A stretch of 64,000 nt of DNA from contig JAKOXL010000007.1 in assembly GCA_029781045.1 (NCBI GenBank), positions 62,001-126,000 on the forward strand. Direction: 5' to 3'. The translations under genes were made by a program, and so were the position numbers. This stretch comes from Bacillota bacterium. GTDB lineage: Bacteria > Bacillota > UBA994 > UBA5500. The notes below the pieces were generated by a model. That model was not told the origin of the DNA, did no database searches, and was given only the letters and a program-made list of their open reading frames with translations. This document shows positions 1 to 64,000 of the stretch, piece after piece (positions within the stretch are counted from its first letter, which is position 1; every line of letters begins with the position of its first letter).

Positions 1-1
1 G

Positions 2-130
2 CTGGAGGTGTTCCGTCTGTACAAGCAAGGCAGTCTCGAAGCCTATCGCAGTCTGGACGCCATCATCATGCGCAAAGTGGGTGAAGAAGAGTTCGAATGG
101 TTGAGGAGCCTAGCTCAGAAATACCGATGA
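2..130 (+). CDS. C-terminal end of an unidentified protein (5' truncated)
   Basis: The frame is open from the window edge to a TGA at 128-130 and encodes 42 residues. The sequence is rich in charged and aromatic residues and ends EWLRSLAQKYR, which looks like a genuine helical C-terminus. The start lies outside the window. I do not recognise the family. The gene converges on holA, and the last 21 bases of the two coding regions overlap, so neither has room for its own terminator here. Confidence 0.5.
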   Translation: MEVFRLYKQGSLEAYRSLDAIIMRKVGEEEFEWLRSLAQKYR

Positions 131-1144
131 TAGGCCCTGCTTTAGATCCAGCAGTAGTTGATTTAGAGCGCTTTCAGGTTTCAAGGCCCCTGTCTTAATG
201 TTCTCATCGGCTTGCAGACAAGCAGCCATAGCTGTCCGTAACTGGGCAACAGTCCAGTTGCGTGCCTGTTGCACACACTTGCCGGCAGGGTAGGAATGAA
301 TACCTAAGCGACTAGCTGCCTGTTGCTGGCTAAGACCGGCATCAAGGCTCAGACGCGCAACCAGTAGTAGGCGTAGTTGTCGGGCCACCATAGATATGAC
401 ATATACCGGCTCTTTTCCTTCTGCCAAGAGTCTAGTCAAAAGAGCCCAAGCTGCTGTCAGATCCTGTACGCCGACGGCATCCACGAAATCAAAAATACTC
501 GTTTCCCTGTCGTCACGCACCAGTAGTTCCAGGTCAGCTTGGCTGAGGGTTTTACCATCAGCATAGCTGACCAGTTTTTCTATTTCTAAGCTCAATAGTT
601 CTAAGTCGGTGCCACAGCGCGTGACTATGAACCGGCCTGCACCGGCCGGGTATCTAATCTTCGAGCGGCGGAGGCGCTCTTCCACCCAAGCGCTGGCCTC
701 CGGGACAGTTAATACGGAAAACTCGTAACTAGCTGCTCTCTTCACCAGATCTTTATAGGCTCGCAGCCTTTTGTCCACATCTCGGGCCAGAAGTACGGCA
801 CAAGTATAGGGAGGCCAGTTAACCAGCAGACTCTCCCAGAGAGGAAATGCCTCCTCTGCCTTGGGCTTGACAAAGGCAGGTTGCTGAATGACTACCAAAC
901 GTTTGCCTCCAAACATGGGTGGCGTTTCGATGGTCTGTACCAACTCAACTTCTGTAGTTCTCTGCCCGTCTAACCTTACGAAGTTCAGTTCCTCCATGCC
1001 TGCAGGAATGAGACACTCTCGCAACACGCTTACCACGTATTGGGCTAGAACCTGCTCAGATCCATGGAGAAAGTAAAGGGGCTCTATTCTTCCGGCTTTT
1101 ATATCCCGCACCAGATTACGAAAGGTTTCTAAGGTGGCAGCCAT
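110..1144 (-). CDS. holA: DNA polymerase III delta subunit
   Basis: The delta subunit of the clamp loader opens the beta sliding clamp during chromosome replication. At 344 aa it has the usual family length. It starts with the typical segment (EPLYFLHGSE near residue 20) of the AAA-like domain I, which lacks a working Walker A motif. The helical lid domain (about 150-210) and the C-terminal collar domain (about 215-335) follow. The ATG at 1144 is preceded by a GGGGGGAG ribosome binding site. It lies just downstream of comEC on the same strand (47-nt gap), the classical comEC-holA order of Bacillota. Assignment rests on recalled family features. Confidence 0.9.
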   Translation of the reverse strand: MAATLETFRNLVRDIKAGRIEPLYFLHGSEQVLAQYVVSVLRECLIPAGMEELNFVRLDGQRTTEVELVQTIETPPMFGGKRLVVIQQPAFVKPKAEEAFPLWESLLVNWPPYTCAVLLARDVDKRLRAYKDLVKRAASYEFSVLTVPEASAWVEERLRRSKIRYPAGAGRFIVTRCGTDLELLSLEIEKLVSYADGKTLSQADLELLVRDDRETSIFDFVDAVGVQDLTAAWALLTRLLAEGKEPVYVISMVARQLRLLLVARLSLDAGLSQQQAASRLGIHSYPAGKCVQQARNWTVAQLRTAMAACLQADENIKTGALKPESALNQLLLDLKQGLSSVFLS

Positions 1145-1191
1145 TACTCTCCCCCCTTCCTACCTACTATAGCACATTCCTTTAACCCCAC

Positions 1192-3423
1192 CTAGGGAGC
1201 ATGAAATGGGATTACCCGGTGACCATGGTGGCTATTGAGTATGGTGATGGCGCCATGCTGGTCGGTACGCCAAACGTGCTGGCAGTAGCGGGCCAAGCGT
1301 TCCAAGGTGGACGGAGCCGGGTGCCCATAGCGGTTAGAGGCACCGACGGAGATAATAGCATGCTCCGGTCTTAAGAGACGCAAGAACTCTTCCCTGCTAC
1401 TCTGGGCGCTGCCATGGTGGGGAACCAAGAACACATCGACATCTGAAGGAACTACGGGTAACAACACAGATTCACTTTCACCGATGTCGCCAGGTAAAAG
1501 GACCCTCAGATTTGGCCACTCCAACAGCAATACGAGTGAATCTTCGTTATCATCATAACTGGAGCCTGGCAGCGGATTTAATGCAGTCACTCGTAGTCCC
1601 ATGTGCCACCGAGTGTCTCCGCGCGTCCAAAAATGAATGGGAACACCATAAGGTTCCACCAGGGAAAGAAGCTGATCTAAAGCCGGCGAGGTCCGACTAG
1701 CGGCTGGAAGGTAAAGGTTTTCCACAGGAAAAGCCGCCAGAACGTCAGCCAACCCTTGAATGTGGTCATCATGCAAATGGGACAGATATATGGACTGGAT
1801 CTTCCATGTACCCCTATAGCGAAGATAGGGCACGATGATTTGTCGGCCCACCGACTCCTGACCGCCACCCACATCAAAGAGAACAGCCTCTCCGCCTGGC
1901 AAATGCAGTGCCGCCGCCGAACCTTGCCCCACACTGAGAACACAAAGGTTGTAAGTATTGCTAGTGAAACGCAGTAGCGGTTGCCAACTTAACAGCAACA
2001 CACAAGTAACAACCAAGGCCGCCGCTACATAAGGTCGCCAACGTTCCCGATAGAAGAAAAGTGCCAGCAATAGAAGGGTATAAAGCAGCAACAGAGCCGA
2101 CGGAGGCGCGCCAGGGCTAATACTGGCCAGAGGCCAACGGGCGAACCAGTCCACAAGACGCAATAGACTTCCGTAGAGGAGTTCTAGAAGTGGTAAAAGC
2201 AGGTCTCCCACCCAAGGTAAGAGCAAGAAGAGCAGACCAAGTACCAACACCACCGGCAAGAGAGGGGTAATAGCCATATTAAAGAACAGGCTCAATGGGG
2301 TCACCAAATAAAAATGGTAGAGTACCAGAGGAAAAGTGGCCAGTTGGGCTGCTAAGCTGGCACTTAGGGCCAAGTCTAGCTTCCAGGGTAGAACGGGTAG
2401 ATGTTGCCGTATGAGTGGAGAAAGCCACAAGAGACCGATGGTGGCTGCGAAGGATAGCTGCCAGCCCGCATCCCACAGGTAGTAGGGGTTGTAGAACAGC
2501 AAGAGAATAGCAGCTAAAGAGACGGCGCTAGGCCAGTCACGCACCCGCTTGTTCGTCACCGCTAGCATGCCGACCAGAGCCATGATGATGGCTCTCCACA
2601 CAGCCGGTTTAGGACCTAGAATGTAACCATAAAGCAACAGGAATGCTGCACCTATCAAGTTGTCCCAACCGGTTGACAAACGAAAGAACCGCAGGAATCC
2701 TAGCAGAGCCACCAGGATCAAGCCGATATGTAAGCCGGAAATAGAAAGCACGTGGGCTAATCCGGTCTGACGCCAGCTCTCAGCCCAGGGACCAGGACTA
2801 GTTCCTAAGGTTAAAGTACTTAACAGCTCTCCCGTGCTTCCTGGAAGCCTAGACGCCTTCTGCAGCAGGTTTTCCCGCAGTGACCAAGAACGGGCACAGG
2901 AAGGGTTGTGCTCCAGTGTGCCTAGATCGCTGATGAGAGCATTGGCCAGTATTCCCTGCCGCCGCCAGTAGGCTCCGTAGCTAAACTCCCCCGGGTTGGC
3001 TGGACGACCGGGTTCCCGCCAGTTAATGACACCGCTAAGAGTATCGCCTGGTGCTATGGAGTGGGGCTCAGTTAACGTCAAGCGAGCCAGCACCCGATTC
3101 CAGACTGGCACCGGTTTACCCCCTAAACGCAACAGTCTCACTGTGAGCTGACTAGACCGGGATGCGCTCTCTACCGAAACTACCCGCACCTCCGAGGCTA
3201 CAGCTCCGTACTCCCCCGGCCAAAGGGGAGAACGGACTTGAAACCATACTAACCCCAGAACTGCCGCTGCCAGAAAGGGCAAAAGGAAATCTGGCCTACG
3301 CGTCCATAAGAGACTGACCACAAGCAGAATGGCCAGCGAGCAATAGAGCAACATTCCGAAGCGGGAAGCTAGCAAAATGCCCAATGTAAAGCCAACAGCT
3401 ACAGCTACCAGAGGGCGATACAC
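1192..3423 (-). CDS. comEC: DNA internalization competence protein ComEC/Rec2
   Basis: ComEC is the membrane channel that passes single-stranded DNA into the cell during transformation. The 743 residues show N-terminal membrane helices and a DUF4131-like region, then the polytopic competence domain (about 200-470, with the TGLAHVLSISGLHIGL segment). A C-terminal metallo-beta-lactamase-fold domain follows, with the metal motif SHLHDDH near residue 550 and VPHHGSAQSS further on. The start is GTG; the ribosome binding site AAAGGAG is rather far upstream (about 12 nt). It lies upstream of holA on the same strand. comEA is found 2.5 kb away rather than adjacent, with sleB/ypeB between them. Confidence 0.92.
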   Translation of the reverse strand: MYRPLVAVAVGFTLGILLASRFGMLLYCSLAILLVVSLLWTRRPDFLLPFLAAAVLGLVWFQVRSPLWPGEYGAVASEVRVVSVESASRSSQLTVRLLRLGGKPVPVWNRVLARLTLTEPHSIAPGDTLSGVINWREPGRPANPGEFSYGAYWRRQGILANALISDLGTLEHNPSCARSWSLRENLLQKASRLPGSTGELLSTLTLGTSPGPWAESWRQTGLAHVLSISGLHIGLILVALLGFLRFFRLSTGWDNLIGAAFLLLYGYILGPKPAVWRAIIMALVGMLAVTNKRVRDWPSAVSLAAILLLFYNPYYLWDAGWQLSFAATIGLLWLSPLIRQHLPVLPWKLDLALSASLAAQLATFPLVLYHFYLVTPLSLFFNMAITPLLPVVLVLGLLFLLLPWVGDLLLPLLELLYGSLLRLVDWFARWPLASISPGAPPSALLLLYTLLLLALFFYRERWRPYVAAALVVTCVLLLSWQPLLRFTSNTYNLCVLSVGQGSAAALHLPGGEAVLFDVGGGQESVGRQIIVPYLRYRGTWKIQSIYLSHLHDDHIQGLADVLAAFPVENLYLPAASRTSPALDQLLSLVEPYGVPIHFWTRGDTRWHMGLRVTALNPLPGSSYDDNEDSLVLLLEWPNLRVLLPGDIGESESVLLPVVPSDVDVFLVPHHGSAQSSREEFLRLLRPEHAIISVGASNRYGHPAPSTLERLARYCQHVWRTDQHGAITILNSHHGHRVIPFHAP

Positions 3424-3460
3424 AACAACTCACTGCTCCTTTGCTTTCCGCCCACAAGAA

Positions 3461-3513
3461 TCGGGGCCCCGTGCAAACTAGAGGATCATCCTCTAGTTTC
3501 AGCGTGGCCCCGA
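3461..3513 (-). terminator. Long hairpin between ypeB and comEC
   Basis: An outer stem TCGGGGCC/GGCCCCGA (3461-3468 with 3506-3513) encloses a second perfect palindrome, AAACTAGAGGATC and its complement (3475-3499). It sits just after the ypeB stop on the minus strand. The run of T after it is weak, so read-through into comEC is possible. Confidence 0.6.
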
Positions 3514-3529
3514 AAAATCCTGCTTTAGT

Positions 3530-4888
3530 CTAAGTGGCTTGCCGGGGAAGATCGGTAGATTCCAGACGCACAATCTGTACTTCTTCACCACTTTGGGTAT
3601 CCACATAAACTAGGAACAGATCATTGTTTCGCCTAACCGGGAACTCATAGACCAGAGTTTCTTCTGATCGGGCATTGAAGATCACGGCCAATTGGGCCGG
3701 ACCTATCAACTCCAAGCCGGAAGCCAGTTGTTCGAGTGCATACTGCACTCCTATCTTGGGCATTGGCAGTTCCCGCTCTTTATGCCAGGTTGTATAACCG
3801 TTGCCTTCAAAACCGATTACCCGGCCATCATCACTGGCAACCCGCACCCGCAGCAAATCGGGATAAATCAGTACTCCATTTTGCTCGTACACGAAGGCAA
3901 AGAGCATGGACCCTTGATACTCATGTTGGCCCACTAGGCGCATATTGTTGTAACCACGCCGACGCAGAAAGTTGGTGGCCTGTTCTCGCAAAGCTTCAGC
4001 CGGCAACCCGCCCGACTGCGGCGGTTGGCGGCTGTCCAGCATCCATAATACCCGACCTTTTGTTTCGGTAACGGCCACTGAAATGCGCCGACTGGCATCT
4101 TGCGTGGAAGTGATCACAAAGCTATAGGTGGGAATTGTACCTCCCGTGAGCTCTGCTGCTACAATCCTATAGGCCGCTTCATTTCCTGGGTCAAGAAACC
4201 AGAGGGCAGTGGCCGCCGCCTCTTCCTGGCTGACCTTATCGCCTTCCAGACGGGGTGTGGGAGGAGCAACACCGATGCGCTGATCAAACTGTACTTCCGG
4301 ATATTCTTGCACTTGCTTGTTCACTAAAGCAAAGGAGTTGATTACTGAGTTGTCCCGCACCTCATTCTCATTCCGTGCCCTAACCAAAGCCGACTCCACA
4401 TCGGTCCAGCGTAAGTTGCGGGTTAGCACCGTTTGCTGCAACTCAGCCAGTTCACTGGCCAACTGGGCAGCACCCTGGCGCATTTTGTCAATTTGGGCGC
4501 GGTCAGAAGCAGTTAGCCCAGTTCCCCGGCGCACCAAAGCAAAAATCTGATCTCCAGCGGTGGCCAGATAGGCTTCTGCATTCTCCAGGGGGACTAACCC
4601 TAAGGGTAACTGCCCTACCTTTTCTTGCGCTGCATAAAGCTGGCGCCACACGGTGGCCAGTTTTTCCAGTTCCTGTTCAGCCGTAGAGGCCACACTCAGC
4701 TTGGCCAGCTCATTTTCCACCGTCTGGATGTGCCATACCAACTCGTGGAAAGCTCGCTGATAGTTGTTCTCCAGACGGATGGCGAACTCTCTGTGCAGGC
4801 GTAGTTGGCTAATACCCCACCATAAAGTAAACCCAAAAGCTATTAGCGCTATTAACGCTAACCAGCGCACCCCCGATGTTATCCGCAT
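3530..4888 (-). CDS. ypeB: Germination protein YpeB
   Basis: YpeB is a spore protein needed to localise and stabilise the cortex-lytic enzyme SleB. The protein is 452 aa (B. subtilis YpeB is about 450) with one N-terminal membrane helix (LALIALIAFGFTLWWGI). A long helical, coiled-coil-like region (about 35-200) and C-terminal PepSY-like YpeB repeats (about 220-440) follow. I place the start at the ATG at 4888 because AAAGGAG lies 8 nt upstream; a longer frame to 4915 has no ribosome binding site and would overlap sleB. It follows sleB in the conserved sleB-ypeB pair. Confidence 0.92.
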   Translation of the reverse strand: MRITSGVRWLALIALIAFGFTLWWGISQLRLHREFAIRLENNYQRAFHELVWHIQTVENELAKLSVASTAEQELEKLATVWRQLYAAQEKVGQLPLGLVPLENAEAYLATAGDQIFALVRRGTGLTASDRAQIDKMRQGAAQLASELAELQQTVLTRNLRWTDVESALVRARNENEVRDNSVINSFALVNKQVQEYPEVQFDQRIGVAPPTPRLEGDKVSQEEAAATALWFLDPGNEAAYRIVAAELTGGTIPTYSFVITSTQDASRRISVAVTETKGRVLWMLDSRQPPQSGGLPAEALREQATNFLRRRGYNNMRLVGQHEYQGSMLFAFVYEQNGVLIYPDLLRVRVASDDGRVIGFEGNGYTTWHKERELPMPKIGVQYALEQLASGLELIGPAQLAVIFNARSEETLVYEFPVRRNNDLFLVYVDTQSGEEVQIVRLESTDLPRQAT

Positions 4889-4905
4889 ACCAGCTGTCTC
4901 CTTTC

Positions 4906-5604
4906 TCACCGGCAAAAGCGATGCTTACCTATGGTTGTGATATATGGTCGCGACCAGATCCACGGGGAAGTGGCGGTTGCTGGATTAAAGTAGTAGAGCG
5001 CCCCCCCTGTGGGATCCCAGCCATCGAGAGCCAGCTGCGCCGCCCTGTACGCCTCATCATTTGGCGTTAGATAAAACTGGCCGTCAGCCACGGCTGTGAA
5101 GGCCAGCGGCTCAAATATCACTCCTGCGATGGTATTAGGGAACAGCGGGCTACGTACCCTATTGAGTATTACCGCCGCAACTGCCACCTGTCCCTCAAAA
5201 GGTTCACCGCGAGCTTCACCGTACACAGCCTTAGCCAGTAAGTGCAAGTCATTGGCACTGACGGTTCCCGATGACTGGGTGGCGGCTGTCTTATTGACGG
5301 CTGTGGCATCACCCATTTTCGGGGTAAATCCTAGGGCGCGGAAGGTGGCCGCGTCCACATTGCCGGTTACTGGCAGACCATTACGTCTTTGAAAAAGCTG
5401 CACGGCGGCGAAGGTTTTCGCACCGTAAATTCCATCGGCAGGACCGCTTAGATATCCCCAATTGATTAGTTTCTGCTGAACTAAACGCACGTCCTCTCCC
5501 TGGTTGCCCCAATATAGGTTTCTCTCCCCTACCGCATGTATGGGAGCCGCAACTATAGCTGCCAATATAAAGACCATGGCAAAGGCAATAATCCTTTTAA
5601 TCAT
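4906..5604 (-). CDS. sleB: Spore cortex-lytic enzyme SleB
   Basis: SleB is a lytic transglycosylase that degrades spore cortex peptidoglycan at germination. The predicted 233-aa protein has a signal peptide (MIKRIIAFAMVFILAAIVAA). A peptidoglycan-binding repeat (GDDVRLVQQ-like, about 35-90) precedes a C-terminal Hydrolase_2 domain starting at LAKAVYGEARGEPFEGQ, which carries the expected catalytic Glu (EARGE). The start is ATG 5604 with GAGGAGG 6 nt upstream; another in-frame ATG at 5610 touches the ribosome binding site. The stop lies 17 nt before the ypeB start. Confidence 0.93.
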   Translation of the reverse strand: MIKRIIAFAMVFILAAIVAAPIHAVGERNLYWGNQGEDVRLVQQKLINWGYLSGPADGIYGAKTFAAVQLFQRRNGLPVTGNVDAATFRALGFTPKMGDATAVNKTAATQSSGTVSANDLHLLAKAVYGEARGEPFEGQVAVAAVILNRVRSPLFPNTIAGVIFEPLAFTAVADGQFYLTPNDEAYRAAQLALDGWDPTGGALYYFNPATATSPWIWSRPYITTIGKHRFCR

Positions 5605-5673
5605 AACCATCCTCCTCGCTCGTCTTCTGGTACCGCTGAGCAGAGGGATTTTAGCAGCAAGCACCTTCCCGGC

Positions 5674-5871
5674 CTATTTTTCCTGTTTCTCCCTCTGGTA
5701 AATATCGCATTCTCCACCTTGCCAGTGGATGCAGAAATCGCAACGCCGAACTCCTTCTCCACCAACGGCAAAGGTCATCTGCCCACCCGACTCATAGTGG
5801 GTACGAAACTCGGTGCATTCTTCCGCGATTGCTTTCAGTTCGGCAGGAGTTGCTGGTGCTGCCTTGGACAT
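5674..5871 (-). CDS. Small cysteine-motif protein, unknown
   Basis: A 65-aa protein whose C-terminal half carries CDFCIHWQGGECDIY, a CxxC plus a third Cys that could bind a metal. The N-terminal half is a charged helix (AELKAIAEECTEFRTHYESG). A strong GAGGAGGTG ribosome binding site 5 nt before the ATG supports translation. It sits upstream of sleB (69-nt gap to the chosen sleB start) and may be co-transcribed. Function unknown. Confidence 0.7.
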   Translation of the reverse strand: MSKAAPATPAELKAIAEECTEFRTHYESGGQMTFAVGGEGVRRCDFCIHWQGGECDIYQREKQEK

Positions 5872-5932
5872 AAAAACACCTCCTCATCTGGCTTAGTATA
5901 ACCAGAATCGGAGGTCTACTATGAAAACCGAA

Positions 5933-6463
5933 TTACACGGTGATAAGGTGTTTGATGGCCTCAAAAGTCTTAATGCCGATACCCTTTACTTTCGTCAGAT
6001 CTTCAATACGAGCAAAAGCCCCGTGCTGTTGCCGATACTCAATGATAGCCTGGGCCTTTACCGGGCCTATTCCAGGTAAAGTCTCCAGTTCAGCGGCGGT
6101 AGCAGTGTTTAGGTTGATCAACTTAACCGCTGGCTCCTCTACCTCTGAAACCGACGGGGGCGCTTGAGCCACGTGAATCTGCTCGCCGTCATACAAAGGC
6201 TTGGCCAAGTTGAGACCATGCAAAAGAGCATCAGGCAATGCCCCACCGGCAGTGGCTATAGCATCAGCAACACGAGCCCCTTTATTCAAAGTATAAACAC
6301 CCGGTCTGACAACAGCTCCAGCAACATGAACTTGCAATTCTACCTGTTCCTGTGGTTGCCATGACGCCAATAGCTGTCTATTCTCTCGCAAAAGCCAGAC
6401 GTTCGCTCCTAACGATAAGCAGAGTAAGCCACAACAAATGACTAGAGATAGGCGTTGCCTCAC
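5933..6463 (-). CDS. comEA: Competence DNA receptor ComEA
   Basis: ComEA binds double-stranded DNA at the cell surface and delivers it to the ComEC channel. The 176 residues show an N-terminal membrane anchor (LSLVICCGLLCLSLGANVWL) and a SLBB domain (about 40-95, VHVAGAVVRPGVYTL). A C-terminal pair of helix-hairpin-helix motifs follows (about 112-174: LNTATAAELETLPGIGPVKA and TKVKGIGIKTFEAIK). The start is GTG at 6463 with AGGTGAG upstream. It lies directly downstream of the histidine kinase gene. Confidence 0.93.
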   Translation of the reverse strand: MRQRLSLVICCGLLCLSLGANVWLLRENRQLLASWQPQEQVELQVHVAGAVVRPGVYTLNKGARVADAIATAGGALPDALLHGLNLAKPLYDGEQIHVAQAPPSVSEVEEPAVKLINLNTATAAELETLPGIGPVKAQAIIEYRQQHGAFARIEDLTKVKGIGIKTFEAIKHLITV

Positions 6464-6481
6464 TTATCTCACCTCGTCATT

Positions 6482-7864
6482 TCAGTTATCCTGCTTAACT
6501 GGCAAATGCACATAGAATACCGATCCTTCACCTACCTTGCTTTCTGCCCAGACACGGCCACCATGGGATTCGACTATATGCTTTACAATAGAAAGTCCCA
6601 GTCCTGTTCCACCGTGCTGGCGGCTGCGGGCCTTGTCAGTCCTATAAAAGCGCTCAAAAATCCGCTCTATATGTTCGGGCTCAATACCAACTCCCGTGTC
6701 CCTGACAGCAACTTCAAAACCGTTCTTCTCGTACTGAAGATTAACGCGAATGGCTCCTCCTGGAGGGGTGTATTTAATAGCATTACCTATGAGGTTGTCG
6801 AAGGCCTGGCTCAGCCGATACTCATCTCCTTGCATAGGAGCTGTCTTTACGCCAATCACCAGCTTAAGTTCAATGTGCTTCTCTGCCGCCCGCTGCTCAT
6901 TGCGCTCTACCACATCCCGCAGTATTTCTACCAAGTTGATTGGCTGTTTTACAATGGCATTGGGGTCAAGTTCAAGGTAGGACAGGTCCAGCAAGTCGTT
7001 TACCAGACGCATAAGGCGTCGTGACTCTCTATAGATGATCTCCACAAAATGCCTGCCCGTGGGGTCAGAAACCAATTTTTCATTGAGTATAGTTTCTGCA
7101 AACCCGTGAATAGAGGTAACGGGCGTCTTCAGCTCATGGGAAACGTTGGCCACCAAGTCGGCTCGAATACGTGCCAGACGGCTGGCCTCGCTGACATCAT
7201 AGAACACCGCCACAAATTGCTGCCCTGCCGCCAAGGGGATCACGTGCAGCTCAATCTCACGCTGGACCGGTTGCCCAATGCTCACCGTTTGTTTATAGGT
7301 CTCTTTGCAGGCCATGGCCGTTCTCAGAGCATTGCATAGGTTGGTATCAGCCGCTAAACGCTCAAAGTGGTCGGGTACATCCTGCTCCGGATCAAATCCC
7401 AGCACTTGGCCCGCCTTGGGATTGGATAGGAAAACGGTTCCTTGTGCGTCAAACAGCAGTATACCACTCACAGTGTTCTGAATCACCGTTTCAAACCGGG
7501 CCTTAGCGGCCATAATCTCCTGATAACGTTCTTGATTAGTCTCAATCAGGCGGTTAAAACTAGTTACCAACTGGCCCAACTCATCCTGGCGGTTGACGTT
7601 TACCGGTTGCACTCTTTCACTGGCAATGACCCTTTGCGCCGCCCGTGTCATCTGCTCTACGGGGCGCACCCAGTCATTAGCTATCCAAATAGCTACCCCA
7701 ACAGCCACCGGACCCAGCAGAAGAACCGAGTAGCCCACCGTCAGCCAAACAGTGGAGGCCACCTCCGCTATTAAGAGAGATTGCACTATGCCTTGCAACA
7801 GTAGGCCGGCGAGCAGGAGTCCTGTCAATAGGACAACAAGGCGGGCCCGTATACTGCGTTGCAT
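6482..7864 (-). CDS. PhoR-like membrane sensor histidine kinase
   Basis: Autophosphorylating sensor partner of the regulator just upstream. Two N-terminal membrane helices (about 8-30 and 41-63) have almost no extracytoplasmic loop between them. They are followed by HAMP (about 65-115), PAS (about 125-230), HisKA with VSHELKTPVTS (His near residue 243) and HATPase_c. The ATPase part has the N box DNLIGNAIKYTP, the G1 box DTGVGIEPEH and the G2 box GGTGLGLSIVKHI. The ATG at 7864 has AAGGAG upstream and lies 5 nt after the regulator's stop, so the pair is translationally linked. The missing sensory loop suggests the signal is sensed in the membrane or through the PAS domain. It could be PhoR, ResE or WalK-like. 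Confidence 0.88.
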   Translation of the reverse strand: MQRSIRARLVVLLTGLLLAGLLLQGIVQSLLIAEVASTVWLTVGYSVLLLGPVAVGVAIWIANDWVRPVEQMTRAAQRVIASERVQPVNVNRQDELGQLVTSFNRLIETNQERYQEIMAAKARFETVIQNTVSGILLFDAQGTVFLSNPKAGQVLGFDPEQDVPDHFERLAADTNLCNALRTAMACKETYKQTVSIGQPVQREIELHVIPLAAGQQFVAVFYDVSEASRLARIRADLVANVSHELKTPVTSIHGFAETILNEKLVSDPTGRHFVEIIYRESRRLMRLVNDLLDLSYLELDPNAIVKQPINLVEILRDVVERNEQRAAEKHIELKLVIGVKTAPMQGDEYRLSQAFDNLIGNAIKYTPPGGAIRVNLQYEKNGFEVAVRDTGVGIEPEHIERIFERFYRTDKARSRQHGGTGLGLSIVKHIVESHGGRVWAESKVGEGSVFYVHLPVKQDN

Positions 7865-7869
7865 GGGTG

Positions 7870-8538
7870 TCACTCCTTCAACTTATAGCCGAAACCGCGG
7901 GCCGTTTGTATTAGATCACTGGCCTCCCCCAGCTTTTCGCGCAGGTGACTAATATGCACGTCTACAGTGCGCTGGTCACCGAAAAACTCTTCGCCCCATA
8001 CCTCGGTCAGCAACTCTTCTCTACTGAAGACTTGACCTGGGTTCATGGCCATGATCCGCAATAACTGATACTCCATAGGTGTCAAGTTAAGGGGTTGTCC
8101 ATCTAAAGTTACCAAGTGACTACGAAAATCAATGGTTACTCTACCAATGGTCATCTGCTCTATCTCCGCCGACCGATTGACACGGCGGAGAATGGCTTTC
8201 ACCCTCGCCACCAGTTCTCGTGGACTGAAGGGCTTAGTCACATAATCATCGGCTCCTAACTCTAGACCACGTACCCGGTCAAATTCGGCGTCTTTTGCCG
8301 TTAGGAAGAGAATAGGCACCTCCGAACTCTGGCGTAGCCTCCGGCAAACCTCCCAACCATCCATCCCGGGCAGCATAATATCCAGCAGAATTAAGTCGGG
8401 TGCATCCTTCAATGCCAATGCTAGACCTGTTTCCCCGTCAAAAGCAGTCAGTACAGAAAACCCAGCCTGTTTTAGATTATAGGCAATTAGCTCGGAAATG
8501 GCTTCATCGTCTTCTACGATTAAGATCTTCTCTGGCAT
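7870..8538 (-). CDS. OmpR/PhoB-family response regulator
   Basis: DNA-binding response regulator (222 aa). The receiver domain has acidic residues at ED(10)D, a phospho-acceptor Asp53 (LLDIMLPGMDG), Thr80 and Lys102 (TKPFSP). The C-terminal winged helix (about 128-222) ends with RTVDVHISHLREKL and ARGFGYKL, typical of the PhoP/WalR class. It is the first gene of the two-gene operon with the kinase. GAGAGGTGGAG upstream serves as ribosome binding site. Confidence 0.92.
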   Translation of the reverse strand: MPEKILIVEDDEAISELIAYNLKQAGFSVLTAFDGETGLALALKDAPDLILLDIMLPGMDGWEVCRRLRQSSEVPILFLTAKDAEFDRVRGLELGADDYVTKPFSPRELVARVKAILRRVNRSAEIEQMTIGRVTIDFRSHLVTLDGQPLNLTPMEYQLLRIMAMNPGQVFSREELLTEVWGEEFFGDQRTVDVHISHLREKLGEASDLIQTARGFGYKLKE

Positions 8539-8612
8539 CGGCTCTCCACCTCTCTATCTTCCATTACTAATAGTATATCAATATATTTGTGAAGAGAAAG
8601 TCATAGACAGAA

Positions 8613-8657
8613 AGGAGGCCCGTGGCAGCGGCATTGCAACCGCACCACAGGCCTCCT
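8613..8657 (-). terminator. Terminator of the first membrane operon
   Basis: A stem AGGAGGCC/GGCCTCCT (8613-8620 with 8650-8657) with further GTGG/CCAC pairing, placed 17 nt after the stop at 8675 and followed on the minus strand by TTTCT. It separates the four-gene operon from the two-component operon. Confidence 0.75.
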
Positions 8658-8674
8658 AGTTGGTATTACTGCTG

Positions 8675-9277
8675 CTATACCATGCCCAACCAGTCACCGA
8701 GAATCCGCTCTAGGGCGCCCAGGAGCAATGAAATGCGCCCCATGACAACGTTACCAAAAGAAACACCGAAGGTTATCATCATGATCCATCTGCCTACACT
8801 AGCACCGTATTTGACAGCTCCTCGGTGTTCCATGGAGAAGAAGAAATACAAGAGAATGGATAGCACGCCGAAGACCATGATTATGTTATTGATGGAGTTC
8901 AGAGGCAATAGCGTAGCCTTAATCTGCTGTAGCAACTGGGAGTTCACAACCCCAAAGATGGCCAGACCAGAACCGACGCCGACCAAGAAGGACATTGGCC
9001 AACGGCTGAGCCATGCGATACTCTTAATGAAACGAGCATATAGTAAAATGCCGAAAATACAGGGTATCAGCAAGACTATCTTGCCATCTTGGGTGAGGGG
9101 TGTCCAAGCCTTATCGGCAATAGACTTGGCGTTAACACTGATAGCATAACCGGCAGCGGCACCTACATAGAGGTGTTCACACCAACGATAAACCGGGTTC
9201 TCCTTAAAAATGAAGGAAAACATGGCGATGGTGCCGAGGGCTGCTATCCAAGTCCAGATGTCAGTGGAAATGTTCAT
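8675..9277 (-). CDS. Fourth protein of membrane operon A, six predicted helices
   Basis: A 200-aa polytopic membrane protein with about six hydrophobic segments (near 8-24, 38-52, 65-83, 92-110, 128-148 and 164-190). It aligns along its whole length with the product of 63303-63941. Shared stretches include ENP(V/I)YR, EH(L/I)YVGA, AWTPLT, WLSRWPMSFL or WISRWPMSFL, NNIIM, LYFFFS, and the long end MMITFGV.FGNVVMGRISLLLG. I do not recognise a family with known function. It is the last gene of an operon, 36 nt after the preceding gene, with a good AGGAGGTG site. Confidence 0.85.
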   Translation of the reverse strand: MNISTDIWTWIAALGTIAMFSFIFKENPVYRWCEHLYVGAAAGYAISVNAKSIADKAWTPLTQDGKIVLLIPCIFGILLYARFIKSIAWLSRWPMSFLVGVGSGLAIFGVVNSQLLQQIKATLLPLNSINNIIMVFGVLSILLYFFFSMEHRGAVKYGASVGRWIMMITFGVSFGNVVMGRISLLLGALERILGDWLGMV

Positions 9278-9313
9278 CCTCTCACCTCCTTAACCTAAAT
9301 ACGGAGAACCGGG

Positions 9314-10129
9314 TTATTGCTTCTTCTTGTCCATAAAGAAGGCAATATTACCAACAATAATGAAGGCGATGATAATCAAGTGACCCAAGGACTGAGCATC
9401 CATCTTGGCAACCGAAGGACCAGGATTGCCAGAGACTGTCTCATACTCGGCGGCACCACGCAGACCAGCTAGCATGGCCTTAACCTGCCCTGCGTCTACG
9501 TAGGGCATATATTGAGGCACGCTAACGGTAACGGCACCGGCCAACAAGTTAATACCTAGAGGACCTTGCACCTGGCGAACCCACTCTTGAACACCTGGGT
9601 TACCAGCAGAGAAACAGATGACGGCGGCGAAATCACGAGTATCCTTAATGCCCTGCATAATGGGCAGCGAGCTTACCGGATTGTTGCGGAAGTCGCGAGA
9701 TACCTGCCCGGCTACGTCTTCACCAAAACGCTTAATAGCCGACTCACCACCAGGAACATAACCCAAGTTGGCGAAGTGCACACCGTACTCATAACCTTGT
9801 TCCTCATAAGCACGGATCAACTGCTCACCAAACATCGGGCCAGCTTCCCAGAACGAGATAAAGACTACACCAACGCCCTTGTTCATCATGTGCTTCATAA
9901 CGGCAAGCGCTTGCGGATGCACGTCAGGAGCACCGCTGGGGGCATAATCCAGTGAAAACAACACCTTTTCGCCTGCCGGAATCGCATCCATAATCTGATA
10001 GAACTTGTGCACCGATGGGCCGGTAGAAAGCGGAATCGCTAATGGCCGGATCATCGGCACTGCCGTAGCAAGAATCAGTAGAATATAGATGATGCGACGG
10101 TCGATGTTCTGGAGCTTCTTCCAATCCAT
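9314..10129 (-). CDS. Third protein of membrane operon A, soluble domain between two anchors
   Basis: A 271-aa protein with one N-terminal helix (about 13-33) and one C-terminal helix (about 247-265). The intervening ~210-aa domain is predicted to lie on one side of the membrane. The domain alternates hydrophobic strands and helices (KVLFSLDYAPSGAPDVHPQA, VGVVFISFWEAGP, FAAVICFSAG), which suggests a Rossmann-like alpha/beta fold; this is inference. Motifs shared with 62469-63296: LQNIDRR(I/V)IY, DVHPQA, NLGY, GGESA, SSLPIM, AG.VTVSVP, MPY.D.GQ, GLRG.AEYE and MDAQSLGH. Function unknown. AGGAGGTG precedes the ATG. Confidence 0.85.
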   Translation of the reverse strand: MDWKKLQNIDRRIIYILLILATAVPMIRPLAIPLSTGPSVHKFYQIMDAIPAGEKVLFSLDYAPSGAPDVHPQALAVMKHMMNKGVGVVFISFWEAGPMFGEQLIRAYEEQGYEYGVHFANLGYVPGGESAIKRFGEDVAGQVSRDFRNNPVSSLPIMQGIKDTRDFAAVICFSAGNPGVQEWVRQVQGPLGINLLAGAVTVSVPQYMPYVDAGQVKAMLAGLRGAAEYETVSGNPGPSVAKMDAQSLGHLIIIAFIIVGNIAFFMDKKKQ

Positions 10130-10165
10130 CTCCTAGGCACCTCCTTTCTTCAATTTGCCCTTCTT

Positions 10166-10816
10166 TTACTCCACGCCACCCAAGTGGCCCCGTTCAATGC
10201 CTAGCAGGATGCGGAGCGATGTGGCGAAACCACCGATTGCCGCACCGATCATGATAGCACGCTGGCCCACCGTATTGGGAATATCAACCAGCCAGTTGGC
10301 GATGGACGGGAACTGATTCCAGATCAGCTCGCCGACCGGTGCTCTTCCGAGCATGACCAGAATGGCGGCAAACAGCATCACAGATGCCTCTAAGTTGCGC
10401 ATACGGAAGGCTCGATAGGCGGCAGATGCGATATAAAAAGCTAGTATAGCAAACATGGCAGCGCCCAGAGGTGAAATAATACTATCGTAAAGGTTCTGGT
10501 TCAGTTCGCTGAAGAAGGGACCGGCTCCAAAACGAGCTGCGATGCCAATGACGGCAAAGACAACAATGGCTGCCAGTAGAGTAAGACTATTAATCCAGCC
10601 AGGGCGCTTGCGGGCTACTATATCACCATGAATGCGGAAGAGGTTCACCGAAGCCAAACCGACGGCGAAAGCCGAAACGATAATAACCCAGTCGGTTAAC
10701 TCACCAGCCCATTTGGCAAGAATAAACTCACCGCCGTCAGCAGCTGTGAAAATTCGCGCCAGCAGTACGATCATGCCGACAACGAACGTTATAACCAAAG
10801 GGATTTCCCTACGCAC
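10166..10816 (-). CDS. Second protein of membrane operon A, six predicted helices
   Basis: A polytopic membrane protein of about 216 aa starting at GTG 10816, chosen because GAAGGAGGTG lies 5 nt upstream; a GTG at 10825 overlaps that site. It has about six hydrophobic segments. It is a full-length paralogue of 61809-62447, sharing VGLASVN, RIH, GWINS, AFY(I/V)ASA.YRAFRMR, LVMLG.AP, GQR, and the end IGGFATSLRILLG..RGHLG.. with a final Glu. Function unknown. It lies 48 nt downstream of the DUF6754-like gene. Confidence 0.84.
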   Translation of the reverse strand: MRREIPLVITFVVGMIVLLARIFTAADGGEFILAKWAGELTDWVIIVSAFAVGLASVNLFRIHGDIVARKRPGWINSLTLLAAIVVFAVIGIAARFGAGPFFSELNQNLYDSIISPLGAAMFAILAFYIASAAYRAFRMRNLEASVMLFAAILVMLGRAPVGELIWNQFPSIANWLVDIPNTVGQRAIMIGAAIGGFATSLRILLGIERGHLGGVE

Positions 10817-10863
10817 GTGATACACCTCCTTCTTCAGTTATTAGTCGTGAAGGCACGTACCTT

Positions 10864-11646
10864 TTACTTGCTTAGTAGATCTTTAATGATGGTGATGTCA
10901 GCGGTTGCCAACAGAGAACCGACGAGGATAATTACCATGGTAATTCCCTTAACGATGTCCTGAGAACCGATAGAACCGAGCTTCACCTTGTCCTGAGAGA
11001 GGTAAGCACCAGCGGCATAGAGCTCCTCACCAATCAGGGTGTAGTCGCAAGCGGCTACGAAGAAGGGGAGCTGTGCCATGGCAGCGGTACCAGCAACCTG
11101 GATAGCACCGACTTGAGCGCCAGCCTCAGCGAAGAGTAGCGACTCAGCCCAGAAAGCACCCATCATCAGGTTAGCCGCAATGCGGCGACGGTTCATGATA
11201 CCCATAACACCAGCGGCATAAGCAAACTGCTCACTAGAAAGGAACTGAACCGTGTCCTCCTGGAACATGTCGGGGCGACCAGCTGCTAGATAGCTCTGGC
11301 GAACGATCTCCTGCGCCAGCGGGAATACGTTCGGCTGACGGATGGTAACGATGATCTCCGTGTTGTACTTAGCGGTTAGCTCGGTAACATAGGCGAGAAC
11401 CTCTAAGCCAGCGAACGTCTGCGGAGCGGAGTCGTCGGAAATGTTACCGATACCAGGGGAGAAGTGTACAGGAGCACCCATCTCCGTTGCACGGCCGACG
11501 GCTTCCTCTACGGCGTCCAGACCAGCTAGGCGGCGAATCTTTGGAGTCCACTTGCCAGCCTGAGACATGTTAACACCGATCAGAACGATAGCGCCCATGA
11601 TGAGGACAGTAAACAAGAAGGTAACTCGACCTGCCATGATCGTCAT
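10864..11646 (-). CDS. DUF6754-like membrane protein, first gene of operon A
   Basis: A 260-aa protein with an N-terminal helix (about 8-26) and a C-terminal helix (about 233-252) around a conserved middle domain. I associate it from memory with the family labelled DUF6754. It is about 60% identical by eye to 60999-61769. The best-kept stretches are EEAVGRATEMG, APQTFA, YLAAG(R/K)PDMF, AESLLFAE, GAQVGAIQVAGT and FFVAACDYTLIGEELYA. Such strong conservation in paralogues suggests a structural or catalytic core. The start is ATG with AAAGGAGGTG. It is preceded by a sigma-H-like element and heads four co-directional genes. No function is known to me. Confidence 0.85.
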   Translation of the reverse strand: MTIMAGRVTFLFTVLIMGAIVLIGVNMSQAGKWTPKIRRLAGLDAVEEAVGRATEMGAPVHFSPGIGNISDDSAPQTFAGLEVLAYVTELTAKYNTEIIVTIRQPNVFPLAQEIVRQSYLAAGRPDMFQEDTVQFLSSEQFAYAAGVMGIMNRRRIAANLMMGAFWAESLLFAEAGAQVGAIQVAGTAAMAQLPFFVAACDYTLIGEELYAAGAYLSQDKVKLGSIGSQDIVKGITMVIILVGSLLATADITIIKDLLSK

Positions 11647-11716
11647 CTTGTTTCACCTCCTTTCGCTCTTCCTACAAAGAATGGGGTAAAACTACACCCA
11701 TTACCTTGCTATTATT

Positions 11717-11743
11717 GCTTTCGACAACAGTTCCAGAAGTCCT
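11717..11743 (-). promoter_or_regulatory. Sigma-H-like promoter of membrane operon A
   Basis: On the minus strand AGGACTT (11743-11737) is followed after 11 nt by GTCGAAAGC (11725-11717). This resembles the sigma-H consensus RNAGGAWWW, 11-12 nt, RNNGAATWW, with A for T in the last core position. The downstream box also contains TGTCGAA, a perfect Spo0A-box core. The start codon lies 71 nt further on. Confidence 0.5.
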
Positions 11744-11845
11744 GCTAGGTTGTAAAGAAATCGTAAAGATTTTTTGCAGGCACTGTCTGTAGTTTTAGTT
11801 TACATAAAACACAATCGGCTGACAATGGAAATATAGTGCAGTTTG

Positions 11846-13303
11846 TTATGGCGCAAAAGCTCTGACAGAAACGCGATTTCGGCCACCATGCTTGGCCCGA
11901 TACATGGCCATGTCGGCCGCTCGAAACAGCCCTTCCGCCGTTATGGCGTCATCGGGAAAAACTGCCACACCGATGCTGACTGTCGCCACCACAAAGCCTT
12001 CCTGCAAACGCATACGATGATCGGCCACGCTGGCACAAATCCGCTCGGCTACAGCCTTCGCGACTGCCCGGTCGGCAGCCGGTAACACCACCAGAAACTC
12101 GTCACCAGCATACCGTACAGCCAGATCAGTTTCCCGTACATTGGCGGTAATGATTCTGGCTAAAGTCTGCAAATAGCGATCACCGACCCGGTGGCCAAAT
12201 TCGTCATTAATCTGCTTCAAACTATCCGAGTCGATCATCAACAGGCCAACCTTGTCGCCCTGCTGCTTGGCCATGCGCAAATGTCTCTCCAACTCGATAT
12301 AGAAACGACGGGCATTAGCTAACCCAGTTAGGTTGTCAGTGTAGGAAAGGCGACGTACTCGCTCATGCAGACGGGCATTGTGGATGGCCACAGCTGCCTG
12401 GCTGGCCACCGTCGTCAACAGATGCACCTGTTCTTCTCCATAGGCATAAGGCATGTGGCTCTGGGCGGACAACACTCCAATGAGTCGCTCCCCAATTAGA
12501 ATAGGCACCGCAGCTCCCGAGTTGATGGCATTTCTCTCTTCCCCGATTATGGTTACGTTCGGATCATGGGCTATGCTTTCACACCAGATCACTGGCTGCC
12601 GCGTACGAATTGATCGCGCCAGCGGACCACCGCCCAGTGCCCTTTCCATAGGCGGATACCAAGTCCCATCGTCATACACATAACGCAAATCCAGCACGTC
12701 CCGTCTCTGATCATAAAGGCCAACAACAAAAGCATCTGTTGACATCACGCGTCCCACTTGTTGGTGAATGGTCCGAAAAAGGGATTTCATATCTAGAGTT
12801 GAAGCAATGCTGCGACCAATCTCGTTTAACAATTCCCACTGGGCATTGCGTCGTTGTAGTGTTGTATAAAGTCGAGCGCTCTCCATAGCCAAAACGGCTA
12901 CCTCCACCAACTGACGAAAAAGTCCTAGATCTGCATCAGAGAAGGTTCCTTGTAGTTTTAGCAAGCAGAAGGTGGCGCGCTCAGCGTCGCTCAGCATAGC
13001 GTCTACTTGCATCCCGGAGACAAAACGCCGTGAAGACAGATGCACATCACTCAGTAATTCTCCTGCCAAAGCGTCCACCTGGCGAAAAGCAGGCGGCAAT
13101 AAGGCACCCTGCAAGTCGCTAATCACTCCAAGTGCATGAATCACCTGTGCTTGCTGGGCCCCGCCAGGCAGGCTTACAAAGGCCCCATCGGCAGCAAAAA
13201 TCTCCATGCATTTGGTGAGCACTATATGGGCGACTTGCTCTAGGCTGAAGACAGCCAGCAAACTAGCTTTCAATTCCAACAAAACCCTACTAGTTTCACC
13301 CAT
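11846..13303 (-). CDS. GAF-GGDEF diguanylate cyclase
   Basis: Predicted cytoplasmic enzyme making cyclic di-GMP from two GTP. About 485 aa: an N-terminal GAF-like region (about 10-150), a second clear GAF domain (about 165-310) and a C-terminal GGDEF domain (about 325-480). The signature motif reads AGDEF (YAGDEFLVVLP), a common active variant. RETD precedes it by five residues, which fits the allosteric I-site (RxxD) for product inhibition. No membrane segment is seen. The ATG at 13303 has GAGAGGAG upstream; the frame is open to 13324. A sigma-H-like element lies upstream. Confidence 0.9.
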   Translation of the reverse strand: MGETSRVLLELKASLLAVFSLEQVAHIVLTKCMEIFAADGAFVSLPGGAQQAQVIHALGVISDLQGALLPPAFRQVDALAGELLSDVHLSSRRFVSGMQVDAMLSDAERATFCLLKLQGTFSDADLGLFRQLVEVAVLAMESARLYTTLQRRNAQWELLNEIGRSIASTLDMKSLFRTIHQQVGRVMSTDAFVVGLYDQRRDVLDLRYVYDDGTWYPPMERALGGGPLARSIRTRQPVIWCESIAHDPNVTIIGEERNAINSGAAVPILIGERLIGVLSAQSHMPYAYGEEQVHLLTTVASQAAVAIHNARLHERVRRLSYTDNLTGLANARRFYIELERHLRMAKQQGDKVGLLMIDSDSLKQINDEFGHRVGDRYLQTLARIITANVRETDLAVRYAGDEFLVVLPAADRAVAKAVAERICASVADHRMRLQEGFVVATVSIGVAVFPDDAITAEGLFRAADMAMYRAKHGGRNRVSVRAFAP

Positions 13304-13375
13304 GGCTACTCTCCTCTCACCCACGAGAACTAGCCCCTCTCTGGTGCAAAAGAACTAGCCCACTAGGCTATTTTT

Positions 13376-13402
13376 AATTTCTACACAACTTACAAAAGTC
13401 CT
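13376..13402 (-). promoter_or_regulatory. Sigma-H-like promoter of the diguanylate cyclase
   Basis: AGGACTT (13402-13396), an 11-nt spacer, then GTAGAAATT (13384-13376) on the minus strand. Both boxes and the spacing match the element in front of membrane operon A, except for the last positions of the downstream box. Confidence 0.45.
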
Positions 13403-13426
13403 CTAAAAGTTCCTTGCACATATAGC

Positions 13427-13453
13427 AGGACTTCACAGCAAGAAGACGAAAAC
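13427..13453 (+). promoter_or_regulatory. Sigma-H-like promoter of the M20 amidohydrolase
   Basis: AGGACTT (13427-13433), an 11-nt spacer, then GACGAAAAC (13445-13453) on the plus strand, 47 nt before the GTG start. The upstream box is identical to those of the two neighbouring minus-strand units. Confidence 0.45.
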
Positions 13454-13499
13454 TTGCCAGTGAACGAGATATTAATCTAATCCTAAGAGGAGGTATACT

Positions 13500-14816
13500 G
13501 TGAACGTACAGGAACTCAAAGCTAGAGTAATAGAAGCAATTGATCAACGTAAGGACGAGATTGTTGCCTTAGGCGAGCAAATCCGCGTAAACCCCGAGTT
13601 GGGTTACAAAGAACACAAAACAGCAGCTTTGGTAGAAGAAACCTACCGCAAGCTGGGGCTCTCCTATCGCGCAGGCTTAGCCATCACCGGCTCCAAGGCC
13701 GAGCTTCCTGGCGGAGAGCATAAGGTGCGTGTAGCAGTCATGGGAGAGTTGGACGCGGTGGTATGCCCTGAGCACCCCGATGCAGACTTGGAGACAGGGG
13801 CCGCCCATTCCTGTGGGCATAACGCGCAAGTAGCAGCCATGCTGGGCGTGGCCATGGGGTTAATTGATGCCAATGTGATGCCTCATCTGGCCGGTGACGT
13901 GGTCTTGCTGGCCGTTCCCGCAGAAGAACCGGTGGAGATTGAGTGGAGGCAGCGATTGCGCGAGCAGGGGAAGATACGCTTCTTAGGGGGCAAACAGGAG
14001 TTAATTGCTCTCGGCGAGCTGGATGATATCGACATGACAGTGATGTTCCATAGTACAAGCACTGCCCCAGGACGCAAGGCAGTGGCCGGCGGCACCTCCA
14101 ACGGTTTCGTCGCCAAGTTCATTCGTTACCGTGGGAAGGAAGCCCATGCCGGTGGAGCACCGCATTTGGGTATCAACGCCCTCAATGCCGCTCTATTAGG
14201 ATTACAAGGCATCCACGCTAACAGGGAAACTTTCCAAGATGCTGACTGCATCCGCATCCATCCCATAATCACCAAGGGTGGAGATCTGGTTAACATCATC
14301 CCAGCCGACGTACGCTTGGAAACCTATGTGCGTGGAAAGACCATGCCGGCCATTTTGGACGCCAGCAAGAAGGTTAACCGGGCCTTGCGGGCCGGCGCCA
14401 TGGCTGTCGGTGCAGAAGTAGATATAATTGAAATTCCTGGCTTTCTGCCCCGACTGCCTAATAGGCGCATGGATGAACTCTTTTACCAAAACGCAGTACA
14501 ACTCTTAGGAGAAGAAAACGTAACCTGGGGCGGCCATGGGACCGGCTCCAGCGACATAGGCGATGTCATGCACATCATGCCAGCTATTCACCCTTATGTG
14601 GCTGGTGCAGTAGGGGCCGGTCACACCAAGGATTATCAGGTGGACGATCCAGAACTGTTCTACGTGGTGCCAGCTAAAGCTATGACCATGACCATCATAG
14701 ATTTGTTGGCCAACGGAGCCACAGAGGCGTTAGCCATCAAAGAAAACTATCCACCGCTACTAACTAAGGAAGCCTATCTCAAGCAATGGGAAGAGTTCTG
14801 TAAGATGGAAGAGTAA
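13500..14816 (+). CDS. M20-family amidohydrolase/peptidase
   Basis: A metal-dependent amidohydrolase of the AbgB/HipO type, predicted to cleave N-acyl or aminobenzoyl-type amides; the substrate is unknown. The 438 residues carry the M20 metal-ligand region (HSCGHNAQVAAMLG, where many relatives have GHDxH) and the acidic pair PAEEP. A dimerisation insert starts near 190 (FIRYRGKEAHAGGAPHLGINALNAA), and a late HTKDYQ segment completes the site. Asn at the usual Asp position of GHD is common in this subgroup. The start is GTG with GAGGAGG 6 nt upstream. It stands alone, divergent from the cyclase. Confidence 0.85.
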   Translation: MNVQELKARVIEAIDQRKDEIVALGEQIRVNPELGYKEHKTAALVEETYRKLGLSYRAGLAITGSKAELPGGEHKVRVAVMGELDAVVCPEHPDADLETGAAHSCGHNAQVAAMLGVAMGLIDANVMPHLAGDVVLLAVPAEEPVEIEWRQRLREQGKIRFLGGKQELIALGELDDIDMTVMFHSTSTAPGRKAVAGGTSNGFVAKFIRYRGKEAHAGGAPHLGINALNAALLGLQGIHANRETFQDADCIRIHPIITKGGDLVNIIPADVRLETYVRGKTMPAILDASKKVNRALRAGAMAVGAEVDIIEIPGFLPRLPNRRMDELFYQNAVQLLGEENVTWGGHGTGSSDIGDVMHIMPAIHPYVAGAVGAGHTKDYQVDDPELFYVVPAKAMTMTIIDLLANGATEALAIKENYPPLLTKEAYLKQWEEFCKMEE

Positions 14817-14987
14817 AACATAAGGGCAGTCGCACTAGGCGTGCAGGTAAGAAGAACGGACAACACTCTTACCGTAATACCGCTGGTGGTTGCACAGCGC
14901 ACTGGGCCCAAGGCAGCCAAATAAGAACAGCGATTAGGGGTCCAGCTGCCCTTGGTATCACCATGGTCCAGCGATAGAGCAAAAGAC

Positions 14988-15013
14988 AAGGGGCTGTGTT
15001 GCGACAGCCCCTT
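14988..15013. terminator. Bidirectional terminator between the amidohydrolase and murA
   Basis: Stem AAGGGGCTGT/ACAGCCCCTT around the loop GTTGCG. It lies 35 nt past the murA stop and about 170 nt past the amidohydrolase stop. It belongs to a set of hairpins in this window with GCGACAG on the 3' side. Confidence 0.75.
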
Positions 15014-15047
15014 CTCGCTATATACCCGTGGGCCGTTCCCAGCCCGA

Positions 15048-16313
15048 CTAATTCTTCTCTGGCATGCGTTCTATCTGGGCCCCCAGTGACACGAACTTCT
15101 GATCTAGGCGCTCATAGCCCCGATCCGCATGTTCGAAACCAGTGACCACACTGTCCCCTTCCGCCGCCATGGCAGCCATCAGTAGGGCGGCACTGGCTCG
15201 CAAATCGGTGCCATGGACTTCCGCTCCCGTCAGACGGGGCACTCCTTCAATAATGGCGGTGCGCCCGGCAATGCGCACTTGAGCTCCCATCTTTACCATC
15301 TGGTTAAGGTGCTCAAAACGCTCGTCCCAAATGGTCTCGGTAACCATGCTCATACCATCGGCTGTGGTAAGCAGAGCACTCATGGGTGCTTGGAAGTCGG
15401 TAAAAAAGCCTGGTAACGGCTGTGTCTTAACACTAACAGCCTTCACTCTCCTATCACAGCGAACACGAATCTTGTCATCACAGCACTCAATATCAACGCC
15501 CGCTTCCTGTAGTTTAGCTGTTATGGACTCCAAATGGTCAGGGATTGTGTTAACAAGGGTCACGTCTCCCCGCGTCATTGCCGCCGCCACCATCAAAGTG
15601 GCTGCCTCGCTCTGGTCGGGAATAATGGCATGCTCACAGCCATGAAGCTCAGAAACACCCTGCACTCGAATGGTTTCGGTGCCTGCACCGAAAACTCGGG
15701 CCCCCATGGCGTTCAAGAAGTTGGCCAAGTCGACAATGAAGGGCCCCCGATAAGCATTGGAGATTACTGTGGTGCCTTCAGCTAGTACAGCAGCCAGCAT
15801 CAGGTTGATGGTGGCACCAACCGTCAAAACATCTAAGTATATCGAGTGGTTTCCTTTAAGCCGATCGGCCTGGACCTTCACCAAACCATGCTCTATTATG
15901 GCTTCCGCCCCTAAGGACCTGAAGCCTTTTAAGTGCTGATCTATGGGACGCGGACCTAAATCGTCTCCGCCTGGCAAGGCGACTTCGGCCTTGCCAAAAC
16001 GGGCTAACAAGACACCCAACAGGTAGTAGGACGCACGCATGCGTTTGACTAACGTTTGATCCGCCACATGACTGTTTAAACCAGAGGGATCAATCCTCAT
16101 CCAACCCTGACGGTTATATTCAACCTTGGCCCCCAGTTGACGGAGAATATCGGCATAGACGGCCACGTCACTAATGTCGGGCAAGTTTTCAATGGTACTA
16201 GGAGAGTTGGCCAACAGGGCCGCCGGAATCACAGATAGAGCCACATATTTGGAACCACTGACAGCAACTTTGCCAGCCAAACGGGTCTGACCCTTTACAC
16301 GTAGTGCAGTCAT
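15048..16313 (-). CDS. murA: UDP-GlcNAc enolpyruvyl transferase (MurA) with Asp at the Cys site
   Basis: MurA transfers enolpyruvate from PEP to UDP-N-acetylglucosamine, the first committed step of peptidoglycan synthesis, in the cytoplasm. Its 421 residues have the two-domain EPSP-synthase-like fold. Lys22 is present (SGSKYVAL), as are the arginine regions KRMRAS and GPRPID, TDFQAPMSALL, and the late HADRGYERLD. Two active-site positions differ from the usual family: Asp117 occupies the place of the catalytic Cys (GGDDLG instead of GGCxxG), and Tyr23 replaces the usual Asn. Asp at the Cys site is known from naturally fosfomycin-resistant MurA enzymes. The start ATG has AAGGAG. It could be a second MurA paralogue. 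Confidence 0.88.
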   Translation of the reverse strand: MTALRVKGQTRLAGKVAVSGSKYVALSVIPAALLANSPSTIENLPDISDVAVYADILRQLGAKVEYNRQGWMRIDPSGLNSHVADQTLVKRMRASYYLLGVLLARFGKAEVALPGGDDLGPRPIDQHLKGFRSLGAEAIIEHGLVKVQADRLKGNHSIYLDVLTVGATINLMLAAVLAEGTTVISNAYRGPFIVDLANFLNAMGARVFGAGTETIRVQGVSELHGCEHAIIPDQSEAATLMVAAAMTRGDVTLVNTIPDHLESITAKLQEAGVDIECCDDKIRVRCDRRVKAVSVKTQPLPGFFTDFQAPMSALLTTADGMSMVTETIWDERFEHLNQMVKMGAQVRIAGRTAIIEGVPRLTGAEVHGTDLRASAALLMAAMAAEGDSVVTGFEHADRGYERLDQKFVSLGAQIERMPEKN

Positions 16314-16386
16314 GGCGCTCGCTCCTTAGAATGGTGTATACTTTTCTAATTATCCTTTACCAAAAGCTTAATGTCAACCAACCCCC

Positions 16387-16415
16387 TTGACGCAGGGCCT
16401 GTAGACGGCTATACT
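16387..16415 (+). promoter_or_regulatory. Sigma-A promoter of the riboswitch unit
   Basis: TTGACG (16387-16392), a 17-nt spacer and TATACT (16410-16415), a near-consensus promoter that starts transcription just before the aptamer. Confidence 0.8.
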
Positions 16416-16421
16416 GCACTT

Positions 16422-16513
16422 TGAAGGGGAGTAGCTATGGTATCTACCATGTTAAAGCCGTCAGTACGCGATTAGGCCGGCTTAACACAAGACTTTTGTT
16501 TTGCAGCAAGACC
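16422..16513 (+). promoter_or_regulatory. yybP-ykoY (manganese) riboswitch aptamer
   Basis: The leader contains GGGGAGTAGC at its 5' side, then CGTCAGTACG, CCGGCTTAAC, and GCAGCAAGACC at its 3' side. This matches the order and sequence I recall for the B. subtilis yybP aptamer (GGGGAGUAGC, CGUCAAUUCG, CGGCUUUG, AGCAAGACC). The class binds Mn2+ and turns on efflux or homeostasis genes. A near-consensus promoter lies directly upstream and a terminator overlaps the 3' end, so control is probably by transcription termination. Confidence 0.88.
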
Positions 16514-16541
16514 TTCGCCCAACATGGGGCGAGGGTTTTTT
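16512..16541 (+). terminator. Riboswitch-controlled intrinsic terminator
   Basis: CCTTCGCCC (16512-16520) pairs with GGGCGAGGG (16527-16535, one T-G wobble) and is followed by six T. Its 5' arm overlaps the closing strand of the aptamer, so ligand binding would prevent terminator formation. Confidence 0.82.
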
Positions 16542-16637
16542 GTTGTCGAAAAATACATATGATAACAGGGCTCTCGTCCATTCAATTGCGCACACTAAGT
16601 TAAGGTTGCAAGAATAATAAACAGGTGAGGTGCTCGT

Positions 16638-17906
16638 ATGCAGTTCAACCCAGCCCTCGTAGCAACAACTGTTTTCCTGCTTGCCTATTTCCTACTCATT
16701 ATCAAGGCCGCCCGCCCTATATACGTTACAACGGCGGCTGCCCTACTCTTGATCTTCACAGGAGCCATCACCGGTGAGCAGGCACTTGGAGCCATCAATT
16801 ATAACGTCTTGGGCATCGTAGGCGGCATGATGATCTTAGCCGAACTATTTGTCCGCTCCGAAGCTCCCGGATTCTTTGCCGGGCTGTTAGTTGGAAAAGT
16901 ACGTACAGCTACTGGGGTGTTGATAGTCATCAGCGCCTTTACTGGCATCGTATCAGCTTTCATCGATAACGTGGCCACTGTGCTTATAGTGGCACCCATT
17001 GCCTTTAGCATTGCCAAAAAGCTTAAGATCTCGCCAGTTCCCTTCCTTATTGGCATAGCCGTCTCTTCCAACCTTCAGGGCATGGCCACACTCATAGGTG
17101 ACGCTACCAGCGTTATTTTGGCCACTACAGCAGACTTGGACTTCCTAGACTTCTTCTGGTTGAAGGGCAAGCCGGGGATCTTTTTTGCCGTACAGTTGGG
17201 AGCCTCAGCCTCACTACTGGTGCTCTGGTTGCTGTTCCGCTCCTTGAACCGACCGGCCAATTATCGGGGAACTGGCTTGGTGGTGACCTGGGTACCAACT
17301 TTCCTGCTGGTTGCAGCCATACTAGCACTGGCCTTTAGTTCCCTCATTCCTAATCGCCCCGATTACCTGATAGCCGTTATCACCATTGCCTTTGGTATAC
17401 TTGGGCTACTGTGGAACGCCTTGCTAGGGCACTTGGAATTTGATTGGCGGGCACTAGACTGGGAAACGCTGGGCTTCCTTACGGGCGTCTTCATCTTGGT
17501 AGGAAGCCTTTCGGCCACCGGTGTCATCGAAACATTAGCCACTTATATTACCCAGTTAACCGGGGGCGATTTACTCATCACCTACTTGGTTCTGGTGTGG
17601 GCGTCGGTGCTGATATCGGCCTTTGTGGATAATATTCCCTATTCCTTAGCTATGTTACCTGTTGCCAAACAGATAGCCCTCACGATCGGATGCTCCCCAT
17701 ATCTGCTGATGTTTGGTCTGATGGTGGGAACCTCCCTCGGGGGCAACATCACTCCCATCGGCGCCTCCGCCAACGTGGTGGCCACGGGGCTGTTGCGCAA
17801 GCACGGATACGATGTTTCCTTCGCCGACTTTGTGAAAATAGGGCTGCCTTTTACTCTGGCAGCAGTACTTGCAGGTTCGGCCTTTATTTGGTTGGTTTGG
17901 GCCTAG
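16638..17906 (+). CDS. ArsB/NhaD/CitM-type ion transporter, predicted manganese-responsive
   Basis: A 422-aa integral membrane protein with about 11-12 helices and the two-fold repeat of the ion transporter superfamily. Each half contains a motif of the form AF(I/V)DN(V/I): SAFIDNVATVLIVAP near residue 110 and SAFVDNIPYSLAMLPV near residue 325. These are matched by glycine-rich loops SSNLQGMATLIGDATS and GTSLGGNITPIGASANV. Relatives move arsenite, Na+/H+ or citrate. The manganese-type riboswitch upstream argues instead for Mn2+ or another divalent cation efflux; that is inference from context. The ATG has GGTGAGGTG upstream, and the gene is monocistronic. Confidence 0.82.
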   Translation: MQFNPALVATTVFLLAYFLLIIKAARPIYVTTAAALLLIFTGAITGEQALGAINYNVLGIVGGMMILAELFVRSEAPGFFAGLLVGKVRTATGVLIVISAFTGIVSAFIDNVATVLIVAPIAFSIAKKLKISPVPFLIGIAVSSNLQGMATLIGDATSVILATTADLDFLDFFWLKGKPGIFFAVQLGASASLLVLWLLFRSLNRPANYRGTGLVVTWVPTFLLVAAILALAFSSLIPNRPDYLIAVITIAFGILGLLWNALLGHLEFDWRALDWETLGFLTGVFILVGSLSATGVIETLATYITQLTGGDLLITYLVLVWASVLISAFVDNIPYSLAMLPVAKQIALTIGCSPYLLMFGLMVGTSLGGNITPIGASANVVATGLLRKHGYDVSFADFVKIGLPFTLAAVLAGSAFIWLVWA

Positions 17907-18010
17907 TACAGAGCTCCAGTCGTCGCACTAAAACCCCAGGCATTCCCGCCTGACATTGCTGGCGCTGTTCTCTAGCACTCTAGTATGACCAGGGCCCTCT
18001 GGCGTAGAAC

Positions 18011-18042
18011 AAAAACGGGCTGTCATGCGACAGCCCGTTTTT
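18011..18042. terminator. Bidirectional terminator, perfect 14-bp stem
   Basis: AAAAACGGGCTGTC pairs perfectly with GACAGCCCGTTTTT around the loop ATGC. It serves the permease on the plus strand and the NYN gene (stop 4 nt away) on the minus strand. Confidence 0.88.
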
Positions 18043-18045
18043 CGA

Positions 18046-18852
18046 TTAGATGCCCGATAGTTGTAACGACATTTCTTGCTTACTGCCACCTAAGACCTTC
18101 TGCACTAGTTCATGTTCCGGATTAAGCTTGACAGCTGTGGTAGGGAACTCGGGCTTATATGGATTAGGCACCGAATAGGTTACTAGTATTTCTTCACTTA
18201 TGGCTTGGTTAATGAGGGCCTGCGGATCACCGAAGCCGGTCAGAAGACGGTTAATAAGCATTTTCAACCCGACAAAGGGTAGATTGCCCGACTGCAAGAC
18301 AGCCAAACGTTGAATGAGGGCGATCATCTCCGCCTCCCGTAAGGACAGGATTCTACTGGGGTTGATTCCTAAAAGCGACTCTATGTCGGTAAATGTGTCG
18401 CAGAACATGACCAAATCACTACTGGTTGTACGAGATACGCCTATTACACTTACGCGTTTATTACGGGTATGTAGCTTACGGATCAGTTGAATTAGGTCGC
18501 GATCACCGCAGACTAGCACGTAAGTATCAATATCATCACGGGTATACATGAGTTCCAGGGCATCTAGTGACAGTTCTATATCGGCCGCATTCTTACGCAC
18601 GCCTTCGGGAAAGGTTTTGGAGAATACATGACGGGGTTCTACGCTTCGCCGCTGCAAATCGGTCTGCAGCCCCTTAAACTCCGGCTGATCAAAGTCGGCG
18701 TAAGCCAACGCCAATACCACTTGCCCCTCCTTTTGAGCCTCCTGCTTTATCAAATCAATCAAGCACCCCGGTTGGAAAACCAACGTGTAGTTGTTCTTCA
18801 GACTCCAATAGACATTCTCGTAATCGATAAACAAAGCCACATTTTTGGCCAC
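18046..18852 (-). CDS. NYN-domain (LabA/DUF88-type) putative ribonuclease
   Basis: The N-terminal half (about 1-160) is a NYN/PIN-like domain with the expected acidic residues: FIDYENVYWS near residue 8, NAADIELSLDALEL near 88 and VCGDRDLIQLIRKL near 115. Members are RNA-cleaving or RNA-binding, but the target here is unknown. The C-terminal part (about 170-245) looks like a winged-helix or OST-HTH-type module. The start is GTG at 18852 with a poorly spaced GGAG. It is a single-gene unit. Confidence 0.82.
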   Translation of the reverse strand: MAKNVALFIDYENVYWSLKNNYTLVFQPGCLIDLIKQEAQKEGQVVLALAYADFDQPEFKGLQTDLQRRSVEPRHVFSKTFPEGVRKNAADIELSLDALELMYTRDDIDTYVLVCGDRDLIQLIRKLHTRNKRVSVIGVSRTTSSDLVMFCDTFTDIESLLGINPSRILSLREAEMIALIQRLAVLQSGNLPFVGLKMLINRLLTGFGDPQALINQAISEEILVTYSVPNPYKPEFPTTAVKLNPEHELVQKVLGGSKQEMSLQLSGI

Positions 18853-19105
18853 GGATCGAGCTTCAACTCCTTCCTGCGTATATTGGTGGTTTCCATGCCT
18901 AGCCTTCCCACTTTAGCGCGGAGCTATGTTTTCTCATCGCAGCGGTCGTTTTTTTGTTACAGGGACTTCCTTTTTGCGCACCTTCTGTTACAATATTGCT
19001 GGTTTGCGCATAAAGTTGTTTTTTCCAACCGACAGGAGACATCAGACTTTTCGGCTGGCATAGTGTATTATTCCTGTGAGTTTCCAGGAAAGAGGTCTGC
19101 CACAA

Positions 19106-20074
19106 ATGAACCGTGTTACTCTTTGGACCCGCAAATATAGCCTCTCTGCCCCACTAGTGTGGGCAATAGCTATTCTAGGCTTGGCTGCCTTGGTCTTTCT
19201 GCTCATCCTTGTACCTGCATATCTAGAGTTGACCGGACTGTCTTTTGCCTCCTTGTGGCGCTGGCTCGCAATCGGAGTCTATCTACTGGCCATGCTCCTG
19301 CTCTTCCTTAGCCCCATGCGAGCGGCCAACTCCGCAGCATCCAATCGGCGCATAGCAGAGGAACAAGAAGCCAATCGGCAGTCGTTAATCAGTACCATGG
19401 CGGCCGGCACCATCCATGAAATCCGCAGTCCTCTCACTGCCGCCCGTGGCTTTGTACAACTGATCAACAGCCTGGCCAGCAACGATGATCGCACCAAACA
19501 GTATAGTGAATATGCGCTGCTGGAAATGGATCGTATTGAGCAGCTCTTGCAGGAATACATGTTGCTGTCCAATGCGGTGGCTCCCAAATGCGAGCCCATA
19601 AATCTCTTGGATGCGGCTCACAATGCGTACCAGATGATGGAGGCAATTATGGCGGAACGCCATATCCGTCTACGTTTCGAAGGCTCACAACCGGCGTGTA
19701 TTCTGGGAGATCCCTTCTATTTGCAGCAAGTGCTCCAGCACCTACTGCTGAACGCGGCAGAGGCCACTCCCTCCAGAGGACAGGTATCCATTAAGCTGGA
19801 GATCACTGACCAGGAGGCAAGACTGGTAGTCAGCGATACGGGCGTGGGGATGAGCCAAGAAGCCCTTCTCCACTGCTTTGACCCTTTTTATAGCACTAAA
19901 GAGTCGGGAACCGGTCTGGGCTTGGCCATCTGCCAGCGTATGGTTACCGATATGCGGGGTCGTATAGAGGTTGACAGCCAACCCAACTTGGGCACCACTT
20001 TCACCCTAACTTTCCCCCTTTATCAAGAAGAAGGAGTACAAAAATGGGCAGGTAGCAAGTTTTTGACAACTTAG
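19106..20074 (+). CDS. Sensor histidine kinase of the sporulation-kinase type
   Basis: A 322-aa kinase with two N-terminal helices (about 20-45 and 52-72). The HisKA domain contains TIHEIRSPLTAARGFVQL, with the phospho-accepting His near residue 103, followed by HATPase_c: HLLLNAAEATP, DTGVGMSQEAL and GTGLGLAICQRMV. The HEIRxPLTAxxGFxQL pattern is that of Kin-type (KinB/KinD) phosphorelay kinases. No regulator gene is adjacent, so it is an orphan kinase, which fits a Spo0F/Spo0A phosphorelay. I start it at the ATG at 19106 with AGAGG 10 nt upstream; an upstream GTG at 19076 is possible. Confidence 0.82.
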   Translation: MNRVTLWTRKYSLSAPLVWAIAILGLAALVFLLILVPAYLELTGLSFASLWRWLAIGVYLLAMLLLFLSPMRAANSAASNRRIAEEQEANRQSLISTMAAGTIHEIRSPLTAARGFVQLINSLASNDDRTKQYSEYALLEMDRIEQLLQEYMLLSNAVAPKCEPINLLDAAHNAYQMMEAIMAERHIRLRFEGSQPACILGDPFYLQQVLQHLLLNAAEATPSRGQVSIKLEITDQEARLVVSDTGVGMSQEALLHCFDPFYSTKESGTGLGLAICQRMVTDMRGRIEVDSQPNLGTTFTLTFPLYQEEGVQKWAGSKFLTT

Positions 20075-20091
20075 GCTACGCGCCCTTTTCT

Positions 20092-21105
20092 TTAGCACTT
20101 ACATAAATGCAAGGTAATTTCTTGCCTATTATGCCAGAGATGCTGAGCATGACGAAGCTGCAAACTCTTGTCAAGCGAACCCAGCACCCTCTCAATAGTC
20201 GGCAAAGGCTTTCTGCCCATCAGCTTCACAGTCATGATCACTTGCCCGCCCACCTTTAGATTATCCACCAGCCCATTTACCAACCTAGTTGTGAACAGCG
20301 GGTCCCAACTCATGTCACACGTGATCAGATCAAACATATCCTTTGGCGACAACCGCAGATGTTTGACGTTGGTTTGCAGAAACTTGAGACCGGGAGTTCC
20401 AATCAAGCGCGAGTCAAGGCGGCCCGTATCGACGGCGACAACCTCTAAACCTCGAGCCAGTAGCTCCTGCGTCCAGCCTCCCGGCGCAGCCCCCAAGTCT
20501 AATGCTCTACCACCACGGGGAAGGATAATACCAAAACGGATGATGGCTTCCAACAGTTTGAACTTGGCCCGCGAAATATCTCCCTCATCCTTGCGAAAGT
20601 GAATCATTCCGCCAGTCCAGTCGGACAGATTGCGCTGTGCCCGATCCAATCCATAATAGACCTGCCTCTTGGCCTGAGTTACTGATATTACCCACTGAGG
20701 AGCCTTTATTACCGGTTCATAACCCCGCTGAGAGAGAAGTCGGTCACAAACGGCTTTCAGTTCCTTCCCCTGCCACTGCCATTCTGTGCTGAACGCTCTA
20801 GCTTGTATCGCCACTTTTGCGCCTTTAGGCACCCGATCTAAATCCACCTCTAAGCGCTCCACGATACTGGCAAATAGTTCCTGCTCATTGCTCACCGACC
20901 AACCAGAGGCCCCATGGATGTGGCGGACAAAGATGGGAGGCGTAGCAATCAGTTGATTGTGCACTCGCTCCTGATCCGCACCAGTAAGTAACCAGAACAC
21001 GGCCGGCCCCAACACTTCCTGCCGCAAGTGGGGAAAGACTCTCCTCACTTCTTCCATGGCGGTGCTCAAGAACTCTTCACTGGCGGTCACCACTATACCC
21101 TGCAC
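20092..21105 (-). CDS. RlmM-like rRNA 2'-O-ribose methyltransferase
   Basis: SAM-dependent methyltransferase with an N-terminal THUMP-like RNA-binding region (about 50-150) and a C-terminal RrmJ/FtsJ domain (about 180-335). The SAM site is ALDLGAAPGGWTQELLARG, followed by VVAVDTG. The catalytic K-D-K-E pattern is partly visible: Lys in FRKDEGDISRAKFKL, Asp in DLITCDMSWDP, Lys in VIMTVKLMG. RlmM modifies C2498 of 23S rRNA in E. coli; the exact target here is inferred. The start is GTG with GGGAGGTG upstream. Confidence 0.8.
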   Translation of the reverse strand: MQGIVVTASEEFLSTAMEEVRRVFPHLRQEVLGPAVFWLLTGADQERVHNQLIATPPIFVRHIHGASGWSVSNEQELFASIVERLEVDLDRVPKGAKVAIQARAFSTEWQWQGKELKAVCDRLLSQRGYEPVIKAPQWVISVTQAKRQVYYGLDRAQRNLSDWTGGMIHFRKDEGDISRAKFKLLEAIIRFGIILPRGGRALDLGAAPGGWTQELLARGLEVVAVDTGRLDSRLIGTPGLKFLQTNVKHLRLSPKDMFDLITCDMSWDPLFTTRLVNGLVDNLKVGGQVIMTVKLMGRKPLPTIERVLGSLDKSLQLRHAQHLWHNRQEITLHLCKC

Positions 21106-21301
21106 GTCCGCACCTCCCTTTACTCCATTTAATCTTAGCTTGCGGATCCAATCCTAGTCAAACTACTTGTCGTAGCTCCCTTTGTGGATAGATTTAGTAA
21201 GCAATTAACCCCCAGCAGGCAAAACGGCTCAAAGAGGAGGCTGAGCTCTAGTCTTGGTACCAAGAAAGCGATCCGTGGCTAAACCACTGTCCTCGCCCAT
21301 A

Positions 21302-21333
21302 AAAATGGGACCGTCTTGCGACAGTCCCATTTT
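21302..21333 (-). terminator. Terminator of the amidase gene
   Basis: AAAATGGGACCGTC pairs with GACAGTCCCATTTT (one C/A mismatch) around the loop TTGC, directly after the amidase stop. It is a member of the GCGACAG hairpin set. Confidence 0.82.
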
Positions 21334-21335
21334 GT

Positions 21336-22058
21336 TCACTTCTGGCTGGATATCAGGCGAACCAAACGCTGCTTCTCATCCCAAACCACCATAAGACCCA
21401 GGGCCTCGGCCAAAGCGCGGACCGGCGCATAAGTGATATCTCCAATCAGCCTGCCGGTAACGGGTTGCAGTTCTCCGTCCAGCAGAACAGGAATCACGTC
21501 GGGAATCTGGGGGCCGGCGAAGGCTTTGATGCCATCGGCAAGAGCTATGGCTATCAGCTGACGGAATTCAGGGGTCTTGAGCAACGCCTCTTCCGTGGGA
21601 TTCGTATGAAAACCGCATTCCACCAAGACGGAGGGCATTCTTGCTTCACGAATGACGTAGTAGTAATCGCGTCCATCAGCCAGCACCCGTGTCCTTACTC
21701 CCCGACTGGGCCGTCCCACGTTACGCAGAGCCTGCTCAATGGCCACCGCCAGATTGCGGCTCTGATCATCGCGGACGGAGCAAAAGACGGTACAGCCATG
21801 GGCCCGCGGGTCCGAATAGGCATCGGTATGAATACTGATAAAAATATCGGCATCCTGCGCAACTGCATAGGCCATGCGTGCGGGCAAAGACACAGTAGTA
21901 TCATGATCGCGCGTCATAACCACCTGCAGCCCAGAACTTTGCAGCAATGTGCGGGTGCGTAAGGCAATATCCAACACTCCATCGGCCTCCACGTAGCCGG
22001 TAGGACCCCGATTGGACCGGTCGTTGCCACCATGCCCCGGATCAAGACAAATACGCAT
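21336..22058 (-). CDS. N-acetylmuramoyl-L-alanine amidase without signal peptide
   Basis: A zinc amidase (Amidase_3) that cleaves the amide between MurNAc and the peptide stem. The 241-aa protein starts directly with the domain: LDPGHGG (zinc His9), a second zinc site SIHTDAYSD, and the catalytic Glu in VLVECGFHTNP. The C-terminal ~50 residues (ITYAPVRALAEALGLMVVWDE) resemble a copper-amine-oxidase-N-like stalk domain. The chosen ATG has GGGGG upstream. No signal peptide is present, as in CwlC-type enzymes that lyse the mother cell; the role is inference. The small membrane gene next to it suggests an export partner. Confidence 0.85.
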   Translation of the reverse strand: MRICLDPGHGGNDRSNRGPTGYVEADGVLDIALRTRTLLQSSGLQVVMTRDHDTTVSLPARMAYAVAQDADIFISIHTDAYSDPRAHGCTVFCSVRDDQSRNLAVAIEQALRNVGRPSRGVRTRVLADGRDYYYVIREARMPSVLVECGFHTNPTEEALLKTPEFRQLIAIALADGIKAFAGPQIPDVIPVLLDGELQPVTGRLIGDITYAPVRALAEALGLMVVWDEKQRLVRLISSQK

Positions 22059-22134
22059 AGAACTACCCCCTTTCTTGGTTAAGGATAGCCCCAAGCAAAG
22101 TCCACTGCAAAAACCCAGTTAATATGAAGTGCAA

Positions 22135-22452
22135 CTAATGCCCGTTACGATGGTTGGTCTTGGCAGCGTTAATCCAGCCCAGAATGTCATGGATCATAGT
22201 GGAACCCCCTACCATAAAGATGGCCGATAAAACCGGGCCTACTGCCGGCCAAGCGAAGTCTACGCCAACAATCTGGAAGAAGTCCAGGCCCGATCCGGAG
22301 GCCAGAACTAGCGCAAAGAGGAAGGACAGGAGGACTGGCACATCCACCCCCAGCACCTGCTTCTTGTCAATTCTAGGCACAAAAGTCAGCATTAACTCCA
22401 CTACACGCTCCACCGTAAAAGCGAGAAACAACCAGAGTGTAATCATATCCAT
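22135..22452 (-). CDS. Small membrane protein, possibly holin-like
   Basis: A 105-aa protein with about three hydrophobic segments (near 4-24, 40-58 and 68-90) and a short polar tail (AAKTNHRNGH). I do not recognise a family. It is followed 76 nt later by a signal-less amidase, the arrangement of holin/endolysin pairs, so a role in letting the amidase cross the membrane is possible but unproven. The ribosome binding site AAGGAGGTT lies 8 nt before the ATG and is the 3' arm of a strong hairpin. Confidence 0.7.
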   Translation of the reverse strand: MDMITLWLFLAFTVERVVELMLTFVPRIDKKQVLGVDVPVLLSFLFALVLASGSGLDFFQIVGVDFAWPAVGPVLSAIFMVGGSTMIHDILGWINAAKTNHRNGH

Positions 22453-22458
22453 ACGAAC

Positions 22459-22513
22459 AACCTCCTTCCTGCAGTACCGGATGCTATATCAGCATATTGC
22501 AGGCAAGGAGGTT
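22459..22513 (-). promoter_or_regulatory. Hairpin that covers the ribosome binding site of the small membrane gene
   Basis: On the minus strand AACCTCCTT (22513-22505) pairs with AAGGAGGTT (22467-22459), with further pairing CTGCA/TGCAG and an inner ATGCT/AGCAT. The 3' arm is the ribosome binding site of the gene starting at 22452. No T run follows, so masking of translation is more likely than termination. Confidence 0.65.
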
Positions 22514-22527
22514 TTGTGCAAACACTA

Positions 22528-23889
22528 CTATTCCAGTTTGGTCAAATCCACCTTCTCCAGATTAGGGTTCTCGTTAGCTCTGCGCCCAGCTTTAGACAGA
22601 AGATACCAGACTCCACCGATATTAACCCGCACAATATCGGCAGTAAAATCGTTATTCGTCCCGGTGGCCCGGCTATTCTCTAGCAGGGCGGAACCCACAC
22701 CATAGATATCTACTGGCACTGCCAACTCCTCAAACTCGCGAATCCGTTTGGCATCAAAACCACCGGTGGCCACTATCTTCACATCCTGGCACCAGGCGGC
22801 TGCCACAGCTTCCGCTTCCGTCGGCAAGGACCAAGAAGTATAGGCCTGATCAATAGCTCGACGTACCAACCAGACTAAGCGCGGGTTCACACCACAATCT
22901 AGTTCCCGTTTCCCAAGAGGGGCCACCGAGACATCCCGCATGTTGCTAGAGGTATCAAGACGAACACCAGCCAGCTTATACTTTTGAGCCTCCGTATAAT
23001 CGCCGGCCGCAAAGTATTCCCAATAGCGTTTGAACATACGCTCCATCACTCGCAGGGTATCGCCCACACAGTCATTGTGAAAGTCAACCAGCGCAATCCG
23101 CGGAACGGAGACGGGTAAAATACGACTAAACTCCAGCATAGCAGCCGCCGCATCACCCAAGAAACACGCGATGGTGGCATGGGCCATAGTTCCGTTACCG
23201 CTTCCTCCCCACCAGCCGGCTTGATCATATGTAGAGACAAGTACTTGCGAGTTGGCTCCATACTTGGCGTTGTAGGCTTGCACCGCCAATGAATAGGCAT
23301 ATCCATGTAAAGCTTGTATTTTGTAGTGGGCAAAACGGGCAGGGAAAAAGAGGACGTCTTTACCGCCGGCAGCTTCCAACACCTCATACACATTGGTGGC
23401 TACCCGCGTAGTCTCGGTTAGAGTCCCTAAGATGGGGGTTTCCAGAATGGCAAAATCTCGGTATCTGCCGCGAATCTTGATCACCGGCTGCACCCGCAAG
23501 GAGTCACCGCCATAATAGGCGAAGGTGCCGTCCTGAACCGCTTCTACTTCCAGCTGATCGGCCGTGTTTACGAAAGTGCCATCGGGAGCAAAATAGCCGG
23601 TACAGCTCTGCAAAATGGCCAGCGCCTCATCGACACCGGCGACTAGGGAATAGGGCTGGCGCCGAGTAAAAATCTGCATCTCGACTACTAAATCACCGTT
23701 ATTTACATCTTGTACTACCGAATGGGGCAACTGGCTCTCGCCTTGAAAGGTGTGGCCCTCACTGGCTAGGGTTTGCAGAACCTTTACCGTATTGGCGAAG
23801 TAAACGTCCGAATACCAGCCCTTACGCATACGTTCCGCATCAATTTGAAAAATGGCAGGACTAAGGCGCTTGCCAGAAAAGACACTCAT
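22528..23889 (-). CDS. pncB: Nicotinate phosphoribosyltransferase
   Basis: Converts nicotinate and PRPP to nicotinate mononucleotide in the NAD salvage pathway. The 453 residues carry the family segments MRKGWYSDVYF near residue 21, LGTLTETTRVATNVYEV, FFPARFAHYKIQALHG, and the phosphoribosyl-binding stretches LVDFHNDCVGDTL, RLDTSSNMRD and IVATGGFDAKRIREFE. The GVGSALLE segment near the end completes the phosphate site. It belongs to the archaeal/Firmicutes type rather than the E. coli type. The start is ATG with AAGGAGG. Assigned from family motifs. Confidence 0.86.
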   Translation of the reverse strand: MSVFSGKRLSPAIFQIDAERMRKGWYSDVYFANTVKVLQTLASEGHTFQGESQLPHSVVQDVNNGDLVVEMQIFTRRQPYSLVAGVDEALAILQSCTGYFAPDGTFVNTADQLEVEAVQDGTFAYYGGDSLRVQPVIKIRGRYRDFAILETPILGTLTETTRVATNVYEVLEAAGGKDVLFFPARFAHYKIQALHGYAYSLAVQAYNAKYGANSQVLVSTYDQAGWWGGSGNGTMAHATIACFLGDAAAAMLEFSRILPVSVPRIALVDFHNDCVGDTLRVMERMFKRYWEYFAAGDYTEAQKYKLAGVRLDTSSNMRDVSVAPLGKRELDCGVNPRLVWLVRRAIDQAYTSWSLPTEAEAVAAAWCQDVKIVATGGFDAKRIREFEELAVPVDIYGVGSALLENSRATGTNNDFTADIVRVNIGGVWYLLSKAGRRANENPNLEKVDLTKLE

Positions 23890-23933
23890 ATCATCGTTCC
23901 TCCTTAGAATAAGCTTGTACTATTTCCAGATGC

Positions 23934-23962
23934 AAAAAACCGCACACTACAACTGTGTGCGG
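23934..23962 (-). terminator. Terminator of the tRNA-Leu pair
   Basis: CCGCACAC pairs with GTGTGCGG, followed on the minus strand by six T. It lies directly after the second tRNA. Confidence 0.88.
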
Positions 23963-23973
23963 ATGCTTTACCC

Positions 23974-24056
23974 TGGTGTCGGAGGGGGGACTTGAACCCC
24001 CACGGTTGCCCATACGCCCCTCAAACGTACGCGTCTGCCAGTTCCGCCACTCCGAC
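23974..24056 (-). tRNA. tRNA-Leu (anticodon GAG)
   Basis: Acceptor GTCGGAG pairs with CTCCGAC. The D-loop GGAACTGGCAGACGC is typical of type II leucine tRNAs. The anticodon stem TACGT/GCGTA encloses TTGAGGG (anticodon GAG). A long variable arm and GGTTCAAGTCC T-loop follow. CCA is encoded (23974-23976). Confidence 0.93.
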
Positions 24057-24081
24057 ATAAAGTCTTGTTATTTGATAATTA

Positions 24082-24168
24082 TGGTGCCGAAGGCGGGATT
24101 CGAACCCGCACGAGCGTTCACTCACTGCGCCCTGAACACAGCGTGTCTGCCAGTTCCACCACTTCGGC
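24082..24168 (-). tRNA. tRNA-Leu (anticodon CAG)
   Basis: Acceptor GCCGAAG pairs with CTTCGGC. The anticodon stem CTGTG/CGCAG encloses TTCAGGG (anticodon CAG). A long variable arm and a GGTTCGAATCC T-loop are present, and CCA is encoded. It is the first gene of a two-tRNA unit, 25 nt before the next tRNA. Confidence 0.94.
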
Positions 24169-24189
24169 AAGCCACATGTCACGTTTATT

Positions 24190-24218
24190 ATCTTAAGCTC
24201 TTGGCGCTAAAATGTCAA
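24190..24218 (-). promoter_or_regulatory. Sigma-A promoter of the tRNA-Leu pair
   Basis: TTGACA (24218-24213), a 17-nt spacer and TAAGAT (24195-24190) on the minus strand, about 20 nt before the first tRNA. Confidence 0.72.
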
Positions 24219-24225
24219 GCTGCTT

Positions 24226-24810
24226 TTAGTCAGTGAATGACCAATCATAAATGCGATCATAGATCTGTCGCTGAGCCTGAACTTTCAACACATAACGCCG
24301 CGTTTCACCAAAGGGAATGGACTCGATATGCTCTTCACTACCATCCCATACTCCGCTTTCCAACCAGGTTTTGACGTTTCCTCGTCCCCCATTATAGGCG
24401 GCCAGAGCCAAGATCTCGTTGTTATCGAACTGTGTCAGCAAATCGGCTAAGTAGCTGACACCTAGACGGATATTGACTTCTGGCGAGAAGAGATCCTCTT
24501 CTTGTACCGCGCCTTGTCCAGTCTTCTCTGCAATCCACTGGGCCGTCGCTGGCATTAATTGCATCAAACCTCTGGCTCCTTTGCGAGAAACGGCATCGGC
24601 ACGCCAGCGACTCTCCACGTTTATCATGGCCGCCACTAAACTGGGATCCAGCTGTGCCCGACTTGCTTCTTGAACAATGATATGTCGATAAGCTAAAGGA
24701 TAAAGCCAGCGCCAGGGATAAGGTGTCAAAGCAAAAGCAAAGAACAAAATGATAAAAACAGCGCTAATAGCTACTAGACGCCGCAGGGCTCTAGTTAGAA
24801 AGAATAACAT
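24226..24810 (-). CDS. Soluble-type lytic transglycosylase with membrane anchor
   Basis: An SLT-domain enzyme that cleaves glycan strands of peptidoglycan. One N-terminal helix (ISAVFIILFFAFALTPYPW) anchors or exports it. The catalytic domain (about 55-180) shows the catalytic Glu in MINVESRWRADAVS, then GARGLMQLMPATA and ILALAAYNGGRGNV. At 194 aa it resembles the SleB/YjbJ-sized SLT proteins of Bacillota. The ATG has AAGGAG. It follows coaE by 21 nt and is probably in the polA-mutM-ytaF-coaE operon. Confidence 0.88.
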   Translation of the reverse strand: MLFFLTRALRRLVAISAVFIILFFAFALTPYPWRWLYPLAYRHIIVQEASRAQLDPSLVAAMINVESRWRADAVSRKGARGLMQLMPATAQWIAEKTGQGAVQEEDLFSPEVNIRLGVSYLADLLTQFDNNEILALAAYNGGRGNVKTWLESGVWDGSEEHIESIPFGETRRYVLKVQAQRQIYDRIYDWSFTD

Positions 24811-24831
24811 AGCAGTACTCCTTATTCTTAG

Positions 24832-25452
24832 TTAACTGGACTTTAGCCGATTTGCCCTCTCTACGGCCGCCAACCAGTAGTCCCGCACTACCCGTTCGGT
24901 CTGCTGTCTACAGCCTCCATTATCAATGATGCGATGGGCAAAGGGCACCTTTTCCGCCAGTGGCATTTGCGCTGCAATACGCAGCTGGGCGCTATCGGCC
25001 GACAAGCCGTCGCGCTGCATAAGACGCTCCAGTTGAGTAACCGGGTCGACCACCACCAGCCACACCTCATCAACGCTCTCAGCCATGCCCGCTTCAATTA
25101 ATAGTGGCACATCTAGCACCACCGGTAGACGATAACCGCTGGCGGCCAGCTCCCCTACTATTGTCTCTATGCGCTCTATTATGCGCGGATGCGTGGCTTG
25201 ATTGAGGAAGCCCCTCTTGCGCCCATCACTGAAAACTTGCTCAGCCAACCAGGACCGATTGAGCTGTCCATCGGGCAATAATGCTTGGGGACCAAAGTAT
25301 TGAACAATTTCTTCATAGGCCGGCTGCCCCGGCATGACTATTTCCCGGGCAATCACGTCCGCATCGATAACATGGGCTCCCAACCGCTGTAGTATGTTAG
25401 CCACTGTGCTTTTTCCCGTAGCAATTCCACCAGTTAAACCGATCCGATACAT
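24832..25452 (-). CDS. coaE: Dephospho-CoA kinase
   Basis: Phosphorylates the 3'-hydroxyl of dephospho-CoA, the last step of CoA synthesis, in the cytoplasm. A 206-aa P-loop kinase with GLTGGIATGKSTV at the N-terminus, HVIDADVIAREIV (substrate-binding Asp), HPRIIERI and VVLDVPLLIEAG. It fits the known ytaF-coaE neighbourhood. The ATG at 25452 has GGGTGGGG upstream; 13 nt separate it from the ytaF stop. Confidence 0.93.
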   Translation of the reverse strand: MYRIGLTGGIATGKSTVANILQRLGAHVIDADVIAREIVMPGQPAYEEIVQYFGPQALLPDGQLNRSWLAEQVFSDGRKRGFLNQATHPRIIERIETIVGELAASGYRLPVVLDVPLLIEAGMAESVDEVWLVVVDPVTQLERLMQRDGLSADSAQLRIAAQMPLAEKVPFAHRIIDNGGCRQQTERVVRDYWLAAVERANRLKSS

Positions 25453-25465
25453 ATAACCCCACCCA

Positions 25466-26113
25466 TCACAACAGTAAGAGATTCACTAACCCCATTAACA
25501 GCAATAGTAGTCCCGGCAAACGGACAAGTTGGCCATTCATCTTCTCCTGGAAGCGATATCCCATCTCCCAGCCTATCACCAGCGAGAACAAGGTAATCAA
25601 ACCAACTATTACAGCGGTCAGCAGTGGGTCTAGACCGGTCATAGCAGCTCCAATCCCCACACCGAATGAATCGAGGGAAAGGGCCAATCCCAGCAGTACC
25701 GATTCCTGCCAAGTAATGGTGCCACTCTTATCCACATCTGCCAGAGTGGGATCCCGCAATATCTGTATTACCAATCCAAAGGCCTTGAGTCTAAGCTGGG
25801 CCAGTAGTTGCTGCGTCTTGTCCGATGGCAAAGATGCCTGGTTGGATCTTCCGGTTCTCTGGGGCTGATAAAGCATATAGCAGCCCAGGATTAGCAAAAC
25901 AAAGGTACCTAAATAGCGAGTTGCTACCGGGGGTAAGTAGCTACAGATGAGCTGTCCTAACCCCATGGCTAGCCAAAGCATCATAGCTGATGCCATACTC
26001 ACTAACAGTACGGCTAAGATCGCAAGGCGGATTCGGCGCGTCCCGTAGGCAAGGGCAGCCGCCAAACCATCGAGACTAACTATAAGTCCTAATATCACCA
26101 TCATCAAGAACAT
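25466..26113 (-). CDS. ytaF: Sporulation membrane protein YtaF
   Basis: An about 215-aa membrane protein with six helices in two halves, related to MntP cation exporters. Each half has a conserved SLDxLAxxxAYG or SLDSFGVGIGAAM motif. The central loop LRDPTLADVDKSGTITWQES looks like a calcium-binding EF-hand-like segment characteristic of YtaF. The protein is linked to sporulation in B. subtilis, but its exact job is not known. The ATG at 26113 has GAGAGGGGTGAG upstream. Confidence 0.88.
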   Translation of the reverse strand: MFLMMVILGLIVSLDGLAAALAYGTRRIRLAILAVLLVSMASAMMLWLAMGLGQLICSYLPPVATRYLGTFVLLILGCYMLYQPQRTGRSNQASLPSDKTQQLLAQLRLKAFGLVIQILRDPTLADVDKSGTITWQESVLLGLALSLDSFGVGIGAAMTGLDPLLTAVIVGLITLFSLVIGWEMGYRFQEKMNGQLVRLPGLLLLLMGLVNLLLL

Positions 26114-26171
26114 CGTCTCACCCCTCTCAAGCATCATATGAGGGGTGTAAAACAAAGGGTGCTCAACCCGC

Positions 26172-27008
26172 CTACTCTACTGCGCTAGCCCTTTGACAAC
26201 GGGGGCAAAAATGAGAACTGCGTCCTCCGATTCTCTCTCTGACTATAGGTGAGCCGCATATGAAACACGGCTCCCCCTCCTTTCCATAGACAGCCAGATG
26301 ATGCTGAAAGCTGCCGGAGCGGCCCAGCCCATCCACATAGTCGCTGAATGAAGTACCTCTCATGTCCACTCCCGCCTGCAGCACCTGACAAATCGCCTTA
26401 TGCAGACGTTCCACTTCTGAGGCAGTTAGACTATTAGCCGCCCGCGCGGGATGAATGCGGGCCATAAATAGAGCTTCATCAGCATAAATGTTGCCGATTC
26501 CCGCAATCAACCGTTGATCAAGTAGAACACCCTTGATACTAGCCTTGCGCTTCTGCAGCGTAGCAGCAAACTCAAGCAAAGGGAAGTCGGACAAAGGCTC
26601 CCATCCCAAGCGCTCCATGCCCGCAATCCGCTCTATCGCCTCCTGAGTGGCCAAATACATGGTGCCGAACTGGCGAATATCCGTGTAGCGTAGCTGTCGA
26701 CCATTGGATAGAGCAAAAATCACATGGGTGTGGCGCGGTATGGGAACATCGCTGGTACTGTAGCGCAGCTGTCCCGTCATACGCAGATGTACAACCAGCG
26801 CCATGCCTCCAGAAAGAATAAACTTCAGATACTTGCCCCGGCGCTCGATATCACAAAAGGTGAGGCCAGCCATCTCCTGCGCAAACTTCTGGGGATCCGG
26901 ATACTTGATAATCCGAGGCAGATTAACGCTGACGTCGGTAACTGTTAGGCCGGGGAGAAACTCCAGCAAGGTTCTCCGCACCGTCTCTACTTCAGGAAGT
27001 TCCGGCAT
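26172..27008 (-). CDS. mutM: Formamidopyrimidine-DNA glycosylase
   Basis: Removes 8-oxoguanine and ring-opened purines from DNA and cuts the backbone. The 278 residues begin with MPELPEVETVRR, which gives the catalytic Pro (after Met removal) and Glu. The KYLKF segment supplies the conserved Lys. The helix-two-turn-helix region contains GIGNIYADEALFMARIHP, and the C-terminal zinc finger has four Cys (CFICG and CPRCQ). The ATG has AAGGAGAG. It follows polA by 36 nt in the classical order. Confidence 0.95.
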   Translation of the reverse strand: MPELPEVETVRRTLLEFLPGLTVTDVSVNLPRIIKYPDPQKFAQEMAGLTFCDIERRGKYLKFILSGGMALVVHLRMTGQLRYSTSDVPIPRHTHVIFALSNGRQLRYTDIRQFGTMYLATQEAIERIAGMERLGWEPLSDFPLLEFAATLQKRKASIKGVLLDQRLIAGIGNIYADEALFMARIHPARAANSLTASEVERLHKAICQVLQAGVDMRGTSFSDYVDGLGRSGSFQHHLAVYGKEGEPCFICGSPIVRERIGGRSSHFCPRCQRASAVE

Positions 27009-27044
27009 GATTCTCTCCTTATCTATGACCGCAAACAGTCAGGC

Positions 27045-29654
27045 TTATTTTACTCTATAAGGCTCTACGTTGTACCAATTGGTTCCCACTTTTATATCGA
27101 CCCTTAAGGGTACCAAGAGTTGTAGGGCCGTCTCCATTTCACTCTTGACCAGTCGGGCTAAGGCCTCTAGCTCTGACTCGTAAACCTCGAAGATCAATTC
27201 ATCGTGCACCTGCAGTATCATTTTACTGCCAAACTGCTCCGCTCGCAGGCGCCTATCAATATTGACCATAGCTAGTTTGATCTGATCGGCCGCACTGCCC
27301 TGAATAGGGGTATTTATGGCTGTTCGCTCGGCGAACGACCGCAGATTGAAGTTGCGGCTGTTGATATCAGGCAGATAGCGCCGCCGCTGCAGCAGGGTGG
27401 TTACATATCCGTCCTGCCGGGCTTGGGCAATGACTCGATCAATATAGTTGCGTACCCCCGCATAGCGCTTGAAGTACCGTTCAATGTAGTCTTTCGCTTG
27501 GGCTCTGGTAACCTTCAGATCCCGCGCTAACCCATAGTCACTGATACCGTATACGATACCAAAGTTGACCGCCTTGGCTCGGGAACGCATCTCGGGTGTA
27601 ACATCAGCCAGATCAACACCGAACACTTCCGCCGCCGTACGTGCATGAATATCTTCATCATGCAAAAATGCTTTAATCAAAATGGGATCCTGAGAAACGT
27701 GGGCCAAGATACGCAGCTCAATCTGCGAATAGTCGGCTGTCATTATATAATCAGCACCCGGCGAAGGTAGAAAAGCCTTGCGAATACGTCTTCCTTCTTC
27801 TAAACGCACCGGGATATTCTGCAAATTGGGCTCACTGCTGCTCAAGCGACCAGTGGTCGTAACCGTTTGGTGATAAGTGGTGTGCACCTTGCTATCTCCC
27901 CGGTCTATGACCTGCAACAGGCCATCCAGATAGGTAGACTTAAGCTTGGCCAGCTGGCGGTATTCTAGTATTTTGCGTACGACAATGTGTTCGTCGGCCA
28001 GAGCCTCCAGAACTTCCGCATCGGTGGAATAACCGGTTTTTGTTTTCTTGATTATTGGCAGTCTTAGCTGCTCAAAAAGCACTTGACCCAGTTGCTTGGG
28101 AGAATTGAGGTTAAACTGCTGCCCAGCCGCAATATAGATTTCCTCCATGATGCGGGAAAGCCTATGCTCCAACTCGGATTGCATGGCAGTCAAAGTGTCT
28201 TGATCCACATAGACCCCCTGCAGTTCCATGGCTGCCAGCACCCGACTCAAAGGTATTTCCACATTTCGATAGAGATTGGTCAGATTCAATTCCTCCAGCT
28301 TGGCTTCCAGTTTGTCCAGTAAAGGCCAAACAGCCGCACAGGCGGTCGCCAAGTTGGCCAGAGGGTCCTCAGGCTCAGGCAAGTTACTATCCAGATGGTC
28401 ACTCACCAAGCGCCGTAGCTCATAACTGGATTGGCTCGGGTCCAGCAAATAGGCGGCCAACATGGTATCCCCTGCAAAAGATGGCAAGCTTATACTATCT
28501 CTCTCGGCAAGAGCCACTGCCGCCGATTTCAGGTCGTGGCCCACCAGTTGACAGCTGCTGCTGTGGGTTAAGACTTCCATGATGCCCGACTGCGAACTGG
28601 CGAACACAAAGACAGGCTCGTTAGGGAAAGAAATAGCCACATACAGCTGATGTTCGATTTGGGTGGTCAATAGTGCACAGCGCGGCTCTTTGGCCAAGAG
28701 CTCTGCCAATCGGCCCTCATCTTTCCCATCCGTCAGCAAACACCAATTGCATACGGCCAACTGGGATGCCTGAGATTCCTCTCTTGTGTCAGGCAGAGGC
28801 AGCTTCTGTAGCAGACTGCGCAACTCATACTCCTGATAGACCCGGGCCAAACGGTGGTAATCAGCAGGTCGACGCTGCAGGTCGCTGATGGTCACTGGCA
28901 ATGGCAGATCACAGACAATAGTGCCCAGTTTCTGACTGAGCAACGCTTGCTCCCGATAGGTCTGCAAGCGCTCCAAAGTCTTCTTACTGGTATAAGCCTC
29001 AGGATGAGCCAAAAGATTCTCCAGACTTCCAGCTTCCTGTATCAGCTTAATACCCGTCTTTTCTCCAATTCCTGGCACACCCGGTATGTTGTCGGAACTA
29101 TCGCCCATGAGGGCTTTGAGATCCACCAACTGCTGTGGGGCTAGACCAAAGCGCTCTCGTACCGCTGCCTCGTCGTAAATCTCCACATCGGTAATGCCGC
29201 GGCGGGTTAACCATACGGTCACCGCTGGCGACACCAGCTGCAACGTATCTCTGTCACCGGTCACAATCACCGTCTCTACACCAGCAGCCGTAGCCTGCTT
29301 GGCCAGGGTTCCAATAATATCATCGGCTTCATAACCGTCTATCTCCAAGACCGGGATATTATAAGCGGCAAGTATTTCCTTAATATAAGGGATCTGTTCC
29401 GCCATCTCTGTAGGTGTTCTTTCCCTAGTCCCTTTATAATCGGCGTAAAGTTTGAGGCGCTCCGTTGGTTTACCTTTATCAAAAGCAACAGCTATAAATT
29501 CTGGGTCGTTATCTTCTAATAGCCGAGTAAGCATCATAGCAAACCCGTAGGTGGCATTGGTATAGCGCCCACTGGCGGTAGAAAGTAAGGGCAAAGCAAA
29601 AAAGGCGCGAAAGGCCAAACTATGGCCATCCAACAAGAATAGGCGCTGTGGCAT
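27045..29654 (-). CDS. polA: DNA polymerase I
   Basis: Fills gaps and removes RNA primers during replication and repair. About 869 aa. The N-terminal 5'-3' exonuclease (about 1-290) has LLDGHSLAFRAFFALP, GYEADDIIGTLA, VTGDRDTLQLV and the helix-hairpin-helix GVPGIGEKTGIKL. The middle domain (about 310-460) lacks the acidic residues of a 3'-5' proofreading exonuclease, as in Bacillus PolA. The polymerase domain has DYSQIELRILAH, RSRAKAVNFGIVYGIS (O helix) and VHDELIFEV. I start at the ATG at 29654, preceded by AAAGGAGG at 9 nt. Confidence 0.95.
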   Translation of the reverse strand: MPQRLFLLDGHSLAFRAFFALPLLSTASGRYTNATYGFAMMLTRLLEDNDPEFIAVAFDKGKPTERLKLYADYKGTRERTPTEMAEQIPYIKEILAAYNIPVLEIDGYEADDIIGTLAKQATAAGVETVIVTGDRDTLQLVSPAVTVWLTRRGITDVEIYDEAAVRERFGLAPQQLVDLKALMGDSSDNIPGVPGIGEKTGIKLIQEAGSLENLLAHPEAYTSKKTLERLQTYREQALLSQKLGTIVCDLPLPVTISDLQRRPADYHRLARVYQEYELRSLLQKLPLPDTREESQASQLAVCNWCLLTDGKDEGRLAELLAKEPRCALLTTQIEHQLYVAISFPNEPVFVFASSQSGIMEVLTHSSSCQLVGHDLKSAAVALAERDSISLPSFAGDTMLAAYLLDPSQSSYELRRLVSDHLDSNLPEPEDPLANLATACAAVWPLLDKLEAKLEELNLTNLYRNVEIPLSRVLAAMELQGVYVDQDTLTAMQSELEHRLSRIMEEIYIAAGQQFNLNSPKQLGQVLFEQLRLPIIKKTKTGYSTDAEVLEALADEHIVVRKILEYRQLAKLKSTYLDGLLQVIDRGDSKVHTTYHQTVTTTGRLSSSEPNLQNIPVRLEEGRRIRKAFLPSPGADYIMTADYSQIELRILAHVSQDPILIKAFLHDEDIHARTAAEVFGVDLADVTPEMRSRAKAVNFGIVYGISDYGLARDLKVTRAQAKDYIERYFKRYAGVRNYIDRVIAQARQDGYVTTLLQRRRYLPDINSRNFNLRSFAERTAINTPIQGSAADQIKLAMVNIDRRLRAEQFGSKMILQVHDELIFEVYESELEALARLVKSEMETALQLLVPLRVDIKVGTNWYNVEPYRVK

Positions 29655-29738
29655 ACAACTCACCCTCCTTTAGTACCAGTACAAATCTGTGTCTATTCTA
29701 CCAGATGCTCCGTGCACTAAGAAGCTCGGAAAAAAGGA

Positions 29739-29762
29739 GCCCGCAGATATAAGGCTGCGGGC
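29739..29762 (-). terminator. Terminator after the anti-sigma gene
   Basis: GCCCGCAG pairs with CTGCGGGC just after the stop at 29770. On the minus strand a TCC and then a run of T follow. It separates the sigma operon from polA. Confidence 0.78.
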
Positions 29763-29769
29763 TAAAGAG

Positions 29770-30396
29770 TTAATCGGTTTGCTCTTGTAAGCGGCGGTAT
29801 TGGTAGTAGTAATAACCTGCTCCAGTCAGCCACATGACCAAACAAAGACTTGATGACCACAACCACCAACGCCTCTGCAAGCTATTGTCCGAAGTGGCTG
29901 TCAAACGCACTAGATCATCGGCCTTCTGATTCAGGTCGAAGAATTGTAGCTTTTCAGTAGTCTCTGGATTCGTTTGTGCACCGTCGGGCTCCGATGGGTC
30001 ATTAGCCACCTCCGGATTCTCCGATACTGCAATTCTGTATTCGGGAGGAGCCCCATGGTGCCTATTCAGTACATACGAAGGGAAAACATACAGATTGGTC
30101 ATCAACAATACCACCAAGAGGGCAGCCGCCAAGGAACCTAAACGGGGGACAAAGAACCGAATAGCTGAAGGTCGCCGCTGATTCTTCACCCGTTTCAGAA
30201 GCTCGGCCCGCCATGTCGGTGGAGGTGCTACTGGGGGGAGTGATCGCAAAATCTGCTGTTCCCGTTTGAATTCAGCCAACAGTTGTCGACAACTTGAGCA
30301 AACACTTAAGTGGTTTGATACCTCTTTCATTTCATCGGGTGCTAGTTCTTCGTCCAAAAACAAAGGCAGAAGATCGGCCACCTCTCGACAATTCAT
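29770..30396 (-). CDS. Membrane anti-sigma factor with zinc finger
   Basis: A putative anti-sigma factor of 208 aa. The N-terminal zinc-binding ZAS-like module contains HLSVCSSCRQLL (HxxxCxxC) near residue 31, preceded by CREVADLLPLFLDEEL. A transmembrane helix (about 90-110, LGSLAAALLVVLLMTNLYVF), a polar linker rich in Pro and Glu, and a second helix near the C-terminus (about 178-198) follow. Two helices put the linker outside, where regulated proteolysis could act (inference). The ATG at 30396 has AAAGGGGGG. It follows the sigma gene directly. Confidence 0.86.
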   Translation of the reverse strand: MNCREVADLLPLFLDEELAPDEMKEVSNHLSVCSSCRQLLAEFKREQQILRSLPPVAPPPTWRAELLKRVKNQRRPSAIRFFVPRLGSLAAALLVVLLMTNLYVFPSYVLNRHHGAPPEYRIAVSENPEVANDPSEPDGAQTNPETTEKLQFFDLNQKADDLVRLTATSDNSLQRRWWLWSSSLCLVMWLTGAGYYYYQYRRLQEQTD

Positions 30397-30428
30397 CACT
30401 TCACCACCCCCCTTTCTTCTTGCTTTCA

Positions 30429-31040
30429 CTACTTCTGACGCACAAGCGCCACATATTGTTCCATCTCCAGCAACTTCTTGCGCAAAGCGGCACGAGCCCG
30501 GCTAATACGGGATTTGACAGTCCCAATGTTGAGCTGAGTTATCTGGGCTATCTCTTCATAAGTATGCCCCTGAATATCCCTTAGTGTTAAGACCACCCGA
30601 TAATCGGGCTCCAGTTCCGCTAGAGCTGTTAATACAATCTGCTGCAACTCTCGCTGCAAGTATTCCTGCTCTGGTCCGGGATCGGTGCTGGGGAACTCCC
30701 TTGTAACCTCCCCATCTTCTGTGGGAATACTAGCATCTAATGATACAGCCACCAAGGGGCGTCGCTTGCGCTTACGCATGTCATCTAGGAATGTGTTAGT
30801 TACAATACGATATAGCCACGTGGAAAAGGTAGCTTTGCCACGCCATTGACCTAATGATCTATAAACTTTAAGAAAGGCTTCTTGGGCCAAATCACTGGCA
30901 TCGTCGAGGTTACAGCTTAAGCGATAAGCCAGCTGGAAAACTTTCTGTTCATAGCGGCTAACCAGCTCTTCAAAAGCTGCCAAATTGCCCTGCAGAAACT
31001 CTTCCACCAAGTGTTCATCGGTAAGACCGGCCAGCTGCAC
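30429..31040 (-). CDS. ECF sigma factor, SigW-like
   Basis: An extracytoplasmic-function RNA polymerase sigma factor (203 aa). Region 2 (about 22-90) has LAYRLSCNLDDASDLAQEAFLKVYRSL and TWLYRIVTN. Region 4 (about 135-195) has LTLRDIQGHTYEEIAQI, a helix-turn-helix, and GTVKSRISRARAAL. The downstream gene is its probable anti-sigma factor. The GTG start follows GGAGGGG. The ECF-type promoter upstream suggests self-activation. Likely senses envelope stress, as SigW does; the signal is not visible. Confidence 0.9.
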   Translation of the reverse strand: MQLAGLTDEHLVEEFLQGNLAAFEELVSRYEQKVFQLAYRLSCNLDDASDLAQEAFLKVYRSLGQWRGKATFSTWLYRIVTNTFLDDMRKRKRRPLVAVSLDASIPTEDGEVTREFPSTDPGPEQEYLQRELQQIVLTALAELEPDYRVVLTLRDIQGHTYEEIAQITQLNIGTVKSRISRARAALRKKLLEMEQYVALVRQK

Positions 31041-31091
31041 TACTTAACCCCTCCTTAGTGCACCGGTGAACCTATGGGCGCTAAAAGTATA

Positions 31092-31119
31092 AGACGTATC
31101 TAATGAGGTTTTTGTTCCC
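31092..31119 (-). promoter_or_regulatory. ECF-type promoter upstream of the sigma gene
   Basis: GGGAAC (31119-31114), a 17-nt spacer and CGTCT (31096-31092) on the minus strand, similar to the GAAC/CGTC pattern of ECF-dependent promoters. It lies 52 nt before the GTG start and suggests autoregulation. Confidence 0.5.
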
Positions 31120-31265
31120 CTTACAAGACAATAAGCAAAAAATGACAAGACTCTTATCCATTGTAGCTGAAAACAGGTATTTTGTCTGCATCAGCTTGCT
31201 ACCCCCATACATCTATGATAAAAATAATACACGCAGCCAGCAGGTTGCGTATAGAGGAGGAGGAA

Positions 31266-31562
31266 ATGACTATGATTTCCAGTAAACAACGTAGCTTTTT
31301 GCGGGGTTTAGCTAACTCGTTGGAACCCATCTTTCAAATAGGCAAAGGCGGCATAGGAGAAGGTGTTTTGGGGGCGCTGGATGACGCCCTTACTGCCAGA
31401 GAGCTGATCAAAGTGCGGGTACTTAAGAACTCCTTTGAAGAACCCCGAACCATAGCCGACAGGTTGGCAGAAGGATTGCAGGCGGACGTGGTGCAGGTTA
31501 TCGGACAAAACATTATTCTTTATCGACCAAACAAGGAAAATCCCAAGATCACTCTTCCGTAG
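31266..31562 (+). CDS. yhbY: YhbY-type CRM-domain ribosome assembly RNA-binding protein
   Basis: A 99-aa single CRM domain: SSKQRSFLRGLANSLEPIFQIGKGGI with the GxxG loop, then DDALTARELIKVRVLKN and QVIGQNIILYRP at the end. E. coli YhbY associates with pre-50S particles; function is taken from the family. I begin at the ATG at 31266, directly after AGGAGGAGG. The gene is divergent from the sigma operon. Confidence 0.92.
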   Translation: MTMISSKQRSFLRGLANSLEPIFQIGKGGIGEGVLGALDDALTARELIKVRVLKNSFEEPRTIADRLAEGLQADVVQVIGQNIILYRPNKENPKITLP

Positions 31563-31760
31563 CCTGCTCTAGTCACTGTGGGAAGCAGTTCTCTAATGTT
31601 TTGCACCACTGGCGCTCGACTACAGGGCCATTAGGTTGCCGCGGGGCATCTCCTGCAAGTGGTGGCTATCAGCAAAGCCTTGAACGGATGTAGGCCACGG
31701 ACCATTGCCCGTTGGGATCCTGTTCTCAAGCGGTTGCCATTTCTTTGCTACTTCTTTTCC

Positions 31761-31790
31761 TTGACAGCCACATCAAACCCGCTCTATAAT
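31761..31790 (+). promoter_or_regulatory. Sigma-A promoter of tRNA-Leu(CAA)
   Basis: Perfect TTGACA (31761-31766), an 18-nt spacer and perfect TATAAT (31785-31790), 17 nt before the tRNA. The preceding 200 nt after yhbY show no gene and no clear terminator. Confidence 0.88.
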
Positions 31791-31807
31791 AATTAAGCAA
31801 ACGAATT

Positions 31808-31893
31808 GCCGATGTGGCGGAATTGGCAGACGCCCACGACTCAAAATCGTGTGCCCGCAAGGCGTGTGGGTTCGACTCCCACCATCGGCACCA
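31808..31893 (+). tRNA. tRNA-Leu (anticodon CAA)
   Basis: Acceptor GCCGATG pairs with CATCGGC. The anticodon stem CACGA/TCGTG encloses CTCAAAA (anticodon CAA). A long variable arm and GGTTCGACTCC T-loop follow, with encoded CCA. All three tRNAs in the window are leucine tRNAs with different anticodons. Confidence 0.94.
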
Positions 31894-31904
31894 TCTGGAT
31901 AAGT

Positions 31905-31929
31905 AAAGCAGGGTTTCGCCCTGCTTTTT
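31905..31929 (+). terminator. Terminator of tRNA-Leu(CAA)
   Basis: AAAGCAGGG pairs with CCCTGCTTT across a short TTTCG loop, followed by T-rich sequence. Confidence 0.88.
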
Positions 31930-32074
31930 ATTTTTCCCAAAAGCCCGTATAGCCCGAGTGTGGTCTGCCCCTTTCACCGACTAGAGGGCCCGCTCGGTAG
32001 CATAAGTAGTCTCATCGCGCCCCTGGGTGGGTGCACTGGTATGGACCACGGGCCGGCCGTAACATAAAGAAGAA

Positions 32075-32100
32075 AGAGGGCTGTTTGGTTTCAGCCCTCT
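32075..32100 (-). terminator. Terminator of copA
   Basis: AGAGGGCTG pairs with CAGCCCTCT around TTTGGTTT, 14 nt after the copA stop; TTTCTTCTTT follows on the minus strand. Confidence 0.8.
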
Positions 32101-32114
32101 CTCACTTTCTCATT

Positions 32115-34541
32115 CTAGATTCGCACTCTGCGTAAACGTAAGGCATTGGTCACTACGCTGACAGAACTGAAGGCCATGGCGGCTCCAGCCACAATGGGGT
32201 TGAGTAAACCAAGGGCCGCCACGGGAATCCCCAGCGAGTTATAGAAGAAGGCCCAGAATAGGTTCTGTTTAATATTGCGCAATGTTAGCCGACTTAAGCG
32301 GATAGCACTAACAATCGACTGCAAATTGCCCCGCATGAGTGTGATGTCGGCTGCTTCCATGGCCACGTCGGTGCCAGTGCCGATGGCCATCCCCACATCG
32401 GCTATGGCAAGAGCCGGAGCATCATTGATGCCATCACCCACCATGGCCACCACTCGCCCTGCACCTTTGAGCTTCTGCACCGCCTCTGCCTTATGCTCGG
32501 GTAGCACCTCGGCGAAGACGTGCTCTTGCTCGATGCCTACCTGCTGCGCTATGGCCCTCGCGGTACGCCAGTTGTCGCCGGTGATCATGTAGACGCCCAA
32601 ACCCATCGCCTTTAGGTCTGCGATGGCAGCTGCCGACTCAGGTTTTACTGTATCGGCTACCGCTATGATCCCCGCCGCCTGTCCAGCACTGGCTACCAAC
32701 ATGGCTGTCTTGCCCTGCTCCTCCAGTTGCTCTAAAGCTTCTACAAAAGGCTCAAAATTAACATCATGCTCTCGCAGCAGCTTCCGATTCCCTACCAGCA
32801 CTTGCTGGCCAGCCGTTCGCGCCACAATACCATGACCGGGTACGGCCTGAAAGTCTTCTGTCGACAAGAGTTCCAGATTCCTCTCCTTTGCCTTCTTGAC
32901 GATAGCTTGCCCGAGAGGATGTTCCGAAACCTGCTCCACACTAGCGGCTAACGCCAGCAGATCCTCTTCCGTTCCCGACCAGGAGGAAAAGGGAACAACG
33001 TCGGTTACCTCAGGTTCGCCTTTAGTGATGGTCCCAGTCTTGTCGAGGATTATATCCTGCACCCGGTGGGCATTCTCCAGATGCTCCCCGCCTTTGAATA
33101 GGATGCCGTTTTCCGCCCCCTTGCCGGTACCCACCATTATGGAAGTAGGAGTAGCCAGACCTAAAGCGCAAGGACAAGCAATCACCAGCACGGCAGTCAT
33201 GTTGATGATGGCTTGTTCTAGATTGCCCGTTGCCAAGAGCCAACCCAAAAAGGTCAAGGCCGCAATACCAACAACTACTGGTACAAAAATGCCCGAAATA
33301 GTGTCGGCCAAACGCTGAATGGGTGCCTTAGAACCTTGAGCTTCTTCCACAACTTTGATGATCTGAGCTAAAGCCGTGTCAGCCCCAACCCTGGTGGCCC
33401 GGAAGCGGAAAGACCCATGCTTGTTGATGGTGGCACCTACCACCTGGTCGCCGGGACCTTTATCTACTGGGATACTCTCGCCAGTAAGCATAGACTCATC
33501 CACAGAAGAGGTTCCCGACACAACCACACCATCAACGGGGATTTTCTCGCCAGGGCGTACCACCACGATATCGCCCACCATCACGTCGGTGATAGGCACA
33601 TCCACTTCTTGCTCATCCCGTACAACCCGAGCGGTTTTGGCCTGCAAGCCCATCAACTTGCGAATAGCTTCCGAGGTCTTGCCCTTAGCCCGCGCTTCCA
33701 GAAATTTGCCAAGAAGGATCAAGGTGATGATTATTGCGGAAGACTCGAAATATAAATGGACCATTTCACCATGGGCTGCTGACGTAAAGAAGGTATTATA
33801 AACGCTCAATAAGTAGGCAGCACTCGTTCCTAAGGCTACCAACACATCCATATTAGCACTGCCGCTTCTTAGCGATTTGTAGGCCCCTTTGTAAAAGCTC
33901 CAGCCAACCACAAACTGCACCGGCGTGGCGAATAGGAACTGCACCATTGGTGCGTGAAAGAAGGCGGGCAGTGAGAAGTTAAAGACCATATCAAACATGA
34001 CTAGGAGCAAGGGAGCTGACAGAACTGCACTGAGAACAAACAGGTTCCTCTGACGCCTGATTTCGCGGTCCCTAGCCTCTTGCTCCCTATCACCATCGGC
34101 TTCTGCCTGCACAGTCTCCGCAGTATAACCGGCGTCGGTTACGGCATCCATCAACGTGCGCACATCGGTAACCGACCGATCATAGTGAATGGTGGCCCGC
34201 TCCGTAGCCAGATTAACGCTGGCGCGATACACGCCTTGCACCCGCTGCAACGCCTTCTCTACGCGGGCGGCACAAGCGGCACAAGTCATATCACCCACTC
34301 TCAAATCAACTCTGGCCATCTCGGCTGGATGGGCCTGGTACCCCGTGTCGGTGATGCTTTGGATAATCTGCTCTATGGTAATTTGATCCGGATCAAAAGT
34401 CACGGCTGCCCTATTGGTAGCCAGATTAACATTAGCCTCGATTACACCCTCTTGCTTGCGCAGCACTTTCTCCACCCGCGCCGAACAGGCTGCACAGGTC
34501 ATACCGCCTACAGCTAAGGTGATCTTGCGAGTAGCACTCAT
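32115..34541 (-). CDS. copA: Copper-exporting P1B-type ATPase with two HMA domains
   Basis: Pumps Cu(I) out of the cytoplasm using ATP. Two N-terminal metal-binding domains of the HMA type carry [13 protein letters not shown] (about 13) and [13 protein letters not shown] (about 82). Eight membrane helices are expected, with the CPC motif in [17 protein letters not shown]. The actuator has TGES, the phosphorylation site is DKTGT, and the ATP-binding domain has HPLG and [12 protein letters not shown]. At 808 aa it matches B. subtilis CopA. The ATG has GGAGGGAG, and a CsoR-like palindrome touches it upstream. No copper chaperone or csoR gene is in the window. Confidence 0.95.
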
Positions 34542-34554
34542 TGATCTCCCTCCT

Positions 34555-34571
34555 ATACCCCCTAGGGGTAT
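34555..34571 (-). promoter_or_regulatory. CsoR-like copper operator upstream of copA
   Basis: ATACCCCCTAGGGGTAT is a perfect 7-bp inverted repeat (ATACCCC/GGGGTAT) around CTA. It resembles the GC-rich TACCCC-GGGGTA boxes recalled for CsoR. It lies next to the ribosome binding site of copA, with a TTGACA hexamer 35 nt further upstream, where a repressor would block transcription. Confidence 0.68.
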
Positions 34572-34687
34572 CTATCAACTCCAGCTTACCCTGCTCAAGG
34601 AGCTCTGTCAATAGCTTTACAGCTAATTTTGCCTAGTTTACCTGTAGGAGAAGGGCAAAATACCATAAAGGGAGATGAGGTGCTGAT

Positions 34688-34837
34688 ATGATCGTTACCT
34701 TTGGACTCTATTGGCTTCCTATTCTGTTGGCCCTATCCTTGGTCGCGTACATTTGGTGTTGGGCGAGAAACCGTTCGCAGCGTGCTGCAAAGGCGAGTAA
34801 CAAAGGCAGAGATCTCCACCAACGTCGGCCCTATTAG
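34688..34837 (+). CDS. 49-residue single-helix membrane protein
   Basis: ATG at 34688 to TAG at 34835-34837. Residues 4-25 form one hydrophobic segment with several aromatic residues, followed by a strongly basic tail with many Arg, Lys and Gln. GAGGTG lies 6 nt upstream. It sits divergently from copA, before the DUF1540 gene. Family unknown; small length lowers certainty. Confidence 0.5.
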   Translation: MIVTFGLYWLPILLALSLVAYIWCWARNRSQRAAKASNKGRDLHQRRPY

Positions 34838-34903
34838 GGATGGGCCTTAGGCAGGCATGTATTACTTACCTCTCGCGCACACTACAGATAGGAGGTGAAC
34901 ACG

Positions 34904-35275
34904 ATGACGAAAGTGAAGTGCCATGTTGATACCTGCACTCACTGGCTTTCGGGCATGTGTGGTGCGCACAATATTGATATCTTGAACGAGAGCCGGGGCC
35001 ATATGCCCCACGAGGAAGAACAGACCATGTGCAAGACCTTCCATAGGAAGGAAGGCCTAGGTAGTTACGTAGCTTCCATGGATAATCTAAATTGGGGTGG
35101 AATGGTATCCGCATTAACTGGCGGTGAAATGAGTCCTACCATTACCTGTGTTGTCGATACCTGCCGCTACTGGCGCCAGGGAGATGAATGCCATGCCGAC
35201 GCCATCGAGGTAACTGGCTCGGGCGCCGAGCAATGCCAAGAAACCAACTGCAGTACCTTTGCGCAAAAAGACTAG
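34904..35275 (+). CDS. Protein with two DUF1540 domains
   Basis: A 123-aa cytoplasmic protein with two copies of a Cys-rich module: KCHVDTCTHWLSGMCGAHNI...MCKTF (about 4-45) and TCVVDTCRYWRQGDECHADAI...CQETNCSTF (about 80-120). The C-x4-C-x6-C spacing and the closing CxxF suggest metal binding. DUF1540 proteins are common in spore-formers and their function is not known to me. The ATG has AGGAGGTG 6 nt upstream. Confidence 0.85.
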   Translation: MTKVKCHVDTCTHWLSGMCGAHNIDILNESRGHMPHEEEQTMCKTFHRKEGLGSYVASMDNLNWGGMVSALTGGEMSPTITCVVDTCRYWRQGDECHADAIEVTGSGAEQCQETNCSTFAQKD

Positions 35276-35382
35276 TGACTTGTTACGACGGTTCACTTGA
35301 GGGGTGCTCTACCCTTATGGGAGCAAGCACCCCCTTCTCTTTTCCCTCATAGCCTATAGCAAAGGCTATGAGGAGGAGTGCC

Positions 35383-36015
35383 ATGTTTACTCAACAGCAA
35401 GAACGAACCCGCTATAATCGGCTGCGAGCGGTCCGCTATGCCCTTAGCCGCTATAACAATCCCAACCCCAAGTTCGCCAACATGGATACTATGGGAGGCG
35501 GTGGCGATTGCACCAATTTCACATCCCAGTGCCTCTTGGTAGGAGGTTTCCGCATGGATTACCGACAAACGGGGCAGGCCACCGAGTGGTGGTACCGCCA
35601 CGTGTCCTTGGAACCCTTTGACCAGTACCATGACGACTGGTGGTCCTGCACCTGGTCACTGCCCGAGACACAGTTGCGCTACTTGATGGCGAATCATGGG
35701 CAAGTTGTGGACCTTTTGGCCAATCCGGCTCTAGCTAGACGGCTGAGCCTAGGCGACATTATCTATTACGATTGGGATGGGGAAAACCGCTTTGGCCATA
35801 GCGCCATCATTACTGCCTTTGACCGCAACCGCGTTCCCTATGTTACCTTCCGCACCCTGGCGCCATCTCGCCCCGCCCGCAACCAACACTGGACTTTGCG
35901 ACACCGGCGTACCGCTGTGCGCATCTGGGCCATCCATCTCAATGATCGGCCAGTAGTATATACACAACCCCCCAACTGGAATGCATTGACCCCCTGCGAA
36001 CAGGCCCGCAAATAG
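35383..36015 (+). CDS. Amidase_6-type putative amidase
   Basis: A 210-aa protein with the pattern of the putative amidase domain (Amidase_6): YALSRYNNPNPKFANMDTMGGGGDCTNFTSQCLLVGG near the N-terminus, with the conserved Cys in GGDCTNF. Then come WWY, a LGDIIYYDW segment, GHSAIITA with the His, and the final HHR-like tail. No signal peptide is seen, so it may be a cytoplasmic or spore-associated cysteine amidase; inference. I start at the ATG at 35383, since ATGAGGAGGAG just upstream is the ribosome binding site. Confidence 0.82.
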   Translation: MFTQQQERTRYNRLRAVRYALSRYNNPNPKFANMDTMGGGGDCTNFTSQCLLVGGFRMDYRQTGQATEWWYRHVSLEPFDQYHDDWWSCTWSLPETQLRYLMANHGQVVDLLANPALARRLSLGDIIYYDWDGENRFGHSAIITAFDRNRVPYVTFRTLAPSRPARNQHWTLRHRRTAVRIWAIHLNDRPVVYTQPPNWNALTPCEQARK

Positions 36016-36310
36016 CTACACTAAGAAGGTATTATAGCACTAGGCACTCAAGTGTCTCCAGCTGCCCTACATATAAGGCCATTGGCCATGCACACGGCGC
36101 GTCGGCACCCTAGACAAAAGAGGGAGAGAGCCAAAGGAGGAGGGCAACACAATCGGGGCTTGCATGCTTAAGAGTGCACCAAAGGCAATAGCCCGTCTAG
36201 GGTCCATTACAGGCTGCGCTGCCCCGGGCCTTCACTGCCTGAGCAAACCAAGCTTATCCCACTGCTGAGAACTACGCTCCAGCATGACTACGTCCCTCCG
36301 CAGCATAAAG
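36016..36310. other. Non-coding spacer between amidase and YibE/F genes
   Basis: About 295 nt between converging genes. I see no frame with a ribosome binding site and no tRNA or known RNA. It is of ordinary GC-rich, complex sequence and ends in a terminator hairpin. Confidence 0.5.
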
Positions 36311-36342
36311 AAAAGGGAGCTGTCTCGCGACAGTTCCCTTTT
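36311..36342. terminator. Bidirectional terminator (amidase_6 / YibE-F)
   Basis: AAAAGGGAGCTGTC pairs with GACAGTTCCCTTTT around the loop TCGC, 4 nt after the YibE/F stop. Member of the GCGACAG hairpin set. Confidence 0.85.
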
Positions 36343-36345
36343 CTT

Positions 36346-37503
36346 CTATAAATTTAGTTTAGAAGTCTCTTCGCTGCCCTCTTCCCGCCCGACTAGAAAG
36401 GTGGCAATAAGAGCCGTCAAAGGAATCGCGCTAATGAGACCTATGCTACCAGAAAAGGCTCGCACCAGCTCGGTAACTATAGTGTCCAAGTTTAGAATTC
36501 TCTCCGGGGAGATCTGATAGGCATAAAACAGTAACAATAGGGGTGTACTGCTACCCAAGTAGGCAAGAATCAGGGTGTTGGTCATAGTTCCCATGATATC
36601 TCGCCCCACATTCATACCGGAACGGAAGAGGTCGCCACGGCTAATCTGAGGGCTCACTGCCTTAATCTCAAACATGGAGGATGCCACCGACATACCCACG
36701 TCCATGACAGCCCCAAGAGCACCAATTACTATACCAGCAAAAAGCAGGCCCTTAAAGTTAAACTCTATACCTTGGGGAATGTACAAAAGCAGCTGGGTCT
36801 CTTCGTGACTTAATCCACTCAACTTACTAAGATTACCGAAGATATAAGCCAAAATACCTGCTGTTAACACACCACTTGCCGTTCCCAAAATGGCCGCCCA
36901 AGTCTTACGACTCCAACCTGCCACCACTATCATGGTAATAACAATGGCGAAGATGGATAGCAACACTGATAAAGGCAATGGCGAGTATCCTCGTAGAAGC
37001 AAAGGTAGAAAAACCTGAGACACAAGTATGATGGTAACAACGAGTCCAAATAGGGATCTCATTCCTGCCTTGCCCCCGACAATTAGCACCAGCGCAACAA
37101 AGAGCCCCACCAGCAAATAGACATAAGTATCTCTAATGTGGTCGGCGATATAGACATTGACCAGTTGATCTTCATCTACTTCTGCTTCTATCAACACCTT
37201 ATCGCCCGGCTCCACAAGAATATCGTAAGCCGGGTTACCGCCGGTAACATGAAATACACTGATGGTTTGACCACTAAAGCGCCCGTTTAATACCCGCAGC
37301 TCAACATAAAAGGCTTCCGACTCATATCCACTTTCCCCCAGCGGGTTTTCCTCTGCCCGTTCTACACTGAGGACCTCTGCTCTAAAGGTCTGTAACTCCA
37401 GCTCACCTTCTTGCGCCGCACTAACTGGTGCAACAAATACTAAAAGTAACAGGCTACACAGAGTGAGTAGCCAAATGGGTTTACAGCTTTTGTGTCGCAT
37501 CAT
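36346..37503 (-). CDS. YibE/F family membrane protein
   Basis: A 385-aa protein with a signal peptide (LLTLCSLLLLVFVAPVSA) and a ~110-aa outside domain (about 25-130) containing a beta-rich stretch. Seven or so C-terminal helices of the YibE/F family follow (about 133-375), including GIVIGALGAVMDVGMSVASSMFEI, SGMNVGRDIMGTMTNTLILAYLG. The family occurs widely in Firmicutes with no established function. ATG at 37503 has GAGGGGG 4 nt upstream; a longer frame to 37668 has no support. Confidence 0.82.
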   Translation of the reverse strand: MMRHKSCKPIWLLTLCSLLLLVFVAPVSAAQEGELELQTFRAEVLSVERAEENPLGESGYESEAFYVELRVLNGRFSGQTISVFHVTGGNPAYDILVEPGDKVLIEAEVDEDQLVNVYIADHIRDTYVYLLVGLFVALVLIVGGKAGMRSLFGLVVTIILVSQVFLPLLLRGYSPLPLSVLLSIFAIVITMIVVAGWSRKTWAAILGTASGVLTAGILAYIFGNLSKLSGLSHEETQLLLYIPQGIEFNFKGLLFAGIVIGALGAVMDVGMSVASSMFEIKAVSPQISRGDLFRSGMNVGRDIMGTMTNTLILAYLGSSTPLLLLFYAYQISPERILNLDTIVTELVRAFSGSIGLISAIPLTALIATFLVGREEGSEETSKLNL

Positions 37504-37615
37504 AGACCCCCTCTCATGGTGCCATTCTACCATAGAAGTATACCGACGAAATAGGGAACTTTTGGACACTATATACGTCTGTCTATCAGAAAAGTAATGT
37601 AGGCGGGTGAGCACA

Positions 37616-38098
37616 TTGCGACGGAAGAGAAATCTTTGGCCCATGTTTGCCATGGCCACTGTGGTCATTGCAGCCCTCGTTTACTTTCAGCGCTGCTACT
37701 TCTTCGATCCTTTCTCTCACAGACGCTATGCGGCAGCCCACTTACCTTGGACTTGGTACAAGAACCCTCTACAGTTGGAATACGGCGTCCTCGACGATGA
37801 GGGCTGGAAGTTTATCCATGTCACGGATAGAGATGAAATAAAGAAGGTGTTTGCCGAGCTGAGCCGCTGTGCTGAAAAGCCGGTGGAAGGCAACCAACCT
37901 CCATCAGAGGGTGGCTCTCCCATATGGTTTGGAATTCGGCGACTAAGTGATGGATTGGTACTGCTTAGCGCCGAAGGACTGGAGAATAACCCCTACTTCC
38001 ATGTCCGTGATCTAGCGACCGTATGTCTGTCGTCGGATCTACAGACCTTAATAGCCACTCGCCTTAAGCAGGCACGAATCCTACCTCCCATAGATTAA
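37616..38098 (+). CDS. Hypothetical membrane-anchored protein
   Basis: About 160 aa with a short basic N-terminus, one helix (MFAMATVVIAALVYFQRC) and a soluble remainder of alternating alpha and beta character (GWKFIHVTDRDEIKKVFAEL, GIRRLSDGLVLLS). I do not recognise it. The best start is TTG at 37616, which has GGGTGAG 5 nt upstream; GTG at 37607 is also in frame. It is divergent from the YibE/F gene, with overlapping leader regions. Confidence 0.6.
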   Translation: MRRKRNLWPMFAMATVVIAALVYFQRCYFFDPFSHRRYAAAHLPWTWYKNPLQLEYGVLDDEGWKFIHVTDRDEIKKVFAELSRCAEKPVEGNQPPSEGGSPIWFGIRRLSDGLVLLSAEGLENNPYFHVRDLATVCLSSDLQTLIATRLKQARILPPID

Positions 38099-38125
38099 GC
38101 CCTGCTGCGCACCCCAGCAGGGCTT
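38097..38125. terminator. Terminator between converging genes
   Basis: AAGCCCTGCTG pairs perfectly with CAGCAGGGCTT around CGCACCC. It overlaps the stop codon of the plus-strand gene and lies next to the stop of the aldo/keto reductase. Confidence 0.78.
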
Positions 38126-38130
38126 ACAAT

Positions 38131-39141
38131 TTATTGCCTCAAATGTCCATGGGCCCGTTTTAGCATGTCCCTAATTGGCAAGCTATAGGGGCAACGACTT
38201 TCGCAGATCCCACACTCGGCGCAATCCGACGCATCCTTGTCCATAGCCGCGTAACGCCCCACAGCCCATTCGGCCAGATTATACCTGGTAGCATAGCCCT
38301 CTAGAATGAACACCTGGGGAATCTTGATCCCCTGGGGACAAGGCAAACAATACTCACAGCGGCGACAAAAGCCTCGGCCCAATTCGGCCACTTCTTGCTC
38401 CAGCAGCGGTCGTTCCTCCTCATTTAACGGACGCCAGTTGGCGGCAAGCTCGGCGTTCTGCCGCATCTGCTCTGCACTGTCCACACCTGGAATGATTACA
38501 TCTAAAAGGGGCTCGGCCAACAGTTGGCGCAGAGCCAACTGAGGATGCATAAAAGACCCACCGGCCAGTGGTTTCATTGCTATCGTACCCATGTTGCGTT
38601 CTTTCGCCGCTTGTAACACGGGAATGAACTGACGTTCTACAGCGTTAACCGGTGCCTGCACCGTAGCAAATAGACCTGTTTCAACTGCCTCCAGCAATAC
38701 CTTATCATTATGTCCAGTAACACCAATATGCCTTACCAAGCCTTCTTCCTGGGCTTTAAGCACCGCTTCTAGAGCACCGCCAGGGGCCAAGATCCGCTCC
38801 AGATCGTCCTTGGTACTTACATTGTGCAATTGGTATAGGTCGATATAGTCGGTACGCAGCATGCGCAAACTGGTTTCCAGATCGCGCCTTGCTCCCTCCC
38901 CATCGCGGGAAGGAGTCTTGGTAGCCAAGACAAAACGCTCACGAACGCCCTGCAAAGCCAAGCCGAACTTCTCTTCACTATCCGTGTATCCACGGGCCGT
39001 ATCGAGGAAATTCACGCCGTACTCCAGCGCAGTGGCGATTACCTCTGCTGCTGCCTCCTGTCCAACCCGTTGAATTGGAATACCGCCAATACCCATCACG
39101 CCAACTTCGTAACCGGTCTTCCCTAACTTATTGTACCTCAT
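38131..39141 (-). CDS. Aldo/keto reductase with C-terminal 4Fe-4S domain
   Basis: An NADPH-type oxidoreductase (TIM barrel) fused to a ferredoxin-like module. The barrel has RYNKLGKTGYEVGVMGIGG, the catalytic Asp/Tyr/Lys region FLDTARGYTDSEEKFG and VLATKTPS. Near the end CRRCEYCLPCPQGI and CAECGICESRCPYSLPI carry two sets of four Cys for iron-sulfur clusters. It belongs to the ferredoxin-linked aldo/keto reductases common in anaerobes. Substrate unknown. The start ATG has AGGTAGGTG; pfkA lies upstream by 22 nt. Confidence 0.88.
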   Translation of the reverse strand: MRYNKLGKTGYEVGVMGIGGIPIQRVGQEAAAEVIATALEYGVNFLDTARGYTDSEEKFGLALQGVRERFVLATKTPSRDGEGARRDLETSLRMLRTDYIDLYQLHNVSTKDDLERILAPGGALEAVLKAQEEGLVRHIGVTGHNDKVLLEAVETGLFATVQAPVNAVERQFIPVLQAAKERNMGTIAMKPLAGGSFMHPQLALRQLLAEPLLDVIIPGVDSAEQMRQNAELAANWRPLNEEERPLLEQEVAELGRGFCRRCEYCLPCPQGIKIPQVFILEGYATRYNLAEWAVGRYAAMDKDASDCAECGICESRCPYSLPIRDMLKRAHGHLRQ

Positions 39142-39163
39142 GTGTATACACCTACCTGTTCAT

Positions 39164-40123
39164 TTAGATAGACAGAATTTGAGATAACAGCAACAATTGG
39201 GAGTCAAAGTCACGGGGCCGTCCTACAACCTGTTCTATCGGCACTGAGACCAGCTGGCCACCTTGAAGGGCCGCCATATATCCCCCTTGCCCCTGACGCA
39301 ACAATTCCACCGCATATGCACCCAAACGGCTAGCTAAGATGCGGTCTTGCGCCGTAGGCGAACCACCCCGCTGGATATAACCTAATACGGTAACCCGGGG
39401 CCGCAAGCCGGTGAGGGCTTCTATACGTTCACTAATGGCATAGCCGGAGCCAGCCCCTTCACACACAACAATGATTGAGTGTCGTTTTCCCCGCTGAAAG
39501 CCCCGCTGCAAACGTTCACAGATCTGCTCAGAGCTGATTAGTGCTTCCGGAACCACTATGGATTCCGCACCCGCCGCCAAGCCGGCGGCGATGGCGATCT
39601 GCCCCGATAGGCGCCCCATTACTTCGATAATATAAGTTCTCTCATGGGAAGTGGCCGTATCCCGAATACGGTCAATGGCGGTCACCGCCGTATTGATGGC
39701 TGTATCGAAACCGATGGTCACATCGGTCCCAGCCATATCGTTATCAATGGTGGCCGGAACGCCCACAATAGGGATGCCCCGTTGCGCTAAGGCAGCAGCC
39801 CCGCGCAAAGAACCATCGCCCCCAATTACTATTAACCCATCGATGCCTGCCGCCACCAGATTCTCATAAGCTTGAGCTTGTCCAACCTCAGTTGTGAACT
39901 CCTCCGAGCGTGCCGTTCTTAATATAGTGCCTCCACGGTGAATAATGTCGGCTACTGAACCCAACTCCATATCTATCATGTCGCCGGCCAATAACCCCGC
40001 ATATCCGCGTCGGATACCTACTATCTGATAGCCATAATAGATACCGGTCCGGACCACGGCTCGGATGGCAGCATTCATACCGGGGGCATCACCGCCACTG
40101 GTTAGCACACCAATTCTGCCCAT
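39164..40123 (-). CDS. pfkA: 6-phosphofructokinase
   Basis: Phosphorylates fructose 6-phosphate in glycolysis. The 319 residues include GVLTSGGDAPGMNAAIR, GIRRGYAGLL, the ATP-site VIGGDGSLRGA (Gly at the position that is Asp in PPi enzymes), VGVPATIDND, TIGFDTAINT, EVMGRLSGQIA, and GYIQRGGSPTAQDR. The residue equivalent to E. coli Gly124 is Ala here instead of Gly or Lys, so ATP rather than PPi use is likely but should be confirmed. ATG at 40123 begins 5 nt after the preceding stop. Confidence 0.92.
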   Translation of the reverse strand: MGRIGVLTSGGDAPGMNAAIRAVVRTGIYYGYQIVGIRRGYAGLLAGDMIDMELGSVADIIHRGGTILRTARSEEFTTEVGQAQAYENLVAAGIDGLIVIGGDGSLRGAAALAQRGIPIVGVPATIDNDMAGTDVTIGFDTAINTAVTAIDRIRDTATSHERTYIIEVMGRLSGQIAIAAGLAAGAESIVVPEALISSEQICERLQRGFQRGKRHSIIVVCEGAGSGYAISERIEALTGLRPRVTVLGYIQRGGSPTAQDRILASRLGAYAVELLRQGQGGYMAALQGGQLVSVPIEQVVGRPRDFDSQLLLLSQILSI

Positions 40124-40128
40124 AGCAC

Positions 40129-40344
40129 TCAACGGTTGAGATTCATGGCCTGACTGCAAAGGGCCCGATTAAGCAGCTCGTGGGCTTCCGCCGCTTCCGA
40201 CTTAGGAACCAACAGTTCAACGGGACCGTTGCAGCTGCTGCTACTCAACGGTCGCTCCGTCACCAGTAACCCCTCCGCCATCAACAGTTCCTTCAGTCGC
40301 TTAGCAACTTGTGTGTTAGGTGCGATATAGATGACTTTCCACAT
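40129..40344 (-). CDS. Small DUF2007-like putative signalling protein
   Basis: A 71-aa protein with a ferredoxin-like alpha/beta pattern: WKVIYIAPNTQVAKRLKELLMAEGLLVTERP and VELLVPKSEAAEAHELLNRAL. It resembles the DUF2007 (putative signal-transducing) family. It lies directly upstream of pfkA; the two overlap in their translation signals. Start ATG with GGAGTAGAG. Confidence 0.65.
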   Translation of the reverse strand: MWKVIYIAPNTQVAKRLKELLMAEGLLVTERPLSSSSCNGPVELLVPKSEAAEAHELLNRALCSQAMNLNR

Positions 40345-40442
40345 CCAGCTCTACTCCTTTGCCATTGCTTTCAGTGATGATCAAAGAACCTAGCAAAGCT
40401 AGACCAATCATAGCATAGCAAGAAACCACCCGGCAACGAAAG

Positions 40443-40462
40443 GGGGCTGATCGCACAGCCCC
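40443..40462 (-). terminator. Terminator of the dnaE operon
   Basis: GGGGCTG pairs with CAGCCCC around ATCGCA, immediately after the stop at 40465; CTTTC follows on the minus strand. Confidence 0.72.
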
Positions 40463-40464
40463 AG

Positions 40465-40983
40465 TTATGCCATCCCGTTGTGAGCCAAACGGGCAGAGGC
40501 TGCCGCCGCCAGGCCAGCCACCAGGTCATCCATAAAAGTATACACCGCCTGGGGATTATCATTTATAACTGCTAGAATCCCTAGCTTAGTCTTATCCAGA
40601 TAGCCAAAGTTGGTAAGCCCAATGGTGCCATAGACATTGGTTATGCCTAAAGCCAGCACTTCGTCAATACCATAGAGGGGCTCATCGCTAGCCACAATCG
40701 TCTGAATCGGTTCCGGCAACAACCCCTTCTCAGCACAAACATCAAGGGCGATACCCGTAAGCATAGCAAACTGCACTTCCCTCTTTTCCAGCACACTATT
40801 TACGCTGGCCAAACATTCCTCTAGAGATAGGGTAGGATAATAGGGTCTTTGCAAATCAAACACCAACTTAGCAACATCAACTAGAGTCACTCCCCGTTCT
40901 GCCATTAGTCTGATCACGGTCTCTTTCAACTTCCGTTTCACCTCGTGGTCTAGATTATCGATGCGATAATCTAATCTATTCAC
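40465..40983 (-). CDS. PgpA/YutG-like phosphatidylglycerophosphatase A family protein
   Basis: A 172-aa protein with the PgpA-like pattern: RGVTLVDVAKLVFDLQRPYYPTLSLEECLASVNSVLEKREVQFAMLTGIALD, then GTIGLTNFGYLDKTKLGILAVIND and a terminal helical segment TFMDDLVAGLAAAASARL. Relatives such as B. subtilis YutG are predicted lipid or small-molecule phosphatases; activity is not shown. The GTG start overlaps the last 8 bases of dnaE, so they are translationally coupled. Confidence 0.78.
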   Translation of the reverse strand: MNRLDYRIDNLDHEVKRKLKETVIRLMAERGVTLVDVAKLVFDLQRPYYPTLSLEECLASVNSVLEKREVQFAMLTGIALDVCAEKGLLPEPIQTIVASDEPLYGIDEVLALGITNVYGTIGLTNFGYLDKTKLGILAVINDNPQAVYTFMDDLVAGLAAAASARLAHNGMA

Positions 40984-43900
40984 CAGTGGCCAGCGAAGTG
41001 CTTACCGCTTCTTCACCAAAGAGCCGCTTTACCTCCTCGATCAGCTGGGCCGAACCGTCACACCAGTACTTGCGATCGGCTAACACCATCCTCTGACTAT
41101 CCGTATTGCGTAAGTATACTGGTATGGGGCCAGGGTAGCGGGCCAACAGTACCTTTAAGTAGCCAAGGCGATCGACCATGTCGTTACTGCAACACACCAC
41201 TAAGGCCAAATCATCGGGAGCCAGTTGCGTTAGCGAATCGGCAAGTATTGTGAGCCTTTCGTCACGGAAGTTGACTTTTCCTTCTACCAATACGATGCGC
41301 TCACTACATACCAGTGCGCCATGCCTACTCGTGGCCTCGGGGAAAAGGACCACTTCCACATTGCCCGAAAAGTCTTCCACGGTGAAAAACATCATGGGTT
41401 TACCTGTCTTGGTCATAATCTGCTTGGCCTCAGTAATGCGCCCACCGATGGTGACTTTTTGACCGTTAACTTCCTCCGTCAACTGGCCAATCTTGTGGGT
41501 AATACCCGTAGCCAGAGCTTTGCGGAAACGATCCAGAGGATGGCCCGACACATACATTCCTAGCAATTCCTTTTCCATTGCCAGCAGCTCACCCATGGGA
41601 AAATCAGGAATATTGGGCAGATTAACTTCAATAGCAGGAGCCATAGCATCTTGACCTAAAAGATCAAACATGGAGATTTGTCCGTTCTGGCGACTCTTGT
41701 TCTCCATCGCCACCTTTTCCAAGCACTCATCTAGAATGGCTAATAACTGGGCCCGGTTGGCTCCTGTGCTGGCAAAAGCACCGCACTTAATGAGGCTTTC
41801 CAGTACCCGTCGGTTCACAACCCGCAAATCCACACGGCGGCAAAAGTCCAGTAGGGAAGTGAAGGGCCCATTGGCCTCCCGCTCGCTAACAATAGCCTCA
41901 ATGGCTGCCAATCCCACATTCTTAATAGCTGAGAGTCCAAACGCAATCTTGTCACCAGTAGCCGTAAACTTGGCACGGCTGATGTTGACATCGGGAGCGA
42001 TAATCGGAATTCCAAGGCGTTGACACTCTTCTGTGTATAGGTTGACCTTATCGCTATCATTGGCCACCGCCGATAACATGGCGGCCATAAACTCCCGTGG
42101 ATAATGGACCTTAAGCCAGGCCGTTCGATAAGCCAAAACCGCATAACAAGCCGCATGGGACTTATTGAAAGCATACTTGGCGAACTCCGCCATCTCATCA
42201 AAAACTTTATGAGCTACATCTTCCGGAACACCTAATCGCTTGGCTCCGGGTATGATGATCTGGCCTTTCTCATCCACCAGCCCATCCACAAACAGCTTAC
42301 GTTCCTGCTCCATTACCTCCGGCTTCTTTTTGCTCATGGCTCGCCTTAGCAGGTCTGCTCGCCCTAGAGAGTAACCGGCCAGACTACGAGCGATTTGCTG
42401 CACCTGTTCCTGATACACCAGGCAACCATAGGTAATGTTCAATATAGGCTCCAATAAGGGGTGGGCATATTGAATCCTTTCTGGGTTATGCTTGTTCTCT
42501 ATATACTTGGGGATCTGATCCATTGGTCCCGGCCTGAACAAGGAAATGCCGGCAATAATATCTTCGAAAGTGCTGGGCTTTAGCTGCTTGATAAAGTCGC
42601 GCATCCCCGCACCTTCCAACTGGAAGACGCCCAGGGTTTCACCGTTACTCAGCAATTCAAAAACAGCCGGATCGTCAAATCCCTGTTCTTCCAAATCTAT
42701 GGTTTTCCCTTGATTCCGCTCAATCTCTTTTATGGCATCATCGATTATGGTGAGAGTTGTCAGTCCCAAGAAGTCCATCTTCAGCAAACCCAGCTCTTCG
42801 ATGGTAGTCCAGGGGAACTGGGTGGTGATGACATCGCCGTTCTTAGCTAAGGGCACCAGGTTCGCTAACGGTTCAGGCGAAATAACTACTGCGGCCGCGT
42901 GTACCGACGCATGCCGCGGTAGCCCTTCCAGTGCCCGGCTAATGTCTATCACCTTTTTGGTCATGGGATCTCGCTGATATGCCTCCTGCAACTCGGGCAC
43001 CTGCTCAAGGGCCTCGTCGATGGTGACTCCCAGCTTGTTAGGTATTAGCTTGGCGATTTGATCGCCTTCCTGGAAACTCAGCCCCAGTGCCCTTGCCACA
43101 TCACGAACGGCTGCCTTAGCACGCAGTGTTCCAAAGGTGATGATTTGGCAAACGTTTTCCTCGCCGTACTTGTGGGAAACATAGTCAATCACTTCGCCCC
43201 GCCGTTCATTACAAAAGTCAGTATCAAAATCGGGGAGGCTCACCCGTTCTACATTGAGGAAACGCTCAAAAATCAGTCCATAGGGCAAGGGATCTAGGTT
43301 GGTAATTCCCAAAATATAAGCCACCACGCTGCCGGCACCCGATCCTCTACCGATACCAACAGGGATCTTGTTCTGTCTAGCGTAATCAATAAAATCAGCC
43401 ACAATGAGGAAATAGCTGGAGAATCCCATACCCTCAATCACCGAAAGCTCATAGTCAACCCTATCCAATATCTCTTTACTGGGGTTGGGATACCTGATCG
43501 GTAACCGCTGAGCCACCTGATAACGCAGATAGCTCTCGGGTGTAAATCCCTCGGGCACTTTATAAACCGGTAGGCGAGAGACCCCAAATTCAAAGTCAAC
43601 CTGGCAGCGTTCAGCAATAGCAACCGTATTAGCCATAGCCTTGGCCACCAGTTCTGGATCTAGATAGTAAAACATGGAGGCCATCTCTTGCGCGTCTTTC
43701 AGGTGAAATTCGGGTACAAACCGCATGCGGTTTTCATCGTGGATCGTCTTGCCCGTTTGCACACAGAGCAAAACATCATGGGCTTCGTGGTCTTCCGCTT
43801 TTACATAATGAATATCGTTGGTGATCACCAGCGGAGCCCCCGTCTCATTGTGCAGCTTTACCAACTCCTCATTGACCTTGCGCTGTTCAGGCAAACCATG

Positions 43901-44434
43901 CTCCTGCAGTTCTAAGTAGAAATTGTCTTGCCCAAAGATGGATTGCATGCGCAAAACAACGGCTTTTGCTTCCTCATACAATCCATTTAGTAGCAGAGTT
44001 GGGATTTGCCCGCCTAGGCAGGCGCTCAATGCGATTATGCCTTCGTTATACTGCTCCAGTAGCTCCCAGTCCACCCGAGGACGGTAATAGAAACCATCAA
44101 TAAAACCCTGACTAACCAACTTAATTAGGTTATGATAACCGGTTTGATTGGCTGCCAGCAAAACCAAATGGTACTGACTATCATCTAATTGGGGCTGCCG
44201 ATCAAAACGCGTGCGGGTAGCCTGATAAACTTCACAACCGATTAACGGTTTAATACCGGCCTTTTTCGCTGCTTTGTAAAAATCAATAACACCATACATG
44301 GTGCCATGGTCGGTTATGGCTATGGCCGGTTGCCCTAGATCTTTGGCCCGCTGCACCAACTCGTTGATCCGAGCTGCCCCATCCAAGAGGCTGTATTCAG
44401 TATGCACATGCAGATGCACAAAATCGCTGGACAT
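40976..44434 (-). CDS. dnaE: DNA polymerase III alpha subunit (DnaE)
   Basis: The replicative polymerase alpha subunit of the DnaE1 type, 1152 aa. It has an N-terminal PHP domain (HLHVHTEYSLLDGAARI, AITDHGTMYGVIDFYKAA), the polymerase active-site Asp residues (PDFDTDFCNERRGEVIDYV), then RGSGAGSVVAYILGITNLDP. The helix-hairpin-helix region follows at IKNVGLAAIEAIV and the OB fold near KVTIGGRITEAKQIMTKTG. The ATG has GGGGGTG. No PolC is in the window. It heads the dnaE-PgpA-like pair. Confidence 0.96.
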   Translation of the reverse strand: MSSDFVHLHVHTEYSLLDGAARINELVQRAKDLGQPAIAITDHGTMYGVIDFYKAAKKAGIKPLIGCEVYQATRTRFDRQPQLDDSQYHLVLLAANQTGYHNLIKLVSQGFIDGFYYRPRVDWELLEQYNEGIIALSACLGGQIPTLLLNGLYEEAKAVVLRMQSIFGQDNFYLELQEHGLPEQRKVNEELVKLHNETGAPLVITNDIHYVKAEDHEAHDVLLCVQTGKTIHDENRMRFVPEFHLKDAQEMASMFYYLDPELVAKAMANTVAIAERCQVDFEFGVSRLPVYKVPEGFTPESYLRYQVAQRLPIRYPNPSKEILDRVDYELSVIEGMGFSSYFLIVADFIDYARQNKIPVGIGRGSGAGSVVAYILGITNLDPLPYGLIFERFLNVERVSLPDFDTDFCNERRGEVIDYVSHKYGEENVCQIITFGTLRAKAAVRDVARALGLSFQEGDQIAKLIPNKLGVTIDEALEQVPELQEAYQRDPMTKKVIDISRALEGLPRHASVHAAAVVISPEPLANLVPLAKNGDVITTQFPWTTIEELGLLKMDFLGLTTLTIIDDAIKEIERNQGKTIDLEEQGFDDPAVFELLSNGETLGVFQLEGAGMRDFIKQLKPSTFEDIIAGISLFRPGPMDQIPKYIENKHNPERIQYAHPLLEPILNITYGCLVYQEQVQQIARSLAGYSLGRADLLRRAMSKKKPEVMEQERKLFVDGLVDEKGQIIIPGAKRLGVPEDVAHKVFDEMAEFAKYAFNKSHAACYAVLAYRTAWLKVHYPREFMAAMLSAVANDSDKVNLYTEECQRLGIPIIAPDVNISRAKFTATGDKIAFGLSAIKNVGLAAIEAIVSEREANGPFTSLLDFCRRVDLRVVNRRVLESLIKCGAFASTGANRAQLLAILDECLEKVAMENKSRQNGQISMFDLLGQDAMAPAIEVNLPNIPDFPMGELLAMEKELLGMYVSGHPLDRFRKALATGITHKIGQLTEEVNGQKVTIGGRITEAKQIMTKTGKPMMFFTVEDFSGNVEVVLFPEATSRHGALVCSERIVLVEGKVNFRDERLTILADSLTQLAPDDLALVVCCSNDMVDRLGYLKVLLARYPGPIPVYLRNTDSQRMVLADRKYWCDGSAQLIEEVKRLFGEEAVSTSLATGE

Positions 44435-44537
44435 TAAATTACACCCCCGCTCATGTTGTACTGTTTCTCGGCCTGCTTGTCCAACTCCTGCTAGGAGGCT
44501 GGCGCTAATTTTGCTAAGTCGCTACCAAAAAGTACTT

Positions 44538-44566
44538 TTGACAGCCATCTTGATATTATGTAGACT
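44538..44566 (+). promoter_or_regulatory. Sigma-A promoter with no gene downstream
   Basis: Perfect TTGACA (44538-44543), a 17-nt spacer and TAGACT (44561-44566). No coding frame with a ribosome binding site follows before the terminator at 44856. Confidence 0.65.
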
Positions 44567-44572
44567 AGATGA

Positions 44573-44855
44573 CACAAGCCGAATCGAGCCAATGGCTCGA
44601 GCGGGGGATATATTTTGGGGTGAATCGGTCTTCTGGCCGTAGGGTCTGCCTTTCTTTCCCGAACCCGTCAACTAACCTCGTAGGCTTAGCGCAGAAAGGG
44701 TGGCACTGAGTTCTATTGCCAAACTGTCTTCTGTGGTTCAGCAGGTGCATCCAACTCCTGGTTGGACGCACCTGAGGGCCATAGAGCTGTTTGACATTTA
44801 ACTCGTGTTGCACCAGGCAGCTTTTCTTTCTCTTACTACCAAGTGTTTATTGCAA
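44573..44855 (+). ncRNA. Candidate unannotated RNA between promoter and terminator
   Basis: A 280-nt stretch bounded by a promoter and an intrinsic terminator with no credible frame. It contains a perfect 7-bp hairpin (TCGAGCC/GGCTCGA, 44584-44600) and a stem of about 13 bp with one mismatch (CAGGTGC...GCACCTG, 44742-44774). A string AGGGTGGCACTGAG (about 44697-44710) resembles the T-box core AGGGTGGNACCGCG at 11 of the 13 fixed positions, but the rest of a T-box leader and a synthetase gene are missing. I found no match to 6S, tmRNA, SRP or RNase P RNA signatures. Confidence 0.4.
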
Positions 44856-44879
44856 AAACCGAGCCCTATGGCTCGGTTT
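44856..44879. terminator. Terminator with strong stem
   Basis: AAACCGAGCC pairs with GGCTCGGTTT around CTAT and is followed by CTTTTT on the plus strand. On the minus strand T5 follows too, so it also serves the small membrane gene ending at 44884. Confidence 0.88.
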
Positions 44880-44883
44880 CTTT

Positions 44884-45111
44884 TTATCCCTCTAACCGGC
44901 TACGTCGCTTAGACTTTCGCTTGCCAGTGCCGAACAACTGGGCCACCTGTAGATGGGCCAACAAGACCACCACAGCAAAGAGCAGCCAGGCAAAGCTAAA
45001 CCAACTGGGCAAACCCAGCCCAATCAACGCTGGCAAACGCGGCAAGCCGATGACTACAATCAAAGTAACCATAATGGCCGCCAAATGGGACCACAAACGG
45101 CGACGCTGCAT
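44884..45111 (-). CDS. Small hypothetical membrane protein
   Basis: A 75-aa protein with two hydrophobic segments (about 10-25 and 35-55) and a basic tail (GTGKRKSKRRSRLEG). ATG at 45111 has GGGGTGGTG upstream; GTG at 45120 is in frame but overlaps this site. Family unknown. It follows the HD-GYP gene on the same strand. Confidence 0.62.
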   Translation of the reverse strand: MQRRRLWSHLAAIMVTLIVVIGLPRLPALIGLGLPSWFSFAWLLFAVVVLLAHLQVAQLFGTGKRKSKRRSRLEG

Positions 45112-45168
45112 ACTCACCACCCCTTATATTACTAAGAGTATGGCTGACAGAATCGCCTTAGAAGCAAG

Positions 45169-45193
45169 AAGCGCGCCCTAGGCTAGGCGCGTT
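45169..45193 (-). terminator. Terminator overlapping the HD-GYP stop codon
   Basis: On the minus strand AACGCGCC pairs with GGCGCGCTT around TAGCCTA; the stop codon lies in the loop. TCTTGCTTCT follows. Confidence 0.55.
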
Positions 45194-46257
45194 TCATCTG
45201 CTACCACCTCAATGATCGAAATATCGCTATGCTTACTCAAATCCAACTCGTAATAATCACCGATATCATTACCTCTACTGTCATATAGAGCTCGTACTAT
45301 GGGCCGGGTGGTGACAGGTCTATTCACATCCACCACCACACCTATGATACCGGTGCTTAGACGTACGAGGGTGCCAGTGGGATAAAAGGCCACCTGCTGC
45401 AGAAAATGCCGAACAACCTCGGCGTCGAAGGCCTTGCCGCTCTGTTCGGTCAGCATCTCTGCCGCCTTATGGGGCAGATAGCGGGACCGATAGGCCCGAT
45501 CGGACACCAAGGCGTCGTAAACATCAGCTACAGCCACAATGCGCCCGTAAAGATGTATATCAGTCCCCGTCAGATTACGCGGGTAGCCGTTACCATCAAT
45601 GCGTTCGTGGTGCTGGAAAGCTATGTGCGCGCTGAGCAACCCGATTTCGCCTTGGCGACGCAGAATATCAAAGCCGATACGGGCGTGTTCCTGTATCATC
45701 TCATATTCAGCTGGCGACAGGGGGCCCGGTTTGTGCAGTAGCTCCCTTGGTAAAGCTGTTTTGCCTAAATCATGCATGAGAGCGCCGACGGCCAATTCTC
45801 GTAGTTGACCTTTATGTAAAGCAAAAGCCATACCGATAAGAATAGCGAAAGAGCAAACGTTTACCGAGTGGGCGAACGTATAGTCATCTTTCAACCGGAT
45901 ATCGAAAATACTAACCAGCAGATTGGGTTTGGAACTCAGATCCTCTATCAGCATGTCAACGACTTCACTGATGGCTGATGTGTCCAACAGACTGCCGGAA
46001 ATTAGACTAGTACAGGCCGAGCGCACCAAACGTAGGGCCTGCAAGCGGGACTGTTCACTCAGAAAATCCTCCGCAGCAATATCAGGAAAGCGCGGGTCCA
46101 CTACATACACCGAATAGACTCCTAGTTGAATTAAACGGGATATATAAGACTCGCGCAGTACTTGCCCTTTGGCCAGGAGAATCTTACCATCGGAAGAAAT
46201 CACCGGTTGAGCTAACTGCATTCCTGCTCTTAAGTGTTTAGTACAGACGCGCCGCAA
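45178..46257 (-). CDS. HD-GYP cyclic di-GMP phosphodiesterase
   Basis: Predicted to degrade cyclic di-GMP. The protein begins LRRVCTKHLRAGMQLAQPVISSDGKILLAKG (the N-terminal domain of this class). The HD-GYP domain (about 125-290) has HSVNVCSFAILIG, LMHDLGKTALP, LLHKPGPLSPAEYEMIQEH, FQHHERIDGNGYPRNL and ADVYDALVSDRAYR, which keeps the HD pair and the GYP motif. I choose TTG at 46257 as start, because GGAGG lies about 9 nt upstream and the protein then opens with the (M)RRV typical of the class; an in-frame ATG at 46290 would add 11 residues. It may oppose the diguanylate cyclase at 11846-13303. Confidence 0.85.
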   Translation of the reverse strand: MRRVCTKHLRAGMQLAQPVISSDGKILLAKGQVLRESYISRLIQLGVYSVYVVDPRFPDIAAEDFLSEQSRLQALRLVRSACTSLISGSLLDTSAISEVVDMLIEDLSSKPNLLVSIFDIRLKDDYTFAHSVNVCSFAILIGMAFALHKGQLRELAVGALMHDLGKTALPRELLHKPGPLSPAEYEMIQEHARIGFDILRRQGEIGLLSAHIAFQHHERIDGNGYPRNLTGTDIHLYGRIVAVADVYDALVSDRAYRSRYLPHKAAEMLTEQSGKAFDAEVVRHFLQQVAFYPTGTLVRLSTGIIGVVVDVNRPVTTRPIVRALYDSRGNDIGDYYELDLSKHSDISIIEVVADETRLA

Positions 46258-46290
46258 AAGGCTCCCCCTCCTCCCTCGCCACATATCCAA

Positions 46291-46317
46291 TATTAGTCAC
46301 AAGAGGATATATTTCCT
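46291..46317 (-). promoter_or_regulatory. Weak sigma-H-like element upstream of the HD-GYP gene
   Basis: AGGAAAT (46317-46311), an 11-nt spacer and TGACTAATA (46299-46291). The upstream box matches consensus but the downstream box has CTAAT in place of GAAT. Confidence 0.25.
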
Positions 46318-46374
46318 GCCAAAGTTCAGAAGAGGAGCACGAAATTTGTCGTTGTTGAAACCGCAGCCCTAATT

Positions 46375-46391
46375 CCTGTCGGTCCGACAGG
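46375..46391. repeat. Perfect inverted repeat next to alaX
   Basis: CCTGTCGG and CCGACAGG (8 bp each) flank a single T. It lies in the gap between alaX and the HD-GYP gene, and no T run follows, so it could be a weak terminator or a binding site. Confidence 0.4.
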
Positions 46392-46417
46392 TCCTCAGGC
46401 CTAGCAAAAGGGGCGAA

Positions 46418-47614
46418 TCAGTTCAATACTTGTCGACAAGCAGTGACCAGCTGTTCTAAGGCTATTGCACCCACAGCCGCTGGTACTGCTCCCTGGGCTG
46501 AGGTAGGAGTTCCGCCGCCTCTACCGCCATGCTGGCTTACCACTTGCTGCAGTAAAGGACCGACGGCCAGCCGCAACTGACTATTGGCAGCAGCCACTAG
46601 CCGATAAGGATCGCCGGGAACTCCAAATAGCACGAGATTTGGCCCTTGCTCAGCCAGATAGCTGGCTAGAAACTTGACCTCATCTAGCGTAGAATTGAGC
46701 AATTCTTGCGCGATAATGTTACTACCACCCAGGTCTTGGGCACTGGCCAAGAGCTCTTTTGCTTCCTTGATGAGAAGCTGCTGCCGCAAATGCTTTTCTT
46801 CTCGCTCCAGTTCTTTGAGCCGGGTCTGCAAGCGTGCTACCGCATCTACCACCCCAACAATCGGCTCCGACAGCATTTGTGAGAGAGTCAGTAGCTGCTC
46901 ATGTTTGTTATGGTAATCCCTGTAGGCCCGCTGCCCAGCCACAAAGGAAACCCGTAGGTTTCCCCGCTTTTTCTCGCAGCCCAACACCTTAAGCAAGCCC
47001 ACTTCCCCCAGATCACAGACATGGGTACCACCACAAGGGCAGAGGTCGAAATCTCCTATCTCCACCAGGCGAATATCGGTCTCAACCTTGGGTAACTTGC
47101 GCAGCAAGTTAGGGTCAAGCATTTCTGCCGACACCTCATAACTGCGCACCAGCAGCTTTCCTCGCAATTTGGCGTTGGCCAAGGCTTCAGCTTGAGCCAA
47201 GGCTGTCTCATTCAAGTCCCTTTCCGTCACCGCCAAGTCAATGGTCACGACTTGCTCCCCCAGATGAAATCCTACGGTTTCAGCAGAAAACAGTTGCCAA
47301 AAGACTTGTGATAGAACATGCTGCGCCGTATGTTGCTGCATATGATCAAAACGGCGCAACCAGTCTAGCCGCCCTTCCACCATTGCCCCCGTTTCCAACT
47401 CTAGGTCCACCTGATGCCATATTACTCCCTCTTCATCCAGCTGCACATCGGTCACCCTTTTGTCCTGTAGCCAACCCTGATCGGCAGGTTGGCCACCACC
47501 CTCGGGATAGAAGGCAGTCCTGTCGAGGGCCAACCAACCGGGCTTGACCGCCACCACCTGGGCAGAAAAGGTGTGAAGATAAGGATCACGGTAATACAAT
47601 TTTTCTGTTGCCAT
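46418..47614 (-). CDS. alaX: Alanyl-tRNA editing protein AlaX-L
   Basis: A free-standing editing enzyme that hydrolyses mischarged Ser-tRNA(Ala) or Gly-tRNA(Ala). The 398-aa protein has the AlaRS-type editing domain with HMQQHTAQHVLSQVF near residue 90 (HxxxH zinc ligands) and the second ligand set in CPCGGTHVCDLGEVG near 193. A DHHA1-like C-terminal domain (about 290-398) with GRGGGTPTSAQG follows. The start ATG has TAGGAGG that includes the stop of the upstream ABC-F gene. Confidence 0.9.
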   Translation of the reverse strand: MATEKLYYRDPYLHTFSAQVVAVKPGWLALDRTAFYPEGGGQPADQGWLQDKRVTDVQLDEEGVIWHQVDLELETGAMVEGRLDWLRRFDHMQQHTAQHVLSQVFWQLFSAETVGFHLGEQVVTIDLAVTERDLNETALAQAEALANAKLRGKLLVRSYEVSAEMLDPNLLRKLPKVETDIRLVEIGDFDLCPCGGTHVCDLGEVGLLKVLGCEKKRGNLRVSFVAGQRAYRDYHNKHEQLLTLSQMLSEPIVGVVDAVARLQTRLKELEREEKHLRQQLLIKEAKELLASAQDLGGSNIIAQELLNSTLDEVKFLASYLAEQGPNLVLFGVPGDPYRLVAAANSQLRLAVGPLLQQVVSQHGGRGGGTPTSAQGAVPAAVGAIALEQLVTACRQVLN

Positions 47615-47616
47615 AG

Positions 47617-49518
47617 CTACCTCCTATTTTCCACTTGCAAAGCCTCTTGCTCCCAACGGGCATAGAGTTGTTGCAGTTCCTGCTCTATCTGGCGACATCG
47701 CAAGACCGCCTCTTGTCCGCCACCATGGCGATACAGATCGGCGTCGGCCATCTGCTCATATAAGCTATCCCGTTCCGCCTCTAAAGCGGCAATCTGCTGT
47801 TCCAATTGGCTAAGGGCCTGCAATAGCTGCTCTTTGGCAACCTTAGGAGCCGTCTCCTGGGCACCAACCCGCTTACCTGCTCTGGGCTGGTCTACTTCCT
47901 TTTCCTTCTGCTGCCTCTCTAGCTCGACCAAGAACTCAGTGTAGCCCATAGGATAATCTCTAATGGTGCCTTCAGTAAAATACCAGACTCGGGTGGCTAG
48001 GCGCCGCAAGAAATAGCGGTCATGGGAGACGACAAACAGCGTGCCGTCATAATCATAAAGGGCTTCTTCCAATACCTGGCGCGACGGAATATCTAAATGG
48101 TTAGTGGGCTCATCCAATACCAATACGTTGGCTCCAGTCAACAACAGCTTAGCCAATATCAATCGGTTGCGCTCGCCACCGCTGAGCGTGCTCACTGGTT
48201 GAAAGACCGTGTCACCAGTAAACAGGAAGCGGGCTAGGTAACTCCGGCCATCCGCCGGCTGCAACTTGCTTGTCTCCAACAAACAATCCAACACACTCAA
48301 ATCCTCTGCTGGCAAACTCAGATCTTGGCGGAAGTAACCTAAGTCTATGCTGGCTCCCCATTTTATCCTACCTTCGTCAGGAGGTATTTCACCCAGTAGC
48401 AGCCGTAGCAGTGTGGTCTTGCCACTCCCATTAGGCCCCAGCAAGGCAACCCTCTCCCGCATTTTCACCTCGGCGGAAAAACCTTGGAAAAGGGACTTTG
48501 ACGCAAAGCCTTTGCTTAATGCCTGTATCTTCAGCACATCGTTCCCACTGCGCCGCCTGGCTTGCAGATTGAGGCGCATGGTTCGTGACTTACGACTTAT
48601 CTGGATTCGCTCCATACGGGCCAATCGCTTCTCCCAGCTCTTGGCAGCTGTAGCTCTCGTACCCGCCCTAAACTTTGCTATCAGGTTTTGCAGTTGTATG
48701 CGTTCCCGCTCTTGCTCTCGCAGTAACAGTTGCTGGCGTTTAATCCGCTCCTGCTTTTGCCCCAGATAGGCAGAATAGTTGCCCACATAAGTGGTCAAGT
48801 GATGGTCTTCCAGCTCCCAGATGCGTGTTACCACCTTATCCAGAAACTCTCTGTCATGGGAAACCACCAACAGGGCACCAGAGAAGTTGGTCAGGTGGTT
48901 TTCCAGCCAAGTAATTGCCTCTATATCCAAATGGTTGGTCGGTTCATCTAAGAAGAGCACATCGGGCCTTTCTAGTAGCAGTTTAGCCAGCGCCACCCGA
49001 GTCCGCTGCCCCCCAGAGAGGGTATGGATCCTCTGTGTCCAAAGCGTTTCAGGCAGGCCCAACCCCATCAAGGTGGTACGGACCTGGACTTCCTTCTCAT
49101 AGCCACCCATTCGTTCGAACTCGGCGCTCACTCGCGTGTACTCATCCATAATTTTCGTTAACTGACTGGCATCGGCCATAACTTGCGGCTCCCCCATAGC
49201 CGATTCCAACTGCCGCAATCGCTTTTCTAACCCATGGAGTTCCCCAAGTGCCGAGCTGGCCACCTGCCAAACGGTCATAGCCTCGGGCAACTCTACTCCT
49301 TGCGTCAGATATCCCAAGCGCAGGCCGCTGGCCATCTGCAGGTTACCTTCATCGTAATCCTCCATGTGAGCCAAAAGCCTTAAGAGAGTGGTTTTGCCGG
49401 AACCGTTCCGCCCGATGAGTCCTACCCGCTCTCCCCGTTCCAGCACACAATTGACGTCGATTAATACCGGGTTCCCCGCATAGTACTTGTGGATATTATG
49501 GGCACTAAGCAAGCTCAC
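47617..49518 (-). CDS. ABC-F family ATPase (Uup/YdiF-like)
   Basis: A soluble ABC protein with two nucleotide-binding domains joined by a linker, acting on ribosomes in this family. Walker A GRNGSGKTTLL near residue 38 and GPNGSGKTTLL near 360; signature LSGGQRTRVALAKLL and LSGGERNRLILAKLL; Walker B VLFLDEPTNHLD and VLVLDEPTNHLD. The C-terminal ~80 residues (about 550-633) form a coiled coil. No membrane segments are present. The start is GTG with GGAGGGG. It is transcribed with alaX and is divergent from the P1 peptidase. Confidence 0.9.
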   Translation of the reverse strand: MSLLSAHNIHKYYAGNPVLIDVNCVLERGERVGLIGRNGSGKTTLLRLLAHMEDYDEGNLQMASGLRLGYLTQGVELPEAMTVWQVASSALGELHGLEKRLRQLESAMGEPQVMADASQLTKIMDEYTRVSAEFERMGGYEKEVQVRTTLMGLGLPETLWTQRIHTLSGGQRTRVALAKLLLERPDVLFLDEPTNHLDIEAITWLENHLTNFSGALLVVSHDREFLDKVVTRIWELEDHHLTTYVGNYSAYLGQKQERIKRQQLLLREQERERIQLQNLIAKFRAGTRATAAKSWEKRLARMERIQISRKSRTMRLNLQARRRSGNDVLKIQALSKGFASKSLFQGFSAEVKMRERVALLGPNGSGKTTLLRLLLGEIPPDEGRIKWGASIDLGYFRQDLSLPAEDLSVLDCLLETSKLQPADGRSYLARFLFTGDTVFQPVSTLSGGERNRLILAKLLLTGANVLVLDEPTNHLDIPSRQVLEEALYDYDGTLFVVSHDRYFLRRLATRVWYFTEGTIRDYPMGYTEFLVELERQQKEKEVDQPRAGKRVGAQETAPKVAKEQLLQALSQLEQQIAALEAERDSLYEQMADADLYRHGGGQEAVLRCRQIEQELQQLYARWEQEALQVENRR

Positions 49519-49642
49519 GGCTACCCCTCCTTACTTCCTCTTGATTCTATTGAACAAATGGGACCTGGGCAAGGGATTGTTTGTATCACAAGTGTGCAAT
49601 CTAGAAATCGAAGTCCAACTTGTGAGTGTGAGGAGCCTTAGA

Positions 49643-50737
49643 ATGAAAAGACCACGCCTGAGGGACTGGGGGGTCAAGATCGGCCACTTTGCCACTGGTC
49701 CCTTTAACGCCATTACCGATGTGGCCGGAGTAAAGGTAGGACATGCAACCATTATCAAAGGGGAAGGCAAACTCATTCCGGGGCAGGGACCGATACGCAC
49801 CGGGGTAACGGCCATTTTGCCCCACACTCGCGACCTGTTCCACTACCGAGTGGCAGCCGGAAGTTTTACTCTCAATGGGGCCGGCTTAGTCACTGGTCTT
49901 TCGCAAGTGGATGAATGGGGTGCCCTCGAAACTCCCGTTATGCTCACCAACACTCTCAGCGTGGGGCGAGTGCATGATGCGGTAATCGATTATCTGCTGC
50001 AATACTATCCCGATGCGGGAGTCAGCAGTGACCCCATAATTCCAGTAGTAGCCGAATGCGATGACAGCCACCTAAATGACATTCAGGGCCGCCATGTAAC
50101 CAAGGAGCACGTATTTGCCGCCCTGCAGCAAGCTACTAGCGGTCCTGTGGCTGAAGGCTGTGTGGGGGCCGGTACAGGCATGATTGCCTTTGATTTCAAG
50201 GCCGGTATCGGCACATCCTCAAGGGTGCTGCCTAGTTGCCATGGTGGCTACACCGTAGGAGTGCTGGTCCTAGCCAATTGTGGCCCGCGCCACTGTTTTC
50301 AAATAGCTGGATGCCAGGTGGGCACTCTTATACAGGATATGCAGCCCGCCCCCCACCCTGATGGTTCTATTGTAGTTGTAATTGCTACTGACGCCCCCCT
50401 TAGTAGTTTGCAATTACGGCGAGTGGCCAAGAGGGCGGCCCTAGGTATAGGCCGAACCGGTGGCTATGCCAGTCACGTCAGCGGCGAGTTCTGCCTCGCC
50501 TTCTCTACTAGCACCATTATCCCTCGCTGTTCCTCCAGTCTGACTGTGGAGCTGCGCTGTCTGCGGGACCAATACTTAGACCCAATCTTTCAAGCTACCA
50601 TTGAAGCTACGGAAGAAGCTATCATCAACTCTCTACTGCAAGCCACTGACATGCGGGGGCGCGACGGTCATCTGGTCTACGCCGTTCCCCTTGATCGCCT
50701 ATATGAGCTACTTAAAAAGCAGGGGCTTACCAGCTAG
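49643..50737 (+). CDS. P1 family (DmpA-like) aminopeptidase
   Basis: A 364-aa N-terminal-nucleophile hydrolase that self-cleaves into two chains. It has GPFNAITDVAGVKVGH and VNT-like LTNTLSVG in the first half, VGAGTGMIAFDFKAGIGTSSRVL around the expected cleavage region and GVLVLANCG thereafter. DmpA of Ochrobactrum cleaves D- and L-aminoacyl amides; the substrate here is unknown. I start it at the ATG at 49643 with GAGGAG; an earlier frame from 49487 overlaps the ABC-F gene. Confidence 0.85.
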   Translation: MKRPRLRDWGVKIGHFATGPFNAITDVAGVKVGHATIIKGEGKLIPGQGPIRTGVTAILPHTRDLFHYRVAAGSFTLNGAGLVTGLSQVDEWGALETPVMLTNTLSVGRVHDAVIDYLLQYYPDAGVSSDPIIPVVAECDDSHLNDIQGRHVTKEHVFAALQQATSGPVAEGCVGAGTGMIAFDFKAGIGTSSRVLPSCHGGYTVGVLVLANCGPRHCFQIAGCQVGTLIQDMQPAPHPDGSIVVVIATDAPLSSLQLRRVAKRAALGIGRTGGYASHVSGEFCLAFSTSTIIPRCSSSLTVELRCLRDQYLDPIFQATIEATEEAIINSLLQATDMRGRDGHLVYAVPLDRLYELLKKQGLTS

Positions 50738-50768
50738 AAACGCCCCTGCTTCTTAAGTGCATACCAGT

Positions 50769-50954
50769 CTATTGATCAACCCTGAGCTTGCCACCGGTGG
50801 CATAGTTGCTCGGCGACATATCCCGCATAATAATAGACACGGCTGTGGGAGGACAGTGTAGAGTCTCGCAAATAACCTCGGTCAGCTTTTCAGCCAAAGC
50901 TCTCTTCTGCTCCACCGTTCTGCCCTCCAGCATTTCTATCTGTACGATCGGCAC
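50769..50954 (-). CDS. 4-oxalocrotonate tautomerase family protein
   Basis: A 61-aa tautomerase-like protein. After Met removal Pro1 becomes N-terminal (V/M-PIVQIEMLEGRTVEQKRALAEKLTEV), which is the catalytic residue of the family. The domain ends ISIIMRDMSPSNYATGGKLR. The start is GTG at 50954 with GGGG 8 nt upstream; a longer frame to 51095 carries an unrelated, charged N-terminus and no ribosome binding site. Substrate unknown. Confidence 0.82.
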   Translation of the reverse strand: MPIVQIEMLEGRTVEQKRALAEKLTEVICETLHCPPTAVSIIMRDMSPSNYATGGKLRVDQ

Positions 50955-51019
50955 TGTTCTCACCCCCTCGGCAGGGAATTCGCCACCATCGAAGCTTTTC
51001 CTGCTCAGGAGCATAACTT

Positions 51020-51211
51020 CTACTTCTTCTGTCGTAAACGCTGCGACATTATGCCGCCAATCACACCCGCTTCCTGGGCTGTTAACCCGGCCCAACCGAC
51101 CCGCTGTACTTTGGGCAATAGCCCCAACTCAGCTGCTATCTCCAGCTTCATTAGATCCCGGGGGCTGGCCCTTCTCCTCTTTTTGCTCGTTACTGCCCTC
51201 GCCTTGCTCAC
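51020..51211 (-). CDS. Small acid-soluble spore protein (alpha/beta type)
   Basis: A 63-aa protein with the SASP core: LMKLEIAAELGLLPKVQRVGWAGLTAQEAGVIGGIM. The LEIA stretch fits the GPR protease cleavage site. It coats spore DNA and protects it from UV light and heat. The basic N-terminus (KARAVTSKKRRRASPR) is longer than in typical SASPs. The GTG start has AGGAGGTG 5 nt before TTTTTG, and this site lies in a terminator-like hairpin. Confidence 0.85.
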   Translation of the reverse strand: MSKARAVTSKKRRRASPRDLMKLEIAAELGLLPKVQRVGWAGLTAQEAGVIGGIMSQRLRQKK

Positions 51212-51216
51212 AAAAA

Positions 51217-51251
51217 CACCTCCTACAGCTTATTATTGGCTGCAGGAGGTG
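51217..51251 (-). terminator. Terminator-like hairpin that contains the SASP ribosome binding site
   Basis: On the minus strand CACCTCCTGCAGC (51251-51239) pairs with GCTGTAGGAGGTG (51229-51217), one G-T pair, followed by TTTTT. The 3' arm is also the AGGAGGTG ribosome binding site of the SASP, whose GTG starts 5 nt later. It could end the transcript of the upstream genes and hide the SASP start. Confidence 0.72.
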
Positions 51252-51265
51252 GTTTTTACTAAGCC

Positions 51266-51373
51266 CTATTCCTTTTTTTCGAAGCTATTTTGGCTCCCGC
51301 ACTCGGGGCACTTGCGCGGTTTGCAACGCCCTTCCTTTTCAAATCCGCAACTGGTGCATTTAAAAACGGCCAT
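51266..51373 (-). CDS. RCKP-type rubredoxin-like peptide
   Basis: A 35-aa protein MAVFKCTSCG...GRCKPRKCPECG with two CxxC pairs (C6/C9 and C22/C25) for a single metal ion. The RCKPRKCP stretch is the hallmark I recall for a family called RCKP-type rubredoxin-like. It could carry an iron electron carrier. ATG at 51373 has GGAGGTGA 6 nt upstream. It lies directly downstream of the PerR-like regulator. Confidence 0.8.
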   Translation of the reverse strand: MAVFKCTSCGFEKEGRCKPRKCPECGSQNSFEKKE

Positions 51374-51392
51374 CGATATCACCTCCTCCTTT

Positions 51393-51776
51393 CTACTGGC
51401 AATCATAACACAAACCCACAAACTCTAAGCGATGTCCTTTAATGGTGCCGCAACAAGCGTCTGCAGCACGTTTGTCCAGTTGGGTTTGGTACGGCATGTC
51501 CACATCTGTCACCGAACCACACTTACTGCAACGGAAATGGTAGTGCTCTTCAGCGTTGCCATCATACCGATCTTGTCCACTTCCATAACTAAGTTGCAGA
51601 ATTTCACCCATGTCGACTAGAGATCGCAAATTGCGATATACAGTACCCAAACTTATGGACGGGAGTTTCTCCCGGACTCTTTCGTAAATCCAGTCGGCAG
51701 TGGGGTGGCAGTTGGTACTTCGTAAGACCTCTAAAATCAAACGCCTTTGTTCCGTCATTCTCTGAAAACCACCCAC
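51393..51776 (-). CDS. PerR/Fur family transcriptional regulator
   Basis: A 127-aa metal-dependent repressor of the Fur family. The N-terminal winged helix has TEQRRLILEVLRSTNCHPTADWIYERV and ISLGTVYRNLRSL. The metal regions are GSGQDRYDGNAEEHYHFRC, with the Asp at the PerR regulatory metal position, and two CxxC pairs (CSKC, CYDC) for the structural zinc. PerR senses peroxide by metal-catalysed oxidation; the subtype is inferred from the Asp and Cys pattern. GTG at 51776 has AGGGGGAG. A Fur-box-like site is upstream, indicating autorepression. Confidence 0.87.
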   Translation of the reverse strand: MGGFQRMTEQRRLILEVLRSTNCHPTADWIYERVREKLPSISLGTVYRNLRSLVDMGEILQLSYGSGQDRYDGNAEEHYHFRCSKCGSVTDVDMPYQTQLDKRAADACCGTIKGHRLEFVGLCYDCQ

Positions 51777-51792
51777 GTCGAGCTCCCCCTAA

Positions 51793-51807
51793 TGATAACT
51801 ATTATTA
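51793..51807 (-). promoter_or_regulatory. Fur/PerR box
   Basis: TGATAACTATTATTA is a 7-1-7 palindrome-like site. It matches the Fur/PerR consensus TGATAATNATTATCA at 12 of 14 fixed positions. It lies 17 nt upstream of the regulator's GTG. Confidence 0.72.
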
Positions 51808-51854
51808 TTTATAGTTTACCCTCCAAGGAGAGCTCTGTCAACGCCCTATATAGC

Positions 51855-52238
51855 CTAATTTTTGCTAACTACTCGACGATAGGTGCGCCGCAATTGCTCC
51901 TGCTCATCCCTATTTGCGACCAACTCCATACCCCTTTGTAGCCATTGCAGTGCCGTTTGCCGCTGGCCCTGACGCTCATAATGAGTAGCCAATTTCACGT
52001 ACGCTGCCATCTGCCCCGGTGCTATTTGCGCCACCCATTCGTATGCCCAAAGCGCGAGCTCAGTTAGATTGAGCTTCTCACAATCGGCAGCCAATAGGGA
52101 AAGACCGGCGACAGCGGACTGCAGTTCTTCCTCTTCTCCCGCAAGGATTAAGGCCTGTAACGCTTCATTGGCCCCTTCCCAATCCCGATTGATAGCGGCC
52201 CGCTTCGCTTTTTCCAGATAGGTTGTCGCCCTACTCAT
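51855..52238 (-). CDS. Tetratricopeptide-like protein
   Basis: A 127-aa all-helical protein with TPR-like repeats: YLEKAKRAAINRDWEGANEALQALI, LALWAYEWVAQIAPGQMAAYVKLATHYERQGQRQTALQWLQRGM. TPRs bind partner proteins; no partner is known. I start it at the ATG at 52238 with GGGGGTG; an upstream GTG is in frame. It lies downstream of the TIGR01906-like gene. Confidence 0.72.
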   Translation of the reverse strand: MSRATTYLEKAKRAAINRDWEGANEALQALILAGEEEELQSAVAGLSLLAADCEKLNLTELALWAYEWVAQIAPGQMAAYVKLATHYERQGQRQTALQWLQRGMELVANRDEQEQLRRTYRRVVSKN

Positions 52239-52292
52239 GCATAGCACCCCCTACCGGAAAATTCGCTCTTTAGGTTGTCGATTCCTGCACCG

Positions 52293-52976
52293 TTACAGTA
52301 AATTCTGTCTTTTGTCTACTTGTTGCCAAGGCAGAAGTCCGCCAAGGGCCAACAATAGTAGCAGCCCCGTCGCTCGTAAGACCGTCTGGCCCGCCGCCCT
52401 AGCGAAAAAGGGCTCAGGCAATAGGTTGATCAAGCGGTCGGTGGCCGGGTCTAGTAACCAAAGATCGTTGGCAAAACTCAACACATGGAACTGGGTGAAG
52501 TAGTGGTTGAAATCTTGGCGTACAAGCAGAACCAAAGAGGCGGCGATAGCTATTCCTCCCAGCGCGCCTAAGGAGAGGGCGCTTAAATAGGCAGGCAACC
52601 GCCCCCGGCGATAGGCACTCATACCCATAAGGAGGAAGGTCAGCAAGAGAAGCATCGTCGCATAGCGGGCCAGCAAGAACAAGTGGCGCACATCATGCAT
52701 ATGCAAGACTTCGCGCTCGTTAAGAAACCAAACTTCCTGCCCAGCAAGAGTCACCTTGATGTTGGGCTCGTTTAGAACTCCACTTAAGTAGCCAGCCGTC
52801 TGTTTTGCATAGCGATAGACATCTGCCTCACTCATACCTAGAACTTGTGGGGTATTGAGCTTAAGCACCTCGCGGGCTATATAGCTGGCATCGTAGGCCA
52901 CCGATTGTACCGCCACCAGTAAAGCCAATACCAATACAAGAATCGCTGAACAGGTACCCTTAATAAGGCGCCACAT
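52293..52976 (-). CDS. TIGR01906-type integral membrane protein
   Basis: A 227-aa protein with an N-terminal helix (about 6-28), an extracytoplasmic segment (about 30-105) and three to four helices in the C-terminal half. The extracytoplasmic region has the family-like pattern YAKQTAGYLSGVLNEPNIKVTLAGQEVWFLNEREVLHMHDVRHLF. Members are common in Firmicutes with no known function. ATG at 52976 has GAGGAAGGTGG. Confidence 0.78.
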   Translation of the reverse strand: MWRLIKGTCSAILVLVLALLVAVQSVAYDASYIAREVLKLNTPQVLGMSEADVYRYAKQTAGYLSGVLNEPNIKVTLAGQEVWFLNEREVLHMHDVRHLFLLARYATMLLLLTFLLMGMSAYRRGRLPAYLSALSLGALGGIAIAASLVLLVRQDFNHYFTQFHVLSFANDLWLLDPATDRLINLLPEPFFARAAGQTVLRATGLLLLLALGGLLPWQQVDKRQNLL

Positions 52977-53089
52977 ATAACCACCTTCCTCATTCCTTAA
53001 CACGATCTTAACAAGCAAACCCTATTTCTAACTACTCCTAGCGTTACAATGATAATAGCATGAGATGGATATTCCTTGGGGGTGCAGAC

Positions 53090-54748
53090 GTGCATAGCAG
53101 TCTCTTGATGACCTTTGGCCTCTTTGGTGGACTAGGTCTATTCCTATATGGCATGCAGCTAATGGCAGATGGACTGCAGAAGATGGCCGGTGATCGGCTG
53201 CGCAAATTGATTGAAGTACTAACCAGCACACCTCTTATCGGGGTACTGATTGGGACAATAGTGACGATGCTCATACAAAGTAGCAGTGCCACCAGCGTAA
53301 TGGTGGTGGGCTTCGTTAATGCAGGCCTAATGACCTTGCGTCAAGCGATTTCCGTTATCCTAGGGGCAGCCATCGGTACCACAGTGACCGCTTTCATGGT
53401 CTCTCTTAAGCTTTCCGACTTAGCCCTGCCGGCCATTGCTATTGGCTTCCTGCTTTCATTGGTGGGTAAAAGCAGGCGTGTACGCTTTGGGGGACAAGCT
53501 CTCTTAGGATTTGGACTCCTCTTCTTAGGCCTGACGATTATGGGAGACGCCATGAAGCCCCTTGGCTCCAATCCAGTCTTCACTGACATGATCCTTAACT
53601 TCAGCCAACGCCCTATTCTGGGAGTGTTAGCAGGAGTTCTGTTTACCGCCGTGGTGCAAAGTAGTAGCGCCACTTCAAGTTTGGTAGTTGCCATGGCGTC
53701 CGAAGGATTGCTGGACCTGAACGCGTCCTTCTCCATAATCTTGGGTGCTAACATTGGGACAACCGTGACGGCCCTGCTGGCCTCTATTCCTATGCACCTG
53801 GCAGCCAAGCGGGCGGCATTGGCCAACGTGGTTTTCAAAACCATCGGGGTGCTTATCTTCCTAGTACTGTTCCATCCTTTCACGACCTTTATAGCCAAGA
53901 CCTTTTCGCTGGTGCACCGTCAGGCGGCCAATGCCAACATTATCTTCAATGTCATCAACGCGTTACTTATGTTACCGTTTATCCCGGCTCTCGAACGTCT
54001 CCTGGAACGCCTGCTACCGGGAACCGATCCTATTGAACAGGTGGGGTCTATCTATCTTGATACAAACTTACTCAATACCCCATCGGTGGCTTTAGGCCAG
54101 GCAGCACGAGAGCTGGTGCGTATGGGGAAACTGGCTATCGAAATGTTGGACAAATCCCTAACTGCCTTTAATAGCAGTGACCACAATCACTTGGTCGGGG
54201 TTGAACAGATAGAAGAAACCATCGACCAACTGGAGCGGGATATAGTTGACTATCTGGTACGTCTATCCCAGAAGTCGTTGAGCACCGAACAGTCGGAACG
54301 CCTCAACGCCCTGTTACATGTAAGTAGCGACCTGGAACGCATTGGTGATCATGCCCAAAACATCGCTGATTTGGCCGACTACCGCATAGAGCATCGGCTG
54401 CCCTTCTCAGAGGAGGCAGAAGCCGAACTAGCAGATATCAGTAGCCGGGTACGCAACTTGGTGGAGGCAGCAGTTGCCCTTCTCACCTCCAATGATAAAA
54501 CCAGCGCCAGGCAGATTATAACCGCCGAAGGAGATATTGACCTCTTAGAGAAAAGCCTGCGTCGACAACATATAAAACGCTTAAACAATGGGGTCTGCTT
54601 CCCTGCCTCTGGAATTATATATCTGGACCTTATCTCGAACCTGGAGAGGGTGGCGGACCACGCCAACAATATTGCGGAAGCCTTGACCGACGTGAGTGAG
54701 GACAAAACCAGCAGTACTAATAAGGTTTCTTATAGTGCCAGCAACTGA
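53090..54748 (+). CDS. Na/Pi cotransporter family protein with PhoU domain
   Basis: A 552-aa sodium-phosphate-type symporter. Two repeated membrane domains carry QSSSATSVMVVGFVNAGLM near residue 65 and QSSSATSSLVVAMASEGLL near 190, each with the QSSSAT motif of the NptA/YjbB family. The C-terminal third (about 340-540) is a PhoU-like helical domain with SDLERIGDHAQNIADLADY and NLERVADHANNIAEA metal motifs. Phosphate direction is unclear. The start is GTG at 53090 with GGGGG; an ATG 30 nt upstream is also possible. Confidence 0.88.
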   Translation: MHSSLLMTFGLFGGLGLFLYGMQLMADGLQKMAGDRLRKLIEVLTSTPLIGVLIGTIVTMLIQSSSATSVMVVGFVNAGLMTLRQAISVILGAAIGTTVTAFMVSLKLSDLALPAIAIGFLLSLVGKSRRVRFGGQALLGFGLLFLGLTIMGDAMKPLGSNPVFTDMILNFSQRPILGVLAGVLFTAVVQSSSATSSLVVAMASEGLLDLNASFSIILGANIGTTVTALLASIPMHLAAKRAALANVVFKTIGVLIFLVLFHPFTTFIAKTFSLVHRQAANANIIFNVINALLMLPFIPALERLLERLLPGTDPIEQVGSIYLDTNLLNTPSVALGQAARELVRMGKLAIEMLDKSLTAFNSSDHNHLVGVEQIEETIDQLERDIVDYLVRLSQKSLSTEQSERLNALLHVSSDLERIGDHAQNIADLADYRIEHRLPFSEEAEAELADISSRVRNLVEAAVALLTSNDKTSARQIITAEGDIDLLEKSLRRQHIKRLNNGVCFPASGIIYLDLISNLERVADHANNIAEALTDVSEDKTSSTNKVSYSASN

Positions 54749-55674
54749 GCAATGGCAATGGCCCCTTGCCGGGCTAATGCCACTAAGCATTCTTCCGTTG
54801 AACCACCTAGGTGCGGTGTAACAATGACATTGTCCATTTGCAGCAAGGGGTCAGTGGCCGGCAGTGGTTCTGGATCAAACACATCCAGAGCCGCAGCGGC
54901 TACCCGCCCGCTTTGCAGGGCCTTTCGCAAAGCAGCTGTCTCAATCAGAGCACCCCGCGCCGTATTGATTATGATGGCGCCTGGCTTGAGCATAGTCAGG
55001 CGCTGTTCATTTAGTAGATGGCGAGTATAAGGCGTGAGCGGTACGTGGATGCTAACGATATCACTTTCGGACAACAGCTTTTCTAAACCAACCAGCTCAA
55101 AGTCGTAGTCCACTCCCTGGGGCACACTACGGCTGGTCACTAGAAGGCGTACATGGAAGGGCTGTAGAAGCGCACCAACTCGTCTCCCTATCTGCCCGAA
55201 ACCTATCAGACCGACAGTCTTGCCTCGCAACTCGAACCCCAAGCGTCGACTGTTTTCCCAACCGGAGGTACGCAAAAGCCGGTCGGCCAAAGGGATTTGA
55301 CGTAGGCTGGCCAACATCAGACCCACCGTGAGCTCTGCCACCGCGTTGGCATTTACTCCCGGCAGATTGATCACTTTTATTCCCAACTCTTCGGCCGCCG
55401 ACACCTCCACCTGGTCCACCCCTGCCCCATGGACCACAATGCCTCGCAGCTGGTGGCAGCGCTCTAACAACTGGGCAGGGATGTACCCAGTTCGCACAAA
55501 TAAGGCATGAGCCGACTCCATCTGCCGCCAATAGGGTTCCAGCTCTCGCTCACAGGTGGAAAAGGGCAAACCTACCTCCTGCACTAAGGCCCTATCTCCA
55601 ATCACTGCGCGGAAAACTTCGGTTCTTACCGGTGTGGTGGGCGTAGCTGTGATCACTATGCGGGGTAATTGCAT
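54730..55674 (-). CDS. D-isomer-specific 2-hydroxyacid dehydrogenase
   Basis: An NAD-linked dehydrogenase (314 aa) of the phosphoglycerate/glycerate dehydrogenase type. The NAD site is GKTVGLIGFGQIGRRVGALL. The catalytic Arg is in NTARGALIETAAL, with Glu and His in DVFDPEPLPATDPLLQMDNVIVTPHLGGST. Domain order is substrate-binding halves flanking the NAD fold, without an ACT tail, so serine-pathway SerA is less likely than a hydroxypyruvate or glyoxylate reductase. The last 19 bases overlap the convergent transporter. ATG with GGAGG. Confidence 0.85.
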   Translation of the reverse strand: MQLPRIVITATPTTPVRTEVFRAVIGDRALVQEVGLPFSTCERELEPYWRQMESAHALFVRTGYIPAQLLERCHQLRGIVVHGAGVDQVEVSAAEELGIKVINLPGVNANAVAELTVGLMLASLRQIPLADRLLRTSGWENSRRLGFELRGKTVGLIGFGQIGRRVGALLQPFHVRLLVTSRSVPQGVDYDFELVGLEKLLSESDIVSIHVPLTPYTRHLLNEQRLTMLKPGAIIINTARGALIETAALRKALQSGRVAAAALDVFDPEPLPATDPLLQMDNVIVTPHLGGSTEECLVALARQGAIAIAQLLAL

Positions 55675-55784
55675 TCAACCGCCTCCAATCTTCTACAGTT
55701 CCTTTTCTCATCATAACTAAAGACGCCCCTGTGGAGAAGTTGTGCTATACTGAGCTTACAGATATTAAAGAGCGAGGTGCCTTT

Positions 55785-56795
55785 ATGAAGCAAGACAACT
55801 TGCATCGTCCTACAGTCTATTTGCTGGCCACCGGCGGAACCATCGCGGGGCGCGCCAATTCTCCTCTGCAGACAGCTGGCTACCGCCCAGGGGAATTGTC
55901 GGTAGGCGAGTTGCTGGAGAGTGTTCCCGGCTTAAACACTCTGGCCAAGATCGAGGGCGAACAGGTCTGCAACGTGGCGAGCCCTTTCATTACCATTGAT
56001 ATTTGGCTGCGTTTGGCGCGGCGAATAAACGAACTGCTTGCCCGGCCGGAAGTCGCGGGCATTGTGGTCACCCACGGAACCGACTCTTTGGAGGAAACCG
56101 CCTATTTCTTAAATCTGGTGGTTAAAAGCAGCAAACCTGTAATAGTTGTCGGTGCCATGCGCCCTGCCACCTCCCTCAGTCCCGATGGGCCCCTCAATCT
56201 GGTGAATGCGGTACACGTGGCCACAAGCCCTGAAGCCCGCAACCAAGGGGTTCTGGTAGTAATGAATGATGAAATTTATGGAGCACGTGACGTGACTAAG
56301 ACCCACGTCAGTCAGTTACATACATTCCGCTCCCCCGATCTCGGAGCTTTGGGCAGCATCAGCAGTGGCACCGTCACCTTCTATCGACAGGTATTAAGGA
56401 AGCATACTATAGACACCGAGTTCAGCGTTGACCAACTGCCTGCCCTACCAAGGGTGGATATCATCTATGCCTACTTGGGAGCTGACGGTGCCTTAGTAGA
56501 TGCGGCAGTTCAGGCGGGAGCTCGTGGTCTGGTGTTAGCAGGTATGGGGCAGGGTGGTGGTACCAAAGAACAGAATGAGGCTCTCCGACGGGCGCAAGCA
56601 CAAGGAGTGATAGTGGTGCGTTCCAGTCGCACAGGTAGCGGTCGCATTCTCCCCCCCACCGACGAGTATTTGGACAAGGGTTCTACAGTTACCGCCGATA
56701 ACCTCAATCCGCAAAAGGCGCGCATTCTACTGGCCTTAGCCCTGACACGCACTACCGATCCTAAGAGGATACAGCGTATGTTTACCATCTACTAG
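55785..56795 (+). CDS. L-asparaginase (type II fold, no signal peptide)
   Basis: Hydrolyses Asn to Asp and ammonia. The two catalytic Thr sites are visible: LLATGGTIAGR near residue 18 and VVTHGTDSLEETAYFL near 95, with SPDGPLNLVNAV. The 336-aa length and the sequence fit the type II enzymes, but it lacks a signal peptide and probably acts in the cytoplasm. ATG at 55785 has GAGGTG upstream; the leader contains a possible TATACT box. It precedes the thiamine operon as a separate unit. Confidence 0.87.
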   Translation: MKQDNLHRPTVYLLATGGTIAGRANSPLQTAGYRPGELSVGELLESVPGLNTLAKIEGEQVCNVASPFITIDIWLRLARRINELLARPEVAGIVVTHGTDSLEETAYFLNLVVKSSKPVIVVGAMRPATSLSPDGPLNLVNAVHVATSPEARNQGVLVVMNDEIYGARDVTKTHVSQLHTFRSPDLGALGSISSGTVTFYRQVLRKHTIDTEFSVDQLPALPRVDIIYAYLGADGALVDAAVQAGARGLVLAGMGQGGGTKEQNEALRRAQAQGVIVVRSSRTGSGRILPPTDEYLDKGSTVTADNLNPQKARILLALALTRTTDPKRIQRMFTIY

Positions 56796-56796
56796 C

Positions 56797-56824
56797 TGGA
56801 CATGAAACCGACCTTTGGTATAAT
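56797..56824 (+). promoter_or_regulatory. Sigma-A promoter of the thiamine operon
   Basis: TGGACA (56797-56802), a 16-nt spacer and a perfect TATAAT (56819-56824), about 30 nt before the aptamer. Confidence 0.75.
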
Positions 56825-56852
56825 AGGCATGGAGAAGACAATAACATAAGCT

Positions 56853-56939
56853 AGGGGAGCTGGAATTGGCCAGCTGAGATTGTATCCCGTAAAGATACTG
56901 ACCCTCATACCTGATCTGGGTAATGCCAGCGTAGGGAAC
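56853..56939 (+). promoter_or_regulatory. TPP riboswitch (THI element)
   Basis: The leader has AGGGGAGC, GCTGAGAT, ACCTGATCTGGGTAAT and GCCAGCGTAGGGAA, the conserved order of the thiamine-pyrophosphate aptamer. An intrinsic terminator follows, so thiamine pyrophosphate is expected to stop transcription of the transport genes. Confidence 0.95.
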
Positions 56940-56970
56940 GAGTTATATTTGCCTATTGGCCTGTTCACGG

Positions 56971-57003
56971 CGCCTCCCAGTTCGGGAGGCGTTCTTGTCT
57001 TTA
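56971..57003 (+). terminator. TPP-riboswitch terminator
   Basis: CGCCTCCC (56971-56978) pairs with GGGAGGCG (56984-56991) around AGTTC, followed by TTCTTGTCTTT. It lies 32 nt after the aptamer and 30 nt before the thiY start. Confidence 0.85.
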
Positions 57004-57032
57004 ATCAAACAACACAAGGAGGCTCCGTAGAC

Positions 57033-58025
57033 ATGCGGAAGTATCGTATATTCACCGTAGTCTTCATACTCATCCTAGCTACCCTACCTCTAGTGGCGTG
57101 CCGTCAACCCCAAACTAATCAGGACCCGACTCCCGTTACGGTAGTGCTTGACTGGACGCCCAACACCAACCACACCGGTCTGTACGTGGCACAAGCTGAA
57201 GGCTTTTTCCGCGAACAAGGACTAGATGTTACCATTATGCTACCAGGTGACGCTGGCGCTATCCAAACTGTGGCTAGTGGCAATGCCCATTTTGGCGTCA
57301 GCTATCAAGAGGAGCTTACCCTAGCGCGGGTGCAAGAGGTTCCAGCCATCTCCATTGCTGCTATTATTCAACACAATACCTCCGGCTTTGCCTCACCGGC
57401 AGAAAAGAACATCAAGAGCCCCAAAGACTTTGTGGGCAAAACCTATGGCGGCTGGGGTTCACCGGTAGAAGAGGCCGTCATCGAGTCGGTCATGCAGCTG
57501 GAAGGAGCAAGTGCCAGTGATGTCAACTTTATCAACATTGGCGAAACAGATTTCTTCACCGCCGTGCAGCGGGACATCGATTTCGCGTGGATCTTTTATG
57601 CCTGGACTGGTATAGAGGCTGAGCTGCGCGATTTCCCTCTGAACATGATCTTTGTGAAAGATCTGGCACCCCAGTTGGACTACTATACGCCTATCCTCAT
57701 TACTAGCGAGCAACTGGCGGCAGAGAATCCCGATCTGGTGAAGGCTTTCATGACCGCCGTGACTAAGGGCTACGAGTTTGCCATGGCCAACCCGGATGCA
57801 GCAGCCGATATATTACTAGCAGCGGAGCCTGATCTGGATCCGGATCTGGTTCGCGCCAGCCAAGCCTGGCTGGCCGATAAGTATCAAGATGACGCTCCTC
57901 GCTGGGGAGAGCAGAGGCTGCAGGTTTGGCAAGGTTACACCGATTGGATGCTCAGCAAAGGGCTGTTAGATAGGGAAATCGACGTGGAGAAAGCCTTCAC
58001 CAATGATTTCTTGCCTCAGAAGTAA
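57033..58025 (+). CDS. thiY: Thiamine-precursor ABC transporter substrate-binding lipoprotein
   Basis: Binds a pyrimidine precursor such as FAMP (formylaminopyrimidine). A lipoprotein signal peptide ends in LVACRQ (lipobox Cys). The mature part is an NMT1/THI5-like domain with VTVVLDWTPNTNHTGLYVAQAEGFFREQGLDVTI and KNIKSPKDFVGKTYGGWGSPVEEA. ATG at 57033 has AAGGAGG 9 nt upstream. It is the first gene after the TPP riboswitch; ligand is inferred from context and family. Confidence 0.9.
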   Translation: MRKYRIFTVVFILILATLPLVACRQPQTNQDPTPVTVVLDWTPNTNHTGLYVAQAEGFFREQGLDVTIMLPGDAGAIQTVASGNAHFGVSYQEELTLARVQEVPAISIAAIIQHNTSGFASPAEKNIKSPKDFVGKTYGGWGSPVEEAVIESVMQLEGASASDVNFINIGETDFFTAVQRDIDFAWIFYAWTGIEAELRDFPLNMIFVKDLAPQLDYYTPILITSEQLAAENPDLVKAFMTAVTKGYEFAMANPDAAADILLAAEPDLDPDLVRASQAWLADKYQDDAPRWGEQRLQVWQGYTDWMLSKGLLDREIDVEKAFTNDFLPQK

Positions 58026-58041
58026 TTGGGAGGAGTAGAAA

Positions 58042-58341
58042 ATGCCTAACGCACTAGTTAGCATACAGGTAATCCCGCGGACAGCAGACAATGCCGATGT
58101 TATACCCTTGGTGGATCGGGCGATTCAGGTTATTGCCGACTCGGGGCTGGCCTATCGCGTGGGACCTTTAGAGACCACCATGGAAGGGCCGTTGTCCCGT
58201 TGCCTCGAAGTGGTGCAACAGATTTACGACGCCCTAATAGCATCCGGGTGCTTAAGCACCATATCACAGATTAAAGTATACTGCCCAGCAGCAGCCGGCT
58301 CCCTATATGACCTGACCGAGAAGTACGATTGCCATGACTAA
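58042..58341 (+). CDS. Thiamine-binding protein (YkoF/MTH1187 type)
   Basis: A 99-aa ferredoxin-like protein of the Thiamine_BP (DUF77) family: MPNALVSIQVIPRTADNADVIPLVDRAIQVIADSGLAYRVGPLETTMEGPL. YkoF, a related protein, binds thiamine or its pyrimidine moiety. Here it is inserted between ThiY and ThiX and could deliver or buffer the ligand. GGGAGGAG precedes the ATG, and the last 8 bases overlap thiX. Confidence 0.87.
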   Translation: MPNALVSIQVIPRTADNADVIPLVDRAIQVIADSGLAYRVGPLETTMEGPLSRCLEVVQQIYDALIASGCLSTISQIKVYCPAAAGSLYDLTEKYDCHD

Positions 58342-59101
58342 CAAGCTCTTGCGCAGATCCGGACCACCCTTGCTGGCGGTCGTCCTCTTACTAGTAATCT
58401 GGGAGCTCTACGTGAAAGTCTACCAGGTGCAAGCCTGGCTATTACCGGCACCAACGGCCATAATACGGGAGGCGCTAAGCAACTGGCCCCGGGTACAGAT
58501 GCATACCCTCGCCACCTTGGAGATAGCCCTATTAGGTTTCTTTCTGGGAACGGCTGTGGGTTTGGTTCTGGCGATTGTGCTGCATAGCCTAGCTCCCTTG
58601 CGGCAGGCTTTGTATCCATTGCTGATCTTATCTCAGAATATCCCTATCATCGCCTTAGCACCTCTGCTGGTGGTTTGGTTTGGTTTCGGCGTGTTGCCCA
58701 AGGTGTTGATTATTGCGCTCATGTGTTTCTTCCCAATCTTGATAGCAGCACTTCAAGGGCTCGACTACCCCGACGGGGCGATGCTGGATTATATGCGCAT
58801 GATTGGGGCCAAACCGGCACAGATATTTCTCAAGCTGGAGCTGCCTAACTCCCTGCCCCATGTCTTTTCCGGTCTAAAAGTAGCGGCCACCTACAGCATG
58901 ATGGGCGCGGTCATCTCCGAATGGTTAGGCGCCCAGCAGGGCCTGGGTGTTTACATGCGTCTAGCAGCCTCTTCCTTCCGCACTGACCGGGTGTTCGTCA
59001 GCATCTTTGTCATCGTCGCCCTCAGCCTCCTTTTCTTCGCCAGTATAGTCTATCTGGAAAGGAATCTCATTCGCTGGAACAGCCGGAGGGAGGGCAACTG
59101 A
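58334..59101 (+). CDS. thiX: Thiamine-precursor ABC transporter permease
   Basis: A 255-aa inner-membrane permease with about six helices and the BPD_transp-type EAA loop near LMCFFPILIAALQGLDYPDGAMLDYMRMIGAKPAQIFLKLELPNSLPHVF. It forms the channel for the ThiY ligand. The ATG overlaps the stop of the preceding gene, and the last base overlaps the thiZ ATG. Confidence 0.9.
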   Translation: MTNKLLRRSGPPLLAVVLLLVIWELYVKVYQVQAWLLPAPTAIIREALSNWPRVQMHTLATLEIALLGFFLGTAVGLVLAIVLHSLAPLRQALYPLLILSQNIPIIALAPLLVVWFGFGVLPKVLIIALMCFFPILIAALQGLDYPDGAMLDYMRMIGAKPAQIFLKLELPNSLPHVFSGLKVAATYSMMGAVISEWLGAQQGLGVYMRLAASSFRTDRVFVSIFVIVALSLLFFASIVYLERNLIRWNSRREGN

Positions 59102-59856
59102 TGCTGGAGCTAAAGCGGGTAAACATGCATTACAAAACCAAAGAACAGTGCATTGGCGTGCTGCAAGACATTTCTTTGCAAGTTGAACGAGGAGAGTTTG
59201 TCGCTATTATTGGGCCATCGGGGTGTGGCAAGAGCACGCTTTTCAAGCTCATCGGCGGTTTACTTACACCCACTGCGGGAGAGGTTTGGTTAGATGGGGA
59301 AGAAATTACCGGCAAGACTGGCCACATCAGCTATGTGCCCCAGCATAGTACCCTATTCCCGTGGCGCACTGTGGAAAGCAATGCGGCCTTGGCACTAGAG
59401 ATAGCTGGCGTACCAAAGAAGAAGGCACTGGCAGAAGTACGATCTTGGTTACCGCGGCTTGGTTTGGGCGGTTATGAGCTGGCCTATCCAGATGCTCTTT
59501 CCGGTGGTATGCAACAGCGGGTCAGCTTCTTAAGGGCTCTGCTCAGCCCGCAGGAGCTGATGTGCCTTGATGAACCCTTCGGCGCACTAGATGCCCTCAC
59601 TCGTTCCGAAATGCAACAATGGCTTCTGGATATTTGGGAAGAACACCGCCGAACAGTACTGTTGGTCACCCACAGTATAGAGGAAGCCCTACTCATGGCC
59701 GATCGAGTCTATGTGCTTTCGCCTAGACCGGCTCGCGTTCTGGCAGAAGTACCTGTCCCCTTTGCCCGCCCGCGAACGGCGGCGACTATCGCTTTACCAG
59801 AATTTGTGGCCCTGCGGCAAGAAATCCACTCTATGCTGGCGAGCAACAAAGAATAG
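59101..59856 (+). CDS. thiZ: Thiamine-precursor ABC transporter ATPase
   Basis: The 251-aa nucleotide-binding subunit. Walker A is GPSGCGKSTLF, the Q loop SYVPQHSTLFPWRT, the signature LSGGMQQRVSFLRALL, Walker B LMCLDEPFGALD and the H loop VTHSIEEAL. Its ATG overlaps the thiX stop (TGATG). It ends the thiamine uptake operon. Confidence 0.93.
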   Translation: MLELKRVNMHYKTKEQCIGVLQDISLQVERGEFVAIIGPSGCGKSTLFKLIGGLLTPTAGEVWLDGEEITGKTGHISYVPQHSTLFPWRTVESNAALALEIAGVPKKKALAEVRSWLPRLGLGGYELAYPDALSGGMQQRVSFLRALLSPQELMCLDEPFGALDALTRSEMQQWLLDIWEEHRRTVLLVTHSIEEALLMADRVYVLSPRPARVLAEVPVPFARPRTAATIALPEFVALRQEIHSMLASNKE

Positions 59857-60186
59857 TTATGGGGTTGTCGCAAAACAATCCTAAACAGCAAGGGGTCAGT
59901 TGCAGTAATGCTTTCAAGTATCCCGAGCGGATACAACCATAGAGCAGCAGGTATGCGCACTGCGCGTTGGGCCCAAGAATCAAAGGAGCGAGGGAGCCGA
60001 GGAAAAGCTGCAACAACAGGCCGGGCAGTCTTTCTCTGCACCATAGTAAGAGCTAACTTCTAGCTTCCCGACAGTTTCAACAAGGCTACTGGGTGCAAGG
60101 CCGTCGCCCTTGGCGAACTGGGCTCCTTCCGACAGAAGTTGGGCACAGGCGCTACATTTTGAACACGACGCTCCAGAATCAGCGGA
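59857..60186 (+). other. Non-coding spacer after thiZ
   Basis: About 330 nt between the thiZ stop and the terminator at 60187-60218. I see no frame with ribosome binding site, no tRNA and no recognised RNA. A weak hairpin (GGGTTGT/ACAATCC) lies right after the thiZ stop. Confidence 0.5.
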
Positions 60187-60218
60187 AAAAGGGAGCTGTT
60201 TGGCGACAGCCCCCTTTT
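60187..60218. terminator. Terminator with GCGACAG loop
   Basis: AAAAGGGAGCTGT (60187-60199) pairs with ACAGCCCCCTTTT (60206-60218), one mismatch, around a loop ending in GCG. It ends both the thiamine operon (plus) and the small minus-strand gene at 60379. Confidence 0.75.
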
Positions 60219-60378
60219 GCTTCTTTATAGTATCGACGACTCGTGGTCATGCTAGGGTACCCGGCTAAAGGCAACCGGGCTACTTAACCCCGCCGACCCG
60301 GCCCACGCCTTGTGCGCATAACCCAATAGTCCTCTGGCGATGGCCGTCTTGGGACCTCGACAGCCACAGCTGTGTACT

Positions 60379-60669
60379 CTATTCTTCCTCAGGTTGCCTC
60401 TCCTTTTTACAGCCACACCACAAGCTCAAGACCAGTGCTATGCCGCCAACAATCAATGCCTGGCGCAAGAAACCCCGCCAGGGGCAACTGGCTATAGTAA
60501 CAATAGTCTTATCTTCTCGCTTTGTGGCTCCCTCCTGGCCGTCTTCCGATTTTGGCTGTACCACCGTTTCCTCCTGGTTGGGCAACAACTCCGGCCGACG
60601 AAAGCTCCACGGGAGATTGTTGCCTGCCAAGAGCGAGAAGATATTGATAATGGTTACATTGTTGTTCAT
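60379..60669 (-). CDS. Hypothetical protein with C-terminal membrane helix
   Basis: A 96-aa protein with a hydrophilic N-terminal part (MNNNVTIINIFSLL...PNQEETVVQPKSEDG) and one hydrophobic segment near the C-terminus (about 68-84, FLRQALIVGGIALVLSLWCG), followed by a charged tail. Family unknown. GGAGGTG lies 6 nt before the ATG, which decides between this frame and two opposing or overlapping long frames with no such site. Confidence 0.6.
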   Translation of the reverse strand: MNNNVTIINIFSLLAGNNLPWSFRRPELLPNQEETVVQPKSEDGQEGATKREDKTIVTIASCPWRGFLRQALIVGGIALVLSLWCGCKKERQPEEE

Positions 60670-60892
60670 CAGTCACACCTCCATAGCTTCTATTCGGTAT
60701 ACCAGATAAAAGTCCTATTGCCGGAATAAATATACGCCCGCCCGCATGTTGATATTGCCCCCTAATCTGCCACCCGCCGCAGAATCCACTCATGAGTGCC
60801 GTGGACTTAGTTTGTTGGCTTTGTATACAAAATACTTCAGAAATCGAGTTTTTTCGGCACGAGTTTTTCTTAAGAATAGAACATATTGCTAA
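60670..60892. other. Non-coding spacer upstream of membrane operon B
   Basis: About 220 nt between the divergent small gene and the promoter of the second membrane operon. I see no further gene or RNA. Confidence 0.45.
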
Positions 60893-60919
60893 AGGAATAT
60901 CTCTCTTCAGCAAGAATAT
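60893..60919 (+). promoter_or_regulatory. Sigma-H-like promoter of membrane operon B
   Basis: AGGAATA (60893-60899), an 11-nt spacer and CAAGAATAT (60911-60919). The downstream box contains GAATAT as in the sigma-H consensus. Spacing is the same as in front of operon A, although the sequences differ elsewhere. Confidence 0.5.
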
Positions 60920-60998
60920 TAAGTAATATACTAGCGGCAGCCGGTTGGATATTTATCCAAGCTGGTTGAATAGCCACAGGTTGAAAGGAGGTAACACG

Positions 60999-61769
60999 TT
61001 GACTAGCTACTTTGTTTTCGGCACTTTCCTTGTTTTAGGCGCTATCATCATCGGGGTGTTGATGGCAACCCACTCTGGTAAGATTGCTCCTAAAATCCGA
61101 CGCATCCCAGCCCTCGATTCCATCGAAGAAGCGGTGGGCAGGGCAACAGAAATGGGGCGGCCGGTGCACTATAGTCCTGGCTATGGTGAGATCACCACAT
61201 CCACAGCCCCCCAGACCTTCGCTTCCTTTGATGTACTTCGTTACGTTGTGACGCTAACCGCTCGTTACAACACCCAGCTCATCGTCACTTGCAAGTCACC
61301 TCAGTCGTTCCCCATTATCCAAGAGTTGGTGAGAGAGACCTATCTGGCAGCTGGTAAGCCCGACATGTTCCACGAAGATACGGTGCGTTTCATTTCCGAG
61401 GCCCAGTTTGCTTGGGCCGCTGGCGTACTTGGCATCTTCAACCGCGAGAAGGTGGCAGCCAATATTATGCTGGGCTACTTCATGGCAGAGTCCCTCCTCT
61501 TTGCTGAAGGCGGCGCACAAGTAGGTGCGATTCAAGTGGCCGGTACTGGTAACCTGGCACAAACCGCCTTCTTCGTGGCAGCCTGCGACTACACTCTCAT
61601 CGGTGAGGAACTCTATGCGGGCGGCGCTTACCTATCCAATGATCCGGGAAAGGTCGGTAACTTGGCTGGGCAAGACGTGGTTAAGTTCCTAACCATCGCC
61701 TTCATTGTTCTTGGCACAGTTCTAGCCACTTTCGAAAGCAATTGGCTCCTTGAACTGACTGCGAAGTAG
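60999..61769 (+). CDS. DUF6754-like membrane protein, first gene of operon B
   Basis: A 256-aa protein with anchors near residues 4-22 and 232-250 and a conserved middle domain. It is a paralogue (about 60% by eye) of the operon A product at 10864-11646. The start is TTG at 60999, chosen because AAAGGAGG lies 7 nt upstream and the alignment with the paralogue then begins at the same point. Shared segments include EEAVGRATEMG, YLAAG, AESLLFAE.GAQVGAIQVAGT and FFVAACDYTLIGEELYA. Function unknown. Confidence 0.86.
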   Translation: MTSYFVFGTFLVLGAIIIGVLMATHSGKIAPKIRRIPALDSIEEAVGRATEMGRPVHYSPGYGEITTSTAPQTFASFDVLRYVVTLTARYNTQLIVTCKSPQSFPIIQELVRETYLAAGKPDMFHEDTVRFISEAQFAWAAGVLGIFNREKVAANIMLGYFMAESLLFAEGGAQVGAIQVAGTGNLAQTAFFVAACDYTLIGEELYAGGAYLSNDPGKVGNLAGQDVVKFLTIAFIVLGTVLATFESNWLLELTAK

Positions 61770-61808
61770 AGATCACCTCAGGTATCGGACTATTAAGGGG
61801 GGAAGAAA

Positions 61809-62447
61809 GTGAAGAGAGGCGTTCCCTTGTTAATCGTGTTTGTAGTTGGCTTCGTCATGCTGACTACCTATTTCATCAAGAACCCAACGTTAGGTCAGGC
61901 CCGAACCCTATTGAACAACTGGGGCGTGATTGTCACGGCTTTCTCCGTAGGTCTGGCCTCCGTTAACATTCTACGCATTCACTCAGCCCGCATTGCCAAT
62001 CGTCGGTCTGGTTGGATCAACAGTGTGGCGCTGATTCTCACAATGTTCATCTTCATCGTTGTGGGCATTTACAGCCGTCATAACCCAGACAACAAGGCGG
62101 CTGCCCAGTTGTTTTCCAACCTATTTGACTATGCTTATAGCCCCTTCAGTGCCACCATGTACGCCATGATTGCCTTTTACGTGGCCTCCGCATCCTATCG
62201 GGCCTTCCGTATGCGCAGTTTTGAAGCCACCTTGCTCCTTACCGCCGCACTCCTGGTGATGCTGGGCAATGCACCTATAGCTGAGCAAATCTGGGATAAA
62301 TTCCCCGTAATCGGCAACTGGCTACTAAACGTTGTCAATACCACTGGTCAACGGGGCATTGCTATCGGCGTGGCTATTGGCGGTTTCGCCACCAGCCTAC
62401 GCATTCTCTTGGGCTTTGACCGTGGACACCTGGGATATGGCGAATAA
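61809..62447 (+). CDS. Second protein of membrane operon B, six predicted helices
   Basis: A 212-aa polytopic membrane protein, full-length paralogue of 10166-10816. It keeps the helix pattern and the motifs SVGLASVN, RIH, GWINS, AFYVASASYRAFRMR, LVMLGNAP and the end IGGFATSLRILLG. The extracellular or cytoplasmic loops differ more than the helices. Position 39 nt after the first gene; ribosome binding site GGGGGG upstream. Function unknown. Confidence 0.85.
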   Translation: MKRGVPLLIVFVVGFVMLTTYFIKNPTLGQARTLLNNWGVIVTAFSVGLASVNILRIHSARIANRRSGWINSVALILTMFIFIVVGIYSRHNPDNKAAAQLFSNLFDYAYSPFSATMYAMIAFYVASASYRAFRMRSFEATLLLTAALLVMLGNAPIAEQIWDKFPVIGNWLLNVVNTTGQRGIAIGVAIGGFATSLRILLGFDRGHLGYGE

Positions 62448-62468
62448 CCGGCAAAGGAGGTGCCATCT

Positions 62469-63296
62469 ATGTGGTTAGAGCGTTTACAAAACATCGACCG
62501 AAGGGTCATTTATACCGTATTGTTGATCGTTCTATTGGGGCCCATGATAAAGCCCATCGGTATACCACTGACGATAAACAAGACTACTTACCAGATGTAC
62601 AATCTAATCGAAAGCCTCAATCCGCAAAGCGACATTGTCATGTTAGCCATGGACTATTCGGTGGCTGGTGCGGCCGACGTGCATCCGCAAGCCGTTGCTG
62701 TCGCTAAGCACTTGGCCAACCGCGGTATCAAGATGGTCATGGTGGCTTTCGTTCCCGACGGCCCCATGCTGGCAGAGCGAGTATTAAACATTCTGGGTGA
62801 CCGGGTTACTTACGGCGAAGACATCGTCAACCTCGGCTATTTATCCGGTGGCGAATCGGCTGTCAAGAAGTTCATTGACGAGCCGGCAACCACGTTCCCC
62901 CGCGATCATCGAGGCAATGCCATCTCCAGCCTGCCAATAATGAGCAATATCAAGACTATCCACGACTTTAGTTTGATCGTCGATTTTCAGACCGGATCTC
63001 CCGGATATCAGGATTTCTTACGCCAGCTACCGGCCGGCGGACCCCTCTATGCGGCAGGTATCGTAACAGTTAGCGTGCCCAACGTTATGCCCTACCTTGA
63101 CTCGGGACAGTTCGCTGCCCTTCTGCCCGGCCTGCGGGGTGGCGCTGAATATGAAGTGTTAATTGGAGAACCGGGAGAAGGTGCAGCCCGTATGGATGCC
63201 CAGTCCCTTGGCCATATGGTTATTGTTACCTTCATCATCGTGGGCAATGTGGCTTACTTCTTCTCCAAGCGACAGGAAAAATCCGGTCGGAGGTGA
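62469..63296 (+). CDS. Third protein of membrane operon B, soluble domain between two anchors
   Basis: A 275-aa protein with membrane helices near residues 14-34 and 250-268 and a soluble alpha/beta domain between them. It is a paralogue of 9314-10129: LQNIDRRVIY, ADVHPQA, GGESAVKKF, SSLPIM, TVSVPNVMPY and MDAQSLGHM are conserved. ATG at 62469 has AAAGGAGGTG 6 nt upstream (a GTG at 62460 would overlap that site). No catalytic motif is recognised. Confidence 0.86.
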   Translation: MWLERLQNIDRRVIYTVLLIVLLGPMIKPIGIPLTINKTTYQMYNLIESLNPQSDIVMLAMDYSVAGAADVHPQAVAVAKHLANRGIKMVMVAFVPDGPMLAERVLNILGDRVTYGEDIVNLGYLSGGESAVKKFIDEPATTFPRDHRGNAISSLPIMSNIKTIHDFSLIVDFQTGSPGYQDFLRQLPAGGPLYAAGIVTVSVPNVMPYLDSGQFAALLPGLRGGAEYEVLIGEPGEGAARMDAQSLGHMVIVTFIIVGNVAYFFSKRQEKSGRR

Positions 63297-63302
63297 TCGA
63301 GA

Positions 63303-63941
63303 ATGAACGTATCAACTAACCCCTGGATCTGGTTTATGGGCATAGGAATGCTCTCCTTATACTCCTTTATCTATAAGGAAAACCCCATCTACCGGCTGTT
63401 CGAGCATATCTACGTGGGAGCCAGTGTAGGGTATACTTTCGTCACCGCTTATGGCAACATCATCGATCAAGCTTGGACACCTCTAACTACAGAGGGGAAA
63501 CTCAATCTCCTGGTGCCGATTATTCTGGGCTTGATGCTTTACACCCGCTACTTTAAACCTATTGCCTGGATCAGCCGTTGGCCCATGTCGTTCCTCATGG
63601 GACTAGGGATAGGCGTTTCCACCTATGGTCTGTTGGAGTCACAGCTCATAGCCCAATCAAAGGCTGCCATGATGCCCTTGTTCGTGAAGAGCAGCGAAGG
63701 AGCCTTGCTCTTAGGCCGCTCAATCAACAACATTATTATGATTCTCGGTGTTCTGGGCGTGCTGTTCTATTTCTTCTTCTCAGTGGAACACAAAGGGCCG
63801 GTACGCCGCATGGCTAGTCTGGGCCGCATGGTTATGATGATCACCTTCGGTGTGGCCTTCGGTAACGTGGTTATGGGACGTATTTCTCTGCTACTAGGTA
63901 CCATAAGTGACATCTTTGGCACCTGGCTAGGTATTATCTAG
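63303..63941 (+). CDS. Fourth protein of membrane operon B, six predicted helices
   Basis: A 212-aa polytopic membrane protein, paralogue of 8675-9277 with an extra ~10 residues in one loop (about 120-130, FVKSSEGALLLG). The last 45 residues, MMITFGVAFGNVVMGRISLLLG and onward, are the most conserved part. The ATG lies 6 nt after the preceding stop with GGAGGTGA. It ends operon B; a broken terminator and an IS element follow. Confidence 0.86.
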   Translation: MNVSTNPWIWFMGIGMLSLYSFIYKENPIYRLFEHIYVGASVGYTFVTAYGNIIDQAWTPLTTEGKLNLLVPIILGLMLYTRYFKPIAWISRWPMSFLMGLGIGVSTYGLLESQLIAQSKAAMMPLFVKSSEGALLLGRSINNIIMILGVLGVLFYFFFSVEHKGPVRRMASLGRMVMMITFGVAFGNVVMGRISLLLGTISDIFGTWLGII

Positions 63942-63969
63942 CTTGAGCAACAAGAAGGGGCTGTCTTAA

Positions 63970-64000
63970 TGATCTGCACCCCAAATGTTGGACAGATTAT
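63970..64000. mobile_element. Left end of an IS150-like (IS3-family) element, cut by the window edge
   Basis: From 63970 the sequence TGATCTGCACCCC...GTTGGACAGAT parallels the recalled IS150 terminus TGTACTGCACCC...GTTGGAC. Only 31 nt are in the window, so no transposase can be seen. The 13 nt before it look like the first arm of a terminator. Confidence 0.55.

Follow-up and report, generated by a model that had tools for sequence, protein, structure and literature searches.

Closest Described Systems

The Pfam family DUF6754 (PF20539) defines a single domain, of which the first gene of the operon described here encodes a full member, but it gives neither the partners of that domain, nor the four-gene module in which it resides, nor the link to the three further families designated here MUTL, BSH and SML. 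The GlmL and Or-4 proteins, known as 'MutL' accessory proteins of B12 mutases (PF13941), have an ASKHA-like domain in common with MUTL; however, MUTL is longer by about 130 residues, and its neighbours are BSH and a membrane module instead of a mutase. RnfC and NqrA carry an N-terminal barrel-sandwich domain, and BSH appears to contain one or two such barrels, whereas BSH has a KOW-like C-terminus, lacks conserved Fe-S cysteines and has no Rnf or Nqr subunits among its conserved neighbours. The sodium-pumping biotin decarboxylases likewise pair a barrel-sandwich protein and a membrane part of several helices, but the system reported here has no conserved biotinyl lysine and no carboxyltransferase. 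Group II ECF-type ABC transporters are alike only in the proposed logic, in which many membrane modules are served by one energising unit; unlike them, the present system includes no ABC ATPase or EcfT-like protein, and MUTL, its predicted ATPase, belongs to the ASKHA type. The system matches none of the known families tested and appears to be new. A literature search of incomplete coverage returned no paper naming DUF6754, and the papers that it gave on GlmL and on this class of organism contained nothing about the system.

Organization of the Operon and Its Second Copy

The window, meaning the whole stretch of 64,000 nucleotides that was analysed, harbors at 8675-11646 on the minus strand four intact ORFs arranged head to tail, in agreement with the four co-directional genes of the initial annotation, and their features are listed in Table 1. 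The names D6754, TMB, ROS and TMD were coined for this analysis and denote the products of genes 1 to 4. Near-perfect ribosome sites of the AAGGAGGTG type were observed 6-8 bases 5' of all four starts, which bears out the strong site previously claimed for each gene. The start of TMB is most likely the GTG at 10816 rather than that at 10825, because the latter falls within the ribosome site and the homologues begin at 10816. The operon ends at a terminator-like 13-bp inverted repeat (8613-8657), with a T-rich stretch behind it on the minus strand. A second set with identical gene order occupies 60945-63941 on the plus strand, and the paralogues announced for the other end of the window were thus found for every gene, with identities of 48-60%; the contig, with a length of 126168, stops 168 bases beyond the window end, shortly after the second TMD paralogue.

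Table 1. Positions of the genes and signals of the two modules within the window.
Feature	Position	Strand	Description
Gene 1, D6754	10864..11646	-	DUF6754 protein of 260 aa; one anchor at each terminus and a predicted cytosolic alpha/beta domain between them (PF20539, AlphaFold2, hydropathy)
Gene 2, TMB	10166..10816	-	Six-helix membrane protein without Pfam family; ORF opens at 10825
Gene 3, ROS	9314..10129	-	Two anchors that enclose a Rossmann-like alpha/beta domain with a predicted extracytoplasmic location (AlphaFold2, alignments, hydropathy)
Gene 4, TMD	8675..9277	-	Six-helix membrane protein without Pfam family
Ribosome site of gene 1	11653..11663	-	AAAGGAGGTGA, read from sequence
Ribosome site of gene 2	10823..10831	-	AAGGAGGTG, read from sequence
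Ribosome site of gene 3	10138..10147	-	AAAGGAGGTG, read from sequence
Ribosome site of gene 4	9282..9291	-	AAGGAGGTGA, read from sequence
Terminator-like hairpin 3' of gene 4	8605..8657	-	13-bp stem 8613-8625/8645-8657, then T-rich stretch
D6754 paralogue	60945..61769	+	PF20539 E 2e-86; 60% identical to gene 1
TMB paralogue	61809..62447	+	53% identical to gene 2
ROS paralogue	62460..63296	+	48% identical to gene 3
TMD paralogue	63303..63941	+	58% identical to gene 4

Families, Topology and Predicted Folds of the Membrane Proteins

The product of gene 1 matched PF20539 over the full domain (E 1.8e-93, positions 9-255 of 257), and the two D6754 copies of the window scored 312.8 and 289.7 bits against a gathering threshold of 27. 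This was the sole family match of the four proteins in Pfam, with no ABC ATPase or EcfT-type match among them and no ABC ATPase among the conserved partners, while NCBIfam and PHROGs gave nothing meaningful for the four. The PADLOC models of anti-phage defence returned 0 matches for all seven proteins of the system, and a viral origin was rejected on the grounds that the viral contigs searched contained no relative.

Hydropathy over alignments of 15-16 sequences exhibited two anchors in D6754, six helices each in TMB and TMD, and in ROS a 215-residue domain flanked by two anchors. Together with the PF20539 score, these profiles uphold the earlier descriptions of a DUF6754-like protein with two anchors, of two six-helix proteins and of a soluble domain between two anchors; the accompanying statement that no family of known function is recognisable also stands, DUF6754 being itself a family of unknown function. 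Hydropathy and charge over the alignments showed both ends of ROS to be positively charged, and ROS is predicted to have both ends inside and its domain in the extracytoplasmic space. In diderm phyla D6754 carries N-terminal extensions of 100-700 residues, which open with a signal-sequence-like start and are weakly Ig/fn3-like (the Big_9 and fn3 matches were below cut-off), and since the extensions of these homologues open in this way, the N-terminus of D6754 is predicted to lie outside and its conserved domain inside.

AlphaFold2 models displayed confident alpha/beta domains between the anchor helices of ROS (pLDDT 90) and D6754 (pLDDT 85.5). Foldseek comparison of both models with the PDB yielded generic Rossmann-type matches only, none of which exceeded a query TM-score of about 0.36, so that no function could be assigned from the fold. 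A profile search of D6754, ROS, BSH and MUTL against the PDB produced nothing usable, and a 30-bit fragment match of BSH to 'lysozyme' in this search was judged to be due to chance.

Conservation and Distribution of the Four-Gene Module

The gene order D6754-TMB-ROS-TMD was constant essentially wherever the contig was long enough. It was observed in 106 complete modules, which come from many phyla, and the arrangement is thus not a product of chance. At least 558 relatives were found in GTDB genomes, spread over Bacillota, Nitrospira, WOR-3, Zixibacteria, Cloacimonadota, Gemmatimonadota, Eisenbacteria, Planctomycetota and others. DUF6754 was present in 31 of the 399 Bacillota genomes sampled, in up to nine copies per genome, and the genome with nine copies (G005) bears seven four-gene copies in a row. 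Homologues of the subunits were not found to occur separately: ROS was detected in 30 of the 399 Bacillota genomes, all 30 of them within the 31 that carry DUF6754, and the pattern of TMD agrees with that of D6754 in the same genomes, bar one weak match. Among the nine copies of G005, the distance matrices of the subunits correlate with r of 0.92-0.98, a level reached by at most 1 in 2000 permutations; the copies therefore evolve as whole modules. None of the four proteins matched a known transporter or secretion system by sequence or by fold. The proposal of a membrane complex not described so far, as made in the initial annotation, withstands both comparisons, but the four genes would constitute its membrane half only, and the partners had been missed.

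Partner Genes and Their Co-Occurrence with the Module

Clustering of the neighbouring genes revealed three further families that adjoin the module directly in about 25-29 loci from several phyla, namely SML (~100-140 aa), MUTL (~610 aa) and BSH (~375 aa), and these were the only conserved neighbours of the modules. They join the operon in Clostridia, Symbiobacterium, Nitrospira, Gemmatimonadota and others, in the form SML-MUTL-BSH-D6754-TMB-ROS-TMD in Nitrospira, Gemmatimonadota and Planctomycetota, and in the form SML-D6754-TMB-ROS-TMD-MUTL-BSH in single-copy Bacillota. In the genome to which the window belongs, the partners lie on other contigs, with the set SML-MUTL-BSH-SML on C45 and a second, divergent pair (MUTL2-BSH2) on C29. 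In a genome of the same family (G003, locus L170), a gene for TMD stands at a contig edge and directly 5' of MUTL-BSH-MUTL2-BSH2-SML. A direct interaction of MUTL with BSH is supported by a locus in which both are fused in one 920-residue protein (L126:17459-20221).

The partners also follow the module from genome to genome. Within Bacillota (n = 399), D6754 was present in 31 genomes, BSH in 30 and both in 29 (Fisher p 1e-40), with positives that span about ten families. Three genomes depart from this pattern, namely G032, which is 78% complete, G107, whose module is divergent and which lacks BSH, and G023, which has MUTL-BSH without the module. In Nitrospirota (n = 118 sampled), D6754 and BSH occurred in the identical 22 genomes, and in other phyla BSH was found in 36 of 38 genomes chosen for the presence of D6754. 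All these counts are raw and not corrected for shared ancestry. Judged from gene order and co-occurrence, the products of D6754-TMB-ROS-TMD, MUTL, BSH and SML very probably form one complex.

The breadth of this distribution, in which no common metabolism is apparent, would suit a machine for the assembly or maintenance of the cell envelope that handles lipid, polysaccharide or protein, and the signal-like, weakly Ig/fn3-like extensions by which D6754 would reach the periplasm in Gram-negative phyla point in the same direction. Such a role is nevertheless decidedly improbable: the system is missing from most of the genomes sampled in each phylum (present in 31/399 and 22/118), which argues that it is not a housekeeping one, its modules are multicopy in Bacillota, and no envelope genes are conserved nearby.

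Sequence Features of MUTL and BSH

MUTL of the window's own genome scored 424.9 bits against PF13941, where the cut-off is 27. In an alignment of 14 sequences its nucleotide-binding motifs are nearly all invariant, including phosphate-1 DCGSTTTK (D-GSTTTK), phosphate-2 VDIGGATTD and adenosine GSGG, and because these ASKHA phosphate and adenosine motifs are intact, MUTL is predicted to be an ASKHA-type ATPase. Its scores fell under the equivalog cut-offs of GlmL (NF040745; 218.4 against 475 bits) and Or-4 (NF040744; 218.7 against 600 bits), which the true GlmL and Or-4 of the same genome pass with 496 and 656 bits, respectively, and under the subfamily cut-off of the GlmL family (TIGR01319; 157.3 against 204 bits). 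By these profile scores MUTL is related to GlmL but is not GlmL. A helper system for B12-dependent mutases might be expected from this relationship, given that MUTL belongs to PF13941 and that genuine GlmL and Or-4 genes are present in the window's genome, but it was rejected as highly implausible on the cut-offs just given and on gene context, as no mutase gene adjoins MUTL-BSH in that genome.

BSH appears to contain one or two barrel-sandwich domains of the RnfC_N/biotin-lipoyl type, followed by a KOW-like C-terminus (a weak SPT5 match). It reached 23.1 bits against RnfC_N (cut-off 25.6), and the fused MUTL-BSH protein reached 27.7 bits against NQRA_N (cut-off 25). These barrels, similar to those of biotin/lipoyl carriers and of RnfC/NqrA, together with the place of MUTL in the hydantoinase/oxoprolinase-like PF13941 group, could be explained by a membrane-anchored enzyme, in which MUTL would be an ATP-dependent enzyme or activator resembling its hydantoinase/oxoprolinase relatives, BSH a carrier or adaptor, and the membrane proteins an anchor or a coupling to an ion gradient, for which sodium-pumping decarboxylases offer a parallel. 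The BSH alignment (A9), however, shows no conserved lysine at the barrel-sandwich turn, where a biotinyl or lipoyl group would be attached, and no conserved cysteines for Fe-S, and the conserved neighbours of the modules include no carboxyltransferase, flavin or Fe-S subunit and no Rnf or Nqr subunits; an enzyme of this kind is accordingly considered quite unlikely.

Divergence of the Subunits and Proposed Sharing of the Partners

Different levels of conservation were observed for the subunits, with mean identities of 35% for ROS, the lowest, 39% for TMB, 39% for TMD and 46% for D6754. In one pair of modules of G005, D6754, TMB and TMD are 97-98.5% identical at the protein level and ROS 82%, and the DNA identity of about 98% drops to 71-76% within ROS only, with a sharp block boundary. 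The simplest reading of this one pair from one genome is that gene conversion made the rest of the module uniform, and ROS may have been kept distinct. An apparent exchange of ROS between the loci L073 and L074 was dropped, as the difference is confined to the C-terminus of ROS and is probably a frameshift. Genomes with many modules (up to nine) still possess about one canonical BSH. Taken together, the variable ROS, the mosaic pair in G005 and the roughly single BSH per genome resemble one motor that serves several exchangeable recognition modules. It counts against ROS as the subunit of specificity that the fast evolution of extracytoplasmic domains often has other causes.

Diversified multicopy modules would equally suit the perception of many ligands, and an ectodomain joined with a cytosolic domain and an ASKHA ATPase is the architecture of a sensor as well. 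ROS would then sense an external ligand and D6754 relay the signal to MUTL and BSH, the ATPase acting as a switch or assembly factor, and the finding that most loci have no substrate-specific catabolic operon attached is in keeping with such a sensory or regulatory membrane complex. This explanation seems unlikely, as two conserved six-helix proteins exceed what a sensor needs and the conserved neighbours of the module include no DNA-binding, kinase or cyclic-nucleotide domain.

Clues to a substrate were sought in the surroundings of the modules. Amidohydrolase and M20 peptidase genes showed a suggestive enrichment near the modules (12 against 4 of 119) that is not significant (p 0.067) and was not used as evidence, and no riboswitch was detected upstream of the modules tested. 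An organic nitrogen compound as the substrate is a weak guess.

Proposed Mechanism and Significance

The four genes may well represent the membrane module of a new multi-subunit, ATP-driven complex, possibly a transporter, whose modules would share one ATPase unit, and this is the explanation that we tentatively prefer. Sequence and confident models provide the two six-helix proteins TMB and TMD, the Rossmann-like ROS with two anchors and the alpha/beta protein D6754 with two anchors, where ROS is predicted to face outward and D6754 inward. Gene order and co-occurrence show the module to operate together with MUTL, BSH and SML, three cytosolic proteins whose genes lie on other contigs of this genome. 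ATP would be hydrolysed by MUTL, which would act on D6754 by way of the adaptor BSH, whereby the core of TMB and TMD would move a substrate recognised outside by ROS, and modules of differing specificity would have one MUTL-BSH unit in common, in the manner of the S components of ECF transporters. An ATP-driven transporter with ROS as its receptor is possible on these grounds. The further step to a new class of transporter, in which an ASKHA-fold MUTL with a BSH adaptor, instead of an ABC or F/V-type ATPase, would form the single energising unit shared by interchangeable receptor/channel modules, is more doubtful. Against transport stands the finding that none of the subunits has a homologue among the known transporters; moreover, GlmL-like proteins are otherwise tied to B12-dependent mutases and not to transport.

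The analysis uncovers a strictly conserved and apparently unnamed seven-gene system that extends across phyla, such as the Nitrospira nitrifiers, Symbiobacterium, Gemmatimonadota, Cloacimonadota and WOR-3, and no solved structure is recognisably related to any subunit of its membrane module. One system hereby brings together hundreds of proteins that are otherwise uncharacterised. If the system is indeed an ASKHA-driven transporter, it would represent a new class of primary active transport, and if it is not a transporter, it would still be a new ATP-linked membrane complex.

Variation of the module and its domains

Two four-gene modules of one tandem array in a single genome (L046 and L047) are near-identical except in ROS, the Rossmann-like subunit, as if the rest of the modules had been homogenised by gene conversion. 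In Cloacimonadota, DUF6754 forms the end of proteins of 935–1011 aa, whose long N-terminal part shows no clear Pfam match. In L116, the reading frame of the ROS homologue additionally encodes a long domain of HEAT repeats (PF13646, E 2e-60), which represents either a fusion or an insertion.

Coordinates of the features described
Feature	Locus	Positions (strand)
Tandem modules	L046	3674-6542
	L047	553-3429
Long DUF6754 proteins, Cloacimonadota	L099	2392-5427
	L108	7937-10744
	L136	220-3204
ROS homologue with HEAT repeats	L116	4075-6009
156–174-aa protein	L149	8689-9171
MUTL-BSH, genome G023	L163	7821-10387
c-di-AMP riboswitch	window	44567-44701 (+)
ORF next after it	window	44843-45181
Thiamine-precursor transporter set	window	56843-59856 (+)
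GlmL and Or-4	L151, L152	4592-5965, 6330-7685

Partner genes and genomic surroundings

A protein of 156–174 aa that contains hydrophobic helices, may include a PH-like domain and matches no Pfam family was detected in L149, with similar ORFs in L174, L176, L166 and L055. Its gene lies just upstream of SML-MUTL-BSH (small protein, predicted ATPase and barrel-sandwich adaptor) in several Bacillota, and it is possibly an eighth component of the system. Genome G023 carries MUTL-BSH but no D6754 module; its MUTL is shorter (469 aa), and the pair may be a relic left once the module was lost.

Just upstream of the window's second module, a TPP riboswitch (64.6 bits) heads a thiamine-precursor ABC transporter, made up of a binding protein resembling NMT1, a protein of 99 aa, and the ABC permease and ATPase. 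The c-di-AMP riboswitch scores 86.1 bits, and the ORF next after it has no NCBIfam match.

The window's own genome also encodes a true GlmL and a true Or-4, accessory proteins of B12 mutases. Both pass their curated cut-offs and point to glutamate and ornithine fermentation via B12-dependent mutases.

Follow-up and report, generated by a model that had tools for sequence, protein, structure and literature searches.

A manganese-type riboswitch in front of an ArsB/DASS-fold permease in Bacillota: a candidate sixth family of Mn2+ exporters

Introduction

With reference to the published accounts (cited here and below from excerpts), five families of bacterial Mn exporters, MntP, CDF, P-type ATPase, UPF0016 and TerC, are listed in a review (PMC9334652), and the same five are named in a 2026 paper (PMC13274385); none of them belongs to the ion-transporter (IT) superfamily. 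The known Mn exporters of the GDT1 (UPF0016), TerC and P-type ATPase families are encoded behind the same kind of RNA as the one described in this study, the yybP-ykoY aptamer (Rfam RF00080, a model of 177 positions). An invariant adenosine in L3 of this RNA contacts Mn2+ (PMC6754395), and the architecture of an ON switch that acts on transcription in response to Mn2+ has been described for the Lactococcus riboswitch (PMC11087558, PMC9190785). Within the IT superfamily, the arsenite carrier ArsB holds As(OH)3 at N111 and N337 and couples to H+ through D112 and D148 (PMC13381914), while the SNT (Ser-Asn-Thr) motifs of the DASS carriers bind Na+ and the substrate carboxylate (PMC9098524). Our literature search of such excerpts returned no paper that ties the present permease type to Mn or to a riboswitch; an earlier listing in the founding 2015 Mn2+ riboswitch papers is possible.

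In this study, a locus on contig JAKOXL010000007.1 of a Bacillota bacterium was investigated, together with its relatives in other genomes. The window is the whole stretch of 64,000 nucleotides that was analysed, and all positions refer to it.

The locus and its aptamer

A preliminary description had proposed that a promoter, a yybP-ykoY aptamer and an overlapping terminator stand in front of a permease gene at 16387-17906, and all of these parts are present, as follows.

16387-16415, + strand: sigma-70-like promoter, TTGACG-17 nt-TATACT, 10 of 12 consensus matches
16422-16518, + strand: yybP-ykoY (Mn2+) riboswitch aptamer, found by covariance model R1 at 50.6 bits, E 2.1e-12
16423-16427 paired with 16512-16516, + strand: helix P1 of the aptamer
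16427-16434, + strand: conserved aptamer loop (L1), GGGAGTAG
16508-16545, + strand: intrinsic terminator (16508-16539 plus T tail), 13 pairs, with a 5' arm that includes the P1 3' strand
16623-16630, + strand: Shine-Dalgarno-like AGGTGAGG, by direct reading of the sequence
16638-17906, + strand: permease gene with ArsB/DASS fold, candidate Mn2+ exporter, 422 aa (ORF call, Pfam CitMHS)
15048-16313, - strand: murA-type gene, divergent from the permease (Pfam and NCBIfam)
16377-16349, - strand: promoter-like site of the murA-type gene

The aptamer starts 7 nt from the end of the promoter. A murA-like ORF diverges from the permease at loci L007 and L012 as well, so the locus is syntenic there, with the aptamer not always kept. 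Two further riboswitches in the window exceed their Rfam cut-offs, a c-di-AMP (ydaO/yuaA) riboswitch at 44567-44701 (+) and a TPP riboswitch at 56843-56955 (+).

The aptamer class named in the preliminary description is recovered by one of the two covariance models applied. The Rfam search that the description had proposed as a check gave no support, and its refuting condition, the lack of a covariance-model match, thus holds for the Rfam model but not for the better model R1. RF00080 gave no match in the window at its gathering score of 45 bits, nothing on 16300-16700 up to E 10, and no match across the source genome; the weak matches of other Rfam models on 16300-16700 (PyrR, a lncRNA) were dismissed as chance. 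Rfam also returned nothing on 20 relatives of the permease locus, the R1-positive L005, L068 and L069 among them. When RF00080 was run on 149 genomes of the phylum, 56 had a match at E <= 1 and only five passed the cut-off; the miss of the window aptamer is therefore ascribed to the insensitivity of the Rfam model in this phylum. Model R1 was built from 25 aptamers found by RF00080, none of which came from the window or its orthologues, by aligning them and adding P1 to the RNAalifold structure; these 25 were drawn from 30 RF00080 loci, with L021, L029, L030, L038 and L041 left out. The match of R1 to 16422-16518 (110,616 bases searched) is its sole site in the 2.0 Mb source genome, and a single second match in the window, at 12 bits, was taken as chance. 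Across the phylum, R1 sites at E <= 0.001 occur in 171 of 299 genomes against 5 of 149 for RF00080, and although the draws and thresholds of the two surveys differ, the public Rfam Mn model misses many sites of the phylum.

To describe what R1 represents, the ORFs downstream of the RF00080-found aptamers were scanned (29 for the 30 loci, as L038 gave no ORF). GDT1 was encoded by 10 of the 29, TerC by seven, a Na/Ca exchanger by five and a P-type ATPase by three, the remaining four being other genes or miscalled ORFs. R1 thus describes RNAs that lie mostly before cation exporter families, and three of these families (GDT1, TerC, P-type ATPase) are reviewed as Mn exporters. None of the 29 ORFs is a CitMHS protein, and the gene behind the window aptamer is thereby unlike the partners at these 29 other yybP-ykoY sites. 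The Na/Ca-exchanger matches, assigned by eye to L023, L025, L036, L040 and L041, represent a partner outside the usual exporter list. It was also observed that the yybP-ykoY aptamers of the phylum can be sorted into subtypes by their L3 region (GTCGTCA, ATCGACAT, GTCAACATACTGG) and by GCAAGACC or GCGAGACC, as exemplified by L013, L016 and L027 versus L026 and L039; from their sequences, these subtypes may differ in ligand affinity.

The window aptamer shares with RF00080 the P1 and P3 helices, the GGGAGUAG loop and a UCA loop with its invariant A, but scores below the Rfam threshold. In the UCA loop, A16463 is the counterpart of the invariant Mn2+-contacting A of L3; this adenosine is unchanged across 22 aligned aptamers of permease loci, in which C41 and A42 are invariant. 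In an alignment of 24 permease-locus aptamers (23 of them distinct), which includes the second aptamer of L104, standing before a P-type ATPase, and is to that extent not purely permease-linked, the named helices were paired in 92.2% of cells versus 62.1% in shuffles, and double-changed cells numbered 129 versus 40.0. The covariation score was 0.783 against 0.207 in shuffles and at most 0.205 when the partner was slid by 1-3 columns, in an alignment fitted to the model, which favours a positive result.

Folding of 16490-16545, the terminator region, gave a z of -4.75. At each of the 23 sites scanned, the next hairpin has a 5' arm that starts in the final 14 nt of the aptamer and hence contains the P1 3' strand, and most of the sites carry a T-run after it (L006 is weak, and L104 is weak with a short hairpin). 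Since the terminator 5' arm includes the P1 3' strand, aptamer and terminator are mutually exclusive, and this P1-competing expression platform is arranged, at all 23 sites, as in an ON switch by which Mn2+ controls transcription. By analogy with the RNA class, Mn2+ is the likely ligand of the window aptamer; the ON direction, established for the class, would apply here by the same analogy.

A different divalent metal (Fe2+, Co2+, Ni2+ or Cd2+) might be sensed by this branch of yybP-ykoY RNAs and exported by the permease, as some yybP RNAs have probably changed specificity (PMC7266159), and two Omnitrophota-like relatives that lack the aptamer adjoin an RND-type efflux gene (L067, by Pfam ACR_tran; L075, by eye). 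We consider this reading improbable, because the L1 and L3 residues, the Mn2+-contacting A included, are conserved in the window and in the permease-linked set, and because the exporters found next to the permease (see below) come from families reviewed as Mn exporters.

Distribution of the aptamer-permease pairing

The permease was found in 12 of 15 genomes of the class, with the aptamer directly upstream in nine of the 12. The three orthologues without it are L002, where a run of N lies upstream, L003, with 190 nt of upstream sequence, and L004, with 1.5 kb and none detected; among orthologues whose upstream region is complete, the nearest is that of genome G001, and no aptamer was detectable there. 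Beyond the class, the relatives from named genomes were sampled as the best 80 of 552. R1 gave 17 matches in 16 of these 80 loci, all on the strand of the gene, and the aptamer lies directly upstream of the permease in 13 of the 80, one of the 13 being a duplicate, or in 12 of 78 when two duplicates are removed. At L087 and L104 the aptamer stands before a Na/Pi cotransporter-like gene that itself precedes the permease, and a match about 1.6 kb upstream of the permease at L124 was left out of the count.

At the level of the phylum, a close member of the permease family (at least 367 bits) occurs in 29 of 299 genomes, 10 of them with the aptamer upstream, nine from the class and one (G152) from another family. 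No aptamer was detectable in the other 19, nor in most of the best 80 of 552 relatives, nor alongside 34 lower-scoring relatives, which were judged by eye among the R1 matches listed and, for L190, by a scan. With approximately one R1 site per genome, we estimate that chance would place almost none before 29 given genes. In a tree of 90 permeases, the label of a direct aptamer requires 10 changes versus 19.2 in shuffles by a quick method, and at least six changes are forced by well-supported branches. This tree omits L057 and L092, which are on the same contigs as G003 and G008, scores L002, L003, L076, L100 and L125 as no data, and treats L087 and L104 separately as operon cases. We read these sequence patterns as a link that several lineages probably retained or acquired and that others lost. 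That the aptamer and the permease are linked in regulation is close to certain.

The permease and its neighbouring genes

The preliminary description placed the transporter in the IT superfamily, and this assignment is borne out by a Pfam CitMHS match (PF03600, E 5.4e-54, 184 bits against a cut-off of 31.9) together with an inverted-repeat, ArsB/DASS-like fold. CitMHS and DctM are the only Pfam matches of the window permease, with none to MntP, GDT1, TerC, CDF or P-type ATPase, and it falls below every NCBIfam cut-off, the nearest models being MamN, DASS and ArsB, all of which are matched by 48 of 48 sampled family members. No relative was found on viral contigs. Among solved structures, ArsB (10tp) is the one most similar in fold to an AlphaFold2 model of the permease (pLDDT 87.5, pTM 0.85), with TM 0.84, Z 44.3 and an rmsd of 2.5 across 407 aligned residues; SLC13/DASS carriers come next.

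Residues N111 and N332 of the permease align with N111 and N337 of ArsB, at roughly 17-19% identity, but the H+-coupling D112 of ArsB is V112 here; this, with 44 bits versus 457 in NCBIfam, led us to reject the permease as an ArsB arsenite exporter. With the DASS/SLC13 carriers (VcINDY, NaCT) it shares the fold and the inverted repeats, but their SNT motifs are replaced by (D/E)NV and DN(I/V) in the permease family, and the identity of a DASS Na+/anion symporter was rejected on these motifs (DNV and DNI in the window protein) and on a score of 74 bits versus a cut-off of 198.6. MamN is the best NCBIfam match, at 86.9 bits, and was rejected as an identity since the equivalog cut-off is 500 bits. 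MamN-like permeases are probably akin to OCA2.

In a very unlikely reading, the permease moves no Mn2+ and works as an antiporter of H+ or Na+ that brings pH or ion balance back to normal during Mn or alkaline stress. In E. coli, a connection between the mntP riboswitch and alkalinisation in Mn stress has been described (PMC9603457), and NhaD is weakly matched by 36 of the 48 sampled members and MamN by all 48; yet every one of these matches lies below its cut-off, MamN at 87 of 500 bits, and the repeated co-location of the permease with Mn exporters speaks against this reading.

The two AF(I/V)DN motifs pointed out in the preliminary description are present at residues 107-111 and 328-332. 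The conserved residues of the permease are D110/N111, N145, Q147, D155, D331/N332, N370, T372, S377 and N379, and of these N111, N145, D155, D331, N332, N370, T372, S377 and N379 are invariant in 90 members. Position 110 is D in 67 and E in 23, a restriction to be read with the fact that this position lay in the seed search pattern matched by all 90 proteins, while D155, D331 and N332 lie outside the pattern. By profile alignment, D110 and D331 stand where the two VcINDY SNT motifs have Ser, and D155 aligns with VcINDY residue 200 (residue numbers taken by hand from the alignment). Because the motifs sit where DASS carriers have their SNT motifs, the earlier suggestion of a cation site is plausible, and a divalent cation could plausibly be held between two or three carboxylates. 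As a Mn signature, on the other hand, the acidic residues were rejected: the MamN-like L190 (31% identity to the permease, with G in place of Q147) has the same residues at 110, 155 and 331 and no aptamer, and position 110 was selected by the pattern. The acidic residues are thus compatible, more broadly, with the handling of cations or protons.

The E. coli protein YbiR is an uncharacterised IT-superfamily permease whose gene (NC_000913.3 853647-854765; L137:1648-2766) overlaps mntR by 4 nt, which may hint, as an independent sign, that the IT superfamily touches Mn homeostasis. It was rejected as an orthologue of the window permease, since identity is 22% over 124 residues only and the three acidic residues are absent.

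Several permease loci adjoin other exporter genes. A one-repeat GDT1 gene lies 26 nt upstream of the permease at L062 (Elusimicrobia), and a P-type cation ATPase gene adjoins it at L101 (Omnitrophota) and L104 (Clostridia), at the latter behind its own second aptamer; a second aptamer stands before GDT1 in four genomes of the class. The source genome itself also encodes a full-length MntP homologue (G000:C42) and a one-repeat GDT1 gene, both without R1 sites. Given the MntP homologue, this genome need not rely on the permease alone for export, and from the gene content the permease would be one of several candidate exporters there. A YtaF sporulation membrane protein, of the Pfam Mntp family, is encoded in the window at 25466-26155 (-), about 8 kb from the permease.

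Na/Pi cotransporter-PhoU genes were noticed near the permease in five loci of the best 80 of 552 relatives. At L087:1214-2974 and L104:1195-2940 such a gene (by Pfam) has a Mn-type aptamer directly before it and the permease after it, and genes related to it lie upstream of the permease at L072, L106 and L109. They suggest either that phosphate is connected with Mn stress or that one more transporter is under Mn control.

Discussion

The main rival to Mn2+ export keeps the RNA as a true Mn2+ switch but gives the permease an anion as its substrate, such as phosphate, citrate or some other oxyanion by which Mn2+ is chelated or accompanied. The permease would then ease Mn stress indirectly or export a metal-anion complex. 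IT-superfamily carriers of known function transport mostly anions or neutral As(OH)3, which counts against Mn2+ export, and the kinship of the permease to this superfamily (Pfam CitMHS/DASS) agrees with an anion substrate. The Na/Pi cotransporter-PhoU neighbours in five of the 80 loci, with the aptamer before the Na/Pi gene at L087 and L104, keep this explanation alive. We nevertheless regard it as unlikely: the Ser of both DASS SNT motifs is Asp/Glu in the permease, the counterpart of VcINDY position 200 is acidic too, the DASS score reaches 74 bits where the cut-off is 199, and the other neighbours are the cation exporters GDT1 and P-type ATPase.

Our preferred reading, to which we give a probability of about 0.6, is that the permease is a Mn2+-induced exporter outside the five families listed in the reviews, with a Mn2+-responsive ON switch in front of its gene. 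Without Mn2+, the nascent RNA would fold the terminator at 16508-16545 and transcription would stop. Mn2+ bound at the L1/L3 site would hold P1 together and so keep the P1 3' strand out of the terminator, allowing transcription of the permease gene. The permease would then act as an elevator-type IT-superfamily carrier that lowers cytosolic Mn2+, most likely by exporting it in exchange for H+ or Na+, and its candidate site would lie between the two hairpin tips, formed by D/E110, D155 and D331 with several Asn, Gln, Ser and Thr residues. The aptamer, the overlap of its P1 with the terminator, the recurrence of the pairing and the fold are observations of this study, whereas the substrate, the direction and the coupling ion of the permease are what we infer from them.

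Of the exporter prediction made in the preliminary description (Mn2+ or another divalent cation), the recurrent link and the ON-switch layout thus stand, and export itself is a prediction from sequence. Against Mn2+ export it must be weighed that no aptamer is detectable in most relatives, that the acidic residues are common to L190 and that the Na/Pi genes hint at phosphate.

Extended to the family, at odds a little better than even, these permeases would constitute a sixth family of Mn2+ exporters: IT-superfamily antiporters of ArsB fold whose three-carboxylate cation site has arisen from the carboxylate/Na+ site of DASS carriers. Mn2+ riboswitches would induce them in several lineages within Clostridia and related Bacillota, a few of their loci, among them those of Elusimicrobia and Omnitrophota, have GDT1 or P-type ATPase genes alongside, and the family would have been missed because the Rfam model overlooks these aptamers.

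If this is true, an anion-carrier fold has been converted to a divalent-cation carrier, and permeases now known only as 'citrate transporter' or as ArsB/DASS-like would gain a substrate hypothesis. A riboswitch-linked sixth family would, likewise if true, help to account for the ability of many Clostridia of the gut and rumen to tolerate Mn.
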